In this document: positions 1 to 61,066 of the stretch, piece by piece
Numbering within the stretch: the stretch's first letter is position 1
Layout: every line of letters starts with the position of its first letter
NCBI GenBank assembly: GCA_903871775.1
Contig: CAIQIA010000012.1
Span: 1 to 61,066, forward strand
Source of the DNA: an uncultured cyanobacterium
GTDB taxonomy: Bacteria > Cyanobacteriota > Cyanobacteriia > PCC-6307 > Cyanobiaceae
Reading direction: 5' to 3'
Length of the DNA: 61,066 nt
The notes under the pieces: model-generated
Databases searched by the model: none
What the model saw: only the letters and a program-made list of their open reading frames with translations
Told to the model about the DNA's origin: nothing
Program-made: the position numbers and the translations under genes

Positions 1-152
1 ACATTCAGCGGTCAGGGTTCATAGTGGATATCTGGAGCTGAGCAATCAGCCTCCAGGCAGTCATCCCCTGACTGCTCCTGTTCACCCTCCGGAAAGGGTC
101 ACAGGACCTCCTGAGTTACACCACTTCAAGGGGCGCAACCGCCCAGGCGATG
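1..152. other. gene-free stretch with three hairpins and a possible IS end
   Basis: I see no convincing coding region here. Three perfect or near-perfect hairpins follow one another: 32-56 (10-bp stem with one bulged C, GCAA loop), 57-75 (7-bp stem, 5-base loop) and 77-105 (two 5-bp blocks with a small internal loop). Bases 113-140 (GAGTTACACCAC followed by a GGGGCGCAACC block) look to me like the outer end of an IS256-type element whose body would lie to the left of the window. That resemblance is from memory and weak. The stretch also lies just 3' of the minus-strand glycosidase, so the hairpins could act in transcript ending, although no T-run follows them. Confidence 0.35.
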
Positions 153-1727
153 TCAATCCGTGAATCCGTCCCCTGGGCCGCCTTTCGCCCTGGCCAGCCC
201 CAGGCGAGCCAGCACCCTGGCCTGCGCCGCCGGCATCTGGCCTGGGCTGTAGGCCGCCGGTCGGTCGGGGGGCACCAGATCGCGCAGGGCCTCCCACACA
301 TACGGACTGCCGTAGACCGCCAGGCCCCCCAGCCGGTCGTGGGCCACCAGCTGACGCACCAGCCCGGGCCATTCGGCCGCGGCCGCCGCTGAGCCCCGGA
401 ACGGGTTGCCGCGCACGAACAGCTGCAGCAGCACCGGACCCTCCGGCAGCCGCTCCGGATCCAGCGGCAGGGTCTGGCCGTCCACCAGCACCGTGCGCAG
501 GCCCGCCCGCTGGGGCTCCACCAGGGCCGGGGCGGTCAGGGGCAGAAAGGCACTGCTCAGGGCGTTGTCGATGCGCAGCAGATTCACCCCCGCTCCCCGC
601 CAGGGGCGCGGGGCACCCCGGCTCTGCAGCGACAGGTCCAGCAGATGGTCCGCCAGGTCGCGGCTCGGCGGGTCCAGCAGAGCGTCGAGGGCCTCCTCCA
701 CCGTTGCCGGGGCCGGGCGGCAGCGGGCCAGGGCCCGCCGTCGCCGCTCCAGGCTGCGCTCCAGCCGTTCCGGGGGCCAGCGCCCGTCGGCATCGCCCCG
801 TTCCAGGGCCTCCAGGGCCGCGTCCACGTCCCCGGGCATGAGCAGCAGGTCGGCGCCGGCTTCAAAGGCCAGCGCCGCCGCTTCGCCGGGGCCATGGTGG
901 GCGGCGATGGCCTCCATCACCAGGGCGTCGGTGACCACCAGCCCGTCGAAGCCCAGCTCCTGCCGCAGCAGCCCCGACAGCACCGCCGCCGAGAGGGTGG
1001 CCGGCCGTTCGGCATCCAGGGCCGGCAGCTGCAGGTGGGCCGTCATGACGCTGGCCACGCCGGCGGCGATCGCCGCCCGGAAGGGAGGCAGCTCCACCGC
1101 CTCCAGCCGTGCCCGGTCATGGCCCAGCACCGGCAGGGCCAGGTGCGAATCGTCCTGGGTGTCCCCATGGCCCGGGAAATGTTTGGCGCAACCGAGCACC
1201 CCCTCGGCCTGCAGGCCTTCGACGAAGGCGGCCGTGAGCGCCGCCGCGGCCGGCGGGTCCTGGCCCCAGGCCCGCACATTGATCACTGGATTGGCGGGGT
1301 TGTTGTTGACGTCGCACACCGGCGCCAGCACCCAGTTCAGCCCCAGCAGCCGCGCTTCATGGCCCGTGCAGCGGCCGTAGGCCCTGGCCAGCTCTGCGGC
1401 CCGGGCCGGCTCCCGATGCCAGAGGCCATCGAGGGCCAGCGGTGGCACCAGCCAGCTGGCCCCCTCGAATCGCTGGCCCACGCCTTCTTCCACATCGGCG
1501 CAGAGCAGCAGCGGCTGGGGGGCCCAGCGCTGCAGCTGCCGGCAGCGAAGGGCAAGGTCGGCGGCGCTGCCGCCCAGCAGGATCACCCCACCGATCCCCT
1601 CCTGCTCGAGCCAGCGGCGCAGGTCGGCGTTGGTGGCTTCCCAGCGGGGATACCGGCGCTGACCATCGGCGGCGAAGCCGCTGGCGCGCACCACGATCAG
1701 TTCGGCGAACTGCCGGCGCCGGCTCAC
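153..1727 (-). CDS. glycoside hydrolase family 3 protein (NagZ-like beta-N-acetylhexosaminidase)
   Basis: A 524-residue GH3 enzyme. The motif KHFPGHGDT at residues 182-190, followed by DSH, carries the His/Asp dyad typical of NagZ-type N-acetylglucosaminidases; [11 protein letters not shown] near 264-274 contains the expected nucleophile Asp267. A second GH3 C-terminal domain fills roughly 330-524, so the protein is longer than the ~340-residue single-domain NagZ of enterobacteria. Its likely role is cleavage of terminal GlcNAc during peptidoglycan recycling. No signal peptide is evident, which suggests a cytoplasmic location. The GTG start overlaps the rbfA stop by 4 bp (GTGA), so translation is probably coupled. 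Exact substrate is inferred; a beta-glucosidase activity is the alternative. Confidence 0.88.
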
Positions 1728-2155
1728 GGTTCCCCGTCGCTGTCGTCGTCGCTCGCGTTGTCGCTCGCGTCGCTGCCGGGCGGAATCGGGCCCCGCCGCT
1801 CCCGTTCCTGCTCCAGGTTGCTGAGCAGCGACAGCACCGCCACCCCCTCGGCCAGCCCCCGGTCCTGGTCGATCACCAGGTCGGGGGTGCGGCGCAGATT
1901 GAGCCGTCGTCCCAGCTCCCCCCGCAGCCAGGGGGTGGCCGACCGCAGGCCGGCCATCACCTGCCGCTGGTCGGCATCGCTGCCGAAGATGCTCACCAGC
2001 ACCTTGCAGTGCTGCAGGTCACCGGCGACATCCACATGGGTGACGCTGACCATGCCCTGGCCGATCCGTTCGTCCCGCAGGCCGTTCACCAGCAGGTCGG
2101 CCATCTCCCGCCGGATGAGGGCGGCCACCCGTTCCACCCGTCGTCCCTGCGCCAT
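1724..2155 (-). CDS. rbfA: 30S ribosome-binding factor RbfA
   Basis: A 143-residue RbfA, a small KH-like protein that binds the 30S subunit and helps 16S rRNA 5'-end maturation. The N-terminal [20 protein letters not shown] and the core region [20 protein letters not shown] are characteristic. The C-terminus from about 118 is an acidic, low-complexity tail ([16 protein letters not shown]) that is probably disordered. The open frame extends further upstream, but I chose the ATG at 2155 because everything before it is unlike the family. It lies 2 bp after the DUF751 gene and overlaps the GH3 start, giving a three-gene operon. Confidence 0.95.
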
Positions 2156-2157
2156 CG

Positions 2158-2364
2158 CTAGGTCAGCGGTTCCGGAGTCACCATCGCATGCAGCACCAGC
2201 CCGAGGGTGAGCAGCCCGCTCACGGCGGCCCCGGCCAGGGCCACCGCCGTGACGGGGTTGCGCGTGCGGGCCAGGAGCGGCTCGAACACCGACCCCATGA
2301 CGCCGAGGCCGAAGGCGATCAGATACCGCGGGTAGCGCGTCACATTGATGAAGAAGTCGCGCAT
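2158..2364 (-). CDS. DUF751 family small membrane protein (Ycf33-like)
   Basis: A 68-residue protein with the cyanobacterial/plastid DUF751 pattern: N-terminal [20 protein letters not shown] followed by a second hydrophobic span near residues 38-62. Two membrane segments are likely. The family includes plastid Ycf33; its function is unknown. It is the first gene of the DUF751-rbfA-GH3 run and starts at an ATG, with the divergent GST gene about 65 bp away. Confidence 0.85.
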
Positions 2365-2430
2365 CGGCTGACGGCATCGGACGGTGGCTGCTGGCTACTC
2401 TGCCGCCAGCAGCGCCGCCGCGATCCTCCG

Positions 2431-3177
2431 ATGGAACTCTTTCAGTTCCGCCATTCCGCCTTCTGCGAGAAGGTGCGTCTGATCCTGGCGGCCAAGGGTC
2501 AGCCCTACGACGTGCGGGAGGTGACTCCCGGCATCGGCCAGCTGGAGCTCTTCCGCCTCTCGGGGCAGCGGCAGGTGCCGGTGCTGCTCGACGGCGGCGA
2601 GACCATCGCCGACTCCACCGCCATCGCCCTGCATCTCGAACGCCGCTTTCCGGACCCGCCTCTGCTGCCCGCCGACCCCGCCGAGCGGGCCCAGGTGCGT
2701 CTCCTCGAAGACTGGGCCGACACCGCCCTGGCCGGCGGTGCCCGCCTCGCCCTGCTGCAGGCCGCGGCCGAAGACGGCGCCCTGCGGTCGGCCCTGCTGC
2801 CCGTGGCCACCCCTGATCCCCTGCGCCAGATCTTTGGCGCCGTTCCGTCTGACCTGTTCAGCGGCCTCACCCCGCTGCTGCGGCCCGAGCGGCTGCAGCT
2901 GATTCAGGCCCTCGAGCAGCTCGTGGCCCTGCTGGCGGTGCGTCCTTATCTGGTGGGCGAACGGCCGACCCTGGCCGACCTGGCGGTGGCGGCCCAGCTG
3001 TACCTGCTGCGTTTCCCGGCCGTCGCCGGCCTCGACCTCGCCGCCCGCGGTGTGACCGGCATCGCCGACCAGCCGGCCTTCGAGCCGCTGTTCCGCTGGC
3101 GCGATGAGCTCTACCGCACCGTCGGGCGCCGGGTGGAGGGTCCCGCGGCCGAACCCGTCACGATCACCGTCGACTGA
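2431..3177 (+). CDS. glutathione S-transferase family protein
   Basis: A 248-residue GST. The N-terminal thioredoxin fold (1-80) includes [14 protein letters not shown], where the Ser/Cys pair sits at the usual glutathione-activating position, and the cis-Pro/SNAIL-like segment [18 protein letters not shown]. The C-terminal helical domain has the N-capping box-like [21 protein letters not shown] chose the ATG at 2431 because the fold starts at once; the longer open frame upstream has no family character. The cytoplasmic role is probably conjugation or peroxide detoxification; the specific substrate cannot be read. Convergent with the Get3-like gene. Confidence 0.88.
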
Positions 3178-3195
3178 GCCCTGACGGTCAGCGGT

Positions 3196-4194
3196 TCAGC
3201 GGAAACGCACCTCCAGCCGTCGACCATCGACCCGGGCACCGCACGGTTCCAGCGGCTGCAGCACGGCCGGCAGGGCCAGCAGTCGCCGCTGGCCGCCCAC
3301 CTGCAGCTGCAGGTGCCGGCCGATCCGCCGCAGCTGCAGCCGCTCCTTGCGCAGGCCCGGCAGCAGCAGGGCCAGCACCGTTTCGTCGCCGTCCTGGCGC
3401 AGCAGCCGCATCGGTTCCCCGTCCCAGGGCCGCGCCAGCCACTCCGGCAGACCCTGCCCGCCGCCCACATGCACCAGGGCCGGGGCCAGCCGGTCAGCCC
3501 ATGACGCCTCCAGCCCGGGGTCAGGGGAGCCCTGGAACCACAGGCGGCTCAGCTGCACCCCCGCCAGGTGGAAGCCGGCGATGCGCTGGTCAAGCAACGG
3601 GTCACCGGCCAGCTCCGCTGCCTGGACCAGCTGCAGTTCGCAGCGGTCCGGATCCTCCAGCCGCCGTTCCAGATCCACCAGCTGCTGCCGCAGGTCCGCC
3701 GGCAGCCGCAGGCCATCGGCCGCCGGCAGCCGCAGGTCGAGCAGCGATTCCAGGCCGGCGATCGTCTGGCGCAGGCCCCCGAGCCGGCCCAGCAGGGGGT
3801 CGTAGAGGCGCTCGAGCAGCTCAGGCGCCGAACTCAGGCCCGAGAGCAGCCGCCGGGCAGGGGCGGTGGCCGGCAGCAGCACCACCAGCCGCCGGGCCCG
3901 GCAGCGGCTGATCCGATCGTTCAGCTCCAGGGCCAGCAGCACCTCCTCCAGCCCGGGAAGCAGCGGCAGCCGGTCGGCCGCCCGGGGGAACTCGAGCAGG
4001 TCCAGCCAGGGACCGAGCCCGGGCAGAAGGGTCTGCCAGCGCTGGTCGAGGGCCGCCAGCAGATCGAACCGGCCTGCCTCTGTCAGCAGCTCTTCGCCGG
4101 AGGCATCGAGCAGCTCGTCCTCCGGTCCCACTTGGGCGAGGGCCAGCCGCCGTCGCGCCTGGGGGTCATCCCCGCTGATCAGCAGCAGTCGCAT
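3196..4194 (-). CDS. Get3/ArsA-like protein without a P-loop (Get3d-like)
   Basis: A 332-residue protein that keeps the outline of the Get3/ArsA fold but not its nucleotide site. In place of the KGGVGKT P-loop the N-terminus reads MRLLLISGDDPQARRRLALA. Get3-like landmarks remain: LPGLEEVLLALEL resembles the PGIDEAMSFAE stretch and LPATAPARRLLSGL resembles the DTAPTGHTLR switch. The C-terminal ~55 residues (GLRKERLQLRRIGRHLQLQV onwards) look like the alpha-crystallin-like domain that marks plastid/cyanobacterial Get3d. A binding or chaperone role is more likely than ATP hydrolysis. It overlaps the end of the upstream DUF6816-like gene by 29 bp and is probably co-transcribed. Family assignment comes from motif memory only. 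Confidence 0.62.
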   Translation of the reverse strand: MRLLLISGDDPQARRRLALAQVGPEDELLDASGEELLTEAGRFDLLAALDQRWQTLLPGLGPWLDLLEFPRAADRLPLLPGLEEVLLALELNDRISRCRARRLVVLLPATAPARRLLSGLSSAPELLERLYDPLLGRLGGLRQTIAGLESLLDLRLPAADGLRLPADLRQQLVDLERRLEDPDRCELQLVQAAELAGDPLLDQRIAGFHLAGVQLSRLWFQGSPDPGLEASWADRLAPALVHVGGGQGLPEWLARPWDGEPMRLLRQDGDETVLALLLPGLRKERLQLRRIGRHLQLQVGGQRRLLALPAVLQPLEPCGARVDGRRLEVRFR

Positions 4195-4861
4195 CCGTCA
4201 GGCCCCGTGTGTTTCCACTCTGGGGGAGGGGAACCAGATCCAGGGTGAAGCTGTGGCTGCTGCCGGCGGCCACCCGCAGCCCGGCGTCCGGCGGGGGATA
4301 CACCGCCTGGCGCTGCAGGCCGCGGATGCTCCCGTCGTTCTGGAGCGCATAACGACTCAGGGTCTCCACCCGGCTCAGCCGCGGCGGCTGCCCCGGCCGG
4401 TGCAGCACCTGCAGGCTGAGCTCATCGGCCAGGAACAGGTCAGGGGCCGGCGTCGTGCTCTTCCGGCCGATCACCCGGCTGTCGAGCAGGCCGTCATCCG
4501 CCAGACGTGCCAGCTGGCGGTTGGGATCGGCGGGGTCGTCCTGCACGGCCCGCAGCCGTTCCCCCAGCACGGCCCGGCCGACGGCGTAGGCATTGGCCGC
4601 CCGCTCCCCGACCACGGCGCCATCGGCACGGGGGCGAAAGCGGACCGTGTAACGGGTCCCCTCGCTGTCCTGCACCTGCCAGGCCCCCGCGAACCAGTCG
4701 GGGTAGACCAGATCGCCCCCCCGGGGCCGCGCCAGCGGGGCCGGCAGGCGCCAGTCGGGCCACAGCCCCAGCCGCCCCACCAGGGGGTCGTCGGCCGCAG
4801 CCGCCGTCCCGGGCCAGGCCAGAAGCAGCGCCACAATGGCGATCACCAGTGCACGTGCCAT
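4166..4861 (-). CDS. exported DUF6816-like protein
   Basis: A 231-residue protein with a clear signal peptide: MARALVIAIVALLLAW, then PGTAAAADD with an AxA cleavage site near residue 22. The mature part (PLVGRLGLWPDWRLPAPL, DLVYPDWFAGAWQV) resembles the cyanobacterial/plant DUF6816 family, for which a thylakoid lumen location is plausible. No catalytic motif is visible. The start ATG shares bases with the start ATG of the divergent CRR7 gene (CATG at 4859-4862), so no intergenic space exists on that side. Downstream it runs into the Get3-like gene. Confidence 0.65.
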   Translation of the reverse strand: MARALVIAIVALLLAWPGTAAAADDPLVGRLGLWPDWRLPAPLARPRGGDLVYPDWFAGAWQVQDSEGTRYTVRFRPRADGAVVGERAANAYAVGRAVLGERLRAVQDDPADPNRQLARLADDGLLDSRVIGRKSTTPAPDLFLADELSLQVLHRPGQPPRLSRVETLSRYALQNDGSIRGLQRQAVYPPPDAGLRVAAGSSHSFTLDLVPLPQSGNTRGLTDATAADQRG

Positions 4862-5126
4862 GTCGGATCCCCTGCTCAGGGAACTCGATCATTACGTGGT
4901 GCTGGAGCCCGCGGCGGCCGAACGCATCCTCGATGCGGCCGCCACCGAGCAGTGGCTCAGGGGCTGGTTGCAGCGGCTGCCGGCACCGCCGGCCGATCTG
5001 GCCGACCTTCCAGACGACGGCAGCCGCGCCCGTCGGCTGCTCGACACCGCCTGTGAGCTTGAGCTCGAACCGGGGGTGAGCCTGCAGTGGTTCGCCGTCA
5101 GGCTCGAGCCGCCGGCTCGTCCCTGA
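4860..5126 (+). CDS. CRR7-like NDH-1 assembly/stability protein
   Basis: An 88-residue protein starting MSDPLLRELDHYVVLEP, which matches my recollection of the chlororespiratory reduction 7 (CRR7) family. CRR7 is needed for the chloroplast NDH complex and is conserved in cyanobacteria. The sequence is soluble and has no signal peptide. An in-frame ATG at 4836 exists, but the family N-terminus fits 4860. The start codon overlaps that of the exported gene on the other strand, and the 3' end overlaps shikimate kinase by 29 bp, so this gene overlaps coding sequence at both ends. Confidence 0.72.
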   Translation: MSDPLLRELDHYVVLEPAAAERILDAAATEQWLRGWLQRLPAPPADLADLPDDGSRARRLLDTACELELEPGVSLQWFAVRLEPPARP

Positions 5127-5700
5127 TCCCCTTCGATCCTGGTTCCCGCAGCACCCCCGGCAGGGCCTCCAGCACCCGTTCGGCGATGGTCGTCGCCTCC
5201 CCGTCGCCGGCCGGGATGCACAGGTCGGCCTGGCTGTAGAGGGGGTGCCGCTGCCCCAGCAGCTCCTGCAGCCGGGCGGCGGGATCGGCGTCGGCCAGCA
5301 GCGGCCGCGGGGTCGGGTCGGCCCGCAGGCGATCCAGCAGGGTGGCGGCGGGCACGTCGAGCCACACCACCACCCCTTGGCGCAGCTCGCCCCAGTTGGC
5401 CGGGGTGGTGACCACACCGCCGCCGGTGGCCACCACCAGCGAATGCCAGCCGGCCACCTGCAGCAGCACCTGCCGCTCCAGCCGCCGGAAACCCGCCTCC
5501 CCCTCGGCGGCGAAGATGGCGGGGATCGGCTGACCGGCCGCAGCGGTGATGACGCGGTCGAGGTCGACGAAGCGATAGCCCAGCCGGTCGGCCAGGGCCG
5601 GCCCCACGTGGCTCTTGCCGCAGCCCATCATCCCCACCAGGTAGACGTTGAGGCCCCGGAGCCGCTCGGCGAGCGCGACCGGACGATCCTTAGGATGCAT
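5098..5700 (-). CDS. aroK: shikimate kinase
   Basis: A 200-residue kinase that phosphorylates shikimate in the chorismate (aromatic amino acid) pathway. It shows the Walker A motif GMMGCGKSHVG, the shikimate-binding FVDLDRVI segment, the GGGVV motif and a LID-like RPLLADADP stretch. I prefer the ATG at 5700; an upstream TTG at 5733 is possible but adds an atypical leader. It is divergent from the pterin synthase gene (47 bp between starts) and converges with the CRR7 gene, overlapping it by 29 bp. Confidence 0.94.
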   Translation of the reverse strand: MHPKDRPVALAERLRGLNVYLVGMMGCGKSHVGPALADRLGYRFVDLDRVITAAAGQPIPAIFAAEGEAGFRRLERQVLLQVAGWHSLVVATGGGVVTTPANWGELRQGVVVWLDVPAATLLDRLRADPTPRPLLADADPAARLQELLGQRHPLYSQADLCIPAGDGEATTIAERVLEALPGVLREPGSKGIRDEPAARA

Positions 5701-5747
5701 GGGTCTGACGACCTCCCGTGGCAGCGACCGCAACCCCGCATGCTGCC

Positions 5748-6608
5748 ATGGCCCACGGCCAGGGACGCCCCTGCGTCATCACCCGCCGGGCCTGCTTCAG
5801 CGCCAGTCATCGCTACTGGTTGCCGGAGCTGTCGGAGCAGCTCAACATCGACCGCTTCGGGGCCTGCAGCCGGGCCCCGGGCCATGGCCACAACTATGAG
5901 CTGATCGTGGCGATGGCCGGGGTCCTCGATGGCGACGGGATGGTGCTCAACCTGTCGGACGTCAAGCACGCCATCCGTGAGCAGGTCACGGCCCCCCTCG
6001 ATTTCTCCCATCTCAACGGGGTGTGGCCCGCCTTCGATGTGGACCGCCCCGAGGGGGCCCTGCCCACCACCGAGTGGCTGCTGCACACCATCTGGGGCCG
6101 CCTGGCCCCCCACCTGCCGCTGCGCAGCCTGCGGCTTTACGAGCAACCCACCCTCTGGGCCGATTACCTCGGCAACGCCATGGAAGCCTTCCTGACCATC
6201 CGCCGCCATTTCGCCGCTGCCCACCGGCTGGCCCGTCCTGAGCTGAGCCAGGCCGAGAACGAGGCCATCTACGGCAAGTGCGCCCGTCCCCATGGCCATG
6301 GCCACAACTACCTGCTCGATGTCACCGTGCGCGGCACGATCGAGCCCCGCACCGGCATGGTCTGTGATCTGGCGGCGCTGGAGCGGGCGGTGGAGGAGCT
6401 GGTGGTCGAACCCTTCGACCACACCTTCCTCAACAAGGATGTGCCGTTCTTCGCCGAGTGCGTGCCCACGGCCGAGAACATCGCCCTGCACATCGCTGAC
6501 CGTCTGCAGGCCCCCGTGGCGGCCCTGGGGGCGAATCTGCACAAGATCCGCCTGCAGGAGAGCCCCAACAACGCCGCAGAGGTCTACGCCGAGCCGGCGC
6601 TGGTGTGA
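5748..6608 (+). CDS. tandem-domain 6-pyruvoyl/6-carboxy-tetrahydropterin synthase
   Basis: A 286-residue protein made of two PTPS/QueD domains. Domain 1 has FSASHRY, the catalytic-type Cys in FGACSRAPGHGHNY and a late Glu (RLYEQP). Domain 2 repeats the set: FAAAHRL, YGKCARPHGHGHNY, and IRLQESP. Both copies therefore keep the zinc histidines and the active-site Cys. The product could be a pterin (cyanopterin pathway) or the queuosine precursor carboxytetrahydropterin; sequence alone does not decide. I chose ATG 5748 over an upstream GTG at 5718. The stop overlaps the next gene by 4 bp. Confidence 0.88.
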   Translation: MAHGQGRPCVITRRACFSASHRYWLPELSEQLNIDRFGACSRAPGHGHNYELIVAMAGVLDGDGMVLNLSDVKHAIREQVTAPLDFSHLNGVWPAFDVDRPEGALPTTEWLLHTIWGRLAPHLPLRSLRLYEQPTLWADYLGNAMEAFLTIRRHFAAAHRLARPELSQAENEAIYGKCARPHGHGHNYLLDVTVRGTIEPRTGMVCDLAALERAVEELVVEPFDHTFLNKDVPFFAECVPTAENIALHIADRLQAPVAALGANLHKIRLQESPNNAAEVYAEPALV

Positions 6609-7243
6609 CGATCCGGCTGGTGCTGGCCGTCAGCCTCGACGGACGGCTGGCGCCACCCCAGGGCGGGCCGGCCCGCTTCGGCGGGGCCGGCGACCGTCGC
6701 GCCCTCGAGGAGGCCCTCGCCTGGGCCGATGGCTGCCTCATGGGCGCCGGCAGCCTGCGGGCCCACCACAGCAGCTGCCTGATCCACGGGGCCGATCTGC
6801 TGGCCCAGCGGGTGGCCGCCGGTCGCTGCCCCCAGCCGCCGGTGCTGCTGTTGAGCCGCCAGTGCCCGCCCCCAGACCTCGAGCCCCACTGGCCCTTCTG
6901 GCGTCAGCCCTTCGCCCGCTGGCTGCTGACCCCTGCCGCCAGGGCCCCCACCCCCGGCTTTGACCGGGTGCTGCCCCTGCCCCCCTGGCCCCAGCTGGCC
7001 CCCGGGCTGGCGGCCCAGGGCCTGGAACGGCTGGTGCTGCTGGGCGGCGCCGACCTGGCCGGGGCGATGCTGGCGGCCGCGGTGGTCGACGAGCTGCAGC
7101 TCACCGTCTGTCCGTTGCTGCTGGGGGGGCGTCACACCTGGTTGCCGCCGCAGCTGACCGATCTGCCGGGGCGCTGGGAGCCGGTCGACCAGCGCTCCCT
7201 GGGCGGTGGCGAACTGCTGCTGCACTACCGCCGCAGCGGGTAG
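6605..7243 (+). CDS. RibD C-terminal-domain reductase
   Basis: A 212-residue protein of the RibD_C/dihydrofolate-reductase-like fold: N-terminal IRLVLAVSLDGRLAPPQGGP, DGCLMGAGSLRAHHSS, and the NADPH-site pattern LVLLGGADLAGAMLAAAVVDELQLTVCP (split here only by reading order). It has no deaminase domain, so it is not a full RibD. It starts with GTG inside the stop of the pterin synthase (GTGA), which points to coupled expression and a possible reductive step on a pterin or a riboflavin intermediate. The substrate is inferred from context only. Confidence 0.8.
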   Translation: MTIRLVLAVSLDGRLAPPQGGPARFGGAGDRRALEEALAWADGCLMGAGSLRAHHSSCLIHGADLLAQRVAAGRCPQPPVLLLSRQCPPPDLEPHWPFWRQPFARWLLTPAARAPTPGFDRVLPLPPWPQLAPGLAAQGLERLVLLGGADLAGAMLAAAVVDELQLTVCPLLLGGRHTWLPPQLTDLPGRWEPVDQRSLGGGELLLHYRRSG

Positions 7244-7250
7244 CGGCCCG

Positions 7251-7631
7251 TCAGCGCACCGGAAAGGCCTGATCCCACCCCGGCCGGGCCGAGTCCAGCA
7301 AGCGACCGACGCAGGTGGTGGCCAGGCTGAGGCTGGCGGGCCCCAGCCGGCCGCTGAGGGCCTCCCCCGCCACCTGGGGCAGGTTGCCGTTGCGCTCGAT
7401 TTCCTGCACCACGCAGACGCTCGCGGGCCGCGCGATGTCGTCGCAGAGGCGCGACAGGGCCGACAGGCCCCCTTCGGCCTTGCCCAGGGCCTTCTGGCAT
7501 TCGCGGGCCATCTGGGCCTCCACCTGGGGGCGGATCAGCCCCAGCAGCCCGGCCTGGGCCTGACCGGTCAGGGGGGCCAGCAGCGGCAACTGGGCCAGCA
7601 CAAGGGACAAAGGCAGCATCCCGGCGGTCAT
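7251..7631 (-). CDS. hypothetical exported protein
   Basis: A 126-residue protein with a likely signal sequence (MTAGMLPLSLVLAQLPLLAP, then TGQAQA). The mature part holds four Cys (MARECQ, SRLCDD, SVCVVQ, TTCVGR) that could form two disulfides. I do not recognise a family. The same open frame continues upstream across the acyltransferase gene as a shadow; only this 3' part, with its own ATG at 7631, looks coding. Converges with the RibD-like gene (7 bp gap) and is divergent from the acyltransferase. Confidence 0.6.
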   Translation of the reverse strand: MTAGMLPLSLVLAQLPLLAPLTGQAQAGLLGLIRPQVEAQMARECQKALGKAEGGLSALSRLCDDIARPASVCVVQEIERNGNLPQVAGEALSGRLGPASLSLATTCVGRLLDSARPGWDQAFPVR

Positions 7632-7694
7632 GGTGTCGCTCCACGCCCACCGAGCATGCCCCAGGCGCGGCCCTGCGGTGCCGCTGCTTAGGTT

Positions 7695-8918
7695 TTGCAG
7701 CACCTTCGCCCGTTCACCGTGGGAGCCCCGCTCGAGGCCCGCTGGCATCGGTCCCTGAACGAGTTTCCGGAGGCTGCCTTCGACCGTCTCACCGCGCCCC
7801 ACGCCCTGCCCTTCTACCGCTGGCACTGGCTCGAAGCCCTCGAGAGCTCGGGCAGCATCGTGCCTGACCAGGGCTGGCAGCCCTGCCATCTCGGGCTCTG
7901 GCGTGGGGAGGAGCTGCTGGCCGTGGCGCCCCTCTACCTCAAGGGTCACAGCTACGGCGAGTTCGTCTTCGACCAGGCCTTCGCCGATCTGGCCGGTCGT
8001 ATGGGGCTGCGCTACTACCCCAAGCTGCTCGGCATGAGCCCGGTCAGCCCGGTGCTGGGGTATCGCTTCTTCATCGACCCGACCCTCGATGCCGCCGCCA
8101 TCACCCAGGCCCTGATGGAGCAGATCGATGGCTTCTGCCGCCGCAACGGGGTGCTCAGCTGCAACTTTCTGTATGCCGATCCCGCCTGGCGACCCCTGGC
8201 CGAGGCAGCCGGCTGTGCCGTCTGGCTCAACCAGCAGAGCCTCTGGACCAATCCGGGCCATGGCGGTTTCGACGATTACCTCGCCCTGTTCAATGCCAAC
8301 CAGCGCCGCAACATCCGTCGCGAGCGCCAGTCGGTGCTGCAGGCGGGCCTGCAGGTGACCCCCCTGGCCGGCGAGGCCATCCCCCAGGCGCTGCTGCCGC
8401 GCATGCACCGGTTCTACGAAGACCATTGCCGACGCTGGGGGTTCTGGGGCAGCAAGTACCTCACCGAGGCCTTCTTCGATCAGGCGGCCACCCATCTGCG
8501 GCAGTATCTCGTGCTGTTCAGCGCCCATCCCGCGGGGGGCGATCCGGCTCAGCCCCTGGCCATGAGCCTCTGCGTGCGCGAGGGCCAGCGCCTCTGGGGG
8601 CGTTACTGGGGCTCCGACCTGGAGCAGGAGAACCTGCATTTCGAGGTGTGCTATTACAGCCCCATCGACTGGGCGATCCGTGAGGGCATCGTCAGCTTCG
8701 ATCCGGGGGCCGGGGGCCGCCACAAGCGGCGCCGGGGCTTCGTGGCCCGGCCCCATGCGAGCCTGCACCGCTGGTATGACCGGCGTTTCGATGCCGTGGT
8801 GCGCGACTGGCTGCCCCGGGCCAATGCCGCCCTTCAGGATGAGATCGCGGCTGCCAATGCCGACCTGCCCTTCGCCGGTGGGCAGGTTCCCCTGATGCTC
8901 CCGGACCCATGCGTCTGA
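7695..8918 (+). CDS. FemAB/GNAT-like acyltransferase (PF04339-type)
   Basis: A 407-residue protein of the 'peptidoglycan biosynthesis GNAT' type: RWHRSLNEFPEAAFDRL near the start, FYRWHWLEALESSGSI, NANQRRNIRRERQSVLQAGL, MHRFYEDHCRRWGFWGSKYL, and FDPGAGGRHKRRRGFVARP near the end. These are hallmarks of this double-GNAT family of about 380-400 residues. The acceptor is unknown. The annotated start is a TTG; a GTG at 7719 is an equally credible start. It overlaps the next gene by 10 bp. Confidence 0.8.
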   Translation: MQHLRPFTVGAPLEARWHRSLNEFPEAAFDRLTAPHALPFYRWHWLEALESSGSIVPDQGWQPCHLGLWRGEELLAVAPLYLKGHSYGEFVFDQAFADLAGRMGLRYYPKLLGMSPVSPVLGYRFFIDPTLDAAAITQALMEQIDGFCRRNGVLSCNFLYADPAWRPLAEAAGCAVWLNQQSLWTNPGHGGFDDYLALFNANQRRNIRRERQSVLQAGLQVTPLAGEAIPQALLPRMHRFYEDHCRRWGFWGSKYLTEAFFDQAATHLRQYLVLFSAHPAGGDPAQPLAMSLCVREGQRLWGRYWGSDLEQENLHFEVCYYSPIDWAIREGIVSFDPGAGGRHKRRRGFVARPHASLHRWYDRRFDAVVRDWLPRANAALQDEIAAANADLPFAGGQVPLMLPDPCV

Positions 8919-9292
8919 CACCCGACCAACGCCGCAGCCTCGATGACGGCCTCTCCTCCCGCAGCATCGCGCTGGATCCCGCCGGCTATGTCCTGATCCG
9001 CATCGATTCCGAGGCCGGTGAACTGGTCGTTGAGCACTACGGCAACGCCATCAACGACCAGGGACTGGCCACCGATCCCGACACCGGCGAGGTGCTGGCC
9101 TGCCGCGGCGGCGGCCCCCGCCAGCCCCTGGCCGTCTACCGCGGGGCCACCGCCAAGGTCGTGGGCATTGCCCTCACCGAGGGGCCGGGCCCCTGTCCCA
9201 TCAGCCGGCTCGATCACGCCCTGTACATCGGCCGCGAACTGCAGCGGGCCGAGCATTGCCTGGTCACCGGTGAGGTCTACATCCAGGACTGA
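8909..9292 (+). CDS. DUF4346 family protein
   Basis: A 127-residue soluble protein with the cyanobacterial DUF4346 pattern: GYVLIRIDSEAGELVVEHYG, NDQGLATDPDTGEVLACRGG, and AVYRGATAKVVGIALTEG. The family occurs almost only in cyanobacteria and its role is unknown. It starts with ATG inside the end of the acyltransferase gene (10 bp overlap), so it is probably translated with it. It converges with the radical SAM gene. Confidence 0.78.
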   Translation: MRLTPDQRRSLDDGLSSRSIALDPAGYVLIRIDSEAGELVVEHYGNAINDQGLATDPDTGEVLACRGGGPRQPLAVYRGATAKVVGIALTEGPGPCPISRLDHALYIGRELQRAEHCLVTGEVYIQD

Positions 9293-9331
9293 GGCGGTAG
9301 CCAGCCCCTGGCCAGGCTGCCCTCGGCCGGA

Positions 9332-10933
9332 TCAGCCGACGGCCTGAAGATCGGCGGTGGCGGCAGGGGCCTCGGGGGGGAGGGAGGCCAGCTGGTCGGC
9401 GATTTCGCGGGTGACGATGCTGCGGTATTCCATGAAGTGCTCGTTGTGGGCGAGCACAACCAGGAACTGCTCCAGGTTCTTCGGATTGCAGCGGGCGATG
9501 CTGAGCAGCGAGCGCCAGAACCGCCAGCGGGTGTCGCGTTTGATGCCCTGCCGCCAGATCACGATCGCCAGGGCCCGCAGGTCGGTCACCGTGGGCAGGG
9601 AGGGCCGGTCCGACCGGCGCGGATCGTGGAAGGCGTGCCAGCGCGGGATGCCGAGCTTGCGGTAGTAATGGGTCACCCGATCGATGTAGGCGTTCGGCTC
9701 GTAGAGCGCACAGAATGCCTCCACGTATTCGTTGGCGATCTGACGAATCGGCCGGGTCGGCTCGAAGTTGAGCAGGTTCGTCTGGTTGACGCCGCGGGCG
9801 TCGGCTTTTTCCTGAATCAACCGGCCTTCCTTCTCCAGGCGGTGCCAGAGGCCGGTGTTGGGAAGGGCCTGCAACATGCCCATCATCGCGGCGGGAATGC
9901 CGGTGCGGGTCACGAAGCGCACGATGCGGTCGCCGGCGCCGGCGGTCTCGCCATCGAAGCCGATGATGAAACCCGCCATCACCCGGATGCCATTGGCGGT
10001 GATGCGATCGACGGCCTCCTCGAGGGAGCTGCGGGTGTTCTGGTGCTTGCCGGCCACCGACAGGCTGGCTTCGTCGGGGGTCTCGATCCCGAGGAACACC
10101 GCCTCGAACCGGCATTCCGACATCATCTGCATCAGCTCGTCGTCGGAGGCAAGGTCCACCGAAGCCTCGGTGGCGAAGCTGAACGGATAGCCCCGCTCGC
10201 TCAGCCAGTCCCTGAGGGCAGGCAGCAGCAGCTTGGCGTTGCGCTTGTTGCCGATGAAGTTGTCATCCACCAGAAAGATTGATCGGCGCCAGCCCAGTTC
10301 ATAGAGGCGGTTCAGTTCGGCCAGCAGCTGTTCCGGAGTCTTGGTGCGCGGCTTGCGGCCGTAGAGCACGATGATGTCGCAGAATTCGCACTGGAACGGG
10401 CAGCCCCGGGAGAACTGCACGCTCATCGAGTCGTAGGCATCGAAGTCGAGCAGATCGAACCGCGGCACCGGCGTGGACGTCACGTCGGGCTTCTCGCCGT
10501 TGGCGCTGAAACGGCCGCTGCGGTCCCCCCGCTCGATGGCCTCCACGAACTGGGGCAGGGTGATCTCACCCTCATCGAGCACCTTGAAATCAGCCAGCTC
10601 CAGCTCGGGAGCATCCGGCGTCGAACTGGCGAAGGGGCCCCCCACGGCCACCGGCAGGCCCCGGCGCTTGGCTTCGGCGATCTGCACGGCCATGTCGGCC
10701 TTCTGCACGATCATCCCCGAGATCACCACCAGCTCGGCCCACTCCCACTCCTCGGTGGTCACGTCGCGGACGTTGCGGTCGACCAGCTTCATCTCCCAGT
10801 GCTGGGGGAGCAGGGCCGCCACGGTGACGAGGCCGAGGGGGGGCAGGAGCACCTTGCGGTTCACCAGCTCCAGGATCTTCTCGTAACTCCAGAAGGTCGG
10901 CGGGAACAGGGGATACAGGAAGAGCGTGCGCAT
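9332..10933 (-). CDS. B12-binding radical SAM protein with DUF4070 C-terminus
   Basis: A 533-residue enzyme. Residues 1-140 form a cobalamin-binding-type Rossmann domain opening with LYPLFPPTFWSYEKILEL and KVLLPPLGLVTVAALLP. The radical SAM cluster motif is Cys178-Cys182-Cys185 (RGCPFQCEFCD). The C-terminal part from about 385 resembles DUF4070. Length and N-terminal motifs match the family that includes the hopanoid C-2 methylase HpnP, but many cyanobacterial paralogues have other or unknown substrates, and no hopanoid gene lies nearby. It is therefore a likely methyltransferase of unknown target. Confidence 0.85.
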   Translation of the reverse strand: MRTLFLYPLFPPTFWSYEKILELVNRKVLLPPLGLVTVAALLPQHWEMKLVDRNVRDVTTEEWEWAELVVISGMIVQKADMAVQIAEAKRRGLPVAVGGPFASSTPDAPELELADFKVLDEGEITLPQFVEAIERGDRSGRFSANGEKPDVTSTPVPRFDLLDFDAYDSMSVQFSRGCPFQCEFCDIIVLYGRKPRTKTPEQLLAELNRLYELGWRRSIFLVDDNFIGNKRNAKLLLPALRDWLSERGYPFSFATEASVDLASDDELMQMMSECRFEAVFLGIETPDEASLSVAGKHQNTRSSLEEAVDRITANGIRVMAGFIIGFDGETAGAGDRIVRFVTRTGIPAAMMGMLQALPNTGLWHRLEKEGRLIQEKADARGVNQTNLLNFEPTRPIRQIANEYVEAFCALYEPNAYIDRVTHYYRKLGIPRWHAFHDPRRSDRPSLPTVTDLRALAIVIWRQGIKRDTRWRFWRSLLSIARCNPKNLEQFLVVLAHNEHFMEYRSIVTREIADQLASLPPEAPAATADLQAVG

Positions 10934-11056
10934 GCCCAGGGCTCGGTGGCGTGGACGCCGGGTCGTGGCACCTTAGTCGGTTCACGCCGAGGTCGTTCTC
11001 CACCCGGGACGGTGCTGCCTCTGCTGTAATGGCCCTGCAGCCGTTCTTTTCGCGCC

Positions 11057-11149
11057 ATGGGCATCGCTCTGTACTTCGGTCTCGTGGGCGGAGCCCTGGC
11101 CACCGCCGTTGTTCTGTCCACCGTGCTGCGCACGATCCGCCTGATCTGA
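11057..11149 (+). CDS. petL: PetL-like single-span protein (cytochrome b6f subunit 6)
   Basis: A 30-codon gene: MGIALYFGLVGGALATAVVL, then STVLRTIRLI. It is one transmembrane helix with the N-terminal YF and the C-terminal RxxRLI/KLI ending that I associate with PetL, the small subunit at the periphery of the cytochrome b6f complex. It lies in the gap between two minus-strand genes, ends 7 bp before the MFS gene end, and starts 123 bp from the divergent radical SAM start, which leaves room for its own promoter. The assignment rests on a very short sequence. Confidence 0.6.
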   Translation: MGIALYFGLVGGALATAVVLSTVLRTIRLI

Positions 11150-11155
11150 TCCCCC

Positions 11156-12358
11156 TCAGGCCGCCGGGGGCAATCGCCGGCCGCTGCGCCGCAGCAGCTC
11201 CATTGCCGCCAGGGTTCCCCCGGCGGCCCCCAGGAGTGTGAACGTGGCGGCCAGGCCGATCCGCAGGCTCAGGCCTGCGGCCAGAAGCCCGCTCAGGCCA
11301 CCGCCGCCAAGAAAGGCGATCTGCCCCAGTCCGGCCATGCGACCCCGCAGCACCTGCGGCGATGCCACCTGGGTCACCAGGTTGCACCCGGCGAGCAGCA
11401 CGGCGGTTCCGGCCCCGATCAGGTAGGCCATGGCCAGGCCCCAGCCCTGCCCTCTCCCCAGCCCCATGCCCATCTGGGCCAGGGCGGTGAGCAGGGCACT
11501 GGTTCCCAGCAGCAGTCCGGGCCGTCGGCTCAGCGGGCGGCTCCAGCGCTGCAGCACCACGCCGCCGCTGATGCTGCCCGCGGCGATCACGCTGGTGAGC
11601 AGTCCCAGGTCAGAGGCCCGGGGTCCCACCACGGTGCGGGCCACCAGGGGGGCCAGGCCCGGATGGAAGAAGCCCACCAGACAGAACAGGCCCGTGAAGG
11701 CGAGCACGTGCCTCAGATCGGCCCCGCACAAGCGCCAGGCCGCCCCGAGGCTGGTGCCATGGCCCGGTCGGCTGCGCTCCTCCCGGGTTCTGTCGGGGCG
11801 CAGCAGCAGCAGCACCGCCAGGATCGGCAGCAGGTAGCTGAGGGCATCGAGCAGCAGGGCCAGCCCCGGACCCGCCAGGGTCACCAGCCAGCCCCCCACC
11901 GGCGGGCCAATGAGCTTGCCGATGTTGAAGACGAGGGAGAAGCTCGTGAGATAGCTCCCCAGCTCAGCACCGTTCTCGACCAGCAGAGCGCAGTACTTGT
12001 TGCGGGCCGTGAGTTCGTAGGCACTGGCCACGCCCACCACCAGGGTGCTCAGCAGCAGCAGAACCGCCTGGGCGGTGCCACGGCTCAGGGGCATGGCTGC
12101 AGCCCCCACCAGGGCGCCGGCGAACAGCCCCCACTGGGCCCGGATGAGCACGGGTTCGCATCCCTCCCGGTCGGTCACCACCCCCGCCGGGCCGCTGACC
12201 ACCAGGGTCGGCAGCGACAGCAGGGCGAAGTGCAGGGCCAGCAGCAGCGGATTGTTGGTGCCGTCCATCAGCACCCAGGCCTTGGCGGTCAGGCCTGCGA
12301 ACGACCCCATCGTGCTGAGTCCGGAGACCAGCAGGAACAGCTGACGCTGACGTCGCAT
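11156..12358 (-). CDS. MFS transporter (EntS-like, MFS_3 type)
   Basis: A 400-residue, 12-span-like permease: LFLLVSGLSTMGSFAGLTAK at the start, GPAGVVTDREGCEPVLIRAQ (the A-motif-like loop 2-3), and repeated hydrophobic spans to the end. It resembles the enterobactin-exporter-like MFS_3 group found beside many unrelated genes. The substrate is unknown. I chose ATG 12358, whose last base is shared with the rimO stop (TGATG), over a TTG one codon earlier. Probably co-transcribed with rimO. Confidence 0.82.
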   Translation of the reverse strand: MRRQRQLFLLVSGLSTMGSFAGLTAKAWVLMDGTNNPLLLALHFALLSLPTLVVSGPAGVVTDREGCEPVLIRAQWGLFAGALVGAAAMPLSRGTAQAVLLLLSTLVVGVASAYELTARNKYCALLVENGAELGSYLTSFSLVFNIGKLIGPPVGGWLVTLAGPGLALLLDALSYLLPILAVLLLLRPDRTREERSRPGHGTSLGAAWRLCGADLRHVLAFTGLFCLVGFFHPGLAPLVARTVVGPRASDLGLLTSVIAAGSISGGVVLQRWSRPLSRRPGLLLGTSALLTALAQMGMGLGRGQGWGLAMAYLIGAGTAVLLAGCNLVTQVASPQVLRGRMAGLGQIAFLGGGGLSGLLAAGLSLRIGLAATFTLLGAAGGTLAAMELLRRSGRRLPPAA

Positions 12359-13773
12359 CAACCCTGGCGGGCGGCCCCCACCATGGCCTCCACCCCCACC
12401 ACCTCGCCCTCGAGGTCATAGACGTCGGCACCGGTGATCCGCACCGGCACCAGGGTGCCCGGGGTTCCTGTGCGACCGTCGGTGGCGGGGCGCACCCGCA
12501 CCTCGCCATCGACATCGGGGGCGAAACGGGCGCAGCGGCCGATCAGTTCGCCGCTGCCCGGATGCTCCTGCTCGATCAGCACATCCACGATCCGCCCCAC
12601 CCAGGCGGCATTGCGTTCGGCGCTGATGGGCTGCTGGGCCTCCATCAGCCGGCCGCGCCGCTCCTCGGCCACGGCCGCCGGCACCGGGTCAGGGAGCGTG
12701 GCGGCCTCGGTCCCCTCCTCGGGGGAGAAGGCGAACACACCCACGTGGTCGAACCGCTGCTGCTGCACGAAGTCCAGCAGGTGCTCGAAGTGGTGCTCCT
12801 GTTCCCCCGGAAAACCGGTGATGAAGGTGGTGCGCAGCACCGCATCGGGCAAGGCGTCGCGGATCCGTTGCAGCAGCTCGCCGGTCAGACCCTGCTGCCA
12901 GGGTCTGTTCATGGCCCGCAGCACCTCCGGATGGCTGTGCTGCAGGGGAAGATCGAGGTACGGAAGCACGTTGGGCACCTCACGGAAGGCCGCCAGCACC
13001 TCCGGGGTCAGCCCGGTGGGATAGGCGTAGTGGACCCTGATCCAGGGAATCTCGACCTCGCCCAGGGCCCGCAGCAGGTCCGCGAGCAGCGGGCGGCCCT
13101 CCAGGTCGAGGCCGTAATTGGTGGTGATCTGGCTGATCAGGATCAGTTCCTGGACGCCTTCGGCCGCCAGCTGCCGGGCCTCGGCCACGATCGAGGCGAT
13201 GGAACGGGAGCGCTGGCGCCCCCGCAGGGTGGGAATGATGCAGAAGGCGCAGCGGTAGTCGCAGCCCTCGGCCACCTTCAGATAGGCCACCGCCTCCGGG
13301 GTGGTGCGGTGGCGGGGCAGATGTTCGTCGGCGACGAAGCTGGGCACGGCGCTCACGCGGTTCACCCGTTCGCCGGCCTCGACCCTCTGCAGCACCTCGA
13401 CGATGTGCTGGTAATCGCCGGTGCCCACGATGGCGCAGGCTTCGGGCAGGGCCTCCAGCAGCTCCTCCTGGAAATGCTGGGCCAGGCAGCCGGCGATCAC
13501 CAGCTGCTTGCCCTGCTCGGCCAGGGCCACCAGGGTGCGCACCGACTCCTGGCGGGCGTCCTGGATGAACGAGCAGGTGTTGACGACCACGACGCTGGCG
13601 GCGCTTTCATCAGCTGTGACGCCGTAGCCGGCCTGGGCCAGCAGCCCGAGCATGTGCTCGGTGTCGACGCGGTTCTTCTCACAGCCCAGATGGGCGAAGG
13701 CCACGGTGGGCCGGTCACTGGGCCGGTCATGGGGCCGTGCACTGGGCCTGGCGTCGGTGCTTCTGGAAGCCAT
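12358..13773 (-). CDS. rimO: ribosomal protein S12 methylthiotransferase RimO
   Basis: A 471-residue radical SAM methylthiotransferase that modifies an aspartate of ribosomal protein S12. Auxiliary-cluster cysteines are C31, C67 and C96 (LGCEKN, VNTCSF, AGCLAQ); the SAM cluster is C171-C175-C178 ([10 protein letters not shown]). A C-terminal TRAM domain follows ([20 protein letters not shown]). The first ~20 residues are a low-complexity Pro/Ser/Arg/Asp leader, so the mature start may be a little later. The start is 36 bp from the divergent btpA start. Confidence 0.94.
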
Positions 13774-13809
13774 GGCAGCATCGGGCCACTCCTCACCATA
13801 GATGTCGCC

Positions 13810-14703
13810 GTGGCTGCATCTGACGCCGTGGCCGCTGCGCCCCCTCCGGAGCCCTGGCGGGCCCTCTTCAGGCCCCACCGGCCGGCCCTGATCGGCGTGC
13901 TGCATCTGCCGCCCCTGCCGGGCAGCCCGGGCTGGGCGGGGTCCTTCGCCGCCGTGCGCGACCGGGCCCTGGCCGACGCCGAGGCCTTCCTCGACGGCGG
14001 GGCCGACGGTCTGATCGTCGAGAACTTCGGCGACAGGCCTTTCCATGCCACGGCCGTGCCACCCGAGACGACGGCGGCCATGGCCGTGGTGGCCGCCGCC
14101 GTGGCCGCGGCGGCCGGGGAGGTGCCGCTGGGCATCAACGTGTTGCGCAACGACGGTCTGGCGGCCCTGGCGGTGGCCGCGGCCGTCGGCGCCGCCTTCG
14201 TGCGGGTGAACGTGCTGGCCGGGGCGATGGTCACCGACCAGGGGCTGATCGAGGGCTGTGCCGCCGCCCTGCTGCGCCGCCGCCGCCTGCTGGCGGCCGA
14301 GGGGGTGGCGGTCTTCGCCGATGTGATGGTCAAGCACGCCCATCCCCTGGCCCCCCAGCCCATCGGTGAGGCCGTGGAGGACACACTCCAGCGGGCCGGA
14401 GCCGCGGCGGTGATCGTCAGCGGCGTCGCCACCGGGGCCCCTGCGTCCCTCGAAGATCTGCGGGCGGCCCGGGCGGCGGCGGCGGGGGCGCCGGTGCTGG
14501 TCGGCAGTGGCTGCACCCCGGCCCTCGCCCCAGGCATGGCCCCATGGGTCGATGGGGTGATCGTGGCCAGCGCCCTCAAGCAGGACGGCGTGCTCGATCG
14601 GCCCGTCGACAGACAGCGGGTGCGGGAGCTGCGCCGGGCCCTGGATGGCGGGGAAGCGCGAAAGCCGGTGCCAGACTGCGGCCAGGTTCTCCCCGCACCG
14701 TGA
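13810..14703 (+). CDS. btpA: BtpA family protein (photosystem I biogenesis)
   Basis: A 297-residue TIM-barrel-like protein with the BtpA signature: [55 protein letters not shown], and late [17 protein letters not shown]. In Synechocystis BtpA is a peripheral thylakoid protein needed for accumulation of photosystem I reaction centre proteins. The start is uncertain: GTG at 13810 or GTG at 13828; no in-frame ATG is available. It overlaps the VKOR gene by 4 bp (GTGA), linking PSI assembly to lumen disulfide formation. Confidence 0.85.
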
Positions 14704-15659
14704 CCGTCAGCCGTCTGCGCCAGCGCCCTGAGCCGTTTCTGCAGCGCTGGGCCCGTCCCCTGCTGGGGGCCCTGGCCACGGTCGGCGCCATCGACACGGG
14801 GGCCGTCACCCTCAAGCGCTGGGGGCTGCTGGGGGCGCTCACCTGTCCCGGTGGCGCCGACGGCTGCGACAAGGTGCTCAACAGCCCCTGGGGAACGGTG
14901 CTCGGGCAGCCCCTGGCCCTCTTCGGCTTCCTGGCCTATCTGACGATGGCCCTGCTGGCCCTCCTGCCCCTGCTGCCTGCCCTGCAGACGTGGTTGCAGG
15001 AGCAGGACTCCCGCGGTGGCGGCCTCGCCGCCCGCCGGGGCGGCCGCGCCCCCGATCTGTTCTGGCAGCTGGGCACCCTCCTGGCCCTGGTGATGGCCGT
15101 CTTCAGCCTCGTGCTGCTCGGCCTGATGGCGTTCCGCATCCATGCCGTCTGCGCCTTCTGTGTGCTGTCGGCGGTGCTGTGCCTGGGGCTGCTGCTGCTC
15201 CACTGGCTTGGCCGCGACTGGGTCGACCGGGGGCAGCTGATCTTCCGCACGGTTGTGGTCGGTTTTCTGGTGGCCTTGCTGGGGGTGGCCTGGGCGGCGT
15301 CGGTCGACCGTCCGGCGGCCGTGGCCGAGGCCGGCCGACCGCCGGCGATCGTGCGCACCAGTTCGCCCGCCAGCATCGCCCTGGCTGAACACCTCACGAG
15401 CGGCGGCGCCAGGGTGTTCACCGCCTGGTGGTGCCCCCACTGCCACGAGCAGAAGGAGGTGTTCGGCCGTCAGGCCACGGCGAAGCTGACGGTCATCGAG
15501 TGCGCCCCCGATGGGGTCGGGGCCCAGGTGGAGCTCTGCAAGAGCCGCCGCATCGAAGGCTTCCCCACCTGGGAGATCAACGGCAAGCTCAGCAGCGGGG
15601 TGAAGCCCCTCAATCAGCTGGCCGACCTGAGCGGTTACAAGGGCCCCCGCAGCTTCTGA
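14700..15659 (+). CDS. VKOR-thioredoxin fusion protein
   Basis: A 319-residue membrane oxidoreductase. A vitamin K epoxide reductase domain (about 20-200) has the loop cysteines C49/C56 ([10 protein letters not shown]) and the quinone-site CxxC C151-C154 (AVCAFC). A C-terminal thioredoxin-like domain has C245-C248 (WWCPHC), cis-Pro in FPTWEI and a further Cys pair. This matches cyanobacterial VKOR and plant LTO1, which pass disulfides to thylakoid lumen or periplasmic proteins and electrons to quinone. The GTG start overlaps the btpA stop; the 3' end overlaps nadB by 25 bp on the other strand. Confidence 0.92.
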
Positions 15660-17260
15660 CCCACCGGTCCGCTGTGGATGGCCCGTGCGCGCTGCTGCAG
15701 GGTGTGGCGCTGCCAGAACAGCTGGCTGGCCGGTGCATCGACGCGGTGGTGCCCGCCGCGGCTTTCCTGGCGGAAGGCGGCCGCCTCCAGCAGCAGCAGG
15801 GCGACCCTTCCCAGGCTGCGGCGGCCCCAGGCAGCCTCCAGCCAGCGCTGTTGTGGCGCCTCCACCGGCCGCCAGCGATCCGGAGTGGTGGCCAGCACCG
15901 GGGCCAGCAGACCGTCGAGGGCCAGCTCCTGCCGCCGGCGGTTCTCGTGGGCCAGGGCCCGGCGCAGGGGGCCGCCGTCGCGGGCCACCCCCGCCACCCG
16001 CCAGCAGAGCTGACGCAGGCGTTCCCCATCGCGCTCGAGGTCGTCGGCCGCCGCCGGCCCGATCGCCAGATCCAGGGGCGCCCCCGCCGCGGCGGGGGTG
16101 CCGTCGTGGTCTGAGGCGGGGAGCAGCCCCTGCAACTGCCGGGCCATCACCAGGCATTCCATGAGCGAATTGCTCGCCAGGCGGTTGGCGCCGTGGACAC
16201 CGCTGCTGGCCACCTCGCCGATGGCGTAGAGCCCCGGCAGATCGGTCAGGGCCCGCAGGTCCGTCCGCACGCCACCCATCCAGTAATGGGCTGCCGGCGA
16301 GATCGGCAGGGGCTGCTCGAGGGGTTCGAGGCCCAGGCTGCGGCAGCGGTCAAGGATGGCCGGAAACTGCCGTTGCAGCCGGGCGGCGCCCACCGGCCGC
16401 AGGTCGAGCCAGAGGCGGTCGACCCCCTGGGAGAGCATGGTCAGGCGCAGGGCCCGGCTGAGGCGATCCCGGGCCATCAGCTCGCCGCCCCTGGGCAGAA
16501 CAGGGTCCCCCGATGCGTCCAGCAGCCGGGCGCCCTCCCCCCTCAGGGCCTCCGACAGGAGAAAGTGGGGCGCCCCGGCGAGCATCAGCGCCGTGGGGTG
16601 GAACTGCACGAACTCCATGTCGCGCAGGGTTGCCCCTGCCTCCCACGCCATCACGAGGCCGTCGCCGCGGGCCCCGGGCGGGTTGGTGCTGTGGCTGAAG
16701 AGGGCGCCGCTGCCGCCCGTGGCCAGCACCACGGCCCCCGCCCGCAGCCAGCCCAGCCGGCCGGCGTGCAGCAGCTGCACCCCCCGGCAGCGCCCGCCCT
16801 GCCGCCACAGCTGCAGCACGAGGGTTTCGGTGAGCCAGCAGAGGCCCGGCCGCTCCCGGACCCGTTGCTCCAGCAGTTCGGTGAGGGCCAGTCCGGTCTG
16901 ATCGCGGGCATGCAGCACCCGCCGTCGGCTGTGGGCGGCCTCGAGGGTGAGGCTGAGGGTGCCGTCGTCCCGGCGATCGAGCCGCAGGCCCAGTTGCAGC
17001 AGCCGTTCGACACAGGCGGGGGCCTGGGTCACCAGCAGATCCACGGCGGCGGGGTCGCAGAGGCCGGCCCCGGCCCGCAGGGTGTCGAGGCGATGCAGGG
17101 AGGGATCGTCGTCAGGGGCGATGGCTGCGGCCATGCCCCCCTGGGCCCAGCGGCTGGCGGTGGGGGGGGTGCGCCCCTGGCTCAGCAGCAGCACACGACA
17201 GTCTCGGGGCAGCTCAAGGCAGGCCATGAGGCCCGCCGCTCCGGCGCCGACGACCACCAC
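15635..17260 (-). CDS. nadB: L-aspartate oxidase
   Basis: A 541-residue flavoprotein that oxidises L-aspartate to iminoaspartate, the first step of de novo NAD synthesis. It begins with the FAD-binding VVVGAGAAGLMACLELP, and has SRWAQGGMAAAIAPDD, MEFVQFHPTAL, and the late GVHGANRLASNSLMECLVMA with the substrate-site Arg. The GTG at 17260 is chosen because an in-frame stop lies about 25 codons further upstream and no better start exists between; the residues just before (WWD) look family-like, so a non-standard start cannot be excluded. Overlaps the VKOR gene end. Confidence 0.93.
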   Translation of the reverse strand: MVVVGAGAAGLMACLELPRDCRVLLLSQGRTPPTASRWAQGGMAAAIAPDDDPSLHRLDTLRAGAGLCDPAAVDLLVTQAPACVERLLQLGLRLDRRDDGTLSLTLEAAHSRRRVLHARDQTGLALTELLEQRVRERPGLCWLTETLVLQLWRQGGRCRGVQLLHAGRLGWLRAGAVVLATGGSGALFSHSTNPPGARGDGLVMAWEAGATLRDMEFVQFHPTALMLAGAPHFLLSEALRGEGARLLDASGDPVLPRGGELMARDRLSRALRLTMLSQGVDRLWLDLRPVGAARLQRQFPAILDRCRSLGLEPLEQPLPISPAAHYWMGGVRTDLRALTDLPGLYAIGEVASSGVHGANRLASNSLMECLVMARQLQGLLPASDHDGTPAAAGAPLDLAIGPAAADDLERDGERLRQLCWRVAGVARDGGPLRRALAHENRRRQELALDGLLAPVLATTPDRWRPVEAPQQRWLEAAWGRRSLGRVALLLLEAAAFRQESRGGHHRVDAPASQLFWQRHTLQQRARAIHSGPVGQKLRGPL

Positions 17261-17335
17261 GTCCCACCATTCTCCGAACGGGTCGGAGCAGGCGTCAGAA
17301 CCAGGGGCGTCGGGGCCGGGCAGTGACCGGCTCCC

Positions 17336-17719
17336 TCAGCGGTACTGACCGTCGTTGATCCGGTCGAAGCCTTCGTTGAGGGCGATCTCGGGCTTGGTGA
17401 CCGTGAAGTTGTCGCGGTACTTCTCGAACAGTTCCTTCTGGCGGTCCGTCAGGTCGAGCTTGAGCACGTCATCGACGCTCTCGTAGGGACCACCGACCAC
17501 GATCTTGCCGGCCAGGGTGGGATACATCCCCGGGTACTGCTGGAAGCGACGCACCGAGGCGTTGTTGAGGTCGACCTTGCCCTCGGCCTGGGCGATCTTG
17601 TCGTCGGCCAGGTTGCGCAGTTCAGCGGCACCGGCCGTGGGGGCGTGACCGAACCAGAAACCCGCCAGCAGGACGACGCTGAAGAGCAGGGAAGCAAACC
17701 GACGGAGGTGCCTGGACAT
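17336..17719 (-). CDS. psbU: photosystem II 12 kDa extrinsic protein PsbU
   Basis: A 127-residue precursor. Residues 1-32 are a signal peptide ending APTAGAAE, directing it to the thylakoid lumen. The mature part has the PsbU helix-hairpin-helix pattern: KVDLNNASVRRFQQYPGMYP, TLAGKIVVGGPYESVDDVLK, LTDRQKELFEKYRDNFTV. PsbU binds the oxygen-evolving side of PSII and stabilises the manganese cluster and chloride binding. It ends about 75 bp upstream of nadB on the same strand. Confidence 0.95.
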   Translation of the reverse strand: MSRHLRRFASLLFSVVLLAGFWFGHAPTAGAAELRNLADDKIAQAEGKVDLNNASVRRFQQYPGMYPTLAGKIVVGGPYESVDDVLKLDLTDRQKELFEKYRDNFTVTKPEIALNEGFDRINDGQYR

Positions 17720-17840
17720 GCGGAGGGCCGGTGGGGTCTGGAGCGCATCGTTACAGATCGCACGGCCGGGCCCCGATGATCAAGGGGGTCTTTCGCAGAT
17801 CTTCAAGCAACGGCCAGCCGTCGGAGGCGCCGAAGACCCG

Positions 17841-18527
17841 TCAGACCAGGCCGCTGGCCGTCGGTAGCACCAGGGCCAGCAGCAGAAACAGCCCGTCGAT
17901 GGCCAGGGTGCTGAGCAGGCAGGCGGCCACCAGCCGTCCCCCGGGGCCCCGCCGCCAGAGCAGGGCGGCGGCAGCAAGCATCACGCCGGCGATGCTCGCC
18001 ACCGTCAGCAGATGGGCGGGTTCGAGCACCCGGGCGGCGGCCTCGGCGAGCAGCGGTGCGGCCTCGCCGGGGCCCGCGGCCAGCACGGCCGGCCAGAGGG
18101 GCATCAGGCCGCAGAGGGCAATGGCTGCATCAGTGGCCGCCGTGCCGGCCAGGGAGCCCAGATAAAACTGGCCGGCGCGGCGCCAGGGCCCGCTGAGTCC
18201 GGCCAGCGCCAGGGGCAGGGCGAAGGCTTCAACCGGCAGATGCACCAGTGGATGCAGCCGCAGCCAGCCCCAGAAGAGGCAGCCGGCCAGCCAGCTGCCG
18301 CTGAAGCCCACCAGCAGCGCCCCCAGCTCACCGCCGCGGCGCAGGGCCAGCAGCAGCAACACAGCCGTGAACAGCGAGGCCGCCATGGGGGCTTCTCGCA
18401 CCCACGGGGCCTGCAGGAACACCGGCGCGATGATCAACACCGCCGCCAGCAGGGGCAACCCCAGGGGGCCCACCCTGACCAGCGGCAGCCAGGTCGCCGG
18501 AGGGGCGGTGGGGGTGGCGCTGACCAA
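17841..18527 (-). CDS. DUF3120 family membrane protein
   Basis: A 228-residue very hydrophobic protein with about six to seven membrane spans. LFWGWLRLHPLVHLPVEAFA and GQFYLGSLAGTAATDAAIAL are features I associate with the cyanobacterial DUF3120 family, whose function is unknown. A TTG at 18527 gives the most family-like start; the open frame runs much further upstream without coding character. It is divergent from uppP (about 96 bp between starts). Confidence 0.75.
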   Translation of the reverse strand: MVSATPTAPPATWLPLVRVGPLGLPLLAAVLIIAPVFLQAPWVREAPMAASLFTAVLLLLALRRGGELGALLVGFSGSWLAGCLFWGWLRLHPLVHLPVEAFALPLALAGLSGPWRRAGQFYLGSLAGTAATDAAIALCGLMPLWPAVLAAGPGEAAPLLAEAAARVLEPAHLLTVASIAGVMLAAAALLWRRGPGGRLVAACLLSTLAIDGLFLLLALVLPTASGLV

Positions 18528-18623
18528 GACTCTGTGAACAAGCGTGACCAACCTTAAAGGCTGGTCAGTGGAATCTGTTCCATCCGGCCGCCTAGCGTCG
18601 GGGCCGAATCGCGCTCCGACCCC

Positions 18624-19496
18624 GTGACTCCAGCGCCTGACGTGTCCCTGCTCGAGGCCTGCTGGCGATCCCTGGTGCTCGGCATCGTGCAGGGGATCAC
18701 CGAGTTTCTGCCGATCAGCAGCACCGCCCACCTGAAAGTGGTGCCCGTCCTGCTGGGCTGGGGCGACCCCGGCGTGGCGGTCACCGCCGTGATTCAGCTC
18801 GGCAGCATCGTCGCCGTGCTGGCCTACTTCCGCCAAGATCTGCAGCAGGTGGTGGCCGGCATCGGCCGGGCCCTGCGCGATGGTGACTGGCGCCATCCCG
18901 ATGCCCGGCTCGGCATCGCCATGGCCGTGGGCACCCTGCCGATCGTCATCGCCGGTCTGGCGATCAAGCTGCTCTGGCCTGGCTACGAGACATCGCCCAT
19001 CCGCAGCCTCACCTCGATCGCCATCGTGTCGATCGTGATGGCGCTGCTGCTGGCCCTGGCTGAACGCCTGGGGAGCCGCCGCCGTCAGCTCGATGACGTC
19101 GAGGGCCGCGACGGTCTGCTGGTCGGTCTGGCCCAGGCCCTGGCCCTCGTCCCCGGTGTCTCCCGCTCGGGCAGCACCCTCACCGCTGCGCTCTTCGACG
19201 GCTGGGAGCGGGCCGATGCGGCCCGGTTCTCGTTTCTGCTCGGTATTCCCTCGATCACCCTGGCGGGCCTCGTCGAACTGAAGGGGGCCCTCAAGGAGGG
19301 GGCGGCCTACGGCCCGTTGCCCCTGGCCCTGGGGGTGGTGGCGGCGGCGGTCGTGTCGTGGCTCGCCATCGCCTGGCTGCTGCGTTTTCTGCAGACCCGC
19401 ACCACCTGGCCCTTCGTGATCTACCGCCTGCTGTTTGGCGCCCTGCTGCTGGGTCTGGTGGCCGGAAGCCCCACACTGGAGGCTGTGCCCCGCTGA
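18624..19496 (+). CDS. uppP: undecaprenyl-diphosphate phosphatase
   Basis: A 290-residue integral membrane enzyme (BacA family) that regenerates undecaprenyl phosphate for peptidoglycan and O-antigen synthesis. The two conserved motifs are present: GITEFLPISSTAH at about 24-36 and VPGVSRSGSTL near 170-181, which form the active site facing the membrane. GTG start. The next gene begins 6 bp after the stop, so the two are likely co-transcribed. Confidence 0.95.
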   Translation: MTPAPDVSLLEACWRSLVLGIVQGITEFLPISSTAHLKVVPVLLGWGDPGVAVTAVIQLGSIVAVLAYFRQDLQQVVAGIGRALRDGDWRHPDARLGIAMAVGTLPIVIAGLAIKLLWPGYETSPIRSLTSIAIVSIVMALLLALAERLGSRRRQLDDVEGRDGLLVGLAQALALVPGVSRSGSTLTAALFDGWERADAARFSFLLGIPSITLAGLVELKGALKEGAAYGPLPLALGVVAAAVVSWLAIAWLLRFLQTRTTWPFVIYRLLFGALLLGLVAGSPTLEAVPR

Positions 19497-19502
19497 GCCG
19501 GC

Positions 19503-20891
19503 GTGTGGAACGAACCCAGTGACGGCATCCCCCTGCCGGCTGAACCCAGTGCCGCCACCCCGGCCCCGGCGGTGGTGGCCTCGGTGCTGCCGGGGTCCAT
19601 CGGCGCCGAGCTCGGCTTTGAGCCCGGTGACCGGCTGCTGGCCATCAACGGCACCCGGCCCCGGGACCTGATCGACCTCCAGTGGCTCTGCACCGAGGAG
19701 GAGCTGGTGCTCGACGTCGAGGACCCCGACGGCACCCCCCACCGGGTCAGCCTCGAGAAGGATCCGGATGACGGCCTGGGCCTCAGCTTCACCGAAGCCC
19801 TGTTCGATGGCCTGCGGCAATGCACCAACCGCTGTCCGTTCTGCTTCATCGACCAGCAGCCCCCCGGACGCCGCCAGAGCCTCTACCTCAAGGACGACGA
19901 TTTCCGGCTGAGCTTTCTCTACGGGTCGTACCTCACCCTCACCAACCTCACCCCCGGCGACTGGGAGCGGATCGAGCGCCAGCGCCTCTCACCCCTGTTC
20001 GTGTCGGTCCACGCCACCGAGCCCGGACTGCGTCGGCGGCTGCTGCAGAACGAACGGGCGGGGGCCATCCTCGATCAGCTGGCCTGGTTCAGGGAGCGGC
20101 GGCTGCAGATCCACGCCCAGGTGGTGGTGTGTCCTGGGCTCAATGACGGGGAGGCGCTGGTGCGCACCCTCGGTGATCTGGCGGATTTCGCCGGTGGCGA
20201 CTGGCCCACGGTGCTGTCGGTGGCGGTGGTGCCCGTGGGCCTCACGCGCTTCCGCCCGCCCGACGATGGGCTGCGGCAGGTGGATCCGGCCCTGGCCGCC
20301 ACCACCATCGCCACGGTGGAACCGCTGCAGCGGCAGCTCGAGGAACGGCTGGGCAGCCGCTGGGTGTGGTTGTCAGACGAGTGGTACCTGCTGGCCGGTG
20401 CCCCCCTGCCCCCCCGCGGCAGCTACGAAGACCTGCCCCAGCAGGAGAACGGCGTCGGCAGCATCCGCGCCTTCCTCGAGAGCATGGAAGCGGCGACCCG
20501 CCGGCTGCCCCGGCGGCTGGCCCGGCCCCAGGCCCTGAGCTGGGTGGTGGGCAGCCTGGTGGGTCCCTCCCTCGAGCCCGCCGTGCGGCGCCTGCGCAAG
20601 GTGGAGGGCCTGGATCTGCGGCTCCTCGCCCTGCCCAGCCCCTACTGGGGCCAGCCCCAGGTGGTCACGGGCCTGCTCACCGGTGCCGACCTGCTGGCCG
20701 GCCTCGAGGGCCGGGACCTGGGGGAACGCCTGCTGCTGCCTGCGGTGACCCTGCGGCGAGGAGAGCCCGTGTTTCTTGATGACATGACCCTCGAGCAGTT
20801 GCGTCAGAGGCTGCCGGTGGCCGTCGACGTGGTCGGGGGGGCAGATGAGATCGTGGCCGCCTGTCTCGGCATGGAGCGGTCCGAGTCGTAA
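19503..20891 (+). CDS. PDZ-radical SAM DUF512 protein (cyanobacterial FeS oxidoreductase)
   Basis: A 462-residue protein: a PDZ-like N-terminus (PAVVASVLPGSIGAELGFEP, GDRLLAINGTRPRDLIDLQ), a radical SAM core with C107-C111-C114 (QCTNRCPFCF), and a C-terminal DUF512 domain (VGLTRFRPPDDGLRQV, SDEWYLLAGAPLP). This architecture matches the family annotated as a putative FeS-containing cyanobacterial oxidoreductase (TIGR03279). The reaction is unknown. GTG start, 6 bp after uppP. Confidence 0.88.
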   Translation: MWNEPSDGIPLPAEPSAATPAPAVVASVLPGSIGAELGFEPGDRLLAINGTRPRDLIDLQWLCTEEELVLDVEDPDGTPHRVSLEKDPDDGLGLSFTEALFDGLRQCTNRCPFCFIDQQPPGRRQSLYLKDDDFRLSFLYGSYLTLTNLTPGDWERIERQRLSPLFVSVHATEPGLRRRLLQNERAGAILDQLAWFRERRLQIHAQVVVCPGLNDGEALVRTLGDLADFAGGDWPTVLSVAVVPVGLTRFRPPDDGLRQVDPALAATTIATVEPLQRQLEERLGSRWVWLSDEWYLLAGAPLPPRGSYEDLPQQENGVGSIRAFLESMEAATRRLPRRLARPQALSWVVGSLVGPSLEPAVRRLRKVEGLDLRLLALPSPYWGQPQVVTGLLTGADLLAGLEGRDLGERLLLPAVTLRRGEPVFLDDMTLEQLRQRLPVAVDVVGGADEIVAACLGMERSES

Positions 20892-20920
20892 TCTCACTTG
20901 ACGAAAGAATTTCCCCCGCC

Positions 20921-22717
20921 ATGGCGCCCGGACGCATGCGCTCCCTGGTCCTCGCCCTGGTGATCTTCACGGGTACCGCCGCCCGCAGTCAGGAGCCCCC
21001 GGCGGCATCCTCCGAGCCGCCCCCGGCGGGCACCCTGCCCGTGGCCACGCCGCCCACCCCCGAGGCCCCCTTCCCGGTGGCCATTCCGGCGCCGCCACCC
21101 CTGCCCCTGGCCCCGGCCGTCAAGGGGTCACGGCCGAAGTCGAACCCGACCGTGCTTCCTCCGGCGGCCACCACCCCTCCCGCCGGGCTCGAGAATCTCC
21201 TGGGACCTGCCCCCCTGGCCCTGCCCACCCGGACCGATCAGGTGCGGATCGAAGACCTGGTGCCCCTGAGCCTGGAGCAGGCCGAGCGCGTGGCCGAGGT
21301 CAACAGCCCCCGTCTGAAGGCGGTGGCGATGCAGGTCGAGGAGGCCAAATCCACCCTGCGTGAGCGCATCTCCGCCTGGTATCCGACCCTCAACCTCCAG
21401 ACCCAGAACGCCTTCCCCGCCTTCAATTTCGGCACCACTTACCGCAATTACGCCGATTTCAACAACACGGTCCCAGGCAACCGTCAGGGAGCCCCCAACA
21501 CCAATGCCGGTGGCGATGGCCTCTCGAACCCTTTTCTGCAGACCCGCACCTACGGGGCGTCGCTGAATCTGGCCGTCAACTGGGATCTGATCAATCCCCA
21601 GCGGGTGCCGCAGGTGGCCGCCGCCCGTGATGGCTACGAGAAAGCAAAAAACACATATCTTATTGAACTCCGGGACCTGCGGCTGAGGGTCGCTCAGTCT
21701 TACTACCAGCTTCAGCTATTTGACGACACGGTCCGCATCGGCCGCTCTTCCGTGCAGTCGTCACTGGTCAACCTGCGTGATGCCCGGGCCCGCTACCAGG
21801 CAGGCGTCGAGACCAAGCTCGCCGTGATGGAGGCCGAAACACAGCTGGCTCGTGACCAGCAGGTGCTCACCCAGTCCTTGGCCAGCCAGGCCACCCAGCG
21901 GCGACAGCTGGCCCAGCTGCTCGACCTGCCCCAGGCGATCACGCCTACGGCCGCTGCTCCTTCAGGGGTCGTGGGGGTGTGGCAGCCCAGCCTGCAGGAA
22001 AGCATCATTGCCGCTTTTGCCTTCCGTGAGGAACTCGACAACCGTCTGCTTGACATTTCGATCGCGAATTCGAACGCCAATGAAGCGATCGGTGCCGTGC
22101 AGCCCTTTCTCGGCATCGGTGCCAGCTCAGGCTGGAACAAGACCTTTGGCCAGAGCAATGCCCAGTCACCGGTCAACATGGGCACCGTCACTGAGCAGCT
22201 CGACCAGACGCTGGCGATGAACCTGCGCTGGAACATCTTCGACGGTGGCAGGGCCGCGGCCCAATCCCGGCGGTTCCGTCAGGTGGCCAAGGAGAACTCA
22301 TACCTCTTTGCTGATACTCGTAATCAGTTGCGCTTTGATGTCGAAAATTCTTTTTTCAAGTTGCAAGAAAATGTTCGTAACCTCCTCACAAACTCCCGAG
22401 AGGTGGTCAGCAGCCGCGAGGCCCTGCGGCTGGCCCGCCTGCGCTTCCAGGCCGGCGTCGGCACCCAGCGCAACGTCGTCGATGCCCAGCGTGACGTGAC
22501 ACAGGCCGAGGTGCGTTACAGCCAGGCGCTGTTCGAATACAACGTGTCGATCGCCGAACTGCAGCGCCGCACGGGGCTGGACCGGGTGCTCCGTTGTGCC
22601 CCCTCCAGGCTGCCGGCCCAGCCGCCGCCGCAGGATCCGCTCACCAACATCCCCGTGCTGCCGGTGCCCTCCACCTCCCCCTGCGAGATGGAACCCCTGG
22701 CCAACGCCCGCCCCTGA
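20921..22717 (+). CDS. TolC family outer membrane efflux protein
   Basis: A 598-residue TolC-type channel subunit. A signal peptide (MRSLVLALVIFTGTAARSQ) is followed by a Pro/Ala-rich linker to about residue 95, then two structural repeats. The repeats can be seen from matching segments (YLIELRDLRLRVAQSYYQLQ with YLFADTRNQLRFDVENSFFK; RARYQAGVETKLAVMEAETQ with RLRFQAGVGTQRNVVDAQRD). It serves as the outer-membrane exit duct for efflux or type I secretion. Two AT-rich codon patches sit at equivalent points of the repeats. ATG at 20921 or 20936 could be the start. Confidence 0.92.
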   Translation: MAPGRMRSLVLALVIFTGTAARSQEPPAASSEPPPAGTLPVATPPTPEAPFPVAIPAPPPLPLAPAVKGSRPKSNPTVLPPAATTPPAGLENLLGPAPLALPTRTDQVRIEDLVPLSLEQAERVAEVNSPRLKAVAMQVEEAKSTLRERISAWYPTLNLQTQNAFPAFNFGTTYRNYADFNNTVPGNRQGAPNTNAGGDGLSNPFLQTRTYGASLNLAVNWDLINPQRVPQVAAARDGYEKAKNTYLIELRDLRLRVAQSYYQLQLFDDTVRIGRSSVQSSLVNLRDARARYQAGVETKLAVMEAETQLARDQQVLTQSLASQATQRRQLAQLLDLPQAITPTAAAPSGVVGVWQPSLQESIIAAFAFREELDNRLLDISIANSNANEAIGAVQPFLGIGASSGWNKTFGQSNAQSPVNMGTVTEQLDQTLAMNLRWNIFDGGRAAAQSRRFRQVAKENSYLFADTRNQLRFDVENSFFKLQENVRNLLTNSREVVSSREALRLARLRFQAGVGTQRNVVDAQRDVTQAEVRYSQALFEYNVSIAELQRRTGLDRVLRCAPSRLPAQPPPQDPLTNIPVLPVPSTSPCEMEPLANARP

Positions 22718-22726
22718 TCCACCGGC

Positions 22727-24115
22727 TTGCCTGCTCCCCGCCTGCTGCTGCTGTCGTTGCGCCTCGGCCTGTACCAAGCCTGCCTCGGCGGCCTCTCGGT
22801 GCTCACCCTCGGCATCTTCAACCGGCTGCTGATCAACGAGTTTGCCGTGCCCGCCGGCCTGGCCGCCCTGGCCCTCGGCGCCCAGCAGCTGGTGGCCTTC
22901 ACGCGGGTGTGGTTCGGCCAGCGCTCCGACCGCTGCCGCTGGCTGGGCCTGCGGCGCACCCCGTTCATCGTCGGTGGTGCCGCCGCCTTCTGCCTGCTGT
23001 TCTGGCTGGCCGGGCGCACGGTGCTCTGGGTCGCCGAAGCCTCCCAGGCCGGAGATGGAGCGGCGGTGCTGGGGCGCTGCCTGCTCCTGACCCTGCTGTT
23101 TCTGGCCTATGGCACCGCCATCTCGGCCAGTGCCACCCCCTTCGCCGCCCTGCTGGTCGATGTGACCGAAGAGCGTGATCGGCCGATGCTCGTGTCGATC
23201 GTCTGGACGATGCTCACCGTGGGCATCGTGGTCGGCGCCGTGCTGGCCAGCCGTTTTCTGGGCAGCGCCTGCGCCGATGCCAGCCTGCCGTCGATGGTGG
23301 CCGGCGTGGAACGGCTGATCCGTGTGGCGCCCCTCGTCTGCTTCGGGCTGGTGCTGACGGCGGTGCTGGGGGTCGAGCCCCCCCTGGCCGCCGGCCGACC
23401 GACGCCGCCGGCCCCCGGGGTGGCCACCGCCGAGCCGGGCTTCTGGCGCTCCCTGCGGTTGCTGCGGGCCGACCCCCAGGTGGGGTATTTCTTTGTGGTC
23501 CTCTGCCTGTTCACCTTCAGCCTGTTTCTGCAGGAGTCGGTGCTCGAGCCCTACGGCGGGGCCGTCTTCGGCCTGTCGGTCTGCGAGACGACCCGACTCA
23601 ATGCCCTCTGGGGCATGGGCACCCTGCTCGGCATTGCCAGCACCGGTTTCCTGCTGGTGCCGCGGCTGGGTCCCCAGCGCACGGCCCTCCTGGGGGGGGC
23701 CATGGCCGCCGGCTTTCTGCTGCTGATCGTGCTGGCGGGGGCATGGGGCTCCCTGGGGCTGTTCCGCGCCGGGCTGGTGCTGTTCGGCTACGGCGCCGGC
23801 GTGTGCACGAACGCCTCCCTGACGCTGATGCTCAGCCTCACCTCCCCACGGCTGGCGGGCACCTTCCTCGGGGTCTGGGGGCTGGCCCAGGCCTATGCCC
23901 GCGGGATCGGCACCGTCGCCGGTGGCGGACTGCTCAGCCTCGTCGGCGGGGTCGTGGGGGGTGAGAACAGCTTCGCGGCTTATGCCAGCGTGTTCGTTCT
24001 CCAGTCCCTCGGTCTGCTGCTCTCGGGTCTGCTGCTGCTGCGGGTGGACACCACCCTGTTTCAGCAGAGGATCGAGCAGGCCTTCGCCCGCCTGGCCGCC
24101 GCCGAGCTCGACTGA
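22727..24115 (+). CDS. PucC-like BCD-family MFS pigment carrier
   Basis: A 462-residue, 12-span protein of the bacteriochlorophyll-delivery (BCD/PucC) family: RLGLYQACLGGLSVLTLGIF, INEFAVPAGLAALALGAQQL, DRCRWLGLRRTPFIVGG, TPFAALLVDVTEERDRPMLV. In cyanobacteria these proteins are thought to move or deliver chlorophyll to pigment proteins. It begins with TTG 9 bp after the tolC stop. No Hli protein is fused or adjacent. A general MFS role is the fallback. Confidence 0.85.
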   Translation: MPAPRLLLLSLRLGLYQACLGGLSVLTLGIFNRLLINEFAVPAGLAALALGAQQLVAFTRVWFGQRSDRCRWLGLRRTPFIVGGAAAFCLLFWLAGRTVLWVAEASQAGDGAAVLGRCLLLTLLFLAYGTAISASATPFAALLVDVTEERDRPMLVSIVWTMLTVGIVVGAVLASRFLGSACADASLPSMVAGVERLIRVAPLVCFGLVLTAVLGVEPPLAAGRPTPPAPGVATAEPGFWRSLRLLRADPQVGYFFVVLCLFTFSLFLQESVLEPYGGAVFGLSVCETTRLNALWGMGTLLGIASTGFLLVPRLGPQRTALLGGAMAAGFLLLIVLAGAWGSLGLFRAGLVLFGYGAGVCTNASLTLMLSLTSPRLAGTFLGVWGLAQAYARGIGTVAGGGLLSLVGGVVGGENSFAAYASVFVLQSLGLLLSGLLLLRVDTTLFQQRIEQAFARLAAAELD

Positions 24116-24138
24116 CTGTCCCCCGCCTGACCGTTCCC

Positions 24139-24969
24139 GTGACCTCTGGCTTCAGCCCTGCCGAGATCCCTCCGCAGTCCTTTCCCCTCAGCAGCGCCTG
24201 GAGCCCTCTGTTCTCCCTCGTTGATCAGGTGGCCGAGCGGCAGCGTCAGGATTTCGGGCGGCTGGCGAGTGATCTCAAGGCCGACGGCAGCCTGATCACC
24301 GAGTGCGACCGCTGGAGCGACGCCACCCTGGCCGCCGGTCTGGCCGAGATCTTCCCGCGCGATGGCCTGCTGAGCGAGGAGGGCAGCACCAGCGTTCCCG
24401 AGGCCCCTGGCTTCTGGGTCGTTGATCCCCTCGACGGCACCACCAACTTTTCGGTGGGCCTGCCGATCTGGGCGATCTCGATGGCCCGCATCGAGGACGG
24501 GCGACCGGTGGCGGCCCTGCTCGACGTGCCGCCCCTGGGGCAGCGGTTGCTGGCCCTGCGGGGCCAGGGGGTCTGGAGCAACGGCCAGCCCCTGGCCCCG
24601 CCGGCCCCGCCGCGCCACGGCTGCCGCTGCGCCAGCCTCTGCAGCCGTTCGATCGGTGTGCTGCGGCGGGTGTCCGAGCCGTTCCCCGCCAAGACCCGCA
24701 TGCTGGGCGTCGCCAGCCTCAACCTGCTCGGGGTGGGGCTCGGCACGATGGCGGCGGCCCTCGAAGCCACGCCCCGCATCTGGGATCTGGCCGCCGTCTG
24801 GCTGATCCTCGAAGAGCTGGGTTGTCGCCTGCACCCCCTCGGTTCCGATCCCTTCCCGATGCAGCCCGGTGTCGACCTGGGGGCCGCCCCCTACCCGTTG
24901 CTGGCGGCCCGGGATGACGAGCAGCTGCAGCGGTTTCTGCCCTGGGGGCTGGCCCTCGCTCAGTCCTGA
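24139..24969 (+). CDS. inositol monophosphatase family protein
   Basis: A 276-residue Mg-dependent phosphatase. Metal-site motifs are present: LLSEEG (E80/E81), [12 protein letters not shown] (D96, D99) and the late [15 protein letters not shown]. Possible substrates are inositol phosphate, histidinol phosphate, PAP or fructose-1,6-bisphosphate; sequence does not decide. GTG start. The 3' end overlaps the obgE end by 10 bp on the opposite strand. Confidence 0.88.
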
Positions 24970-25958
24970 ACCGTCCCGAGCGTCTGCCACACCTGCTGCT
25001 TCAGGGCGTCGAGGCCCTCGCCCGTGGCCGCCGAGATCACCAGGGGGCGCTGCCCCAGCCCGGCTGCCAGGTCGTCGCCGTGCTGCTGCCGTTCGGCATC
25101 GGTGAGCAGCTCGGCTTTCGACAGCACCAGCAGCCGTGGCCGCGCCGGCAAGCCGTGGCCGTAGGCCTCCAGTTCTGCCAGCAGCACCCGGGCATCGGCC
25201 AGGGGATCATCGGCCGAGCCATCGACCAGGTGCAGCAGCAGCCGGGTGCGTTCGATGTGGCGCAGAAAGTCGTGGCCCAGGCCGGCCCCCTGGGCCGCCC
25301 CGGCGATCAGTCCCGGGATGTCGGCGAAGACGGTGCCGTCGCCGCTGGGCCGCCGCACCACCCCCAGGTTCGGCACCAAGGTGGTGAACGGATAGTCGGC
25401 GATGCGCGGCCGGGCGGCCGACAGCACCGAGATCAGCGTGCTCTTGCCGGCATTGGGCAGGCCGACGATGCCCACCTCGGCCAGCAGCTTCAGCTCGAGC
25501 TGCAGCTCCCAGGTTTCTCCCTCGCGCCCTTCAGTGGCCCGTTCAGGCGCGCGGTTGCGGTTGCTGAGAAAGCGGGCGTTGCCGAGGCCGCCGCGGCCCC
25601 CCTTGGCCACCATCAGTTCCTGGCCGGGCTCGGTGAGGTCGCCGAGCACAATGCCGGTGCGGTGGTCCCGCACTTCGGTGCCGCAGGGCACCCGGATGAT
25701 GAGGTGCTCTCCGCAGGCGCCGCTGCAGCGGTTGGGGCCGCCGCGCACGCCGTCCTCGGCCTCGAAGGAGCGCTTGTACTGGAAATCGAGCAGGGTCTGC
25801 AGGTTTCCGTCCGCCAGCAGCACTACATCACCGCCGCGGCCGCCATCCCCCCCCGACGGTCCGCCGGCGGGCACATACTTCTCGCGGCGGAAGGCGACGA
25901 TGCCGTCGCCGCCGCGGCCTGCCCGCACCTGAACGCGGGCCTGGTCAATGAACTGCAT
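24960..25958 (-). CDS. obgE: Obg family GTPase CgtA/ObgE
   Basis: A 332-residue ribosome-associated GTPase. The glycine-rich Obg fold ([40 protein letters not shown]) spans about 1-160. The G domain follows with [47 protein letters not shown] and a SKAEL motif near the NKxD position. It acts in 50S assembly and stress response. The ATG at 25958 matches the family start. It overlaps the start of the divergent ABC ATPase by 11 bp if that gene begins at 25948. Confidence 0.95.
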
Positions 25959-27177
25959 TGGCTCAACCCTAGGATCCGACGGTTGCGGCAGCGGTTTGGC
26001 CGGGGTTCGCTTCGAGAGGATCAGCAAGAGCTACCCCCCTCGGGGCAGTGCCGGCCGTGGCGCCGGGCCGGTGCAGGTGCTGCACGACCTCGACCTCAGC
26101 ATCGCCGATGGCGAGTTTCTCGTGCTGGTAGGGCCGTCGGGGTGCGGCAAGAGCACCCTGCTGCGGCTGCTGGCCGGCCTTGAACAGCCCAGCGGCGGCG
26201 AGATCTGGGTGGGGGAGCGGCCCGTCAGCCGCCTGCGGCCGTCGGAGCGCGACGTGGCGATGGTGTTCCAGAGCTATGCGCTCTACCCCCATCTGAGCGT
26301 GGCCGACAACATCGCCTTCGGCCTGCGCCGCAGCCGTCCCCGCACGCCGTTGCAGCAGCTCCAGGATGCCGCTGCCGGGGTCCTGCGTCGGCCGACCGAC
26401 CGGGAGCGCCGCGTGGCCGCCCGGGTTGCCGAGGTGGCGGCCATGCTCGAGCTGGAACCGCTGCTCAGGCGCCTGCCCAGGGAACTGTCCGGCGGTCAGA
26501 AGCAGCGGGTGGCCCTGGGGCGGGCCATCGCCCGGGAACCGGCGGTGTTTCTGATGGATGAGCCCCTCAGCAACCTCGACGCCAAGCTGCGCACCGGCAC
26601 CCGGGCCCAGATCACAGGTCTGCAGCGCCGTCTGGGCACCACGACTGTCTACGTGACCCACGACCAGGTGGAGGCCATGACGATGGGCCACCGCATCGCC
26701 GTGCTCAATGGCGGGCGGCTGCAGCAGCTCGGCACGCCGCTCGAGCTCTACCGCTGGCCGGCGAACCTGTTCGTCGCGCAGTTCATCGGCAGCCCGCCGA
26801 TGAATCTGCTGCCCGTGCGGGTGGTGTCCGGGGGCCAGCTGCAGCTCGGGCAGCGCCGCTTCCATCTCGACGAGCCTCTGGCCGATCGGGTGGCGGGCCG
26901 CAGCGGTGAGGCGCTCACCGCCGGCCTGCGGCCGGAACATCTGCGCCTGGGGCCGGCGGCCAACCGCAACCTGCCCGCCGAGGTGACCCATCTCGAGGCC
27001 CTGGGCAACGAACAGCTGCTCACCTGCCGGCTGGCGGAGGGGGACCACCTGGTGCAGCTGCGGGTGGAGCCGGAACGGTCCCTGCGGCCCGGCGAAACGG
27101 TCCACCTCGAGGTGGAGACCTCCGGCTGGCGGTTGTTCGATGCCGCCGGCGACGCCCTGAGGCCGCCCGGGCGCTGA
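25948..27177 (+). CDS. ABC transporter ATP-binding protein (MalK/UgpC type)
   Basis: A 409-residue ATPase of the carbohydrate-uptake class: Walker [13 protein letters not shown]-loop [12 protein letters not shown], signature [14 protein letters not shown], Walker [17 protein letters not shown]-loop [12 protein letters not shown], and a C-terminal TOBE/OB regulatory domain ([10 protein letters not shown]). Likely substrates are sugars, glycerol phosphate or glucosylglycerol. No permease or binding protein is nearby, so it probably serves several systems. A TTG at 25996 ([13 protein letters not shown]) is a serious alternative start and would remove the overlap with obgE. Confidence 0.9.
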
Positions 27178-27179
27178 GG

Positions 27180-28127
27180 TCAGGCCGTCGGCGGCAGCGG
27201 CTCGAGCTGCAGGGTGGCGTGGTCGATGCCGAGGGAGGCCAGGTGGGCCTTGGCCCGGTGCAGCAGCTCCATGTCGTCGACCGCCAGCTGACGGCGCACG
27301 AGGTGGGCCGTCAGGGCGGTCTGGGAGGTGCTCATGGCCCAGATGTGCACGTGGTGCACATCCTCGACGCCCTCCAGGTTCCGCAGGGCCTGCTCGACGG
27401 CCTCCGGGTCAATGCCCGGCGGCACCGCGTCCAGGGTGACCAGCAGTGCCTGGCGCAGCAGCTCCCAGCCGGTCCAGGCCACGGCCAGACCGACGCCGAT
27501 GCCGGTGAGGGGATCGAGCCAGGCCAGGCCGGTGAGGTTGACCAGCAGGGCACTGAGCAGCACCGCCGCGCTCACGGCCGCATCGGTGAGCAGGTGCACC
27601 GCGGCAGCCCGGCGGTTCAGGTCGTGGTCGTGGCCGCCATCGGAGAACAGCCGTGCCGACAGCAGGTTGACGACGATGCCGGCCATGGCAGCCCAGGCCA
27701 CAGGGCCGGGATGCATCTCCACCGGACGCTGCAGCCGCTGGATCCCCTCGCTGATCACGATGGCGGCAGCCATCACGATCAGCGCTCCGTTCATCAGGGT
27801 CGCCAGCTGGGTCGTGCGACCGAAGCCGTAGGTGAAACGCCGGTTCGCCGGCCGGCGGCTCAGGTGTTCGGCCCCCCAACCCAGCAGCAGGCCGGCCACA
27901 TCCCCCAGGTTGTGCAGCGCATCGCCGATCAGGGCGAGGGAGCCGAAGCTCATGCCGATGACCAGCTGCAGGCCCGACAGGGCACTGTTCAGCAGCACGC
28001 TCGTGCGAAAGGCCGCCGGATTGCGGGCGGCGTGCTGATGCAGCGACTGGTGCGGCAGCCGCTGGCGTTCCACGGCCGGATGGGGCGGATGGTCGCCGTC
28101 GCTGTCGTGGGCATGGGAGTGGGCCAT
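27180..28127 (-). CDS. cation diffusion facilitator metal exporter
   Basis: A 315-residue CDF transporter. A His-rich cytoplasmic N-terminus (MAHSHAHDSDGDHPPH) precedes six membrane spans. The metal-site motifs of TM2 and TM5 read GDALHNLGD and HLLTDAAVS, close to the HxxxD pattern of Zn/Cd exporters. A His-containing loop (GGHDHDLNRR) lies between TM4 and TM5. The C-terminal cytoplasmic domain shows VHHVHIWAMS. It most likely exports zinc. Its stop lies 3 bp from the convergent ABC ATPase stop. Confidence 0.9.
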   Translation of the reverse strand: MAHSHAHDSDGDHPPHPAVERQRLPHQSLHQHAARNPAAFRTSVLLNSALSGLQLVIGMSFGSLALIGDALHNLGDVAGLLLGWGAEHLSRRPANRRFTYGFGRTTQLATLMNGALIVMAAAIVISEGIQRLQRPVEMHPGPVAWAAMAGIVVNLLSARLFSDGGHDHDLNRRAAAVHLLTDAAVSAAVLLSALLVNLTGLAWLDPLTGIGVGLAVAWTGWELLRQALLVTLDAVPPGIDPEAVEQALRNLEGVEDVHHVHIWAMSTSQTALTAHLVRRQLAVDDMELLHRAKAHLASLGIDHATLQLEPLPPTA

Positions 28128-28198
28128 GGGCGAGGCTCCGCTGGGCCTTGTCTAGGGGCGGCCCCAGCCTGCCGTCGACCCCGGCTGTGGCACGGCCG

Positions 28199-30613
28199 TC
28201 AGCGACACCACACCACGCTGCAGCCCGCCCCTCCTTCGGCCGGTTCGGCATCGGTGACCTGCTCCACCCACGGCAGGGTGGCGAGCCAGCTGCGCAGCCC
28301 CTCCCGCAGGCGGCCGCTGCCCACCCCATGGATCAGCCACACGGGGCCGCTGTGCCGGCGCAGCCGTTCTTCGACGGCGGCCTGGGCTTCATGGACCCGC
28401 AGACCCCGCACATCGAGGGTGTTGCGTTCGCTGCGCACGGCCGGTCCCCGGCCACCGCTGCCGCCCACCCGCACCTGCACCGTCGGGGGCGGCGGCGGCT
28501 GCGGTTTCTCGCCCTGCAGGCCCTCGATGGCCTCCAGGGGCACCTGCAGCCGCAGGGCGCCGCAGCGCAGGCTCAGCTCCCGGCCGTCTTCCGAGAGGGC
28601 CAGCACCTCGGCGGCCCGGCCCAGGGCCAGCACCCGCACCCGGTCGCCCACCGCCGGCTGCCAGTCCCGCGGCTCGCGGCGGGGTTCGGGGGGGCGGTGG
28701 TCCTGCTGCAGTTGCTTGAGCCGCTGGCCGGCCTGGCGGGCCAGTTCCCCGCCGCGATGGCGCTGACGCGGCCCCGGCGCCGCCTCACCGGCCTGGCGCA
28801 ACCGGCGGATGATGTGGCGCACCTCCTGCTGCCCTTCGCGGATGGAGCGTTCCAGCTCCTGCCGCCGCTCCTCCTGCCGTTCGGCGCTCTGCCGCCGCTG
28901 CTGCTGCCAGCGGTCGAGCAGTTCTTCATGCAGCATCTCGGTGCGGGCGAGCAGGGCGGCGGCCTCCTCGGCGGCCTCCTGCTGCCGGCGCCGCTGCTCC
29001 TCGAGGCCGCTGATCACAGTGTTGACGCTGTCACGGCCCTGCTGCTGCAGCAGGGCCGCGGCGTCGCTGAGCACCAGTGCCGTCAGCCCCAGCCGTTCGG
29101 CCACCGCCAGGGCGTTGCTGCGGCCCGGAATGCCCCACAGCAGCCGGTAGGTGGGCCGCAGGCTCTGGTCGTCGAACTCGACCGAGGCGTTCTCGAAGCG
29201 GTCATCGCTGTACTTGAGCGCCTTGAGTTCACCGAAGTGGGTGGTGGCCACCGTGAGGCGGCAGCGGTCGGCCAGGTGCCGCAGCAGGGCGGCGGCGAGG
29301 GCGCTGCCTTCGACGGGGTCGGTGCCGGCGCCGACCTCGTCGAGCAGCACCAGGGCCGGAGCCGGCGCCTCCCCCAGGCCGTCGAGGGCCTCGAGGATGC
29401 GGGCGATCCGGCGGATGTGACCGCTGAAGGTGGACAGGTTCTGCTGCAGCGACTGCTCATCGCCGATGTCGGCCAGCACGGCCTCGCACCAGGGCAGCTG
29501 CGGGGTGCCGCTGCAGGGGAGGAACATGCCGGCCCGGGCCATGAGGGTCGCCAGGCCGAGGCTCTTGAGGGTCACGGTCTTGCCACCGGTGTTGGGGCCG
29601 GTGATCGCCACCACCCGGATGGCCTCCTCCACGGGCACATCCACCGGCACCACGGCGGCGCCCCCTTCGTGGCGCTCCTGCCACACCAGCAGCGGATGGC
29701 GCAGATGCTGGAGGCGCCAGCGGCTGCCGCCCAGCTCAGGTTTCACGGCCCCCAGCCAGACGGCATGGCGGGCCCGCGCCAGGCCCAGATCGAGCCAGGC
29801 CAGGCAGCTGGCGAGGTGGTCCAGCGCATCGGCCTCGCCGCCCACCAGGGCGCTGAGGCGTTCGAGCACCCGCCGTTCCTCCTCCCGCTCCTGGCCTTCG
29901 AGGCCGGCGATGCGGTTGCCCAGGTCGACCACCGCCTGGGGTTCGATGAAGACTGTGCTGCCCGAGGCCGAACTGTCGTGCACGAGGCCCGCCACCTGCC
30001 CGGCGGCGCCGGCCTTGACCGCCAGCACGGGCCGGCCGTGGCGGCTGGCGATCACCGTGTCCTGCAACAGGGGTGCCCAGCGCCGCAGCAGCTCCTGCAG
30101 CTGCTCCTGCCGCTGGCGGCGGCTGGCCTGCAGCTGCCGACGCACCATCGCCAGGGCCTCGCTGGCCCGGTCGGCCACCCGCCCGCCCTCCTCCAGGTCG
30201 TGGCGCAGCTGCTGCTCCAGCTCCGGCAGGGTGCGCAGGTCGTCGAGGCGGGCCGTGGTCACCGGCCGCAGGTCGGGGTCGCTGATCTGCCGCCGCAGGC
30301 GCCGGGCCGTCGCCAGGGTGCCGGCCAGCAGCAGCAGGGGCTCGGCAGCGGCGCAGCCACCCTTGCGGCAGAGGGTCACCGTGGCACCGATGTCCACGAC
30401 GCCCCTCAGGCTCAGGCCGCCCTCCAGCAGCCCGTCGAGGGCCAGCAGTTCAGCGGTCTCGTCGAGCCAGCGGCGGGCGTCGTCGGCACGGTCGGCGAGG
30501 GGCAGGCGGCGGCAGAGGGCCCGGCCCGGGTCGCTGCCGGCGAAGGTGGCCAGCTGCTCGGCCAGCCGGGGCCACTCGAGCAGCTGCAGGGTCTCAGATC
30601 GGATCCCGTCCAT
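28199..30613 (-). CDS. mutS2: endonuclease MutS2 / ribosome-rescue ATPase
   Basis: An 804-residue MutS2. It has core and lever regions, the ATPase with Walker A GPNTGGKTVTLK and Walker B LVLLDEVGAGTDP, a charged coiled coil (about 530-640) and a C-terminal Smr nuclease domain (LDVRGLRVHEAQAAVEERL, LIHGVGSGRLREGLRSWL). The family suppresses homologous recombination and, in Bacillus, splits collided ribosomes. The ATG at 30613 lies inside the end of the VOC gene (20 bp overlap), so the two are probably coupled. Confidence 0.94.
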   Translation of the reverse strand: MDGIRSETLQLLEWPRLAEQLATFAGSDPGRALCRRLPLADRADDARRWLDETAELLALDGLLEGGLSLRGVVDIGATVTLCRKGGCAAAEPLLLLAGTLATARRLRRQISDPDLRPVTTARLDDLRTLPELEQQLRHDLEEGGRVADRASEALAMVRRQLQASRRQRQEQLQELLRRWAPLLQDTVIASRHGRPVLAVKAGAAGQVAGLVHDSSASGSTVFIEPQAVVDLGNRIAGLEGQEREEERRVLERLSALVGGEADALDHLASCLAWLDLGLARARHAVWLGAVKPELGGSRWRLQHLRHPLLVWQERHEGGAAVVPVDVPVEEAIRVVAITGPNTGGKTVTLKSLGLATLMARAGMFLPCSGTPQLPWCEAVLADIGDEQSLQQNLSTFSGHIRRIARILEALDGLGEAPAPALVLLDEVGAGTDPVEGSALAAALLRHLADRCRLTVATTHFGELKALKYSDDRFENASVEFDDQSLRPTYRLLWGIPGRSNALAVAERLGLTALVLSDAAALLQQQGRDSVNTVISGLEEQRRRQQEAAEEAAALLARTEMLHEELLDRWQQQRRQSAERQEERRQELERSIREGQQEVRHIIRRLRQAGEAAPGPRQRHRGGELARQAGQRLKQLQQDHRPPEPRREPRDWQPAVGDRVRVLALGRAAEVLALSEDGRELSLRCGALRLQVPLEAIEGLQGEKPQPPPPPTVQVRVGGSGGRGPAVRSERNTLDVRGLRVHEAQAAVEERLRRHSGPVWLIHGVGSGRLREGLRSWLATLPWVEQVTDAEPAEGGAGCSVVWCR

Positions 30614-30989
30614 CCCCCGCCACCGTGTTGCCGACCACGCCACCGGCGGGTTCGTAGAGCATCTCGAGCCAGTTGCCTTCGGGATCCCGCAGGTAGAACG
30701 AGGCCGTGCCGTCGCGATGGTCGTGGAGCCCGCCGACGGCGACGCCGGCGGCGCGCAGGCGGTCGTGCATCGCCTGCACCTGCTCGCGGGCGTTGAAGTG
30801 GAAGGCGAAGTGGGGGCCGGCGGCGCGGTAGTCGGGGCCCAGCAGGGCGAGACCGTCATCGCCGGCCATCAGGTAGCACCAGTCGGCCGCATCCCAGACG
30901 AGGCGGCAGCCGAGGTCGAGGTAGAAGGCCTTGGCCCGCTCCATGTCCTCAACGCGAATGGCCACGTGGCCCAGCCGTTCCACCTGCAT
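30594..30989 (-). CDS. VOC (glyoxalase/dioxygenase-fold) family protein
   Basis: A 131-residue single-subunit VOC protein: RLGHVAIRVEDMERAKAFYL at the start and FYLRDPEGNWLEMLYEPAGG at the end. Metal-type positions (His8 region and Glu in WLEMLYE) are retained. The reaction could be glyoxalase-like, dioxygenase-like or binding only; the sequence does not tell. Upstream of and overlapping mutS2 on the same strand. Confidence 0.85.
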   Translation of the reverse strand: MQVERLGHVAIRVEDMERAKAFYLDLGCRLVWDAADWCYLMAGDDGLALLGPDYRAAGPHFAFHFNAREQVQAMHDRLRAAGVAVGGLHDHRDGTASFYLRDPEGNWLEMLYEPAGGVVGNTVAGDGRDPI

Positions 30990-31050
30990 GGCAACTCCGT
31001 GCTGACGCCATTCTCGGGGTCGTCCGCCCGTCCTGTGGTTCCCCCGGGCG

Positions 31051-32052
31051 TCACCCCTGCCGCAGCCAGCCGGCGGCGTCGCAGGCGTGGTACGTGAGGA
31101 TCAGGTCGGCACCGGCGCGACGGAAGCAGAGCAGCGTCTCGAGCACCACCGCCCGTTCATCGATCCAACCCCGTTCGGCAGCCGCCTTGACCATCGCGTA
31201 CTCGCCGCTGACGTTGTAGGCGGCGATCGGCAGTTCGGTTTCGCCGCGCAGGCGGTGAATGATGTCGAGGTAGGCGAGGCCGGGCTTGACCATCAGGATG
31301 TCGGCCCCTTCGTCCTCATCGAGCAGGGCTTCGGTGAGGGCCTCGCGGGCATTGCCCGGATCCATCTGATAGGTGCTCTTGTCTTTGGGAATGGGCTTGC
31401 CGGCCGCGGCCCGTGGCGCCGAGTCGAGGGCCTCCCGGAAGGGGCCGTAGTACGCCGAGGCGTACTTGGCGGTGTAGCTGATGATGCCCACATGGCTGAA
31501 GCCCTCCTCATCGAGGGCCTCGCGGATGGCGCCGACGCGCCCGTCCATCATGTCGCTGGGGCCGATCAGGTCAGCCCCGGCCCGGGCCTGGGCCACGGCC
31601 TGGCGGCAGAGAATCTCGACGGTTTCGTCATTCAGCACGATCCCCTCGTCCGACACGAGGCCGTCGTGGCCATCACAGGAGTAAGGATCGAGTGCCACAT
31701 CGGTCATGATCGCCATGCCGGGGTGCACGTCCTTGAGGCGGCGGATGGCGCGGGGGATCAGACCGTGCTCGTTGAAGCATTCGGCCCCGTCTTCGGTCTT
31801 CAGGCCATCGGCCACCTTGGGAAACAGCACCACGCTGCGGATGCCCAGGTCCCAGGCGCGACCCACCTCGCCCACGAGGCCGTCGAGGCTCCAGCGCTGG
31901 CAGCCGGGCATGGCGCCGATCGGCTCGTTCGTGGCGCCTTCGTGCACGAACAGGGGGTAGATGAAATCGGTCGGACTGAGGTGGTGTTCCCGCACCATCG
32001 CCCTCAGGGCGGGGGTCCGGCGCAGGCGGCGGGGGCGGTAGGGGAGGTCCAT
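31051..32052 (-). CDS. hemB: delta-aminolevulinic acid dehydratase (porphobilinogen synthase)
   Basis: A 333-residue enzyme that condenses two aminolevulinates to porphobilinogen, feeding heme, chlorophyll and phycobilin synthesis. The Schiff-base lysines lie in SYTAKYASAYYGPFR and LMVKPGLAYLD. The metal region reads DVALDPYSCDGHDG rather than the triple-cysteine zinc site, so it is of the Mg-dependent type. The length is normal and the start is a clear ATG. Follows the dnaJ-type gene on the same strand with 56 bp between. Confidence 0.96.
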   Translation of the reverse strand: MDLPYRPRRLRRTPALRAMVREHHLSPTDFIYPLFVHEGATNEPIGAMPGCQRWSLDGLVGEVGRAWDLGIRSVVLFPKVADGLKTEDGAECFNEHGLIPRAIRRLKDVHPGMAIMTDVALDPYSCDGHDGLVSDEGIVLNDETVEILCRQAVAQARAGADLIGPSDMMDGRVGAIREALDEEGFSHVGIISYTAKYASAYYGPFREALDSAPRAAAGKPIPKDKSTYQMDPGNAREALTEALLDEDEGADILMVKPGLAYLDIIHRLRGETELPIAAYNVSGEYAMVKAAAERGWIDERAVVLETLLCFRRAGADLILTYHACDAAGWLRQG

Positions 32053-32108
32053 CCGGGGCAGGCCAGGACGCTGGATCCTACGGAGCGGGTCCGGCGCCGA
32101 CGAGCAGG

Positions 32109-33071
32109 TCAGATGCGGGCGCGCTGAAACAGATCGGCTCGGGGATCACCGCTTCGGCACTGGCGCAGCTGTTCGTAGAGGGCCTGTTCCTGGGGGCTGA
32201 GGGGATCGGGCAGCAGCAGCTGCACAGTGAGCAGCAGATCACCGCGACCGCTGCGCAGGGGCCAGCCCTTGCCCTTGAGGCGCAGGCTGCGACCGGGGCT
32301 GATGCCGGCGGGCACGGTCACCACGGCCTCACCGTCGGGCACCGGCACGCGGATGTCGCCCCCCAGCACGGCCTCCGCCGGCGTCAGGGGCAGGTCGGCG
32401 CGCAGCAGCTCGCCATCGAGGCTCCAGACCGGATGGGTCTCGAGCTGCACATTGAGGTACAGGTCTCCACGGCGGCCGGTGCTGGGCTGCAGGTTGCCCT
32501 TGCCCTTGAGCCGCAGCCGGCTGCCCTGGCGCACCCCGGCCGGGATACGCACCTGCACCCGTTCCTGGTTCACCTGCAGGCTGCGTTCGCTGCCGCGGAA
32601 GGCTTCGCCGAAGGTGACTTTGAGGCTGGCTTCGGCGTCGAGGTTCACGGCCGCGGCAGCCGAGGCGGCGGCACCACCGGCGAAGCCCCCCGGGAAGCCG
32701 CCACCGGCGAAACCGCCTGGAAACCCTCCTGGAAAGCCGCTGGCGCCGCCGAACCGCCCCAGCAGGTCGTTGATGAAGTCGTCGAAGCTGCCGTAGCGGC
32801 CGAAGTCGACGTCGAAGCCGGCACCGGCGCCGGGGGCCTGGCTCCAGTACTGGCCGAACTGCTCGTAGCGGCGACGCTTTTCAGGATCCGACAGCACTTC
32901 ATAGGCTTCGCTGATCTCCTTGAAGCGCGCTTCGGCGCTGGCATCCCCGGGGTTCACGTCGGGGTGGTACTGGCGGGCCAGGCGCCGGAAGGCCTTCTTG
33001 ATGGCATCGGCATCTGCCCCCCGCTCCAGCCCCAGCACCTTGAAGTAATCCCTGTAGCCGCCGCCGTTCAT
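32109..33071 (-). CDS. DnaJ-type (type II) J-domain chaperone
   Basis: A 320-residue Hsp40. The J domain (about 6-72) has the HPD motif in RQYHPDVNPGD. A Gly/Phe-rich linker (105-145) contains repeated FPGGF/FAGG units. Two beta-barrel substrate domains follow, and no zinc-finger CxxCxGxG repeats are present, so it is CbpA/DnaJ type II. It stimulates DnaK. Upstream of hemB on the same strand; divergent from the exported thioredoxin. Confidence 0.9.
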   Translation of the reverse strand: MNGGGYRDYFKVLGLERGADADAIKKAFRRLARQYHPDVNPGDASAEARFKEISEAYEVLSDPEKRRRYEQFGQYWSQAPGAGAGFDVDFGRYGSFDDFINDLLGRFGGASGFPGGFPGGFAGGGFPGGFAGGAAASAAAAVNLDAEASLKVTFGEAFRGSERSLQVNQERVQVRIPAGVRQGSRLRLKGKGNLQPSTGRRGDLYLNVQLETHPVWSLDGELLRADLPLTPAEAVLGGDIRVPVPDGEAVVTVPAGISPGRSLRLKGKGWPLRSGRGDLLLTVQLLLPDPLSPQEQALYEQLRQCRSGDPRADLFQRARI

Positions 33072-33189
33072 GGCTCCGCCATGCGTGTCCAGAGCCCAGT
33101 GTCTCAGCCCCGGGGGCGGGCCGGGCGGTGGGGGCAGGGCGGAACTCCGTCCGGATTTCCCCTAGCGTCTCCGCAACCGGTCTGCTGCC

Positions 33190-33573
33190 GTGACCCGTCC
33201 GTTCGCCACCCTGGCCCTCTCGCTGCTGGCCCTGGGACTGCCGCTGCTGCCGGTGCCGGGCCGCAGTGCCCCCGCCGAAGAGGTCGTCTCGCCGTCACGG
33301 CCCGACCAGCTCCGCCTGGCAGACGAGCTGCAGCGCAAGGGTGCGATCTTCTATGGCGCCTGGTGGTGCAGCCATTGCTTCCACCAGAAGAACCTCTTCG
33401 GCACCGAGGCCGCCCGGCTGCTGCCCTACGTGGAATGCGACAAGACCGACGATGGCCGCGAGCGCTGCCGCAAGGCCGGCATCCGCGCCTTCCCCACCTG
33501 GGTGCTGGGGGACAAGCGCAGTGAGGGGGTCATGACGCTCGACGAACTCCGCACCTGGGCGGGGCTGCGCTGA
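33190..33573 (+). CDS. exported thioredoxin-like protein
   Basis: A 127-residue protein with a signal peptide (MTRPFATLALSLLALGLPLL, cleavage near 27) and a thioredoxin-like domain. The active site is C60-C63 (WWCSHC), the cis-Pro is in FPTW, and an extra Cys pair is at C83/C93. The arrangement closely parallels the thioredoxin half of the VKOR fusion (WWCPHC, second Cys pair, FPTW), so this may be a free partner or paralogue acting in the lumen or periplasm. GTG start. Confidence 0.83.
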   Translation: MTRPFATLALSLLALGLPLLPVPGRSAPAEEVVSPSRPDQLRLADELQRKGAIFYGAWWCSHCFHQKNLFGTEAARLLPYVECDKTDDGRERCRKAGIRAFPTWVLGDKRSEGVMTLDELRTWAGLR

Positions 33574-33616
33574 GGGGGCCTGTTCCGATGGTTGGGGAGG
33601 GGCCCTTCCAGGCCCC

Positions 33617-33892
33617 ATGGGTCATTTGGCTGATAAGGCTGACCTCACCCCATCTCCCTTAAGAGTGTCAGGCAGCCACGGGGGCGGCTTGACGGGAGAA
33701 ACGAACGATGTTGTTCGCTGTTACGGGTTTGCTCTTACCGAGCAGGCTTCAGTCACCCTCCTCATGCCCCGTCGAAACCATTGCAGCCCCGCGACCGGTC
33801 CCGGCGGGGCCGGGAAGGGATGGAGCTGAGCGGAATCGAACCGCTGTCCGGAACACCGGTGTGGATCACCTAGTCCGGTCGAGACCGGACTT
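33617..33892 (-). ncRNA. ssrA: tmRNA, split and circularly permuted
   Basis: Read on the minus strand, the acceptor part comes first: T arm AGCGGTTCGATTCCGCT and CAGCTCC plus discriminator A ending at 33821; the CCA is not encoded. A 30-base spacer (33791-33820) follows, then the standard tmRNA 5' end GGGGCTG (33790-33784), which pairs with CAGCTCC, followed by CAATGGTTTCGACGGGG. The tag frame at 33718-33668 encodes ANNIVRFSRQAAPVAA and a TGA stop. This order (3' half before 5' half) is the two-piece form known from the Prochlorococcus/Synechococcus/Cyanobium clade. Outer ends are approximate. Hairpins lie at 33872-33891 (8-bp stem) and 33599-33616 (6-bp stem, possible transcript end). Confidence 0.93.
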
Positions 33893-33987
33893 CTTCATCT
33901 TGCCACCATCCGTGGAATCCGGTGGGGCGGTTCTCCGTCTCCGCACCGGCGCCGCATTAGACCCGGGAGGACAGGTCAGAGGCCGGC

Positions 33988-35184
33988 ATGGCAGCACAGG
34001 GCGGTTCGGGCTGGTCCACCCTGGCGATGGTCCCCCCGGGCCTCGAGGCCCTCGCGGCAGCCGAACTCGAGGCCCTCGGTGCTTCCCAGGTGCAGCCCCT
34101 CCGCCGGGCCGTGGCCTGCCGCACCGATGCCGCCGCCTACTACCGCCTGCATCTGCAGGCCCGATTGCCCTTCCGTCTGCTGCGCCATCTGGCCCGGTTC
34201 CCCTGCGCCGGCCCCGACGATCTGCGCCATGGGGTGCTCGCCGCCATCGACTGGGACCGCTGGCTCCCCCCTGACCGCAGCCTGCGGGTGGAGGTCAGCG
34301 GCCGCAGCCCGGCTTTTCCCCACAGCCACTACACGGCCCTGGCGGTCAAGAATGCCCTCGTCGATCAGCAACGCCAGCAGTGGGGCCAGCGGTCGTCGGT
34401 GGATCGCGACGATCCCGACCTGGTGCTGCATCTGCACCTCAGCGCCGGTGAGGCGGTGCTGGCCCTCGACGGCAGCGGCACCAGCCTCCATCGCCGTGGC
34501 TACCGCGCCGCCATGGGCCTGGCGCCCCTCAAGGAGAACCTGGCGGCGGGGCTCATCGGCTTCACCGGCTACGACGGCCGCCAGCCCCTGCTCGATCCGT
34601 GCTGTGGCAGTGGCACCCTGCTGATCGAAGCCGCCGCCATGGCCCTGGGCCGGGCCCCCGGTCTCGAGGTCGACGGGGCCCCGGTGCCCGACCACGCCCG
34701 CGGCCGCAGCTTCGGGTTCCACCGGTGGCCCGATTTCGACGGTCGCCTCTGGCGCCATGAGGTGGTGGCCGCCGCTGCCCTGGCCCGCCAGACCGCCGCC
34801 GATGGTTCCCCTGTGCCCGCCATCATCGGCCGCGACCTCGATCCTGAGGTTGTGGCCCAGGCCGGCGCCAACGCCGACCGGGCGGGCCTGGCCCCCTGGC
34901 TTGATCTGCAGGTGGGCGGGCTCGACGATCTGCACCCGCCACCGGGGCCCGGTCTGGTGGTCTGCAATCCGCCCTACGGCCATCGCCTCGGTGAACCCGA
35001 GGCCCTCGAGGCCCTCTATGCCCAGCTGGGCCAGGTGTTGCGCGATCGCTGCGGCGGCTGGACCCTCTGGCTGTTGAGCGGCCAGCCGAAGCTGACGGGC
35101 GCCCTGCGGCTGAAGGCCAGCCGCCGGATTCCCGTCAGCAACGGCGGCATCGACTGCCGCTGGCTGCGCTACGACCTGCGCTAG
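33988..35184 (+). CDS. THUMP-domain class I rRNA methyltransferase (RlmL/Trm14-like)
   Basis: A 398-residue SAM-dependent RNA methyltransferase. An N-terminal THUMP region (about 10-165; GLEALAAAELEALGASQVQP, HSHYTALAVKNALVDQQR) binds RNA. The Rossmann domain has the motif DPCCGSGTLLIEAA near 203 and the catalytic NPPYG near 330, typical of N2-guanine methylation. It probably modifies 23S rRNA. The start ATG lies about 95 bp from the tmRNA. Its stop overlaps the convergent holin-like gene by 4 bp. Confidence 0.88.
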   Translation: MAAQGGSGWSTLAMVPPGLEALAAAELEALGASQVQPLRRAVACRTDAAAYYRLHLQARLPFRLLRHLARFPCAGPDDLRHGVLAAIDWDRWLPPDRSLRVEVSGRSPAFPHSHYTALAVKNALVDQQRQQWGQRSSVDRDDPDLVLHLHLSAGEAVLALDGSGTSLHRRGYRAAMGLAPLKENLAAGLIGFTGYDGRQPLLDPCCGSGTLLIEAAAMALGRAPGLEVDGAPVPDHARGRSFGFHRWPDFDGRLWRHEVVAAAALARQTAADGSPVPAIIGRDLDPEVVAQAGANADRAGLAPWLDLQVGGLDDLHPPPGPGLVVCNPPYGHRLGEPEALEALYAQLGQVLRDRCGGWTLWLLSGQPKLTGALRLKASRRIPVSNGGIDCRWLRYDLR

Positions 35185-35555
35185 CGGCCCAGCAGGGTGC
35201 GCGTGGTGCGCGACAGGCCGGCGGTGGTCTGGGGCAGGTAGGGCCCCTTGAGCTGGCCGCCGCCGATGCGCAGCAGCAGCCCCGCCAGCACCAGGTCGAT
35301 GGCCCCCGCCAGCAGCAGGGCCGGCAGCCAGGCCAGCTTCCAGCCCTGCACCAGCCACAGCACCAGGGCCGCATGGCCCACCAGCAGCGAACCGGTGAGC
35401 AGCACCAGGGCGGTGCCCACCATCAATCCCCCCACGATCAGCCGCCGCTTTTCGCGGTCGGCCTCCTGCAGCGCCACCTGCACGTGCAGGTCGAACACCG
35501 AGGTCACCAGGGTCGCCAGCTTGCCGGCGGTGCTCTGTCGGGCGGAGTCAGCCAT
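35181..35555 (-). CDS. phage-holin-family-like small membrane protein (PF07332 type)
   Basis: A 124-residue protein with a soluble N-terminus (SVFDLHVQVALQEADREKRR) and two membrane spans (RLIVGGLMVGTALVLLTGSL and about 70-97). The pattern fits the widespread 'putative Actinobacterial holin-X/phage holin' family, which in free-living bacteria is not phage-related. Located 4 bp after the DUF883-like gene, as these two families often pair. Function unknown. Confidence 0.7.
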   Translation of the reverse strand: MADSARQSTAGKLATLVTSVFDLHVQVALQEADREKRRLIVGGLMVGTALVLLTGSLLVGHAALVLWLVQGWKLAWLPALLLAGAIDLVLAGLLLRIGGGQLKGPYLPQTTAGLSRTTRTLLGR

Positions 35556-35559
35556 GGCC

Positions 35560-35973
35560 TCAGCGGCGGCGGCCGCCGCTCAGCAGCAGCCCGGCCAGCA
35601 GGCCCACACCGGCGGCGATGCCGACCGCCAGCAGCGGCTGCTCCCGCACCGGCTTCTCGATCTTCGGCCGCAGGTTGCTGTTCAGATCATCGAGCAGCTG
35701 CTCCAGCTGTTCCTCCAGGGGCTGCAGGCTGTCGCCCAGCCGGCGGCCCTGTTCCCCGGCCACCCCCAGGAAGCCCACCAGCTGCTCGCGGATGGCCCCG
35801 GCGGTGCGGCCGGTCTGGTCCGAGATCACAGCCACCACCTCATCGAGGCTGCCGCGGGTGCTGGCCAGGGCGTCCTGGGCCACCTGGGGCCATTCGTTCT
35901 GGATCCGGGGCAGCAGTTCACCGAAGCGTTCGCGGAAGCGGTCTCCCACCTGGGTGAGGGCGGACTGGTCCAT
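35560..35973 (-). CDS. DUF883-like membrane-anchored helical protein
   Basis: A 137-residue protein: an amphipathic helical N-terminal part (about 1-105, coiled-coil prone, EEQLEQLLDDLNSNL) and a C-terminal PLLAVGIAAGVGLLAGLLLS glycine-zipper span ending SGGRRR. This organisation matches the ElaB/YqjD (DUF883) type proteins that tether ribosomes or stress factors to the membrane. Probably in an operon with the next gene. Confidence 0.68.
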   Translation of the reverse strand: MDQSALTQVGDRFRERFGELLPRIQNEWPQVAQDALASTRGSLDEVVAVISDQTGRTAGAIREQLVGFLGVAGEQGRRLGDSLQPLEEQLEQLLDDLNSNLRPKIEKPVREQPLLAVGIAAGVGLLAGLLLSGGRRR

Positions 35974-36136
35974 GGCTTGGGGGTTGGCACTCTTCCCTGC
36001 AAGCTATGCACGCCGCGGAGCTTCGACAGCAGGAGAACCGAACCGCCTGTGCCGCAGGCCCTGCCCCCCTTGTGATCGGCGACACCATCGCTACGCTCGC
36101 GTCTGAGGTCTGCGGGCGCCGGCCAGCCTGATCCCG

Positions 36137-39100
36137 TTGGTTCACATCAATCAGGTCAGCCTCAGCCACTTCAAGTCGTTCGGCGGCACGGTCACCATCC
36201 CGCTCGAACCGGGCTTCACGGTGGTGACCGGTCCCAACGGTTCCGGCAAGAGCAACATCCTCGACGGCATCCTGTTCTGCCTCGGCCTGGCCAGCAGCCG
36301 CGGCATGCGGGCCGATCGGCTGCCTGACCTGATCAACAGCGCCATCCTGCGGGAGGGCCGCGCCGCCGAAACCAGCGTCAGCGTGCGCTTTGACCTCGGT
36401 GACTGGGTGCCCGACCCCGCCGAGGACGGTCTCGAGGCCCCGGCCGAGGGCCCCTGGATCCAGCCCGGCCAGCGGGAATGGACCGTCACCCGTCGGCTGC
36501 GCGTTGCCCCCGGCGGCACCTACAGCAGCAGCTACAGCGCCGAAGGTCAGCCCTGCACCGCCCAGCAGCTGCAGACCCAGCTGCGGCGGCTGCGGGTGGA
36601 TCCCGAAGGCAGCAATGTCGTTATGCAGGGCGATGTCACCCGCATCGTCTCGATGAGCCCCCGGGAGCGGCGGGGCATCATCGATGAGCTGGCGGGGGTG
36701 GCCCTGTTCGACGGCCGCATCGCCCAGGCCCGCGCCAAGCTCGACGAGGTTCAGGAGCGGCAGGAGCGCTGCCGCATCGTCGAAACCGAACTGCACACCG
36801 CCCGCGCCCGGCTGGAGCGCGATGCCCAGCGGGCCCGCCTGCACCAGACCCTGCGGGCCCAGCTGCAGCTGGGCCGCCAGCACGAGCAGCTTCTGCGGGT
36901 CGAGGAGGCCCGCCGGCAGCGGCAGGATCTCGTGGATCAGCTCCAGCAGCTGGACCGGCGTCGCCAGGAGCTGGAGCAGGCCCTGCTCGGCGATGGCGAG
37001 GCGGTCGAGGCGGCGGCCGCCACCCTCGCCCAGCTGCAGCAGGAGGTGCGTTCCCTCGGTGAAGAGCAACTGCTGCAGGCCCAGGGCGAACTGGCGGGCC
37101 TCGACAGTGCCGGCCGTGAGCTGCAACGGCGCCAGGACCGGCTGCAGCAGGACGTCGGGGTGCTCGAGACCGACCAGGGCCAGCACCGCCGCACCCGCCA
37201 GGAGCTGCTGCAGCAGCGCCAGGAGCTCCAGGCCGCCGCTGACGATCCGGCCCTGGCCCAGGCGGAGGCCGACACCCGGGCCGCCGCCGCCGCCGTTGAC
37301 CTGAGCCGCCGCCGCCTGGCCGAGGTAGCGGGCCGTTCCGGTGCCTGGTTCGAGGATGAGCAGCGGCGTCGGCAGCGCCTGCGGGATCTGGAGGCGACCC
37401 TTGAGCCCCTGCGCGCCGAGGCGGTGCAGGCCGAGGAGCGGCGCCACCAGGAGAACGAGCGCCAGGTCGAGCTGGCCGCAGAGCTGGAGGTGGAGGGCGG
37501 GCGCCTGGGGGAGGCCCGCGAGCAGCGGCAGGCCCTCGAGGGCCGCTGGCGCCAGGCCCAGCGTGATGCCAAGGCCGCCCGCGAGGCGGTGCGGGACCGG
37601 GCCGAAGCCCTCGCGCTGCAGCAGCGCACCCGCGCCCGCCTCGACCAGGAGCAGCAGCAGCTCGAGCGCGAGATCGCCCGCCTCGACAGCCGTCGCGAGG
37701 TGCTGCACGAAAGCCGTGGCACCGGTGCCCTGCGCCTGTTGCTCGAGGCGGGCCTGGAGGGCATCCACGGCCCGGTGGCCCAGCTGGCCGAGGTGGAGGA
37801 ACGCTTCCGGGTGGCCCTCGAGGTGGCCGCCGGCTCCCGCCTGGGTCAGGTGGTGGTCGACGACGACGGCATCGCCGCCCGGGCGATCGCCCTGCTCAAG
37901 AGCCGCCGCGCCGGCCGGCTCACGTTTCTGCCCCTCAACCGCCTGCGGGCCGGTGGCGGCGGCGGTGCCCTCGACCGCGGCGCCCCGGCGGCGGCCCCGG
38001 GCTGCCTGGGCCGTGCCGTGGATCTGCTGCGCTTTGAGCCCGTCTACACCGAGGTGTTCCGCAGCATCTTCGGCGACACCCTGGTCTATGCCGACCTCGA
38101 CCAGGCCCGCCGCGCGATGGGCCGCCAGCGCCTCGTCACCCTTGAGGGCGACCTGCTCGAGCGCAGCGGTGCGATGACCGGCGGCAGCCTGCAGCAGCGG
38201 GGGGACCGGCTGGGGTTCGGGCGGGCTGCCGAGGGGGATCCGGCGGAACCCCTGCGGCGGCGCCTGCTCGAGCTGGGGGAAACGCTGCTGGCGGTGCGCC
38301 GCGCCGAGGCCGACGACGTCCGTTCCCTCGAGCAGGCCCAGGCCTCGTCTGCGTCCCTGCGCCAGCAGGAGGCCGCCCTGCAGGCCGAGCACGATGCCGC
38401 CGTGCGGGCCCTGCAGCCCCAGGAGCAGCGGCTGGCCAGCCTCGAGCAGCGCCACCGCCGCACCCAGGACCTGCTCACCGCCGAGGCCGACCGCCTCGAG
38501 GCCCTGGCGGGGCGCCTGCAGCCCCTGGACGATGAACGCCGGCAGCTGCTGGCGGCGGCTGAGCATGACCAGGGCGCCAACGCCGGGGGCCAGTGGCAAC
38601 CGTTGCAGCAGGCGCTGGAACAGGCTGAGCAGGCCCTGGCCGAGGCCCGCCGCCGCCATGACGCCCTCCAGGACCAGGGGCGCCAGCGGGCCCTCACCCT
38701 CGACCGGGTCATCAGCCGTCTCGAAGACCTGGAGGCCGAGGCCCAGCGGCTGCACGACCGGGCCCAGGCCCTGGAGGCCGAGTCGCGCGAGCTGGCCGAA
38801 CGGCGGCAGCAGGACCAGCGCCAGCGGGCGGATGTCGAGCAGCGGATCGCTGCCCTGCAGGAGCGTTTCGGTGAGCAGCGGCGGCAGCGGGATGCCGCCG
38901 AGACCGCCCTGGCCGCGCTGCGGCAGCAGCAGCAGCAGCGGGGCTGGGAGCTCACCCAGCTGGGGGAGCGCCGCCAGTCCCTGGAGGAGGAGCAGCGCCG
39001 GCTCGAGCAGCGTCTCGACCAGGAGGAGAGGGCCCTCCCTGATCCGCTGCCCGTGGTGCCCGACGCGGTGCGGGAGGCCGGCCTCGAGGCCCTCGGCCGT

Positions 39101-39727
39101 CAGCTCGACGATCTGCAGCGCCGGATGGAGCAGCTCGAGCCGGTCAACATGCTGGCCCTCAGCGAACTCGAGCAGCTGGATGCCCGCTTGGCCGAACTGG
39201 CGGAACGGCTCGAGGTGCTCGACAGCGAGCGCCAGGAGCTGCTGGTGCGGGTCGAGACCGTGGCCACCCTGCGCCAGGAGGCCTTTCTCGAGGCCTTCCG
39301 TGCCGTCGATGGCCACTTCCGCAGCATCTTCGCCGGCCTCTCCGATGGTGAGGGCCATCTGCAGCTCGACAACAGCGACGATCCGCTCGAGGGCGGCCTC
39401 ACGCTTGTGGCCCATCCGCGGGGCAAGGCCGTGCGGCGGCTGGCCTCGATGTCCGGCGGTGAGAAGTCGCTCACCGCGCTCAGCTTCCTGTTCGCCCTGC
39501 AGCGCTTCCGTCCCTCACCCTTCTATGCCCTCGACGAGGTCGACAGTTTTCTCGACGGTGTCAACGTCGAGCGCCTGGCGGCGCTGATCGCCCGCCAGGC
39601 CTCCGAGGCGCAGTTCGTGGTCGTGAGCCACCGCCGGCCGATGATCGCCGCCAGCCGCCGCACCATCGGGGTCACCCAGGCCCGCGGCGCCCACACCCAG
39701 GTGGTGGGCATGCCCACCGCGGCCTGA
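36137..39727 (+). CDS. smc: chromosome segregation protein SMC
   Basis: A 1196-residue SMC ATPase that organises and segregates the chromosome. The N-terminal head has Walker A GPNGSGKSNILDGI; two long Gln/Arg/Glu-rich coiled coils (about 175-510 and 670-1010) flank a hinge (about 520-660); the C-terminal head has the signature SMSGGEKSLTALSFLFALQR and Walker B FYALDEVDSFLDG. The size is normal. The start is TTG; no ATG or GTG is available at the family N-terminus (MVHINQVSLSHFKSFGG). No scpA or scpB lies nearby. Confidence 0.96.
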   Translation: MVHINQVSLSHFKSFGGTVTIPLEPGFTVVTGPNGSGKSNILDGILFCLGLASSRGMRADRLPDLINSAILREGRAAETSVSVRFDLGDWVPDPAEDGLEAPAEGPWIQPGQREWTVTRRLRVAPGGTYSSSYSAEGQPCTAQQLQTQLRRLRVDPEGSNVVMQGDVTRIVSMSPRERRGIIDELAGVALFDGRIAQARAKLDEVQERQERCRIVETELHTARARLERDAQRARLHQTLRAQLQLGRQHEQLLRVEEARRQRQDLVDQLQQLDRRRQELEQALLGDGEAVEAAAATLAQLQQEVRSLGEEQLLQAQGELAGLDSAGRELQRRQDRLQQDVGVLETDQGQHRRTRQELLQQRQELQAAADDPALAQAEADTRAAAAAVDLSRRRLAEVAGRSGAWFEDEQRRRQRLRDLEATLEPLRAEAVQAEERRHQENERQVELAAELEVEGGRLGEAREQRQALEGRWRQAQRDAKAAREAVRDRAEALALQQRTRARLDQEQQQLEREIARLDSRREVLHESRGTGALRLLLEAGLEGIHGPVAQLAEVEERFRVALEVAAGSRLGQVVVDDDGIAARAIALLKSRRAGRLTFLPLNRLRAGGGGGALDRGAPAAAPGCLGRAVDLLRFEPVYTEVFRSIFGDTLVYADLDQARRAMGRQRLVTLEGDLLERSGAMTGGSLQQRGDRLGFGRAAEGDPAEPLRRRLLELGETLLAVRRAEADDVRSLEQAQASSASLRQQEAALQAEHDAAVRALQPQEQRLASLEQRHRRTQDLLTAEADRLEALAGRLQPLDDERRQLLAAAEHDQGANAGGQWQPLQQALEQAEQALAEARRRHDALQDQGRQRALTLDRVISRLEDLEAEAQRLHDRAQALEAESRELAERRQQDQRQRADVEQRIAALQERFGEQRRQRDAAETALAALRQQQQQRGWELTQLGERRQSLEEEQRRLEQRLDQEERALPDPLPVVPDAVREAGLEALGRQLDDLQRRMEQLEPVNMLALSELEQLDARLAELAERLEVLDSERQELLVRVETVATLRQEAFLEAFRAVDGHFRSIFAGLSDGEGHLQLDNSDDPLEGGLTLVAHPRGKAVRRLASMSGGEKSLTALSFLFALQRFRPSPFYALDEVDSFLDGVNVERLAALIARQASEAQFVVVSHRRPMIAASRRTIGVTQARGAHTQVVGMPTAA

Positions 39728-39775
39728 CCGGGCGACGATCCTGCGACACAATGGCCTGATCAAGTTTTAAGCCCC

Positions 39776-40678
39776 TTGCAGGCGCCGACTCCACCCGATT
39801 CCCCCCAGCCCCCCTCCGACCGCCTCTGGTTGCGCTCGGAACTGATGGGGACCCAGGTGATCACCCGAGACAGCGGCCGTCGGCTGGGGGTGGTCGGTGA
39901 GGTGGTGGTCGACATCGACCGCCGCGAGGTGGTGGCCCTCGGCCTGCGCGACAACCCCCTCACCCGCTTCCTCCCCGGCCTGCCCCGCTGGATGCCCCTC
40001 GACCGCATCCGCCAGGTGGGCGACGTGATTCTGGTCGATTCGGTCGATTCCCTCGCCGAACGCTTCGACCCCGACCGCTACAGCAGGGTCATCAACTGCC
40101 AGGTGATCAGCGAGTCGGGGGAGCAGCTCGGCCGGGTGCTCGGCTTCAGTTTCGACATCGAGACCGGTGAGCTCACCACCCTGGTCATCGGTGCCATCGG
40201 CGTGCCGTTGCTCGGCGAAGGCATCCTCAGCACCTGGGAACTCACGGTCGACGAGATCGTCAGCTCGGGGCCTGATCGGATCATCGTCTACGAAGGCGCC
40301 GAGGAGAAGCTCAAGCAGCTCAGCAGCGGTCTGTTCGAGAAGCTCGGCATCGGCGGCGCCGGCCTCGAGCGGGAGGAGCGCGAGCGGTATCGCCTCAATC
40401 CCGTGCCCGTCGAGAACCAGCTGCCCGCCGGCGAACCCAGCGTCCAGGAGCAGCGACGCCTCAGGGCCGCCGAAGCCGAGCGTTTCGCCCCCGAAGAAGA
40501 GCTCGAGTATCTCGAGGTGGAGCGGCCCCGGGTCAGCCGCGAGCCGCGGCGCCGCTACCTCGACGACGACGAGGGTCCCCTGGATGTGGAGGCCGAACCC
40601 CTCGAGCCCCGCAGCCGCTCCGGCGATCGCCCGCGTTCCAGGCCCCGGCCGCCCCTCGACGACGACCCCTGGGCCTGA
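39776..40678 (+). CDS. PRC-barrel domain protein
   Basis: A 300-residue protein with two PRC-barrel-like units: RSELMGTQVITRDSGRRLGV at about 20-95 and VINCQVISESGEQLGRVLGF at about 103-170. The C-terminal third (200-300) is charged and Arg/Glu/Asp/Pro-rich, probably disordered, ending DDDPWA. PRC barrels occur in photosynthetic reaction centre H subunits and RNA-processing RimM; the cyanobacterial version has no settled function. TTG start 48 bp after smc, possibly co-transcribed. Confidence 0.82.
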   Translation: MQAPTPPDSPQPPSDRLWLRSELMGTQVITRDSGRRLGVVGEVVVDIDRREVVALGLRDNPLTRFLPGLPRWMPLDRIRQVGDVILVDSVDSLAERFDPDRYSRVINCQVISESGEQLGRVLGFSFDIETGELTTLVIGAIGVPLLGEGILSTWELTVDEIVSSGPDRIIVYEGAEEKLKQLSSGLFEKLGIGGAGLEREERERYRLNPVPVENQLPAGEPSVQEQRRLRAAEAERFAPEEELEYLEVERPRVSREPRRRYLDDDEGPLDVEAEPLEPRSRSGDRPRSRPRPPLDDDPWA

Positions 40679-40688
40679 TCCGCTGGGG

Positions 40689-41105
40689 TCAGTCCTGGGG
40701 CCTGAAGTCCAGCGATGCCGAATTGACGCAGAACCGTTCCCCGGTGGGGGCAGGGCCGTCGTTGAACACGTGGCCCAGGTGGGACCCACAGCTGCGGCAG
40801 CGGATCTCGACCCGCCGCATGCCGTGGCTGCTGTCTTCATGGCGGCTGATGGCCTCGGGGTTCACCCCTTCCCAGAAGCTGGGCCAGCCCGATCCCGAGT
40901 CGTACTTGGTGTCGGACCGGAACAGGTCGGCCCCACAGCAGATGCAGGCGTAGGTTCCGCGACCCTTGTGGTTCCAGTAGACGCCCGTGAAGGCGCGCTC
41001 GGTCGCTCCTTCCCGCGTCACCCGGTACTGCTCAGGCGTCAGCCGGCTGCGCCAGTCCTGGTCCTGCTCTGCCGACGGGGCGGAAGACTCGTTCTCTGGG
41101 GGCAT
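40689..41105 (-). CDS. msrB: peptide-methionine (R)-S-oxide reductase MsrB
   Basis: A 138-residue enzyme that repairs R-methionine sulfoxide in proteins. Zinc-binding pairs are present (CICCGADLF and CRSCGSHLG), plus the core [10 protein letters not shown] and the catalytic Cys in [12 protein letters not shown] use the ATG at 41105; a GTG directly before it is the other option. Converges with the PRC-barrel gene. Confidence 0.95.
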
Positions 41106-41132
41106 CACCGCTGCGGCCGGGGTGACGCCACG

Positions 41133-42419
41133 TTAGGGATGCTCCGCCGTCGGCAGCAGGCCAAGCACCAGGTCCGCCAGGCGGTTCACGGCGCCGGGGG
41201 CTCCCCGCAGCTGGCCCAGCTCCTCGCGCATCAGGGCCAGCCGCTCCGGATGGGCCAGCCAGTCATCGGCTTCGGCGGCGATGGCCTCGGGGCTGATCCG
41301 TCCCACCCGTTCGGGCACCACCGCCCGCCCGGCGCTGATGTTCGGCCATGACAGAAAGCCGTGGTGCCGCAGCCGCCAGGCGGTCAGGGCGGCGTTCAGC
41401 AGCCGCCGCACCAGCGGCAGCCGCGCCAGCACCCCCAGGCCTCCGTCCCAGGCCTGCATCACTTCGAGGTGCTGGGTGGGCACGATCACCAGCATCGGCA
41501 CCCCCAGGGCGCCGAGTTCGGCGGTGTTGGCCCCCACGGTGGTGAGGGCCAGGCTGCAGCGCCCCAGGGCCGCGTGGGCCGGATGGTCGAGCAGCAGCCG
41601 CAACCGTGTGCCGCTGGCCGTCTCGAGCCACTGGCTGCCGTCGGCCTCCACGAGCCGGGGCACCTCGCTGCCGTACAGGCGGCTGAAGGGGCTGGCCGGC
41701 CCGGCGTAGGCCATCAGCTCCTCGACGCTGGTGGTCGGCGCCACCGGCAGCACGAACTGCACCTCGGGCCGTCGCTGCCGCAGATCGTCGGCGGCCCGCA
41801 GCAGAAAGGGCACCCCCACCAGCAGCTTGGCCCGCTTGGATCCCGGCAGCACCGCCACCCAGGGGCCGCCCTGCAGGGGCGAGACCCCCGCCCGCGCCGA
41901 CGCCGAGACATCGGCCATCAGATCCCCCACCACCGTGCAGCGCCCCTGCCAGCGGGGGGCCAGCCGCCCGGCGGCCGCGGTGCCCATGGCCGCGATGCGA
42001 TCGTTCCAGCGGGGCCAGCGCGCCACCCATTCGGCATAGGTGAGGTGCCTGTACCCCAGCCGGGCCGAGAGCAGCACGGTCCAGAACTGGTCGCCCCCCA
42101 GGAACACCACCACCCCCCGCCGTGGCCAGGGGCCGTAGCGACGCGGCCACAGCAGCAGCCACCAGAACCGGCGGGCGGGCAGCACCCGCTCGAACAGGCC
42201 CATGGCGGTGGCCACACGGGCTTCGCTGCCGTTGGCATTGGGGCAGGGGACCAGTACCAGATGCAGGGCGGTGGCGGCTCCGGGGTGGCGGGGCCGCAGG
42301 TCCAGGCGGTCGTGCAGGCGAACGGCCAGGGGGCGGACCCAGGTGCTCAGTTCCCCCGGACCGTTGCAGACGAGAAGGATGGCCGACTCCTCACCGGGAG
42401 GGCGCAGATCACTCCTCAA
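41133..42419 (-). CDS. lipid-A-disaccharide-synthase-related protein
   Basis: A 428-residue GT-B-like protein of the LpxB-related family conserved in cyanobacteria: LLVCNGPGELSTWVRPLAVR, VVVFLGGDQFWTVLLSARLG, VVGDLMADVSASAR, VAVLPGSKRAKLLVGVPFLL, CSLALTTVGANTAELGALGV. It lacks the exact LpxB catalytic pattern, so its donor and acceptor are unknown. The start is TTG, and tRNA-Leu lies about 27 bp upstream on the same strand. Confidence 0.8.
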   Translation of the reverse strand: MRSDLRPPGEESAILLVCNGPGELSTWVRPLAVRLHDRLDLRPRHPGAATALHLVLVPCPNANGSEARVATAMGLFERVLPARRFWWLLLWPRRYGPWPRRGVVVFLGGDQFWTVLLSARLGYRHLTYAEWVARWPRWNDRIAAMGTAAAGRLAPRWQGRCTVVGDLMADVSASARAGVSPLQGGPWVAVLPGSKRAKLLVGVPFLLRAADDLRQRRPEVQFVLPVAPTTSVEELMAYAGPASPFSRLYGSEVPRLVEADGSQWLETASGTRLRLLLDHPAHAALGRCSLALTTVGANTAELGALGVPMLVIVPTQHLEVMQAWDGGLGVLARLPLVRRLLNAALTAWRLRHHGFLSWPNISAGRAVVPERVGRISPEAIAAEADDWLAHPERLALMREELGQLRGAPGAVNRLADLVLGLLPTAEHP

Positions 42420-42446
42420 GGGACGGGAGGGGGAGAAGGAGTTTCA

Positions 42447-42528
42447 TGCGGATGGCGAGACTTGAACTCGCAAGACCGAAGTCACACGCCCCTCAAACGT
42501 GCGTGTCTACCAATTCCACCACATCCGC
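42447..42528 (-). tRNA. tRNA-Leu (anticodon GAG)
   Basis: An 82-base class II tRNA on the minus strand. Acceptor GCGGATG pairs with CATCCGC; D arm GTG...CAC with GG in the loop; anticodon stem CACGT/GCGTG with loop TTGAGGG gives anticodon GAG (CUC/CUU codons); long variable arm GACTTCGGTC; T arm GCGAG-TTCAAGT-CTCGC. Discriminator A; the CCA is not encoded. Confidence 0.96.
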
Positions 42529-42609
42529 GTGGCTGCACCGGATCCCCGGTACCTGGCCAGCATACCCCGCGGGGGGGCGTCGTACGATCGCGCGCTGTGG
42601 AGGCCCCCT

Positions 42610-43949
<1,340 letters not shown>

Positions 43950-43965
<16 letters not shown>

Positions 43966-44279
43966 GCCGCATCCGCCAGCAGCAGCAGCTGCCTCAGGAG
44001 CCCCTGCTGGCCCACCAGCAATTCCCGCAGCAGGCTGATCAGCCCCACCCAGACCACCGGGGTGACGTCGACGCCGCCGATGGGGGCCAGGATCCGTCGG
44101 GTGGGGGCCAGCAGCGGCTCGGTGGGGGCACGCACCAGGGCCACCAGAGGATTGTCCGCATCCAGCTGGGGGTACCAGCTGAGCACGATGCGGAACACGA
44201 ACAGCACGGTCCAGAGGGCCAGAAGCAGGCCCACAACGACCACGGCGCCCTGGAGCAGCGGCAGAGACTCGGCTGTCAC
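43950..44279 (-). CDS. YggT family membrane protein (Ycf19-like)
   Basis: A 109-residue protein with two or three spans and the YggT motif: [51 protein letters not shown]. Plastid Ycf19 belongs here; roles in thylakoid or nucleoid organisation, cell division or osmotic tolerance have been proposed for relatives. The start is GTG, 76 bp from the divergent psbX start. Confidence 0.88.
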
Positions 44280-44355
44280 AAACTCCTAAGGGGCGCTTGC
44301 CCGATCCTAGGGACCGGTCCTCTCCCCGTAGGATGCCGCCACGGACGCCGGTGCC

Positions 44356-44478
44356 ATGACCCCCTCTCTCGCCAATTTCCTCAACAGCCTCCTGGCGGGT
44401 GCCCTCATCGTGGTGGTGCCCATCACCGTCGCTCTGATTCTGATCAGCCAGACCGACCGCCTCGACCGCAAGCTCTGA
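44356..44478 (+). CDS. psbX: photosystem II protein PsbX
   Basis: A 40-residue, one-span PSII subunit: [20 protein letters not shown], then [20 protein letters not shown]. The MTPSLxNFL start and the ISQxDxxxR ending are the PsbX pattern. PsbX sits near cytochrome b559 and affects quinone exchange at QB. Followed 83 bp later by ycf66; divergent from yggT. Confidence 0.93.
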
Positions 44479-44561
44479 GCCCAGGCGCCAGTGGCTGCCA
44501 GGCCTAGACTGCCCCCAACCGGAAGCATCGGCTTCCCCCCCCAGGCCCCCGGAGGCCGTTC

Positions 44562-45380
44562 ATGGTCAACGCCAGCCTTAACTGGGCCAGCATCGTCGGC
44601 ATCGTCCTGGCCGTCGGCGGGACGCTCCTGTACTTCCTGCGCAGTTTCCGCCCTGCTCTCGCGCGGGACTACGACGTCTTCTTCGCCGCCGTCGGGCTTC
44701 TCTGCGGCGGCATTCTCTTCTTCCAGGGCTGGCGCCTCGACCCGATCCTGCAGTTCGGCCAGTTCCTGCTGGCCGCCACCACAGTCTTCTTCGCCTACGA
44801 GTCGGTGCGTCTGCGCAGCGTCACCACCGAGCAGGCCCGCCGTTCCTCCTTCTTCGACGACGACGAACCCCTGCCCGAGCGGCCGCGCATGGACCGGTCT
44901 GAATGGGGTCGGGACGCGCGCTTCGACGAGCCCCAGCCCCTCCGCCGCCGCATCCGTTCCAGGGTTGACGACGACCTTGACCAAGACGACGGCGATCGAG
45001 ATTTCTACCGCCCCCGCCGCCCCCAGCGCCCGGCGATTCCCGAGCGGGCCCAGAGCCGTTCCGGCCCCGACGACCTGTCTGACGACATTCCCTCCCGCTC
45101 CGAAGGCCGCGGGACGGCTACCACCTCCACCCGTCCCGACTTCGGTGCCCGCCGCCGCGAGCGCGAGCAGCGGGAATCCCGGGAGGGCCGTTCCGGCCGT
45201 TCGGCAGCGGGCGACGACCTGCCCCGCTCCAGCCGGCGCTCCCCCCGCGAGCGGCCCGAACCCGGCGTTCCCCAGGGCACGCCCATCACGGATGCCGACT
45301 TCAGCCCCGTGCAGTCCCGCCCCCGTCCCCGCCCCTCCGGTGGGACCAACCCCGACAACAGCGGTCGCTTCGACGACTGA
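44562..45380 (+). CDS. ycf66: Ycf66 family protein
   Basis: A 272-residue protein. The N-terminal 90 residues are the Ycf66 domain with three spans (LNWASIVGIVLAVGGTLLYF, YDVFFAAVGLLCGGILFFQG, FGQFLLAATTVFFAYESVRL). The remaining ~180 residues are a highly charged Arg/Asp/Ser/Pro-rich tail, probably disordered and cytoplasmic. Function unknown; found in cyanobacteria and some plastids. Starts 83 bp after psbX and runs into the lipoprotein pair with a 5-bp gap. Confidence 0.92.
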   Translation: MVNASLNWASIVGIVLAVGGTLLYFLRSFRPALARDYDVFFAAVGLLCGGILFFQGWRLDPILQFGQFLLAATTVFFAYESVRLRSVTTEQARRSSFFDDDEPLPERPRMDRSEWGRDARFDEPQPLRRRIRSRVDDDLDQDDGDRDFYRPRRPQRPAIPERAQSRSGPDDLSDDIPSRSEGRGTATTSTRPDFGARRREREQRESREGRSGRSAAGDDLPRSSRRSPRERPEPGVPQGTPITDADFSPVQSRPRPRPSGGTNPDNSGRFDD

Positions 45381-45385
45381 CGACC

Positions 45386-45901
45386 GTGACCCAACGGGCG
45401 CGCAACCCCGCCGGGATCCTGGCACTGCTCGCCCTGGCCCTCCTGCTCGGGGCCTGCCAGCCGCCTCCGGCGGCCCCCGGTGAGTCGGCCGATCAGGATC
45501 AGCCCGCCCTCAGCGGTGACGGTCGCCTGCTGGCGCTCATCGTTGACCAGTCAGGGCGATCCAGTGTGCGTCTCATCGATCGCGCCTCTGGCCGTGCCCT
45601 GCCCCTCGGCCCCCTGGACCGTGGCCAGCCCCACCGGTCCCCGAGCCTCAGCTGGAATGGCCGCTACCTGGCCCTGATCCGTCAGCGGGGAGAGCGCAGC
45701 GAGGCCGTGCTGCTGGACCGGGCCCGGGGGCGCCTGCTGCCGCTGCCGTTGCCGGCTGATCGTCTGCCCGAAAGGCTCAGCCTCGCCCCCGATGCCCGAC
45801 GGCTGGCGGTGCAGTCCCTGCGGGATGGCCGCAGCAGCGTTGATCTGCTCGACCTGAGCGGCATCGAGCCAGACCTGCCGCCAGGAGTTCCCCTGCGATG
45901 A
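45386..45901 (+). CDS. lipoprotein with TolB-like propeller repeats (upstream twin)
   Basis: A 171-residue lipoprotein. The signal peptide ends in a lipobox LLGAC (Cys about residue 24). The mature part has repeated TolB/WD40-like blade elements: LSGDGRLLALIVDQSGRSSV, LSWNGRYLALIRQRGERSEA, LAPDARRLAVQSLRDGRSSV. That gives about three blades, too few for a closed propeller on its own. GTG start; the stop overlaps the next gene's ATG (ATGA). A possible role is cell-envelope binding; none is established. Confidence 0.78.
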   Translation: MTQRARNPAGILALLALALLLGACQPPPAAPGESADQDQPALSGDGRLLALIVDQSGRSSVRLIDRASGRALPLGPLDRGQPHRSPSLSWNGRYLALIRQRGERSEAVLLDRARGRLLPLPLPADRLPERLSLAPDARRLAVQSLRDGRSSVDLLDLSGIEPDLPPGVPLR

Positions 45902-46368
45902 CGCCCCAGCGCCTGCCCCTGCTGCTGCTGGCCGTGGCGCTGCTACTGGCGGGCTGCGGCGGCGGCCCCGGCCTGCGCCCCCTGGGGTCACCGCTGGAGG
46001 CCACCGATCCCAGCCTCGGCCTCACCACCCTGGTCACCATCGGCACGGGTTTTGCGGGCCACCGTCAGGTGCAGTGGCGCCCCATGGCCGCCCTGCAGCC
46101 GCTCCTCCCCCCCCACCTCGACCAGCCCGATGCCCGCCCGCTGGAGGTGAGCGTCGACGGTGCAGGCCAGCGCCTGGTGGTGCTGCGCGAACGGAAGGGC
46201 CGCACGGAGCTCGTGCTGCATGACCTGCGCCTGGGCGTCAGCCGCCCTGTGCCCCTCGCGGCCGATGGGAGTCCTGGGGCGATCGGTCTCAGCGCCGACG
46301 GACGCCAGCTCGCGGTGGCGGTGAGCCGCGATGGGCGCCGGCGCATCGAGGTGCTGCAGCTCCCCTGA
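45898..46368 (+). CDS. lipoprotein with TolB-like repeats (downstream twin)
   Basis: A 156-residue lipoprotein: LPLLLLAVALLLAGC lipobox with Cys at about 19, then a stretch without clear motifs and blade-like elements near the end (VSVDGAGQRLVVLRERKGRT, LSADGRQLAVAVSRDGRRRI). It is coupled to the upstream lipoprotein by a 4-bp overlap, and the two share blade style, so they may complete one propeller as a pair. It converges with the hli gene. Confidence 0.75.
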   Translation: MTPQRLPLLLLAVALLLAGCGGGPGLRPLGSPLEATDPSLGLTTLVTIGTGFAGHRQVQWRPMAALQPLLPPHLDQPDARPLEVSVDGAGQRLVVLRERKGRTELVLHDLRLGVSRPVPLAADGSPGAIGLSADGRQLAVAVSRDGRRRIEVLQLP

Positions 46369-46375
46369 CGCCAGG

Positions 46376-46585
46376 TCAAGCGGAGGGCAGCAGCCCCGCC
46401 CAGCCCAGGAAACTCTGGTGGCTGAAGGCTTCGATCAGCAGCACTGCCACGAAACCCACCATGGCGAAACGGCCGTTCACCCGCTCGGCGTAGGGGCTCC
46501 AGCCGAAGGCCGGCAGATCGGTCGTGGTGGCGCTGGTGGGGCGCACGGCGGCTGCGGTGTCGATGGAAGAGGGGGTGTCGGTCAT
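46376..46585 (-). CDS. high-light-inducible protein (Hlip)
   Basis: A 69-residue one-span chlorophyll-binding protein. The Hlip motif is AERVNGRFAMVGFVAVLLIE, with the Glu and Asn/Arg ligands in ExxNxR. The N-terminal ~30 residues are Thr/Ser-rich. Hlips protect newly made chlorophyll and assembling photosystems, usually under high light or nutrient stress. Lies 3 bp after the ABC transporter gene on the same strand, so the two are almost certainly co-transcribed. Confidence 0.93.
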   Translation of the reverse strand: MTDTPSSIDTAAAVRPTSATTTDLPAFGWSPYAERVNGRFAMVGFVAVLLIEAFSHQSFLGWAGLLPSA

Positions 46586-46588
46586 GGC

Positions 46589-48598
46589 TCAGGTGCTGCC
46601 GAAGCGGTAGCCGGCTGCCGGCAGCAGGCGCCAGCCGCCACTGCCATCCAGCTCAAGCACCGTGTCGTGAAAAGCCGTCAGCGTAGGCCGATGGCCGACG
46701 CTGATGAAGGCCATGCCCCGCTCGCTCAGGAGCCGGTAGAGCCGTTCCTCCGTCACCACGTCCAGGGCGCTGGTGGCTTCGTCGAGCACGGCGAAGTCGG
46801 GACTGTTCAGCAGCAGCCGGGCAAAGGCGAGCCTCTGCTGCTCTCCGAGGGACAGCAGCCGGGGCCAGTCCTGGCTGATGCCCAGGTCGGGATAGCGCTT
46901 CACCATCTCCGTCAGGTTCACCTGCTCCAGGACGCTGCGCAGCTGCTCGTCGCCGAAGCGGGCGGGGTCCATCGGATAGCAGAGCTGCTCCCTGAGGCTT
47001 CCCAGCAGCATGTAGGGCTTCTGGGGAATGAACATCAGCTCCCCCACCGGGGGGCGCAGCACCTCGCCGCCGCGGCTGGGCCACAGACCGCTCACCACCC
47101 GCAGGAAGGAGGTCTTGCCGCAGCCGCTGGGGCCCACCACCAGCAGCCGCTGATGCGCTGCCACCTCCAGGCTCACGTCGCGCACCAGGGGAACCTGGCT
47201 GCCCGGGGGCACGACACTGGCCTGGCGCACCAGGATCGAACCGCTGCGGTCGCCGGCGGCGGTGGCGGTCGGCGCGGCTTCCATCGCTTCGATGCTGCCC
47301 TGGAACCCCTCCAGTCGGCTGATGCTGGCCGAGAAGGCAGCCAGGGAATCAATGTTGTTGACGATGTAGCTCACCGAGCCGAAGACCTGGCTGAAGGCGA
47401 TCGAGGCCTGGCTGAACACCCCGAAATCCACTTCCTTGGCGAAGTAGATCGGTGCGATCACGATCCAGGGCAGGAAGCGCGAGAGGTAGTCGTAGGAGCG
47501 CTGGATCATGGTGATCAGCGCCTGCCAGATGATCAGCCGGTCAAAGTTGCGGATCGCCCCCCCCAGCCGCCGTTCGGCTTCCTGGGATTCCTGTTGTTCG
47601 CCCTTGTAGAAGGCGATCGATTCAGCGTTGTCGCGGATGTGCACGAGGCCGTAGCGGAAGTCGGCCTCGAGCTTCAGCTGCTGGAAGTTGAGCTGCACCA
47701 GCTTGCGGCTGATGAAGACGATCAGGGCCGTGCCGCCCGTGGCGTACACCAGCAGGGCCAGGGTCAGGGTGCGGCTGATGCCCCAGAGCACGAGGATGAA
47801 GCTGAAGAACGTCAGCAGGGCCTCAAGAATGCCGACCGTCACCGAAAGGCTTGTGCCGGTGAAATTGCGTGTGTCTTCTGAGATGCGCTGGTCGGGATTG
47901 TCAACCTCGGCGTGCTGCTCATCGTTGGGATTGAGCTGGTAGTAGGCCCTGTCGCTCATGTAGCGGCCCAGCAGCCTCTGGCTCAGCCATTCCCGCCAGA
48001 GCAGGCCCAGCTTCGGAATGATGTAGTTCTGCAGCGTGCGGATCGGCAGGGCCACCACGAGGCAGAACCCGTAGATCGAGACGATCCGCCAGAACCCCGG
48101 AGCGTCGTAGGCGACCTGGGCGTTGTCGATGTTCCGGGCGATGAAGCTGATGCCGACGTTGATGCCGTTGATCACGAGCAGCAGCAGGGCGATGACCCCC
48201 AGTAGCAGCCAGGGCAGCCAGCGGCCCTGGCGCAGCTTCTGCCGCATGGCGACGAAACAGCCGATGCCCCCGGCGGTCAGCCCCATGATCACGGCCCCCA
48301 GGGGGCTCCCCCAGATGGCGGCCACCCGCTCGGGCACGCCGGGCAGAAACCGCGACTGCAGCTGCGGAATCAGGGCGCCGCTGGCGGCCACCACCCCCGT
48401 GAGCAGCAGCAAGGTGGTGCCCACCACCACGGCCAGCAGCGCCACCGAGAGCAGCAGGAACTGCCAGCCGTTCGAGTCTTCAACCGGCAGGAAATAGGGC
48501 TGTGCCAGCCGCTGCAGCTTGATGATCTGGGTCCGGAAGGACTGGAGGGGGCGCATTGCGGGGGCGGGGTGGAGAGGGTTCATCACCTGCGGCCGCAT
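46589..48598 (-). CDS. ABC transporter, fused permease-ATPase (SbmA/PXA-like)
   Basis: A protein of about 669 residues. The N-terminal ABC_membrane_2-type region (about 20-420) has roughly six spans, with FISRKLVQLNFQQLKLEADF and a YGLVHIRDNAESIAFYKGEQ EAA-like stretch. The ATPase domain has Walker A GPSGCGKTSFLRVV, signature LSLGEQQRLAFARLLL and Walker B FAVLDEATSALD. Relatives move acyl-CoA, cobalamin or peptides. ATGs at 48598, 48583 or 48556 could start it. It sits between HIT and hli genes on the same strand, which suggests a role linked to pigment or light stress. Confidence 0.88.
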   Translation of the reverse strand: MRPQVMNPLHPAPAMRPLQSFRTQIIKLQRLAQPYFLPVEDSNGWQFLLLSVALLAVVVGTTLLLLTGVVAASGALIPQLQSRFLPGVPERVAAIWGSPLGAVIMGLTAGGIGCFVAMRQKLRQGRWLPWLLLGVIALLLLVINGINVGISFIARNIDNAQVAYDAPGFWRIVSIYGFCLVVALPIRTLQNYIIPKLGLLWREWLSQRLLGRYMSDRAYYQLNPNDEQHAEVDNPDQRISEDTRNFTGTSLSVTVGILEALLTFFSFILVLWGISRTLTLALLVYATGGTALIVFISRKLVQLNFQQLKLEADFRYGLVHIRDNAESIAFYKGEQQESQEAERRLGGAIRNFDRLIIWQALITMIQRSYDYLSRFLPWIVIAPIYFAKEVDFGVFSQASIAFSQVFGSVSYIVNNIDSLAAFSASISRLEGFQGSIEAMEAAPTATAAGDRSGSILVRQASVVPPGSQVPLVRDVSLEVAAHQRLLVVGPSGCGKTSFLRVVSGLWPSRGGEVLRPPVGELMFIPQKPYMLLGSLREQLCYPMDPARFGDEQLRSVLEQVNLTEMVKRYPDLGISQDWPRLLSLGEQQRLAFARLLLNSPDFAVLDEATSALDVVTEERLYRLLSERGMAFISVGHRPTLTAFHDTVLELDGSGGWRLLPAAGYRFGST

Positions 48599-48619
48599 TC
48601 TGCCCCCCGTCGGCGGCCA

Positions 48620-48979
48620 TCAGCCCGGTGGCCACTGCAGGGGGCGCCCGCCGATCACGTGCACGTGGAGGTGGAACACGGTCTGCCCCGCCACGGCACC
48701 GGTGTTGATCACGGTCCGCCAGCCCTCCAGACCCGCTTCCCTGGCCACCCGGGCGGCCACCAGCAGCAGATGGCCGAGCAGCGGGCCATGGCTGTCATCG
48801 CAGGCCGCCAGGCTCGGCAGGGGGTCGCGGGGGATCACCAGCAGGTGCACCGGGGCCTGGGGCTGCACATCGCGGAAGGCCATGCAGAGCGCGTCTTCAT
48901 GAACGCGATCGGCGGGAATCTCCCCCCGCAGGATCCTGCCGAAGATCGTGTCCTCCTGGCGTGTCAGGTGCTCGGCCAT
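48620..48979 (-). CDS. HIT family protein (HINT-like hydrolase)
   Basis: A 119-residue HIT protein: DTIFGRILRGEIPADRVHED at the start and the histidine triad HLHVHVIGGRPLQWPPG at the end. Such HINT-type proteins hydrolyse nucleoside phosphoramidates and related adducts. ATG 48979 fits the family start; the longer open frame upstream is low-complexity. It is the first gene of a HIT-ABC-hli operon, with about 21 bp to the ABC gene. Confidence 0.92.
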   Translation of the reverse strand: MAEHLTRQEDTIFGRILRGEIPADRVHEDALCMAFRDVQPQAPVHLLVIPRDPLPSLAACDDSHGPLLGHLLLVAARVAREAGLEGWRTVINTGAVAGQTVFHLHVHVIGGRPLQWPPG

Positions 48980-49040
48980 GGCGGTCGGCTGCTCGCGCGC
49001 GTGGTTCGTTCCTAGTGTGGTGGTCTCCCCGGCGCCGTCC

Positions 49041-49217
49041 ATGGCCGTCTGCCTCGCTCCCCTGGCCGCCGCCGCAGCTGCGGCCATGGCGACCCTCTGC
49101 CCGGCCGGCTCGCCCCCCGGCTGCCCCTCGGCTGCCCCGCAAGCCCCCCAGGCCTGCGCCCCGGCCATCGAGCGTCAGCTGCCTCCGGCGGTGGCCCCAC
49201 GCCTTCCCGGCGCCTGA
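49041..49217 (+). CDS. possible small Cys/Pro-rich exported protein
   Basis: A 58-codon open frame in the ~300-base gap between the HIT start and the next plus-strand gene. It would encode an alanine-rich hydrophobic start (MAVCLAPLAAAAAAAMATLC) and then a Pro/Cys-rich tail (PAGSPPGCPSAAPQAPQACA). The signal-like start and four Cys are suggestive, but GC-rich DNA makes such frames by chance. The rest of the gap shows nothing else I can name. Confidence 0.25.
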   Translation: MAVCLAPLAAAAAAAMATLCPAGSPPGCPSAAPQAPQACAPAIERQLPPAVAPRLPGA

Positions 49218-49286
49218 CCGATCGCCGGCGCGGGGGTTCCCATGGCGCCGATCGACGCTTGAATGTGGTGCCCCTCGGCCCGACCG

Positions 49287-49541
49287 ATGCTGCACAGACA
49301 GTTCCTGGCCGAGCTGGCCCAGCGCCGCCGCCGTTCCATTCGCAAACGCCTCGATCCCGGCTGGAAGGATGCGGGTCTTGACCTGCTGGCCGCCGTCAAC
49401 CAGCTCACCGACGTGCTCGAAGGGGCTGATCCCCCGATGGAGGCGATCGAACGGGCCGAGCTGCTCGATTACACCGAAGCCTCGATCCGGCGCCTCGAGC
49501 GGCTGCGCTATCGCCTCAGCTGCCGCCAGGGTCGCCGCTGA
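49287..49541 (+). CDS. conserved-looking small helical protein
   Basis: An 84-residue, Arg/Leu-rich, soluble helical protein: MLHRQFLAELAQRRRRSIRK, LDPGWKDAGLDLLAAVNQLT, AELLDYTEASIRRLERLRYR. I do not recognise a family. The ATG at 49287 is chosen; the open frame starts 8 codons earlier. The basic helices could suit nucleic acid binding, but this is a guess. Confidence 0.6.
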   Translation: MLHRQFLAELAQRRRRSIRKRLDPGWKDAGLDLLAAVNQLTDVLEGADPPMEAIERAELLDYTEASIRRLERLRYRLSCRQGRR

Positions 49542-49572
49542 CCCTGCACCCGGCAGAGGCCTACACTGAGTC

Positions 49573-49797
49573 TTGCAAGACTCTTTTAAGACCCTGTTGC
49601 CTTCCTCCTCCACCGGCGACCCCTGGATCACGGCCGTGACTGCGGCCCGTGGTCGCTTTGAAGTGGGCCTCTGCTGGAAGGATGGTGGCCTGGCGGCCGC
49701 CGCCCTCGCCGAGTTCGCCGCAGCCGTCTGCGGCTGGGCGGCCTGTGTCGATGCAGGCTCCGCCGGTGATGGCCGGCTGCTTCCGGGGAATCCCTGA
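49573..49797 (+). CDS. possible small protein upstream of yifB
   Basis: A 74-codon frame from a TTG at 49573: TGDPWITAVTAARGRFEVGL, CWKDGGLAAAALAEFAAAVC, GWAACVDAGSAGDGRLLPGN. A shorter version could start inside. It lies 21 bp before yifB on the same strand. Trp and Cys content is unlike random shadow frames nearby, but I recognise no family. Confidence 0.35.
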   Translation: MQDSFKTLLPSSSTGDPWITAVTAARGRFEVGLCWKDGGLAAAALAEFAAAVCGWAACVDAGSAGDGRLLPGNP

Positions 49798-49818
49798 GGA
49801 AGCAGTTCCCGGGATCCC

Positions 49819-51369
49819 ATGCTTGCCCGTTGCGCCGGCGCGGCCCTGGCCGGCCTTGAGGCTCAGCCCATCCTCGTCGAGGCCGACCCGGCGCCAGGCC
49901 TGCCGGGGCTCCATCTCGTCGGTCTTGATGATGTCAGTGGGCGCGAGGCCCGCGAGCGGGTGCGTTCGGCCCTGCGCAACAGCGGTTGCCGCGTGCCCCA
50001 GACCCGGGTGGTCGTCAGCCTCGCTCCGGCAGACCTGCGCAAGGAGGGGTCGTCGTTCGACCTGCCCATCGCCCTCGCCCTGCTGGTGGCCACAGGCCAG
50101 CTGCCCGCCGCACGCCTCCAGCACCTCTGGGCGCTGGGGGAACTGGGGCTGGATGGCAGCCTGCGTCCCGTGCGTGGGGTGCTGCCCGTCGCCTGTGCTG
50201 CCCGCGCCGCCGGCATCCGCGAGTTGCTGGTCCCGGCCGGCAATGGCGCCGAGGCGGCGTTGGTCGCCGGAGCCCGGGTGCGGCCGGTCGCCGACCTGAC
50301 CAGCCTGCTGGCGGCCCTGCGTGGGCTGCAGCCCTGGCCCGACGCACCCCTGGCCACCCCGGCCCCCGGTCGTCCGCCGGCCCCCGACCTGGCGGCGGTG
50401 CGCGGCCAGTGGCATGCGCGTCGGGCCCTCGAGGTGGCCGCCGCTGGCCGGCATCACCTGCTGCTGCTGGGCCCGCCTGGCTGCGGCAAGACCCTCCTCG
50501 CCCGTTGCCTGCCCTCGCTCCTGCCGACGCTTGACGATCAGCAGGCGATCGAACTCACACAGATCCATTCGGTGGCGGGGGTGCTCCCCCCCGGTGCAGG
50601 GCTGTTGCGGGTGCCTCCCTTCCGGGCGCCCCACCATGGCTGCAGTGCCGCCGCCCTCGTGGGCGGTGGTGCCCAGCCCCGCCCGGGGGAGCTGTCGCTG
50701 GCCCATCAGGGTGTGCTCTTTCTCGATGAGCTGGCCGAGTTCCGCCGTGAGGTGCTCGATCAGCTGCGCGAACCGCTCGAGAGCGGGGCTCTGCAGCTGG
50801 CCCGTTGCCGCCGCACCCTCCGCTACCCCTCCCGGGTGCTGCTGGTCGGTGCGATGAATCCCTGCCCCTGCGGCTGGTGGGGTGATCCCCGCCATCCCTG
50901 CCGCTGCGGCGAACACCGGCGCAGCCGCTACCGCGCCAGGCTTTCGGGGCCCCTGCTGGACCGCCTTGACCTGCAGGTGATGCTCAGACCCGTGGCCCTG
51001 GCTGATCTGACCGCAGACCGTGGCGGCGTGCTGGCCGAGTCGACGACGGTGGTGGCCCAGCGGGTGGAGGCGGCCCGCCGGCGGATGGTTCAGCGCAACC
51101 CCGAGGGGATGACGAACGGCGACCTGGATGAGGCCGCCCTGCAACGGGTTGTGCAGCTCAGGCCCGCCGCCCGTCGCCTCTGGCTCGACAGCGGCGAGCG
51201 CCTGGGCCTGTCGGCCCGGGGGGCCTTCCGGCTGTTGCGGGTCGCGCGCACCATGGCCGATCTGGCCGATGCCGCCGGCGTGGAGCCTGTGCACATCGCC
51301 GAGGCGCTCACCTATCGAGCACTGGATCGCGCAGAGGGGCCGGCAGCGACGGAGGAACCGGCCGCGTGA
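49819..51369 (+). CDS. YifB/ComM family Mg-chelatase-like AAA ATPase
   Basis: A 516-residue protein. The N-terminal ChlI-like/LonC-like domain (about 1-170) has VEADPAPGLPGLHLVGLDD and LSLAPADLRKEGSSFDLPIA-like elements. The AAA core has Walker A GPPGCGKTLLAR, Walker B GVLFLDELAEF and the Cys-rich MNPCPCGWWGDPRHPCRCGE insert. In naturally competent bacteria ComM is a branch-migration helicase for integration of incoming DNA. The last 62 bp overlap the exported gene on the other strand. Confidence 0.92.
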   Translation: MLARCAGAALAGLEAQPILVEADPAPGLPGLHLVGLDDVSGREARERVRSALRNSGCRVPQTRVVVSLAPADLRKEGSSFDLPIALALLVATGQLPAARLQHLWALGELGLDGSLRPVRGVLPVACAARAAGIRELLVPAGNGAEAALVAGARVRPVADLTSLLAALRGLQPWPDAPLATPAPGRPPAPDLAAVRGQWHARRALEVAAAGRHHLLLLGPPGCGKTLLARCLPSLLPTLDDQQAIELTQIHSVAGVLPPGAGLLRVPPFRAPHHGCSAAALVGGGAQPRPGELSLAHQGVLFLDELAEFRREVLDQLREPLESGALQLARCRRTLRYPSRVLLVGAMNPCPCGWWGDPRHPCRCGEHRRSRYRARLSGPLLDRLDLQVMLRPVALADLTADRGGVLAESTTVVAQRVEAARRRMVQRNPEGMTNGDLDEAALQRVVQLRPAARRLWLDSGERLGLSARGAFRLLRVARTMADLADAAGVEPVHIAEALTYRALDRAEGPAATEEPAA

Positions 51370-51613
51370 TGTTGTCGTCGGTGACGGTCTCTTCCCAGGG
51401 CTGGGCCTGGGGGCGGGTGTCACAGGTGAGGGACCCGTCGGCCCCGCGGCTGCAGTTGCCCACCTCCAGCGGGGTGGCGGGATCCCAGGGATCATCGTCG
51501 TAGATCAGGTCCCGCTGCAGCACATCGGCCCGCAGACCCGTGGGGGTCAGCAGGCCGAGGGTCGCGATCAGCCCAGCACCCCAGCGCGCGGCCAGCTGTC
51601 GTGAGTCACTCAC
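51308..51613 (-). CDS. small exported protein, coupled to the 48-aa gene
   Basis: A 101-residue protein with a signal peptide (LAARWGAGLIATLGLLTPTG, then LRAD) and an acidic mature part containing two Cys (GNCSRGADGSLTCDTRP). Not recognised. The GTG start overlaps the stop of the 48-residue gene (GTGA), which supports it as real. Its last ~20 codons overlap the yifB end antisense, so the C-terminus is constrained by two reading frames. Confidence 0.6.
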   Translation of the reverse strand: MSDSRQLAARWGAGLIATLGLLTPTGLRADVLQRDLIYDDDPWDPATPLEVGNCSRGADGSLTCDTRPQAQPWEETVTDDNITRPVPPSLPAPLRDPVLDR

Positions 51614-51756
51614 TGGTGCGATTTCTGGGGCTGGTCACGGTAGGGCTGCACACCGACCTCGGGAGGTTGATGGATCTTCTCCTCGCGGGGGTTGCCGACA
51701 GCGTGCTGGACAGCTTCACCGAACCAGTGACGCAGGGTTCTGAGGACATCAGCCAT
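51610..51756 (-). CDS. 48-residue hypothetical protein
   Basis: A 48-codon gene between rpsU and the exported protein: MADVLRTLRHWFGEAVQHAV, then GNPREEKIHQPPEVGVQPYR and DQPQKSHQ. It has an amphipathic N-terminal helix with Trp/Phe and a polar Pro/Gln-rich tail. I do not know the family, but the 4-bp GTGA coupling to the next gene and the minus-strand operon context argue that it is translated. Confidence 0.55.
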   Translation of the reverse strand: MADVLRTLRHWFGEAVQHAVGNPREEKIHQPPEVGVQPYRDQPQKSHQ

Positions 51757-51866
51757 GCTTCGTCTCCATCGGGATATCTCCATGTTGGGCGTCCCGTGGG
51801 GAGTGGAGCGGGTCAGGGGCTGGGCTCCATAAATCGTTGGAACCCCTGGCCGCGTCTGGCGGAGGT

Positions 51867-52037
51867 TCAGCGGCGGCGGCGGCGTTGCTGGGCCTTCCGC
51901 TTGTACTTCTCGACGGGGGTCTCGTGGTGGCGCAGCCGCTTGAGGTCCGCGAAGATCCCGGCCTTCGACACCTGCCGCTTGAACCGCCGCAGGGCGGATT
52001 CGATGCCTTCGTTCTCGCCGACGGTGACCTGGGTCAT
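51867..52037 (-). CDS. rpsU: 30S ribosomal protein S21
   Basis: A 56-residue S21: [40 protein letters not shown], then [16 protein letters not shown]. It is the textbook S21 pattern ([21 protein letters not shown], KYKRKAxxRRR). It binds 16S rRNA near the anti-Shine-Dalgarno end. Lies downstream of the DUF3747 gene (60 bp) and upstream of the 48-residue gene (110 bp). Confidence 0.97.
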
Positions 52038-52097
52038 GAAGTCGCCTGTGTTACGCCAAAACCAGCCTCAGATCCTACCAAGCGGCCAGGGCCAGGG

Positions 52098-52697
52098 TCA
52101 CTGGGGCCAGCTGTCGCGATACAGATACACGTGGCCCAGGGCCCTGGGGCCGAAATGACGGCGCATGATCCGCCAGCCCGGCTCGAGCTTCAGCTCCACA
52201 AACCCCGGTGCGCTGCCGCCGCTGCGGGCGATCACCGCCGAGAGACCCTCCGGTGAGCGGGCCACCAGCTGGGTGTCGTTGGCCTCCCGGATCACCGACA
52301 GCCGCATCGCCGGCCCGTAGTCGGTGGTCCCCACCCGCACCGAATAGCCGTTGCTGTCGATGTAGCGGCTGCAGATGCCTGTGAAGTCGAAGGTCACCAG
52401 AAGGGGTTTGACCACCGTGGGGGCCGTGCCCTCGCGTGAAAAGCAGGGCCGGCGGTCCCTGACCTGCTCGTAGATGTTCAGCTGGGCGCTGCTGCCGTCG
52501 CCGATCGGAGCGGCCACGAGGATGAAGGACTCACCCTTGACGTCACGGGCCTGGAACAGGGCTGCCCGGGCGGCGGGCACCACCGACAGGCTCGCCCCGG
52601 AGAGGGTGGCGGCCAGCAGAAGGCGCAGGGTGGTCTTGGCGAACACGGCAGGGGCGCTGAAGCGGGCTGATCGTAGAAGTGCCGAAGGGATTTCCAT
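52098..52697 (-). CDS. DUF3747 family exported protein
   Basis: A 199-residue protein with a signal sequence (about 22-46; LRLLLAATLSGASLSVVPAA, then RAA). The mature part shows the cyanobacterial DUF3747 pattern: FILVAAPIGDGSSAQLNIYE, PLLVTFDFTGICSRYIDSNG, YSVRVG. Function unknown; the family is found in the periplasm or outer membrane of cyanobacteria. Located between the 65-residue membrane protein and rpsU in a same-strand run. Confidence 0.8.
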   Translation of the reverse strand: MEIPSALLRSARFSAPAVFAKTTLRLLLAATLSGASLSVVPAARAALFQARDVKGESFILVAAPIGDGSSAQLNIYEQVRDRRPCFSREGTAPTVVKPLLVTFDFTGICSRYIDSNGYSVRVGTTDYGPAMRLSVIREANDTQLVARSPEGLSAVIARSGGSAPGFVELKLEPGWRIMRRHFGPRALGHVYLYRDSWPQ

Positions 52698-52703
52698 GCG
52701 TCC

Positions 52704-52901
52704 TCAGCCCGGTTGGTTGTGACGGATCGCGACCAGCAGGCTCACCACCGTTGCCGGCAGGGTGAGGGCGAGAATCACCCAGGTGGGTGTGGCCCCCAGG
52801 TCGGGCTCGCCGTAGGCCAGTTCAAACACACAGCCGGTGGCGGCGATTCCGCTCACGCAGGCCAGAGCCAGGAACAGCCCGGCCAGAGGCTTCATCGGCA
52901 T
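52704..52901 (-). CDS. small two-span membrane protein
   Basis: A 65-residue protein: MKPLAGLFLALACVSGIAAT, then a short polar stretch with Cys, and TWVILALTLPATVVSLLVAI. Two membrane spans or a signal plus one span. ATG at 52901 or 52895. Not recognised beyond 'conserved small membrane protein'. It begins 4 bp after def and ends 6 bp before DUF3747, so it is part of one transcript. Confidence 0.65.
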   Translation of the reverse strand: MPMKPLAGLFLALACVSGIAATGCVFELAYGEPDLGATPTWVILALTLPATVVSLLVAIRHNQPG

Positions 52902-52905
52902 CGTG

Positions 52906-53511
52906 TCAGGTCATTGGACGCACATGGTCCCGGTCAAAGCCCTTGTCCGCCAGTTCCGTCTCGAGAGTTGAGCGATCACTGACCCGGTCCACGAAGAGCA
53001 CACCGCTCAGGTGATCCATCTCGTGAAGGATGCAGCGCGCCAGCAGGCCATCGGCCTTGCGGCGCTGGGGGCGTCCCATCGCGTCACGGAAGCTCACGTC
53101 AATGCGGCTCGGACGCACCACCTGCAGGTACACCCCGGGGATGCTCAGGCAGCCTTCCTCATAGGCGCAGAGCTCGCCTCCACTCGCGTGGATGGTGGGG
53201 TTGATCAGCACCAGGGGTGGATTGGCGGCTTCGTCGGGATCCAGGTCGATGACCAGCAGCTGCAGCGCCTCGCCGATCTGCGGTGCGGCCAGGCCGATGC
53301 CCCGGGCGGCATACATGCTGCGCAGCATCGACCTCGCCAGATCCCGGGTGGCCTCGTCCACCTTGCCCACCCGACGGGCGGGCTGGCGCAGCTCATCGGA
53401 GCCGAGGGTGTGGATCACACGGCTGTCCGGCTGGTCCGGCCCCTTGGGCACCCGCACCGACGAGCTGTCCCGCCCGCTCTGGCGGGCAAGGGAGGCGAAG
53501 TCAAGGGCCAA
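52906..53511 (-). CDS. def: peptide deformylase
   Basis: A 201-residue metalloenzyme that removes formyl groups from nascent protein N-termini. The three motifs are present: GIGLAAPQIG (71-80), EGCLSIPG with metal Cys121, and HEMDH (163-167). An N-terminal extension of about 30 residues precedes the usual start, as in plastid-related deformylases. The start is TTG; a later start is possible. First gene of the def-membrane protein-DUF3747-rpsU run; divergent from the S9 peptidase by about 43 bp. Confidence 0.95.
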   Translation of the reverse strand: MALDFASLARQSGRDSSSVRVPKGPDQPDSRVIHTLGSDELRQPARRVGKVDEATRDLARSMLRSMYAARGIGLAAPQIGEALQLLVIDLDPDEAANPPLVLINPTIHASGGELCAYEEGCLSIPGVYLQVVRPSRIDVSFRDAMGRPQRRKADGLLARCILHEMDHLSGVLFVDRVSDRSTLETELADKGFDRDHVRPMT

Positions 53512-53554
53512 GGACTCCTCCCTGAACGTTGGGTCATTCTAAGGAATCCCTGCG

Positions 53555-55408
53555 GTGGCCCCCGTCCCCATGTCTGCCCCGGTCCCCCGCGAGCCCAGGC
53601 TTGACCGGGGCTGCCTGTACTGGGCCGAGCCGCGCCCCGGGGCCGGTGGCCGCCTCACCCTGATGGTCCGCGGTCCGGGCCGGGGCGATCCCCGGGAGCT
53701 CACGCCGGAGCCCTTTCATCTCCGCAGCCGGGTGCACGAATTCGGAGGCGGCCTCTACGCCGTGGCCGGTGACGATCTGGTGTTCGTCAACGGTGCTGAC
53801 GGCGGCCTGTGGCGGCTCGACCAGCGCCACGACGGACCACCGGTCTGTCTGCTGCTTCCCCGGGGCGACCGGCTGGGGGATGGTGTCATCGATGCCCACC
53901 GCCGCCGTTGGATCGGTGTGGGCGAGTCCGACGACCGCGACCGGCTTCTCGCCGTGCCCTTGCAGGGAGGTGAGCCGGTGGTGCTGCGGGAGCAGTCGAG
54001 CTTCTGCGGTTCGCCGACCCTGGCCCCCGATGGGGCCGCCCTCGCCTGGCTGGAGTGGGATCTGCCCTGGATGCCCTGGGAGCGCACGAGCCTGTGGTGG
54101 TCCCCCCTGGGGCCCGGGGGCGACCTGCTCGATCCCCAGCGGATCGCCGGTGGTGACGACGATCCCCAGTCGTTGTTTCAACCCCTCTGGACCCAGGGTG
54201 GAGACCTGCTGGTGGTCTCTGATCGCTGCGGCTGGTGGACGCTGCAGCGCTGCCGCCCCGGAGCCGCCGGCCCCTGGCGCCTCCTCGGTCCCACCGAGGC
54301 CGAGTGCGGGCTGCCCCAGTGGGTCTGCGGTCAGCGCACCGTGGCGGTCGCCGCCGATCGCCTGCTGGCCCTCTTCTGCGTCGAGGGGCGCTGGCAGCTG
54401 CGCCACCGACCCCTGGAGGGGGCCGATGACCGGCCCTGGCAGCCCATCCCCCTGCCCTGGAGTGACCTGTCCGACCTGGTGGCCGACGACCGGCGCCTGG
54501 TCTGCCTGGCCGCCGACCCCTCCAGGCCGCCGACGCTGCTGGAGTTGCCGGTTCCAGGACCCCTGGCCTCGCCCGTGGGGGCGGCGCTTCCCTCCGGTCC
54601 TGCGCCCGACCTTCCCCATGATCTGCGGTTCCGCGGCGGCGACGGCCTCGAGAGTCAGGCCTGGTACTACCCCCCCCTGACGGTCCCACCCCCCCTGGCA
54701 CCCGTGGAGGGTCCGCCCCCCCTGCTGGTGCGCTGCCACGGCGGACCCACCGGCATGGCCCGCACTGCCCTGCAACCGGCGATTGCGTTCTGGCGTCACC
54801 GCGGCTGGGGCGTCGTCGATGTCAACTACGCCGGCTCCACCGGGTTCGGTCGCCGCTACCGGGAACGGCTGGATGGTCGCTGGGGCGAGCTGGATGTGGC
54901 CGACTGCGCCGCCGCCGCCAGGGCTGTCATCGCCAGGGGCTGGGCCGACCCCGCTGCCGTGGCCATCGAGGGAGGCAGTGCCGGCGGTCTCACCACCCTG
55001 GCCGCCCTGATCGCCGATCCCGTCTTCCGGGCCGGGGCCTGCCGCTATGCCGTCACCGACATCAGCCAGCTGCGGCTCGACACCCATCGCTTCGAGGCCG
55101 GCTATCTGGACCGCCTCATCGGCCCCCTGCCCGCCGCCGAGGCCCTGGACCGGGCCCGTTCACCGCTCCACAGGCTGCAGGAGCTGCGGCGGCCGGTGAT
55201 CCTCTTCCAGGGTCTGCAGGATCGGGTGGTGCCCTCAGCCCAGACCGAGCTCCTGACGGCAGCCCTCAGGCGCCGGGGGGGGCTCGTCGAGCTGATCTGC
55301 TTCGAGGACGAGGGCCACGGCTTCCGCAGCCCGGCTGTTCAGCGCTTCGTTCAGGACGCCAGCGAGCGCTTCTTCCGGCGGGTGCTCGGCCTGGCGGCCC
55401 TAGCCTGA
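53555..55408 (+). CDS. S9 family peptidase (acyl-peptide hydrolase/prolyl oligopeptidase type)
   Basis: A 617-residue serine peptidase. An N-terminal beta-propeller (about 15-350) precedes an alpha/beta hydrolase domain. The catalytic triad is Ser475 (EGGSAGGL), Asp556 (QGLQDRVV) and His588 (DEGHGF); VRCHGGPTG supplies the oxyanion region. It has no signal peptide, so it is probably a cytoplasmic oligopeptidase. GTG at 53555 or ATG at 53570 could be the start. Confidence 0.92.
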   Translation: MAPVPMSAPVPREPRLDRGCLYWAEPRPGAGGRLTLMVRGPGRGDPRELTPEPFHLRSRVHEFGGGLYAVAGDDLVFVNGADGGLWRLDQRHDGPPVCLLLPRGDRLGDGVIDAHRRRWIGVGESDDRDRLLAVPLQGGEPVVLREQSSFCGSPTLAPDGAALAWLEWDLPWMPWERTSLWWSPLGPGGDLLDPQRIAGGDDDPQSLFQPLWTQGGDLLVVSDRCGWWTLQRCRPGAAGPWRLLGPTEAECGLPQWVCGQRTVAVAADRLLALFCVEGRWQLRHRPLEGADDRPWQPIPLPWSDLSDLVADDRRLVCLAADPSRPPTLLELPVPGPLASPVGAALPSGPAPDLPHDLRFRGGDGLESQAWYYPPLTVPPPLAPVEGPPPLLVRCHGGPTGMARTALQPAIAFWRHRGWGVVDVNYAGSTGFGRRYRERLDGRWGELDVADCAAAARAVIARGWADPAAVAIEGGSAGGLTTLAALIADPVFRAGACRYAVTDISQLRLDTHRFEAGYLDRLIGPLPAAEALDRARSPLHRLQELRRPVILFQGLQDRVVPSAQTELLTAALRRRGGLVELICFEDEGHGFRSPAVQRFVQDASERFFRRVLGLAALA

Positions 55409-55430
55409 CCCTGCTGTCCTCAGAATCCTG

Positions 55431-55910
55431 ATGGTGTCGCCGCTCCATCGCCTGCCTCGGCTGCTGCTGCTGGCCGCCCTTGTCGTTCCCCAGCTGGCCC
55501 CGTCAGCCCGGGCTGACGGCATGTCCGAGCAGCGGGCGGCCAATCTGGCCCGCAACGTTGCCGTGCGTCTCAACGGCGGCCTGGGCAAGTACCGCCCAGC
55601 CGACTGCATGTTCAGCCAGGGTGGTGGAGCCTGCCGCATCCGCGCCGACGCCCGCGGCTACACGTTCCGGTTCAACGGCGGCAGCCCCGGCTGGCAGCAG
55701 CTCAACCTGGCCCCGACGGTCCAGACCGAGATCACCATCGATCCGACGGGCCGCCAGGTCGTCGGCGAACCGAAGAACACCCTGCTCGGCGCGACCAGGC
55801 CGACGGGATCGGTCCAGACCCCACCCGTCAAGCCGGCGGATGGTCGCTCCGAGCCACTGTCCCCGAAGCCACTGTCCCCGAAGCCAGCGACCCCGTCAGC
55901 ACGTCCCTGA
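55431..55910 (+). CDS. exported hypothetical protein with Pro/Lys repeat tail
   Basis: A 159-residue protein. A signal peptide (LPRLLLLAALVVPQLAPSAR, then ADG) is followed by a compact part with two Cys (YRPADCMFSQGGGACRIRAD) that could form a disulfide, and a low-complexity tail with LSPKP repeats. Not recognised. The last 83 bp overlap the aspartoacylase end on the other strand; a 15-bp tandem repeat lies in the shared part. Confidence 0.65.
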   Translation: MVSPLHRLPRLLLLAALVVPQLAPSARADGMSEQRAANLARNVAVRLNGGLGKYRPADCMFSQGGGACRIRADARGYTFRFNGGSPGWQQLNLAPTVQTEITIDPTGRQVVGEPKNTLLGATRPTGSVQTPPVKPADGRSEPLSPKPLSPKPATPSARP

Positions 55911-56808
55911 GGGCCTCGCTCCAGCTGCTGAGGCAGCGCAGCGACAGCTGCTCAACGACGGCCAGGGCGATGCCTTTTTCGCCATAGGCCGCTTCGTTGG
56001 CAAAGAGGGTCGCCAGCCGGCCGGGGGTGCCCTCCTCCAGGGGGATGGGGCCCTCGGGCCCCAGAAAGAGGGGATCACCAGCGGCGATCGGCAACCAGTC
56101 AGACCGCAGCCGGTCCGGATGGACGCTGGCCCTGGGGGTGCCGTCGCTGCTCCGCGGCAGGTCCCGGTTGGCGATGTGCCGATGCACCCTCAGCTGCTCC
56201 GGCAGCCGCAGCTGACCTGCGGCGGCCTCCTGCAGCAGCTCCAGCAACGTCTGCACCCCCAGTTCGGTGCGTCGCAGGGTGTGGGGGCAGAGCACGCCCT
56301 GGGCCACCGGCCCCACCTCCAGCACCAGGCCGCAGGGCCAGAGGCTGATGAGAAAACCTGACTCCACCGGATCGCCCTCGTGCAGGTACACCGGCAGACC
56401 CAGGCGGAACTGGCAGGCGGCCGCCAGGGCGAGATCGGCGGGCCTGCGGCCATAGAGCACCAGGGACGAGCCCATGGCCGCCGTCGTGCTGTGGAGATCG
56501 ATGACCACGGCCTGGGGTTCGCTGCCCCCGGGGCCGTAGTGGTTGAGCAGCTCCCGGGCCCGCAGCACCTCCAGCTCGCACAGATCGGGGTCCCCGAGCA
56601 GCTCGTGCCGGAAGCAGCGGTTGAGATCGCGGTCGAGGTAGCGCAACCCTGCGGCCAGGGCCGCAGGGTTGCCGATCGCGCAGGTCACGGCCAGGGACGT
56701 CTCCGCCGGCAGGGGCGGCCCCCCCGTCTGCTGCCAGCGCCGCAGCAGCCAGGGGGCATTGACCTCGTTGCCGTGGGTGCCGCCCACCAGCAGCACATGG
56801 CCGCTCAT
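55828..56808 (-). CDS. aspartoacylase (ASPA/AstE family)
   Basis: A 326-residue zinc amidohydrolase: zinc motif LLVGGTHGNEVNAP, substrate Arg region LDRDLNRCFR, the second zinc His in VIDLHSTTAAMG, and catalytic Glu in VLEVGPVAQG. It hydrolyses N-acyl-aspartate or a similar acyl-amino acid. The C-terminal SGTVASGTVARSDHPPA is low-complexity and is encoded antisense to the repeat tail of the exported gene. ATG 56808 overlaps the pntB stop (ATGA), so it is the last gene of the pnt operon. Confidence 0.88.
   Translation of the reverse strand: MSGHVLLVGGTHGNEVNAPWLLRRWQQTGGPPLPAETSLAVTCAIGNPAALAAGLRYLDRDLNRCFRHELLGDPDLCELEVLRARELLNHYGPGGSEPQAVVIDLHSTTAAMGSSLVLYGRRPADLALAAACQFRLGLPVYLHEGDPVESGFLISLWPCGLVLEVGPVAQGVLCPHTLRRTELGVQTLLELLQEAAAGQLRLPEQLRVHRHIANRDLPRSSDGTPRASVHPDRLRSDWLPIAAGDPLFLGPEGPIPLEEGTPGRLATLFANEAAYGEKGIALAVVEQLSLRCLSSWSEALRDVLTGSLASGTVASGTVARSDHPPA
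55854..55883. repeat. 15-bp tandem duplication in overlapping gene ends
   Basis: Two perfect copies of CCACTGTCCCCGAAG, followed by CCA. The unit is a multiple of three, so it keeps both frames: it codes PLSPK twice on the plus strand and ASGTV twice on the minus strand, lengthening both convergent genes by five residues. Confidence 0.95.
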
Positions 56809-58253
56809 CCCGCCAGCACAGGCGCCTGCCGACGGTTGTCGACCTTGCCCACCCCGAGCTCGCGAAGCTCCTGCAGCAGGCTGTTGAGCACCTGCTTGGC
56901 GTCGCCGAAGACCATCGAGGTGTTCTGGCACTCAAACAGACCGTTGCGGATGCCGGCGTAGCCGGCGCCGAGGCTGCGCTTCACCACGAACACCGTGGTG
57001 GCTTCCTCCACATGCAGCACCGGCATCCCGAACAGCGGGCTCTGGGGGTCGGTGCGGGCCTGGGGGTTCACCACGTCGTTGGCGCCCAGCACGATCACCA
57101 CGTCGGTGCGGGGAAAGTCAGGGTTGATGGCCTCCATCTCGACCAACTGGTCGTAGGGCACATCGGCCTCGGCCAGCAGCACGTTCATGTGGCCCGGCAT
57201 CCGGCCGGCCACGGGGTGAATGGCGTACTTCACGTCGACACCATGCCGCTCCAGCAGCTGGGCCACCTCGCGCAGGCTGTGCTGCGCCTGGGCCACCGCC
57301 AGGCCATAGCCAGGCACGAACACCACCCGCCGGGCGCCCTCGAGGGTCATGGCGCACTCCTCCGGCGAGCAGGACGTGATGTTCTGGTATTCACCCTGGT
57401 CAGCCCCGCCGGCCTGGGCGCCGCTGCCCAGCGCTCCTCCGAACAGCACCGACAGCAGGGAACGGTTCATGGCGGTGCACATGACCGAGGTGAGGATCAG
57501 ACCGGCGGCACCGACCATGGCGCCGGCCACGATCAGCAGGCGGCTGCCCACAACGAAACCGGCGGCGGCGGCGGCCACCCCCGAATACGAGTTCAGCAGC
57601 GAGATCACCACGGGCATGTCGGCACCCCCGATGGGCAGGGTGAGGCCCACCCCCAGCACCAGGGCCAGGGTCGCCAGAAGGGCCAGGCTCAGGGCCGTCG
57701 GCACGAGGGGGGTGAAGGCCAGGACCGAGCAGCCCACGCAGGCCACCGCCAGGGCGATGTTCACCAGATGCCGCGATGGCCTCTGGGTCCACGCCGGCGT
57801 GTCCAGCCACTCCTGCAGCTTGGCCATCGCCACCAGCGAGCCGCTGAAGGTGATGGCACCCACCAGCACCGAGATGACGATCGAGCCCATGGCGAGTGCA
57901 GAGGTCTCACCCGGCAACCCTGCGGCGGCCAGGGCCACCAGCAGGGAACTCATGCCGCCGCAGCCGTTGAACAGGGCCACGATCTGGGGCATGGCGGTCA
58001 TGGCCACCCGGTGGGCGGTCCACCAGCCCAGGCCGCTGCCCACCAGGGTGCCGGCGAGGATCCAGGGCCAGCCCAGCAGCCCCTGGTGCAGCAGCAGCCC
58101 CACCACGGCCAGGGTCATGGCCAGGGCCGCCAGGCGATTGGCGGCTCTGGCGGTGCTCACACGACCCAGTCGCTTGAGGCCGAAGGCCAGCAGCAGCACC
58201 GCCGCGAGGTCCAGCGGGGCGTGGCCGAGGGCCAGCAGGGAGGAGGGGGTCAT
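56805..58253 (-). CDS. pntB: NAD(P) transhydrogenase subunit beta
   Basis: A 482-residue subunit: about eight membrane spans (1-270) that carry the proton channel, then the cytoplasmic NADP(H)-binding domain III (about 300-482) with VVFVPGYGLAVAQAQHSLRE, GRMPGHMNVLLAEADVPYD, VIVLGANDVVNPQART and VVKRSLGAGYAG. It couples proton flow to hydride transfer between NADH and NADP. Overlaps pntA2 and the aspartoacylase gene by 4 bp each. Confidence 0.96.
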   Translation of the reverse strand: MTPSSLLALGHAPLDLAAVLLLAFGLKRLGRVSTARAANRLAALAMTLAVVGLLLHQGLLGWPWILAGTLVGSGLGWWTAHRVAMTAMPQIVALFNGCGGMSSLLVALAAAGLPGETSALAMGSIVISVLVGAITFSGSLVAMAKLQEWLDTPAWTQRPSRHLVNIALAVACVGCSVLAFTPLVPTALSLALLATLALVLGVGLTLPIGGADMPVVISLLNSYSGVAAAAAGFVVGSRLLIVAGAMVGAAGLILTSVMCTAMNRSLLSVLFGGALGSGAQAGGADQGEYQNITSCSPEECAMTLEGARRVVFVPGYGLAVAQAQHSLREVAQLLERHGVDVKYAIHPVAGRMPGHMNVLLAEADVPYDQLVEMEAINPDFPRTDVVIVLGANDVVNPQARTDPQSPLFGMPVLHVEEATTVFVVKRSLGAGYAGIRNGLFECQNTSMVFGDAKQVLNSLLQELRELGVGKVDNRRQAPVLAG

Positions 58254-58549
58254 CGGTCGTCTCCGCGGCGTCGGAACATGGCAAGCATGCGGTCGGTGAC
58301 GAGAAAGCCACCGACCACGTTGTACAGAGCAAAGGCGAGGGCCACGGCACCCACCGCCTGCAGCAGGGGGGAGGGTGCCGTGGCGATCAGGGTGAGGGCC
58401 GCCAGCAGGGTGATCCCGCTGATCGCGTTGGCCCCCGACATCAGGGGGGTGTGCAGGGAGGGCGGCACCTTGCCGATCAGCTCGAGGCCGAGCAGGCTCC
58501 CGAGCAGCAGCACCCAGAGGGCCTCGTCCATGGGCAGAAGGTCGGTCAT
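58250..58549 (-). CDS. pntA2: NAD(P) transhydrogenase subunit alpha part 2
   Basis: A 99-residue membrane subunit with three spans: ALWVLLLGSLLGLELIGKVP, PLMSGANAISGITLLAALTL, and AVGAVALAFALYNVVGGFLV. The PSxLHTPLMSGxNAISG motif is diagnostic. In cyanobacteria the alpha chain is split into a soluble and a membrane gene, as here. ATGA overlaps on both sides. Confidence 0.95.
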   Translation of the reverse strand: MTDLLPMDEALWVLLLGSLLGLELIGKVPPSLHTPLMSGANAISGITLLAALTLIATAPSPLLQAVGAVALAFALYNVVGGFLVTDRMLAMFRRRGDDR

Positions 58550-59718
58550 GGGGTCACCTCAGGGCAGCGGGGGCGATCGGTTGCGGACAGTTCGGGGTGC
58601 AGGATGCGGCCGTTCTGGCTGATCAGGCAGGGCGCCAGCAGCGGGTCGTCGCTGTTGAGGCTCAGGTCCCCGGCTTCGGTCACCAGCACCTCCACGAGGG
58701 CCGCCAGGTTGCGGGCGTAGAGGCTGCTGGCGTGGTGGGCCACGCTGGCGGCCAGCCGGTCAGCCCCGATGATCTGCACGCCGCCGTGATCAACGGTGCG
58801 GCCGGCCACGCTCAGTTCGCAGTTGCCCCCCTGGGCCACAGCCAGATCCACCACCACGGCGCCGGGGCGCAGCAGGGCTGTCAGCTCGCGGGTCAGGAGC
58901 AGCGGTGCCGGCCGACCGGGAACCTGTGCGGTGCAGATGACCGCATCACAGTCGTGCAGATGGTCGGCCAGCTGCTGCCTCTGGGCTTCGAGAAATCCGG
59001 CGGTCGCCTCGCGGGCGTAGCCACCGGCTTCACCCGGCCGTTCCATGTCCGGCGGATCAATGAAGCGAGCGCCGAGGGATTCCACCTGTTCCCGGGCGGC
59101 CGCCCTCACGTCGCTCACCTTGACCACGGCCCCGAGGCGCCGGGCGGTGGCCACGGCCTGCAGCCCCGCCACCCCGGCGCCGATCACCAGAATCCTGGCC
59201 GGCTGAACGGTCCCGGCCGCCGTCATCAGCATCGGCATGAAGCGATCCAGGGCGGCCGCGGCCACCAGCACCGCCTTGTAGCCGGCGATGTTGGCCTGGG
59301 ACGAGAGCACGTCCATGGCCTGGGCCCGGGTGATGCGCGGCAGCAGTTCCATGGCGATGGCCGATAGGCGCTGGCGCTCGAGCACATCCAGGAGGGCATC
59401 GTTGCCATGGGGCGCCAGCTGGCCCAGCACCAGGGCCGATTCCCGGAGACGCTCGAGGTCCTGATGCCCGTCACCGCTGCGGGGCGTGCTGACGCACAGA
59501 AGAACGGCTGTGCTGCTCCAGGCGTCAGGGTCGGCCACAGGCACCAGCTCAGCGCCGGCTTCGGCGTAGGCCGTATCGGCGAAACCGGAGGCCACCCCGG
59601 CCCCCCGCTCGACCCGGCAGTGCAGTCCCTTCTGTTTCAGCCGCGACACCACCTCGGGCGTGGCGGCAACACGGGTCTCCTCCGGATCCCGTTCCAGCGG
59701 TATCAAGACGTTGACCAT
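58546..59718 (-). CDS. pntA1: NAD(P) transhydrogenase subunit alpha part 1
   Basis: A 390-residue NAD(H)-binding subunit related to alanine dehydrogenase: IPLERDPEETRVAATPEVVS, PRITRAQAMDVLSSQANIAG, and the Rossmann RILVIGAGVAGLQAVATARR. It starts at ATG 59718; a longer frame upstream lacks family features. First gene of the pntA1-pntA2-pntB-aspartoacylase operon; divergent from CP12, with about 188 bp between starts, so regulation at a shared region is possible. Confidence 0.95.
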   Translation of the reverse strand: MVNVLIPLERDPEETRVAATPEVVSRLKQKGLHCRVERGAGVASGFADTAYAEAGAELVPVADPDAWSSTAVLLCVSTPRSGDGHQDLERLRESALVLGQLAPHGNDALLDVLERQRLSAIAMELLPRITRAQAMDVLSSQANIAGYKAVLVAAAALDRFMPMLMTAAGTVQPARILVIGAGVAGLQAVATARRLGAVVKVSDVRAAAREQVESLGARFIDPPDMERPGEAGGYAREATAGFLEAQRQQLADHLHDCDAVICTAQVPGRPAPLLLTRELTALLRPGAVVVDLAVAQGGNCELSVAGRTVDHGGVQIIGADRLAASVAHHASSLYARNLAALVEVLVTEAGDLSLNSDDPLLAPCLISQNGRILHPELSATDRPRCPEVTP

Positions 59719-59906
59719 GGATGGTCGTTCCTCCTCGGTGGGACGCGCTGTCCCCTTGGTTTCATTGAGTGGCCGTCGGCGGGATCTGCCCACGATCGGG
59801 CCGTCTGTGTGTGGGGTTGCGCACAGGGCTTGTCAAACGGGGGGTGAACCCTTTGCCGAGCCCATGGCCCCCTGCCTACGATGGGAAGGCTTTGTTGGAA
59901 GGCAGC

Positions 59907-60125
59907 ATGAAGTCCATCGACGAACACATCGCCAAGGATGTGGACGAGATCGCCGAAGCCAAGGCCAAGGGCGACGATGCGATGGTCCGGCACTACGAGG
60001 AGGAATTGGCATCCCTGCAGGAGTTCAAGGAACACCACCCCGAGGACGCCCACGACCCCACCTCCCTCGAGGTGTACTGCGACAACAACCCTGACGCCCC
60101 TGAGTGCCGCATCTACGAAGACTGA
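59907..60125 (+). CDS. cp12: CP12 Calvin-cycle regulator lacking the N-terminal Cys pair
   Basis: A 72-residue, acidic, largely helical or disordered protein. The C-terminal CP12 module is intact: SLEVYCDNNPDAPECRIYED with Cys58/Cys67, which binds GAPDH. The N-terminal half (MKSIDEHIAKDVDEIAEAKA) has no Cys, so the loop that gates PRK by disulfide in canonical CP12 is missing. This agrees with picocyanobacterial CP12 as I recall it. A good ribosome site (GGAAGG) precedes the ATG and a strong terminator follows. Confidence 0.93.
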   Translation: MKSIDEHIAKDVDEIAEAKAKGDDAMVRHYEEELASLQEFKEHHPEDAHDPTSLEVYCDNNPDAPECRIYED

Positions 60126-60161
60126 TGACCGCCGTCTGATCCGCGCACTGCGCCGACCCTG

Positions 60162-60194
60162 GCAGCCCCACCACAGCGGTGGGGCTGCTTTTTT
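60162..60194 (+). terminator. Rho-independent terminator after cp12
   Basis: A perfect 11-bp stem GCAGCCCCACC / GGTGGGGCTGC with loop ACAGC, followed by six T (60189-60194). It is the clearest intrinsic terminator in the window and lies 37 bp after the cp12 stop. Confidence 0.96.
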
Positions 60195-60242
60195 GTCTCC
60201 GACCCAGCATCGCGCCGGTCGGCAGGGCAGTCATCCGTCTGC

Positions 60243-60425
60243 TCAGTAGTCCTGGTTGAAGGCTGCCGGGCTGTCGGTGATGCGGCAGATGACCGCCTCT
60301 TCGGAGCTCATCTCGACCACGCGGTTGACGGGGCGGCCCAGCCGCCGCAGCACTTCCACATCCGCCATGGTCTGGCAGCGGGCCAGGAGGGAGCCCTGGC
60401 CGTCGAAGCAACAGAAGAATTTCAC
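60243..60425 (-). CDS. 60-residue Cys-containing hypothetical protein
   Basis: A small soluble protein: MKFFCCFDGQGSLLARCQTM, ADVEVLRRLGRPVNRVVEMS, SEEAVICRITDSPAAFNQDY. It has four Cys including an N-terminal CC. GTG start. I do not recognise a family, but its composition and lack of frame alternatives argue that it is coding. It faces the cp12 terminator. Confidence 0.6.
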   Translation of the reverse strand: MKFFCCFDGQGSLLARCQTMADVEVLRRLGRPVNRVVEMSSEEAVICRITDSPAAFNQDY

Positions 60426-60515
60426 GGCATTGAACCGGTTGCCCCTCCGTTATGACCACAGGCGGGGGAGGCCCGGCAGGATTTCAGCCCTTCTCCAAAG
60501 TTCACGTCTGCGGGG

Positions 60516-60764
60516 TCAGGCGGCTCCATCGGCTCTGCCCAGCCGTCTCATCAGAAGCAGATCACTGTGGCTGCCATCGGGACAGAGCCATTCCCTGTAT
60601 TCGTCGAACAGGCAGCGTCCGGCCTGGCCTTCCCCGAGCAGATGCAGCTGCCGCACCCGCAGACGCACCTCGTCCAGCCGGGCCCGCAGGAGATCGAGGG
60701 GCTCGCCGGTGGCTGATCGCTGGTCGGTCGGCTCCAAGGCAGATGCAGGCATCACCACAGGCAT
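60516..60764 (-). CDS. 82-residue hypothetical helical protein
   Basis: A soluble protein with an amphipathic helix EPLDLLRARLDEVRLRVRQL and a compact C-terminal part QAGRCLFDEYREWLCPDGSH with two Cys. ATG at 60764 or 60752. Not recognised. Followed by the 60-residue gene on the same strand; its start is close to the strong divergent promoter at 60798. Confidence 0.55.
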   Translation of the reverse strand: MPVVMPASALEPTDQRSATGEPLDLLRARLDEVRLRVRQLHLLGEGQAGRCLFDEYREWLCPDGSHSDLLLMRRLGRADGAA

Positions 60765-60797
60765 AGCGCGCCCGGACCCTGGATGGCCAGCCGGTGC

Positions 60798-60825
60798 TTG
60801 ACAGGCGATCCCGATGTGCTACGTT
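60798..60825 (+). promoter_or_regulatory. strong sigma-70-type promoter reading off the window end
   Basis: A perfect -35 box TTGACA at 60798-60803, a 16-base spacer, and an extended -10 TGCTACGTT (TG at 60817-60818, TACGTT at 60820-60825). It faces right into a stretch without genes. Confidence 0.7.
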
Positions 60826-61066
60826 GTTTTGGTGCGCTGTTGAGGCGGCGCTCCTTTCCGCTGGTCCGGTCTCCGGAGCAAACGAGGGTCCCGCCACCTG
60901 CTACGGTTCACAAGTCGCCTGAGAGGGCGGCAGCACCTGGACAACCGAAAAGCTTAAGGAACCGACGTTTCTGTCGCGTGACGCCAGGCCATGGAGAGCG
61001 AAAGCTGTCCTGGTGATGGATCACGGAGAGCGACAGGGACGCGAGGTCCCGTCAAAAGAACAACAG
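60826..61066 (+). other. untranslated leader, probably of an rRNA operon
   Basis: No coding gene is evident from the promoter to the window end. The stretch resembles a pre-16S leader: CACCTGGACAACCGAAAAGC near 60935, a small GGGAC/GTCCC hairpin near 61036-61050, and an A-rich end (CAAAAGAACAACAG). If so, 16S rRNA begins within a few tens of bases beyond the window. This is inference from position and resemblance only. Confidence 0.42.

Follow-up and report, generated by a model that had tools for sequence, protein, structure and literature searches.

The window, that is, the whole stretch of 61,066 nucleotides analysed here, from an uncultured member of the Cyanobiaceae, carries a gene for a protein of predicted Get3d type from which the ATP site has disappeared, and the loss of the P-loop is common to a whole clade of relatives that is probably maintained as an ATP-independent line. 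In the textbook picture, Get3 proteins carry membrane proteins in an ATP-driven manner. A Get3d lineage that is free of the P-loop and under selection, in a clade where ATP-using paralogues were not found, represents a natural experiment on which functions of Get3d need ATP.

The gene and its locus

The open reading frame of the Get3-like protein is a real gene. Its ATG start is backed by the N-termini of orthologues, and its GC content at the three codon positions (0.88/0.47/0.88) is like that of the adjacent genes and normal for the genome. The 29-bp overlap with the gene of an exported protein and the vicinity of a CRR7 gene, both reported in the preliminary description of this DNA, are equally real, as the coordinates of the reading frames and, for CRR7, the profile match indicate. 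Translational coupling of the two overlapping genes is possible. All features are collected in Table 1.

Table 1. Features of the Get3-like gene and of its neighbours in the window
Feature	Position	Strand	Basis and remarks
P-loop-less Get3d-type protein, 332 aa	3196..4194 (including stop codon)	-	ORF, Pfam, AlphaFold2 model, PDB match, family alignment
Former P-loop, residues 6-14, ISGDDPQAR where canonical Get3 has MTGKGGVGKT	4153..4179	-	Alignment, secondary structure of the model
Former switch II, residues 106-111, LLPATA for canonical DSAPTG	3862..3879	-	Alignment; Mg/catalytic Asp replaced by Leu
Helical region, residues 123-182, aligning with the client-binding part of Get3d	3649..3828	-	Model and alignment; large parts modelled at a pLDDT of about 60-75
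C-terminal alpha-crystallin (ArsA_HSP20) domain	3202..3387	-	PF17886, E 6e-13; 50.8 bits in a second search; all-beta in the model
Overlap of the upstream DUF6816 gene (exported protein) with the start of the Get3-like gene, 29 bp	4166..4194	-	ORF coordinates
DUF6816 protein, signal-like N-terminal segment	4166..4861	-	PF20670, E 3e-18
CRR7 gene, conserved neighbour of the locus	4836..5126	+	PF12095, E 1e-24
Glutathione S-transferase-like (GST) gene	2431..3177	+	Pfam and synteny in relatives

A predicted fold of the Get3d type

The C-terminus of the protein (residues 270-331) matches the family PF17886, ArsA_HSP20, with an E-value of 6e-13 and 48.6 bits against a cut-off of 22.5, while PF02374 (ArsA_ATPase) and NF050088 (Get3_fold_NosAFP) remain below their curated cut-offs in the window protein, with 11.8 vs 24.3 bits and 20.6 vs 325 bits, respectively. 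An AlphaFold2 model calculated with 13 relatives as input reached a pLDDT of 84.9 and a pTM of 0.84, the putative client-binding helices being its lowest-confidence part (pLDDT about 60-75). When this model was compared with the PDB by Foldseek, the top six matches were NosGet3d and Arabidopsis Get3d (AtGet3d), with an E-value of 1e-15 to NosGet3d. In addition, VIA-align gave Z-scores of 23.2 and 23.1 to NosGet3d (over 294 residues with 3.7 A and over 309 residues with 4.2 A, respectively) and of 19.1 to AtGet3d, and the remaining Get3 proteins did not exceed 15.7. As NosGet3d and AtGet3d rank clearly first in both comparisons, the predicted fold and domain order of the window protein are those of Get3d.

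At the sequence level, profile-profile comparison relates the protein to the canonical, P-loop-bearing Get3 of about 395 amino acids with 97.7% probability and an E-value of 2e-12 over 295 columns, so that the resemblance is not due to chance, and to the NosGet3d type with an E-value of 3e-11. A single-sequence search among fetched loci also retrieved the P-loop-bearing Get3 of about 395 amino acids from other cyanobacteria, with E-values of up to 4.5e-17. Judged in this way, the closest canonical relatives are the Sll0086-type Get3 proteins of about 395 amino acids and not those of the NosGet3d type. In the alignment, the canonical Get3 counterparts of the residue landmarks LPGLEEVLLALEL and ATAPARRLLSGL are LPGMDEIFGLVRM and APTGTALRLLSLP.

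Loss of the nucleotide site

As a joint alignment of 51 sequences reveals, the P-loop, switch I, switch II and A-loop are all gone. In particular, the N-terminal MRLLLISGDDPQARRRLALAQV occupies the place of MRLILMTGKGGVGKTSVAAATG in canonical cyanobacterial Get3, and the position of the P-loop reads ISGDDPQARRRLA where the canonical protein has MTGKGGVGKTSVA. That is, SGDDPQAR replaces GKGGVGKT, and the P-loop is missing from all aligned members of the family. Switch I, which is STDPAHS in canonical Get3, is DASGEEL in the window protein. In the model, strand 2-8 joins helix 11-21 through a turn of just two residues, which would leave no space for a P-loop. The preliminary description had proposed a Get3/ArsA-like protein with an alpha-crystallin-like C-terminus, of the Get3d kind and with its P-loop replaced; profile search, alignment and predicted structure now bear out each of these points.

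An aspartate beside the former switch I, D30, is invariant and kept across the family. This residue would fit the possibility that the old nucleotide pocket holds another ligand, such as phosphate, a metal ion, carbonate or a lipid, as a switch replacing ATP. The structure of AtGet3d, in which phosphate occupies the nucleotide site and a lipid-like density lies in the chamber (PMC10248533), and the accessory cluster described below, which is concerned with ions and carbonate, would fit it as well. However, the residues by which Get3 binds phosphate (the P-loop backbone and Lys) have disappeared and the loop is a two-residue turn, and a substitute ligand of this kind appears improbable.

Distribution, phylogeny and selection

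A search of 400 Cyanobiaceae genomes with a family profile detected relatives of the P-loop-less Get3 in 31 of them (about 8%), with strong matches over the full or nearly full length. The P-loop is missing from every relative that was read, and none with an intact P-loop was found within the clade. In a tree of 34 sequences, the P-loop-less proteins form one clade with a branch support of 100/100, and the window protein is the first branch inside it (support 94/93). In named genomes, a scan with the window protein alone as query gave no match, and the relatives were recovered with a narrower family alignment, the first one being too divergent; among viral contigs no relative of the protein was found. 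Six pairs of cluster members showed dN/dS values of 0.15-0.21, which describe members of the clade other than the window copy, as the latter stands alone on its branch without a close relative. These other members are under purifying selection.

Neutral decay of a Get3 gene might be considered, given that the catalytic residues are gone and that the window copy lies apart from the cluster in which its relatives are found. The loss of the P-loop, of the catalytic Asp residues of switches I and II and of the A-loop, though, is common to the whole clade and the dN/dS values of the relatives are low, so that local decay is rejected for the clade, whose members would rather represent a maintained ATP-independent protein. 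Moreover, in the window copy the frame is intact, GC by codon position is normal and the alpha-crystallin domain scores well. Decay is therefore a very improbable explanation; in a form confined to the window copy it is conceivable, because this copy has no close relative.

Canonical Get3 found no match in the window genome or in 201 Cyanobiaceae, in a search run without a positive control, and PF02374 gave in this family short matches only, those listed falling within the N-terminal part of the profile that covers the P-loop. In other families of cyanobacteria, by contrast, almost every genome matches a profile of alpha-crystallin Get3, mostly twice. Accordingly, the Cyanobiaceae appear to have lost both P-loop-bearing, ATP-using alpha-crystallin Get3 paralogues, and some of their members keep an ATP-free one. 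A heterodimer with an intact Get3 was also considered, and was discarded in view of the same search of the window genome and the 201 Cyanobiaceae.

The CRR7 neighbourhood

The presence of CRR7 had been taken, in the preliminary description, as a hint of thylakoid membrane protein handling. The adjacency and the 29-bp overlap in the window genome would indeed suit a protein that joins CRR7 and DUF6816 in handling membrane proteins of the thylakoid or of NDH-1, but the synteny of relatives contradicts it. Specifically, the order CRR7-DUF6816-GST (followed by rbfA where covered) is conserved in 24 relatives without the Get3-like gene, in which DUF6816 directly abuts the GST gene. The Get3-like gene lies between the two in the window genome only, and in the 20 other loci read it is found elsewhere. 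Since the conserved block stands without the Get3-like gene in 24 relatives, CRR7 is uninformative for the function of the latter and is not part of the system; DUF6816 is a conserved partner of CRR7, not of the Get3-like gene. Synteny thus leads us to reject the link through CRR7, and a role in thylakoid or NDH-1 protein handling retains scarcely any probability.

An accessory gene cluster in the relatives

In all 20 other loci read, the Get3-like gene is located inside an accessory cluster, the parts of which are not all present in each locus, partly because contigs end. In loci of named genomes (Vulcanococcus, Synechococcus, Cyanobium and others), these neighbours recur wherever the contig extends far enough. 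The cluster encodes a P-type ATPase with intact DKTGT, TGES and GDGIND motifs and with FDLGTG, and no CPC, in TM4, together with a paralogue whose DKTGT is replaced wherever the paralogue was found, and which is predicted to be catalytically dead. It further holds a beta-carbonic anhydrase in which the CxDSR and HxxC ligands are present, DUF1345, two DUF5132-like proteins and a number of small proteins with a hydrophobic N-terminus. Other small proteins are HMA-like and have hydrophobic segments toward the C-terminus (residues 109-164 of 174 and 144-164 of 201), a stretch that may be classified from its position as tail-anchor-like. The AlphaFold2 model of one of these HMA-like proteins matched HMA/Atx1 domains weakly (most probabilities 0.85-0.99, E-values of at least 0.07). 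Eight loci also encode a protein that has a putative HMA-like N-terminus and contains 17-21 GxxxG motifs.

Most of the small cluster proteins have no curated family name, Pfam and NCBIfam giving none for the HMA-like or glycine-zipper proteins, and literature searches found no paper on the cluster and none on DUF5132. A ferrosome was considered because of the P-type ATPase, and the literature gave no basis for this identification.

The Cyanobiaceae cluster is represented by loci L143-L162 and L175-L187. The glycine-zipper protein is located at L144:11561-12550 and has equivalents in L143, L145, L148, L149, L152, L153 and L155. The live P-type ATPase (L144:6950-9319), like the other cluster P-type ATPases, carries DLG where the CPC metal motif would stand, so that its ion is not known to be predictable from the P1B classes. 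The loci L183, L184, L185 and L186 are MAG contigs labelled Rhodopirellula, Deltaproteobacteria and proteobacterium which carry the cyanobacterial cluster, and they have the appearance of Synechococcus contigs that were binned wrongly.

The Get3-like gene and the cluster P-type ATPase occur together in 29 of the 400 genomes, and only one of the pair in 2 and 1, respectively; in other words, the association holds in 29 of 31 genomes with the Get3-like gene and in 29 of 30 with the ATPase (Fisher p 1.2e-40, uncorrected for relatedness, the genome counts not being independent events). Their presence is patchy within genera, which makes it unlikely that the link is a clade effect only. Besides the window genome, G266 and G175 are the genomes with only one of the pair. 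In these two, the contig with the Get3-like gene or the P-type ATPase also carries a DUF5132-like gene, and their single matches therefore look truncated by broken contigs. The one clear exception is the window genome, which is 96% complete and in which the cluster P-type ATPase and the DUF5132-like proteins were not found.

This near-perfect co-occurrence provides the ground for the main rival explanation, according to which the protein is no chaperone but a structural or regulatory subunit of the P-type ATPase machinery of the cluster, the Get3-like protein and the P-type ATPase paralogue, both dead, being non-catalytic parts with an assembly or inhibitory role. The pairing of an intact ATPase with a DKTGT-less paralogue wherever the latter is found would be in line with it, as it suggests that the cluster tends to keep dead enzymes. 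Nevertheless, the Get3-like gene and the ATPase genes usually lie on opposite strands and the window copy stands alone, with no cluster P-type ATPase found; a subunit role is thus possible, though on the doubtful side.

A proposed ATP-independent holdase or scaffold

The explanation that we favour, with confidence and doubt in about equal measure, is that the protein works without ATP, as a holdase or assembly scaffold for the hydrophobic segments of membrane proteins encoded beside it. As the nucleotide switch is gone, the Get3 cycle should be unable to run, and the protein would no longer cycle with ATP and would be constitutively closed. In this state it would shield hydrophobic segments of the membrane proteins encoded with it, or hold proteins together, and the tail-anchor-like HMA proteins of the cluster would be its foremost candidate clients. 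The known Get3 targeting cycle is ATP-dependent, and hence, as a counterpoint, loss of the ATP site could equally mean loss of client handling. According to PMC10248533, NosGet3d and AtGet3d, which bind a TA protein, are closed without nucleotide and enclose a hydrophobic chamber; from there, an ATP-free holdase or scaffold would be a short step. The window copy is a stand-alone, early-branching member that entered the gap between DUF6816 and GST. Because the gene is kept here without the cluster P-type ATPase and DUF5132-like proteins, the cluster proteins would not be its sole clients, and the client in this genome may differ from them, unless the cluster falls into the roughly 4% that the assembly lacks.

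A more speculative extension, which we put forward as tentative and rather unlikely to hold in full, is that the cluster forms an accessory membrane machine of picocyanobacteria, perhaps an ion or carbonate compartment, with the ATP-dead Get3d and the dead P-type ATPase as stable architectural parts. The Get3d relative would receive the tail-anchor-like HMA proteins without a nucleotide cycle, and the window gene would be an early branch of this ATP-independent line. As the gene is tied almost exclusively to a single gene cluster, candidate partners for direct tests can be named, and the link points to an apparently unstudied ion/carbonate cluster of picocyanobacteria with a dead P-type ATPase.

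Comparison with known systems

Calcyanins (ccyA), which are involved in intracellular Ca-carbonate formation, pair an HMA-like domain with glycine zippers. The cluster is reminiscent of them through its carbonic anhydrase and through the glycine-zipper protein of eight loci (17-21 GxxxG motifs), the N-terminus of which is putatively HMA-like; in the window genome, none of the cluster parts tested was found. The Sll0086-type Get3 proteins, which occur across other cyanobacteria and were not found in Cyanobiaceae, share their domain order with the window protein but, in contrast to it, have the GKGGVGKT P-loop, switch I, switch II and A-loop fully intact.

The closest solved structures, by a wide margin, are NosGet3d (All4481; PDB 3igf, 8egk) and AtGet3d (8elf), which share the fold with the window protein from the first to the last residue, alpha-crystallin domain included, at 16-20% identity. 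As in these two proteins, the window protein is without the A-loop. The Get3d proteins described in PMC10248533 keep a Walker A motif, albeit a deviant one, and both of those assayed there have ATPase activity. The window protein differs in that its P-loop, its switch Asp residues and the stretch leading from switch I to the core are missing.
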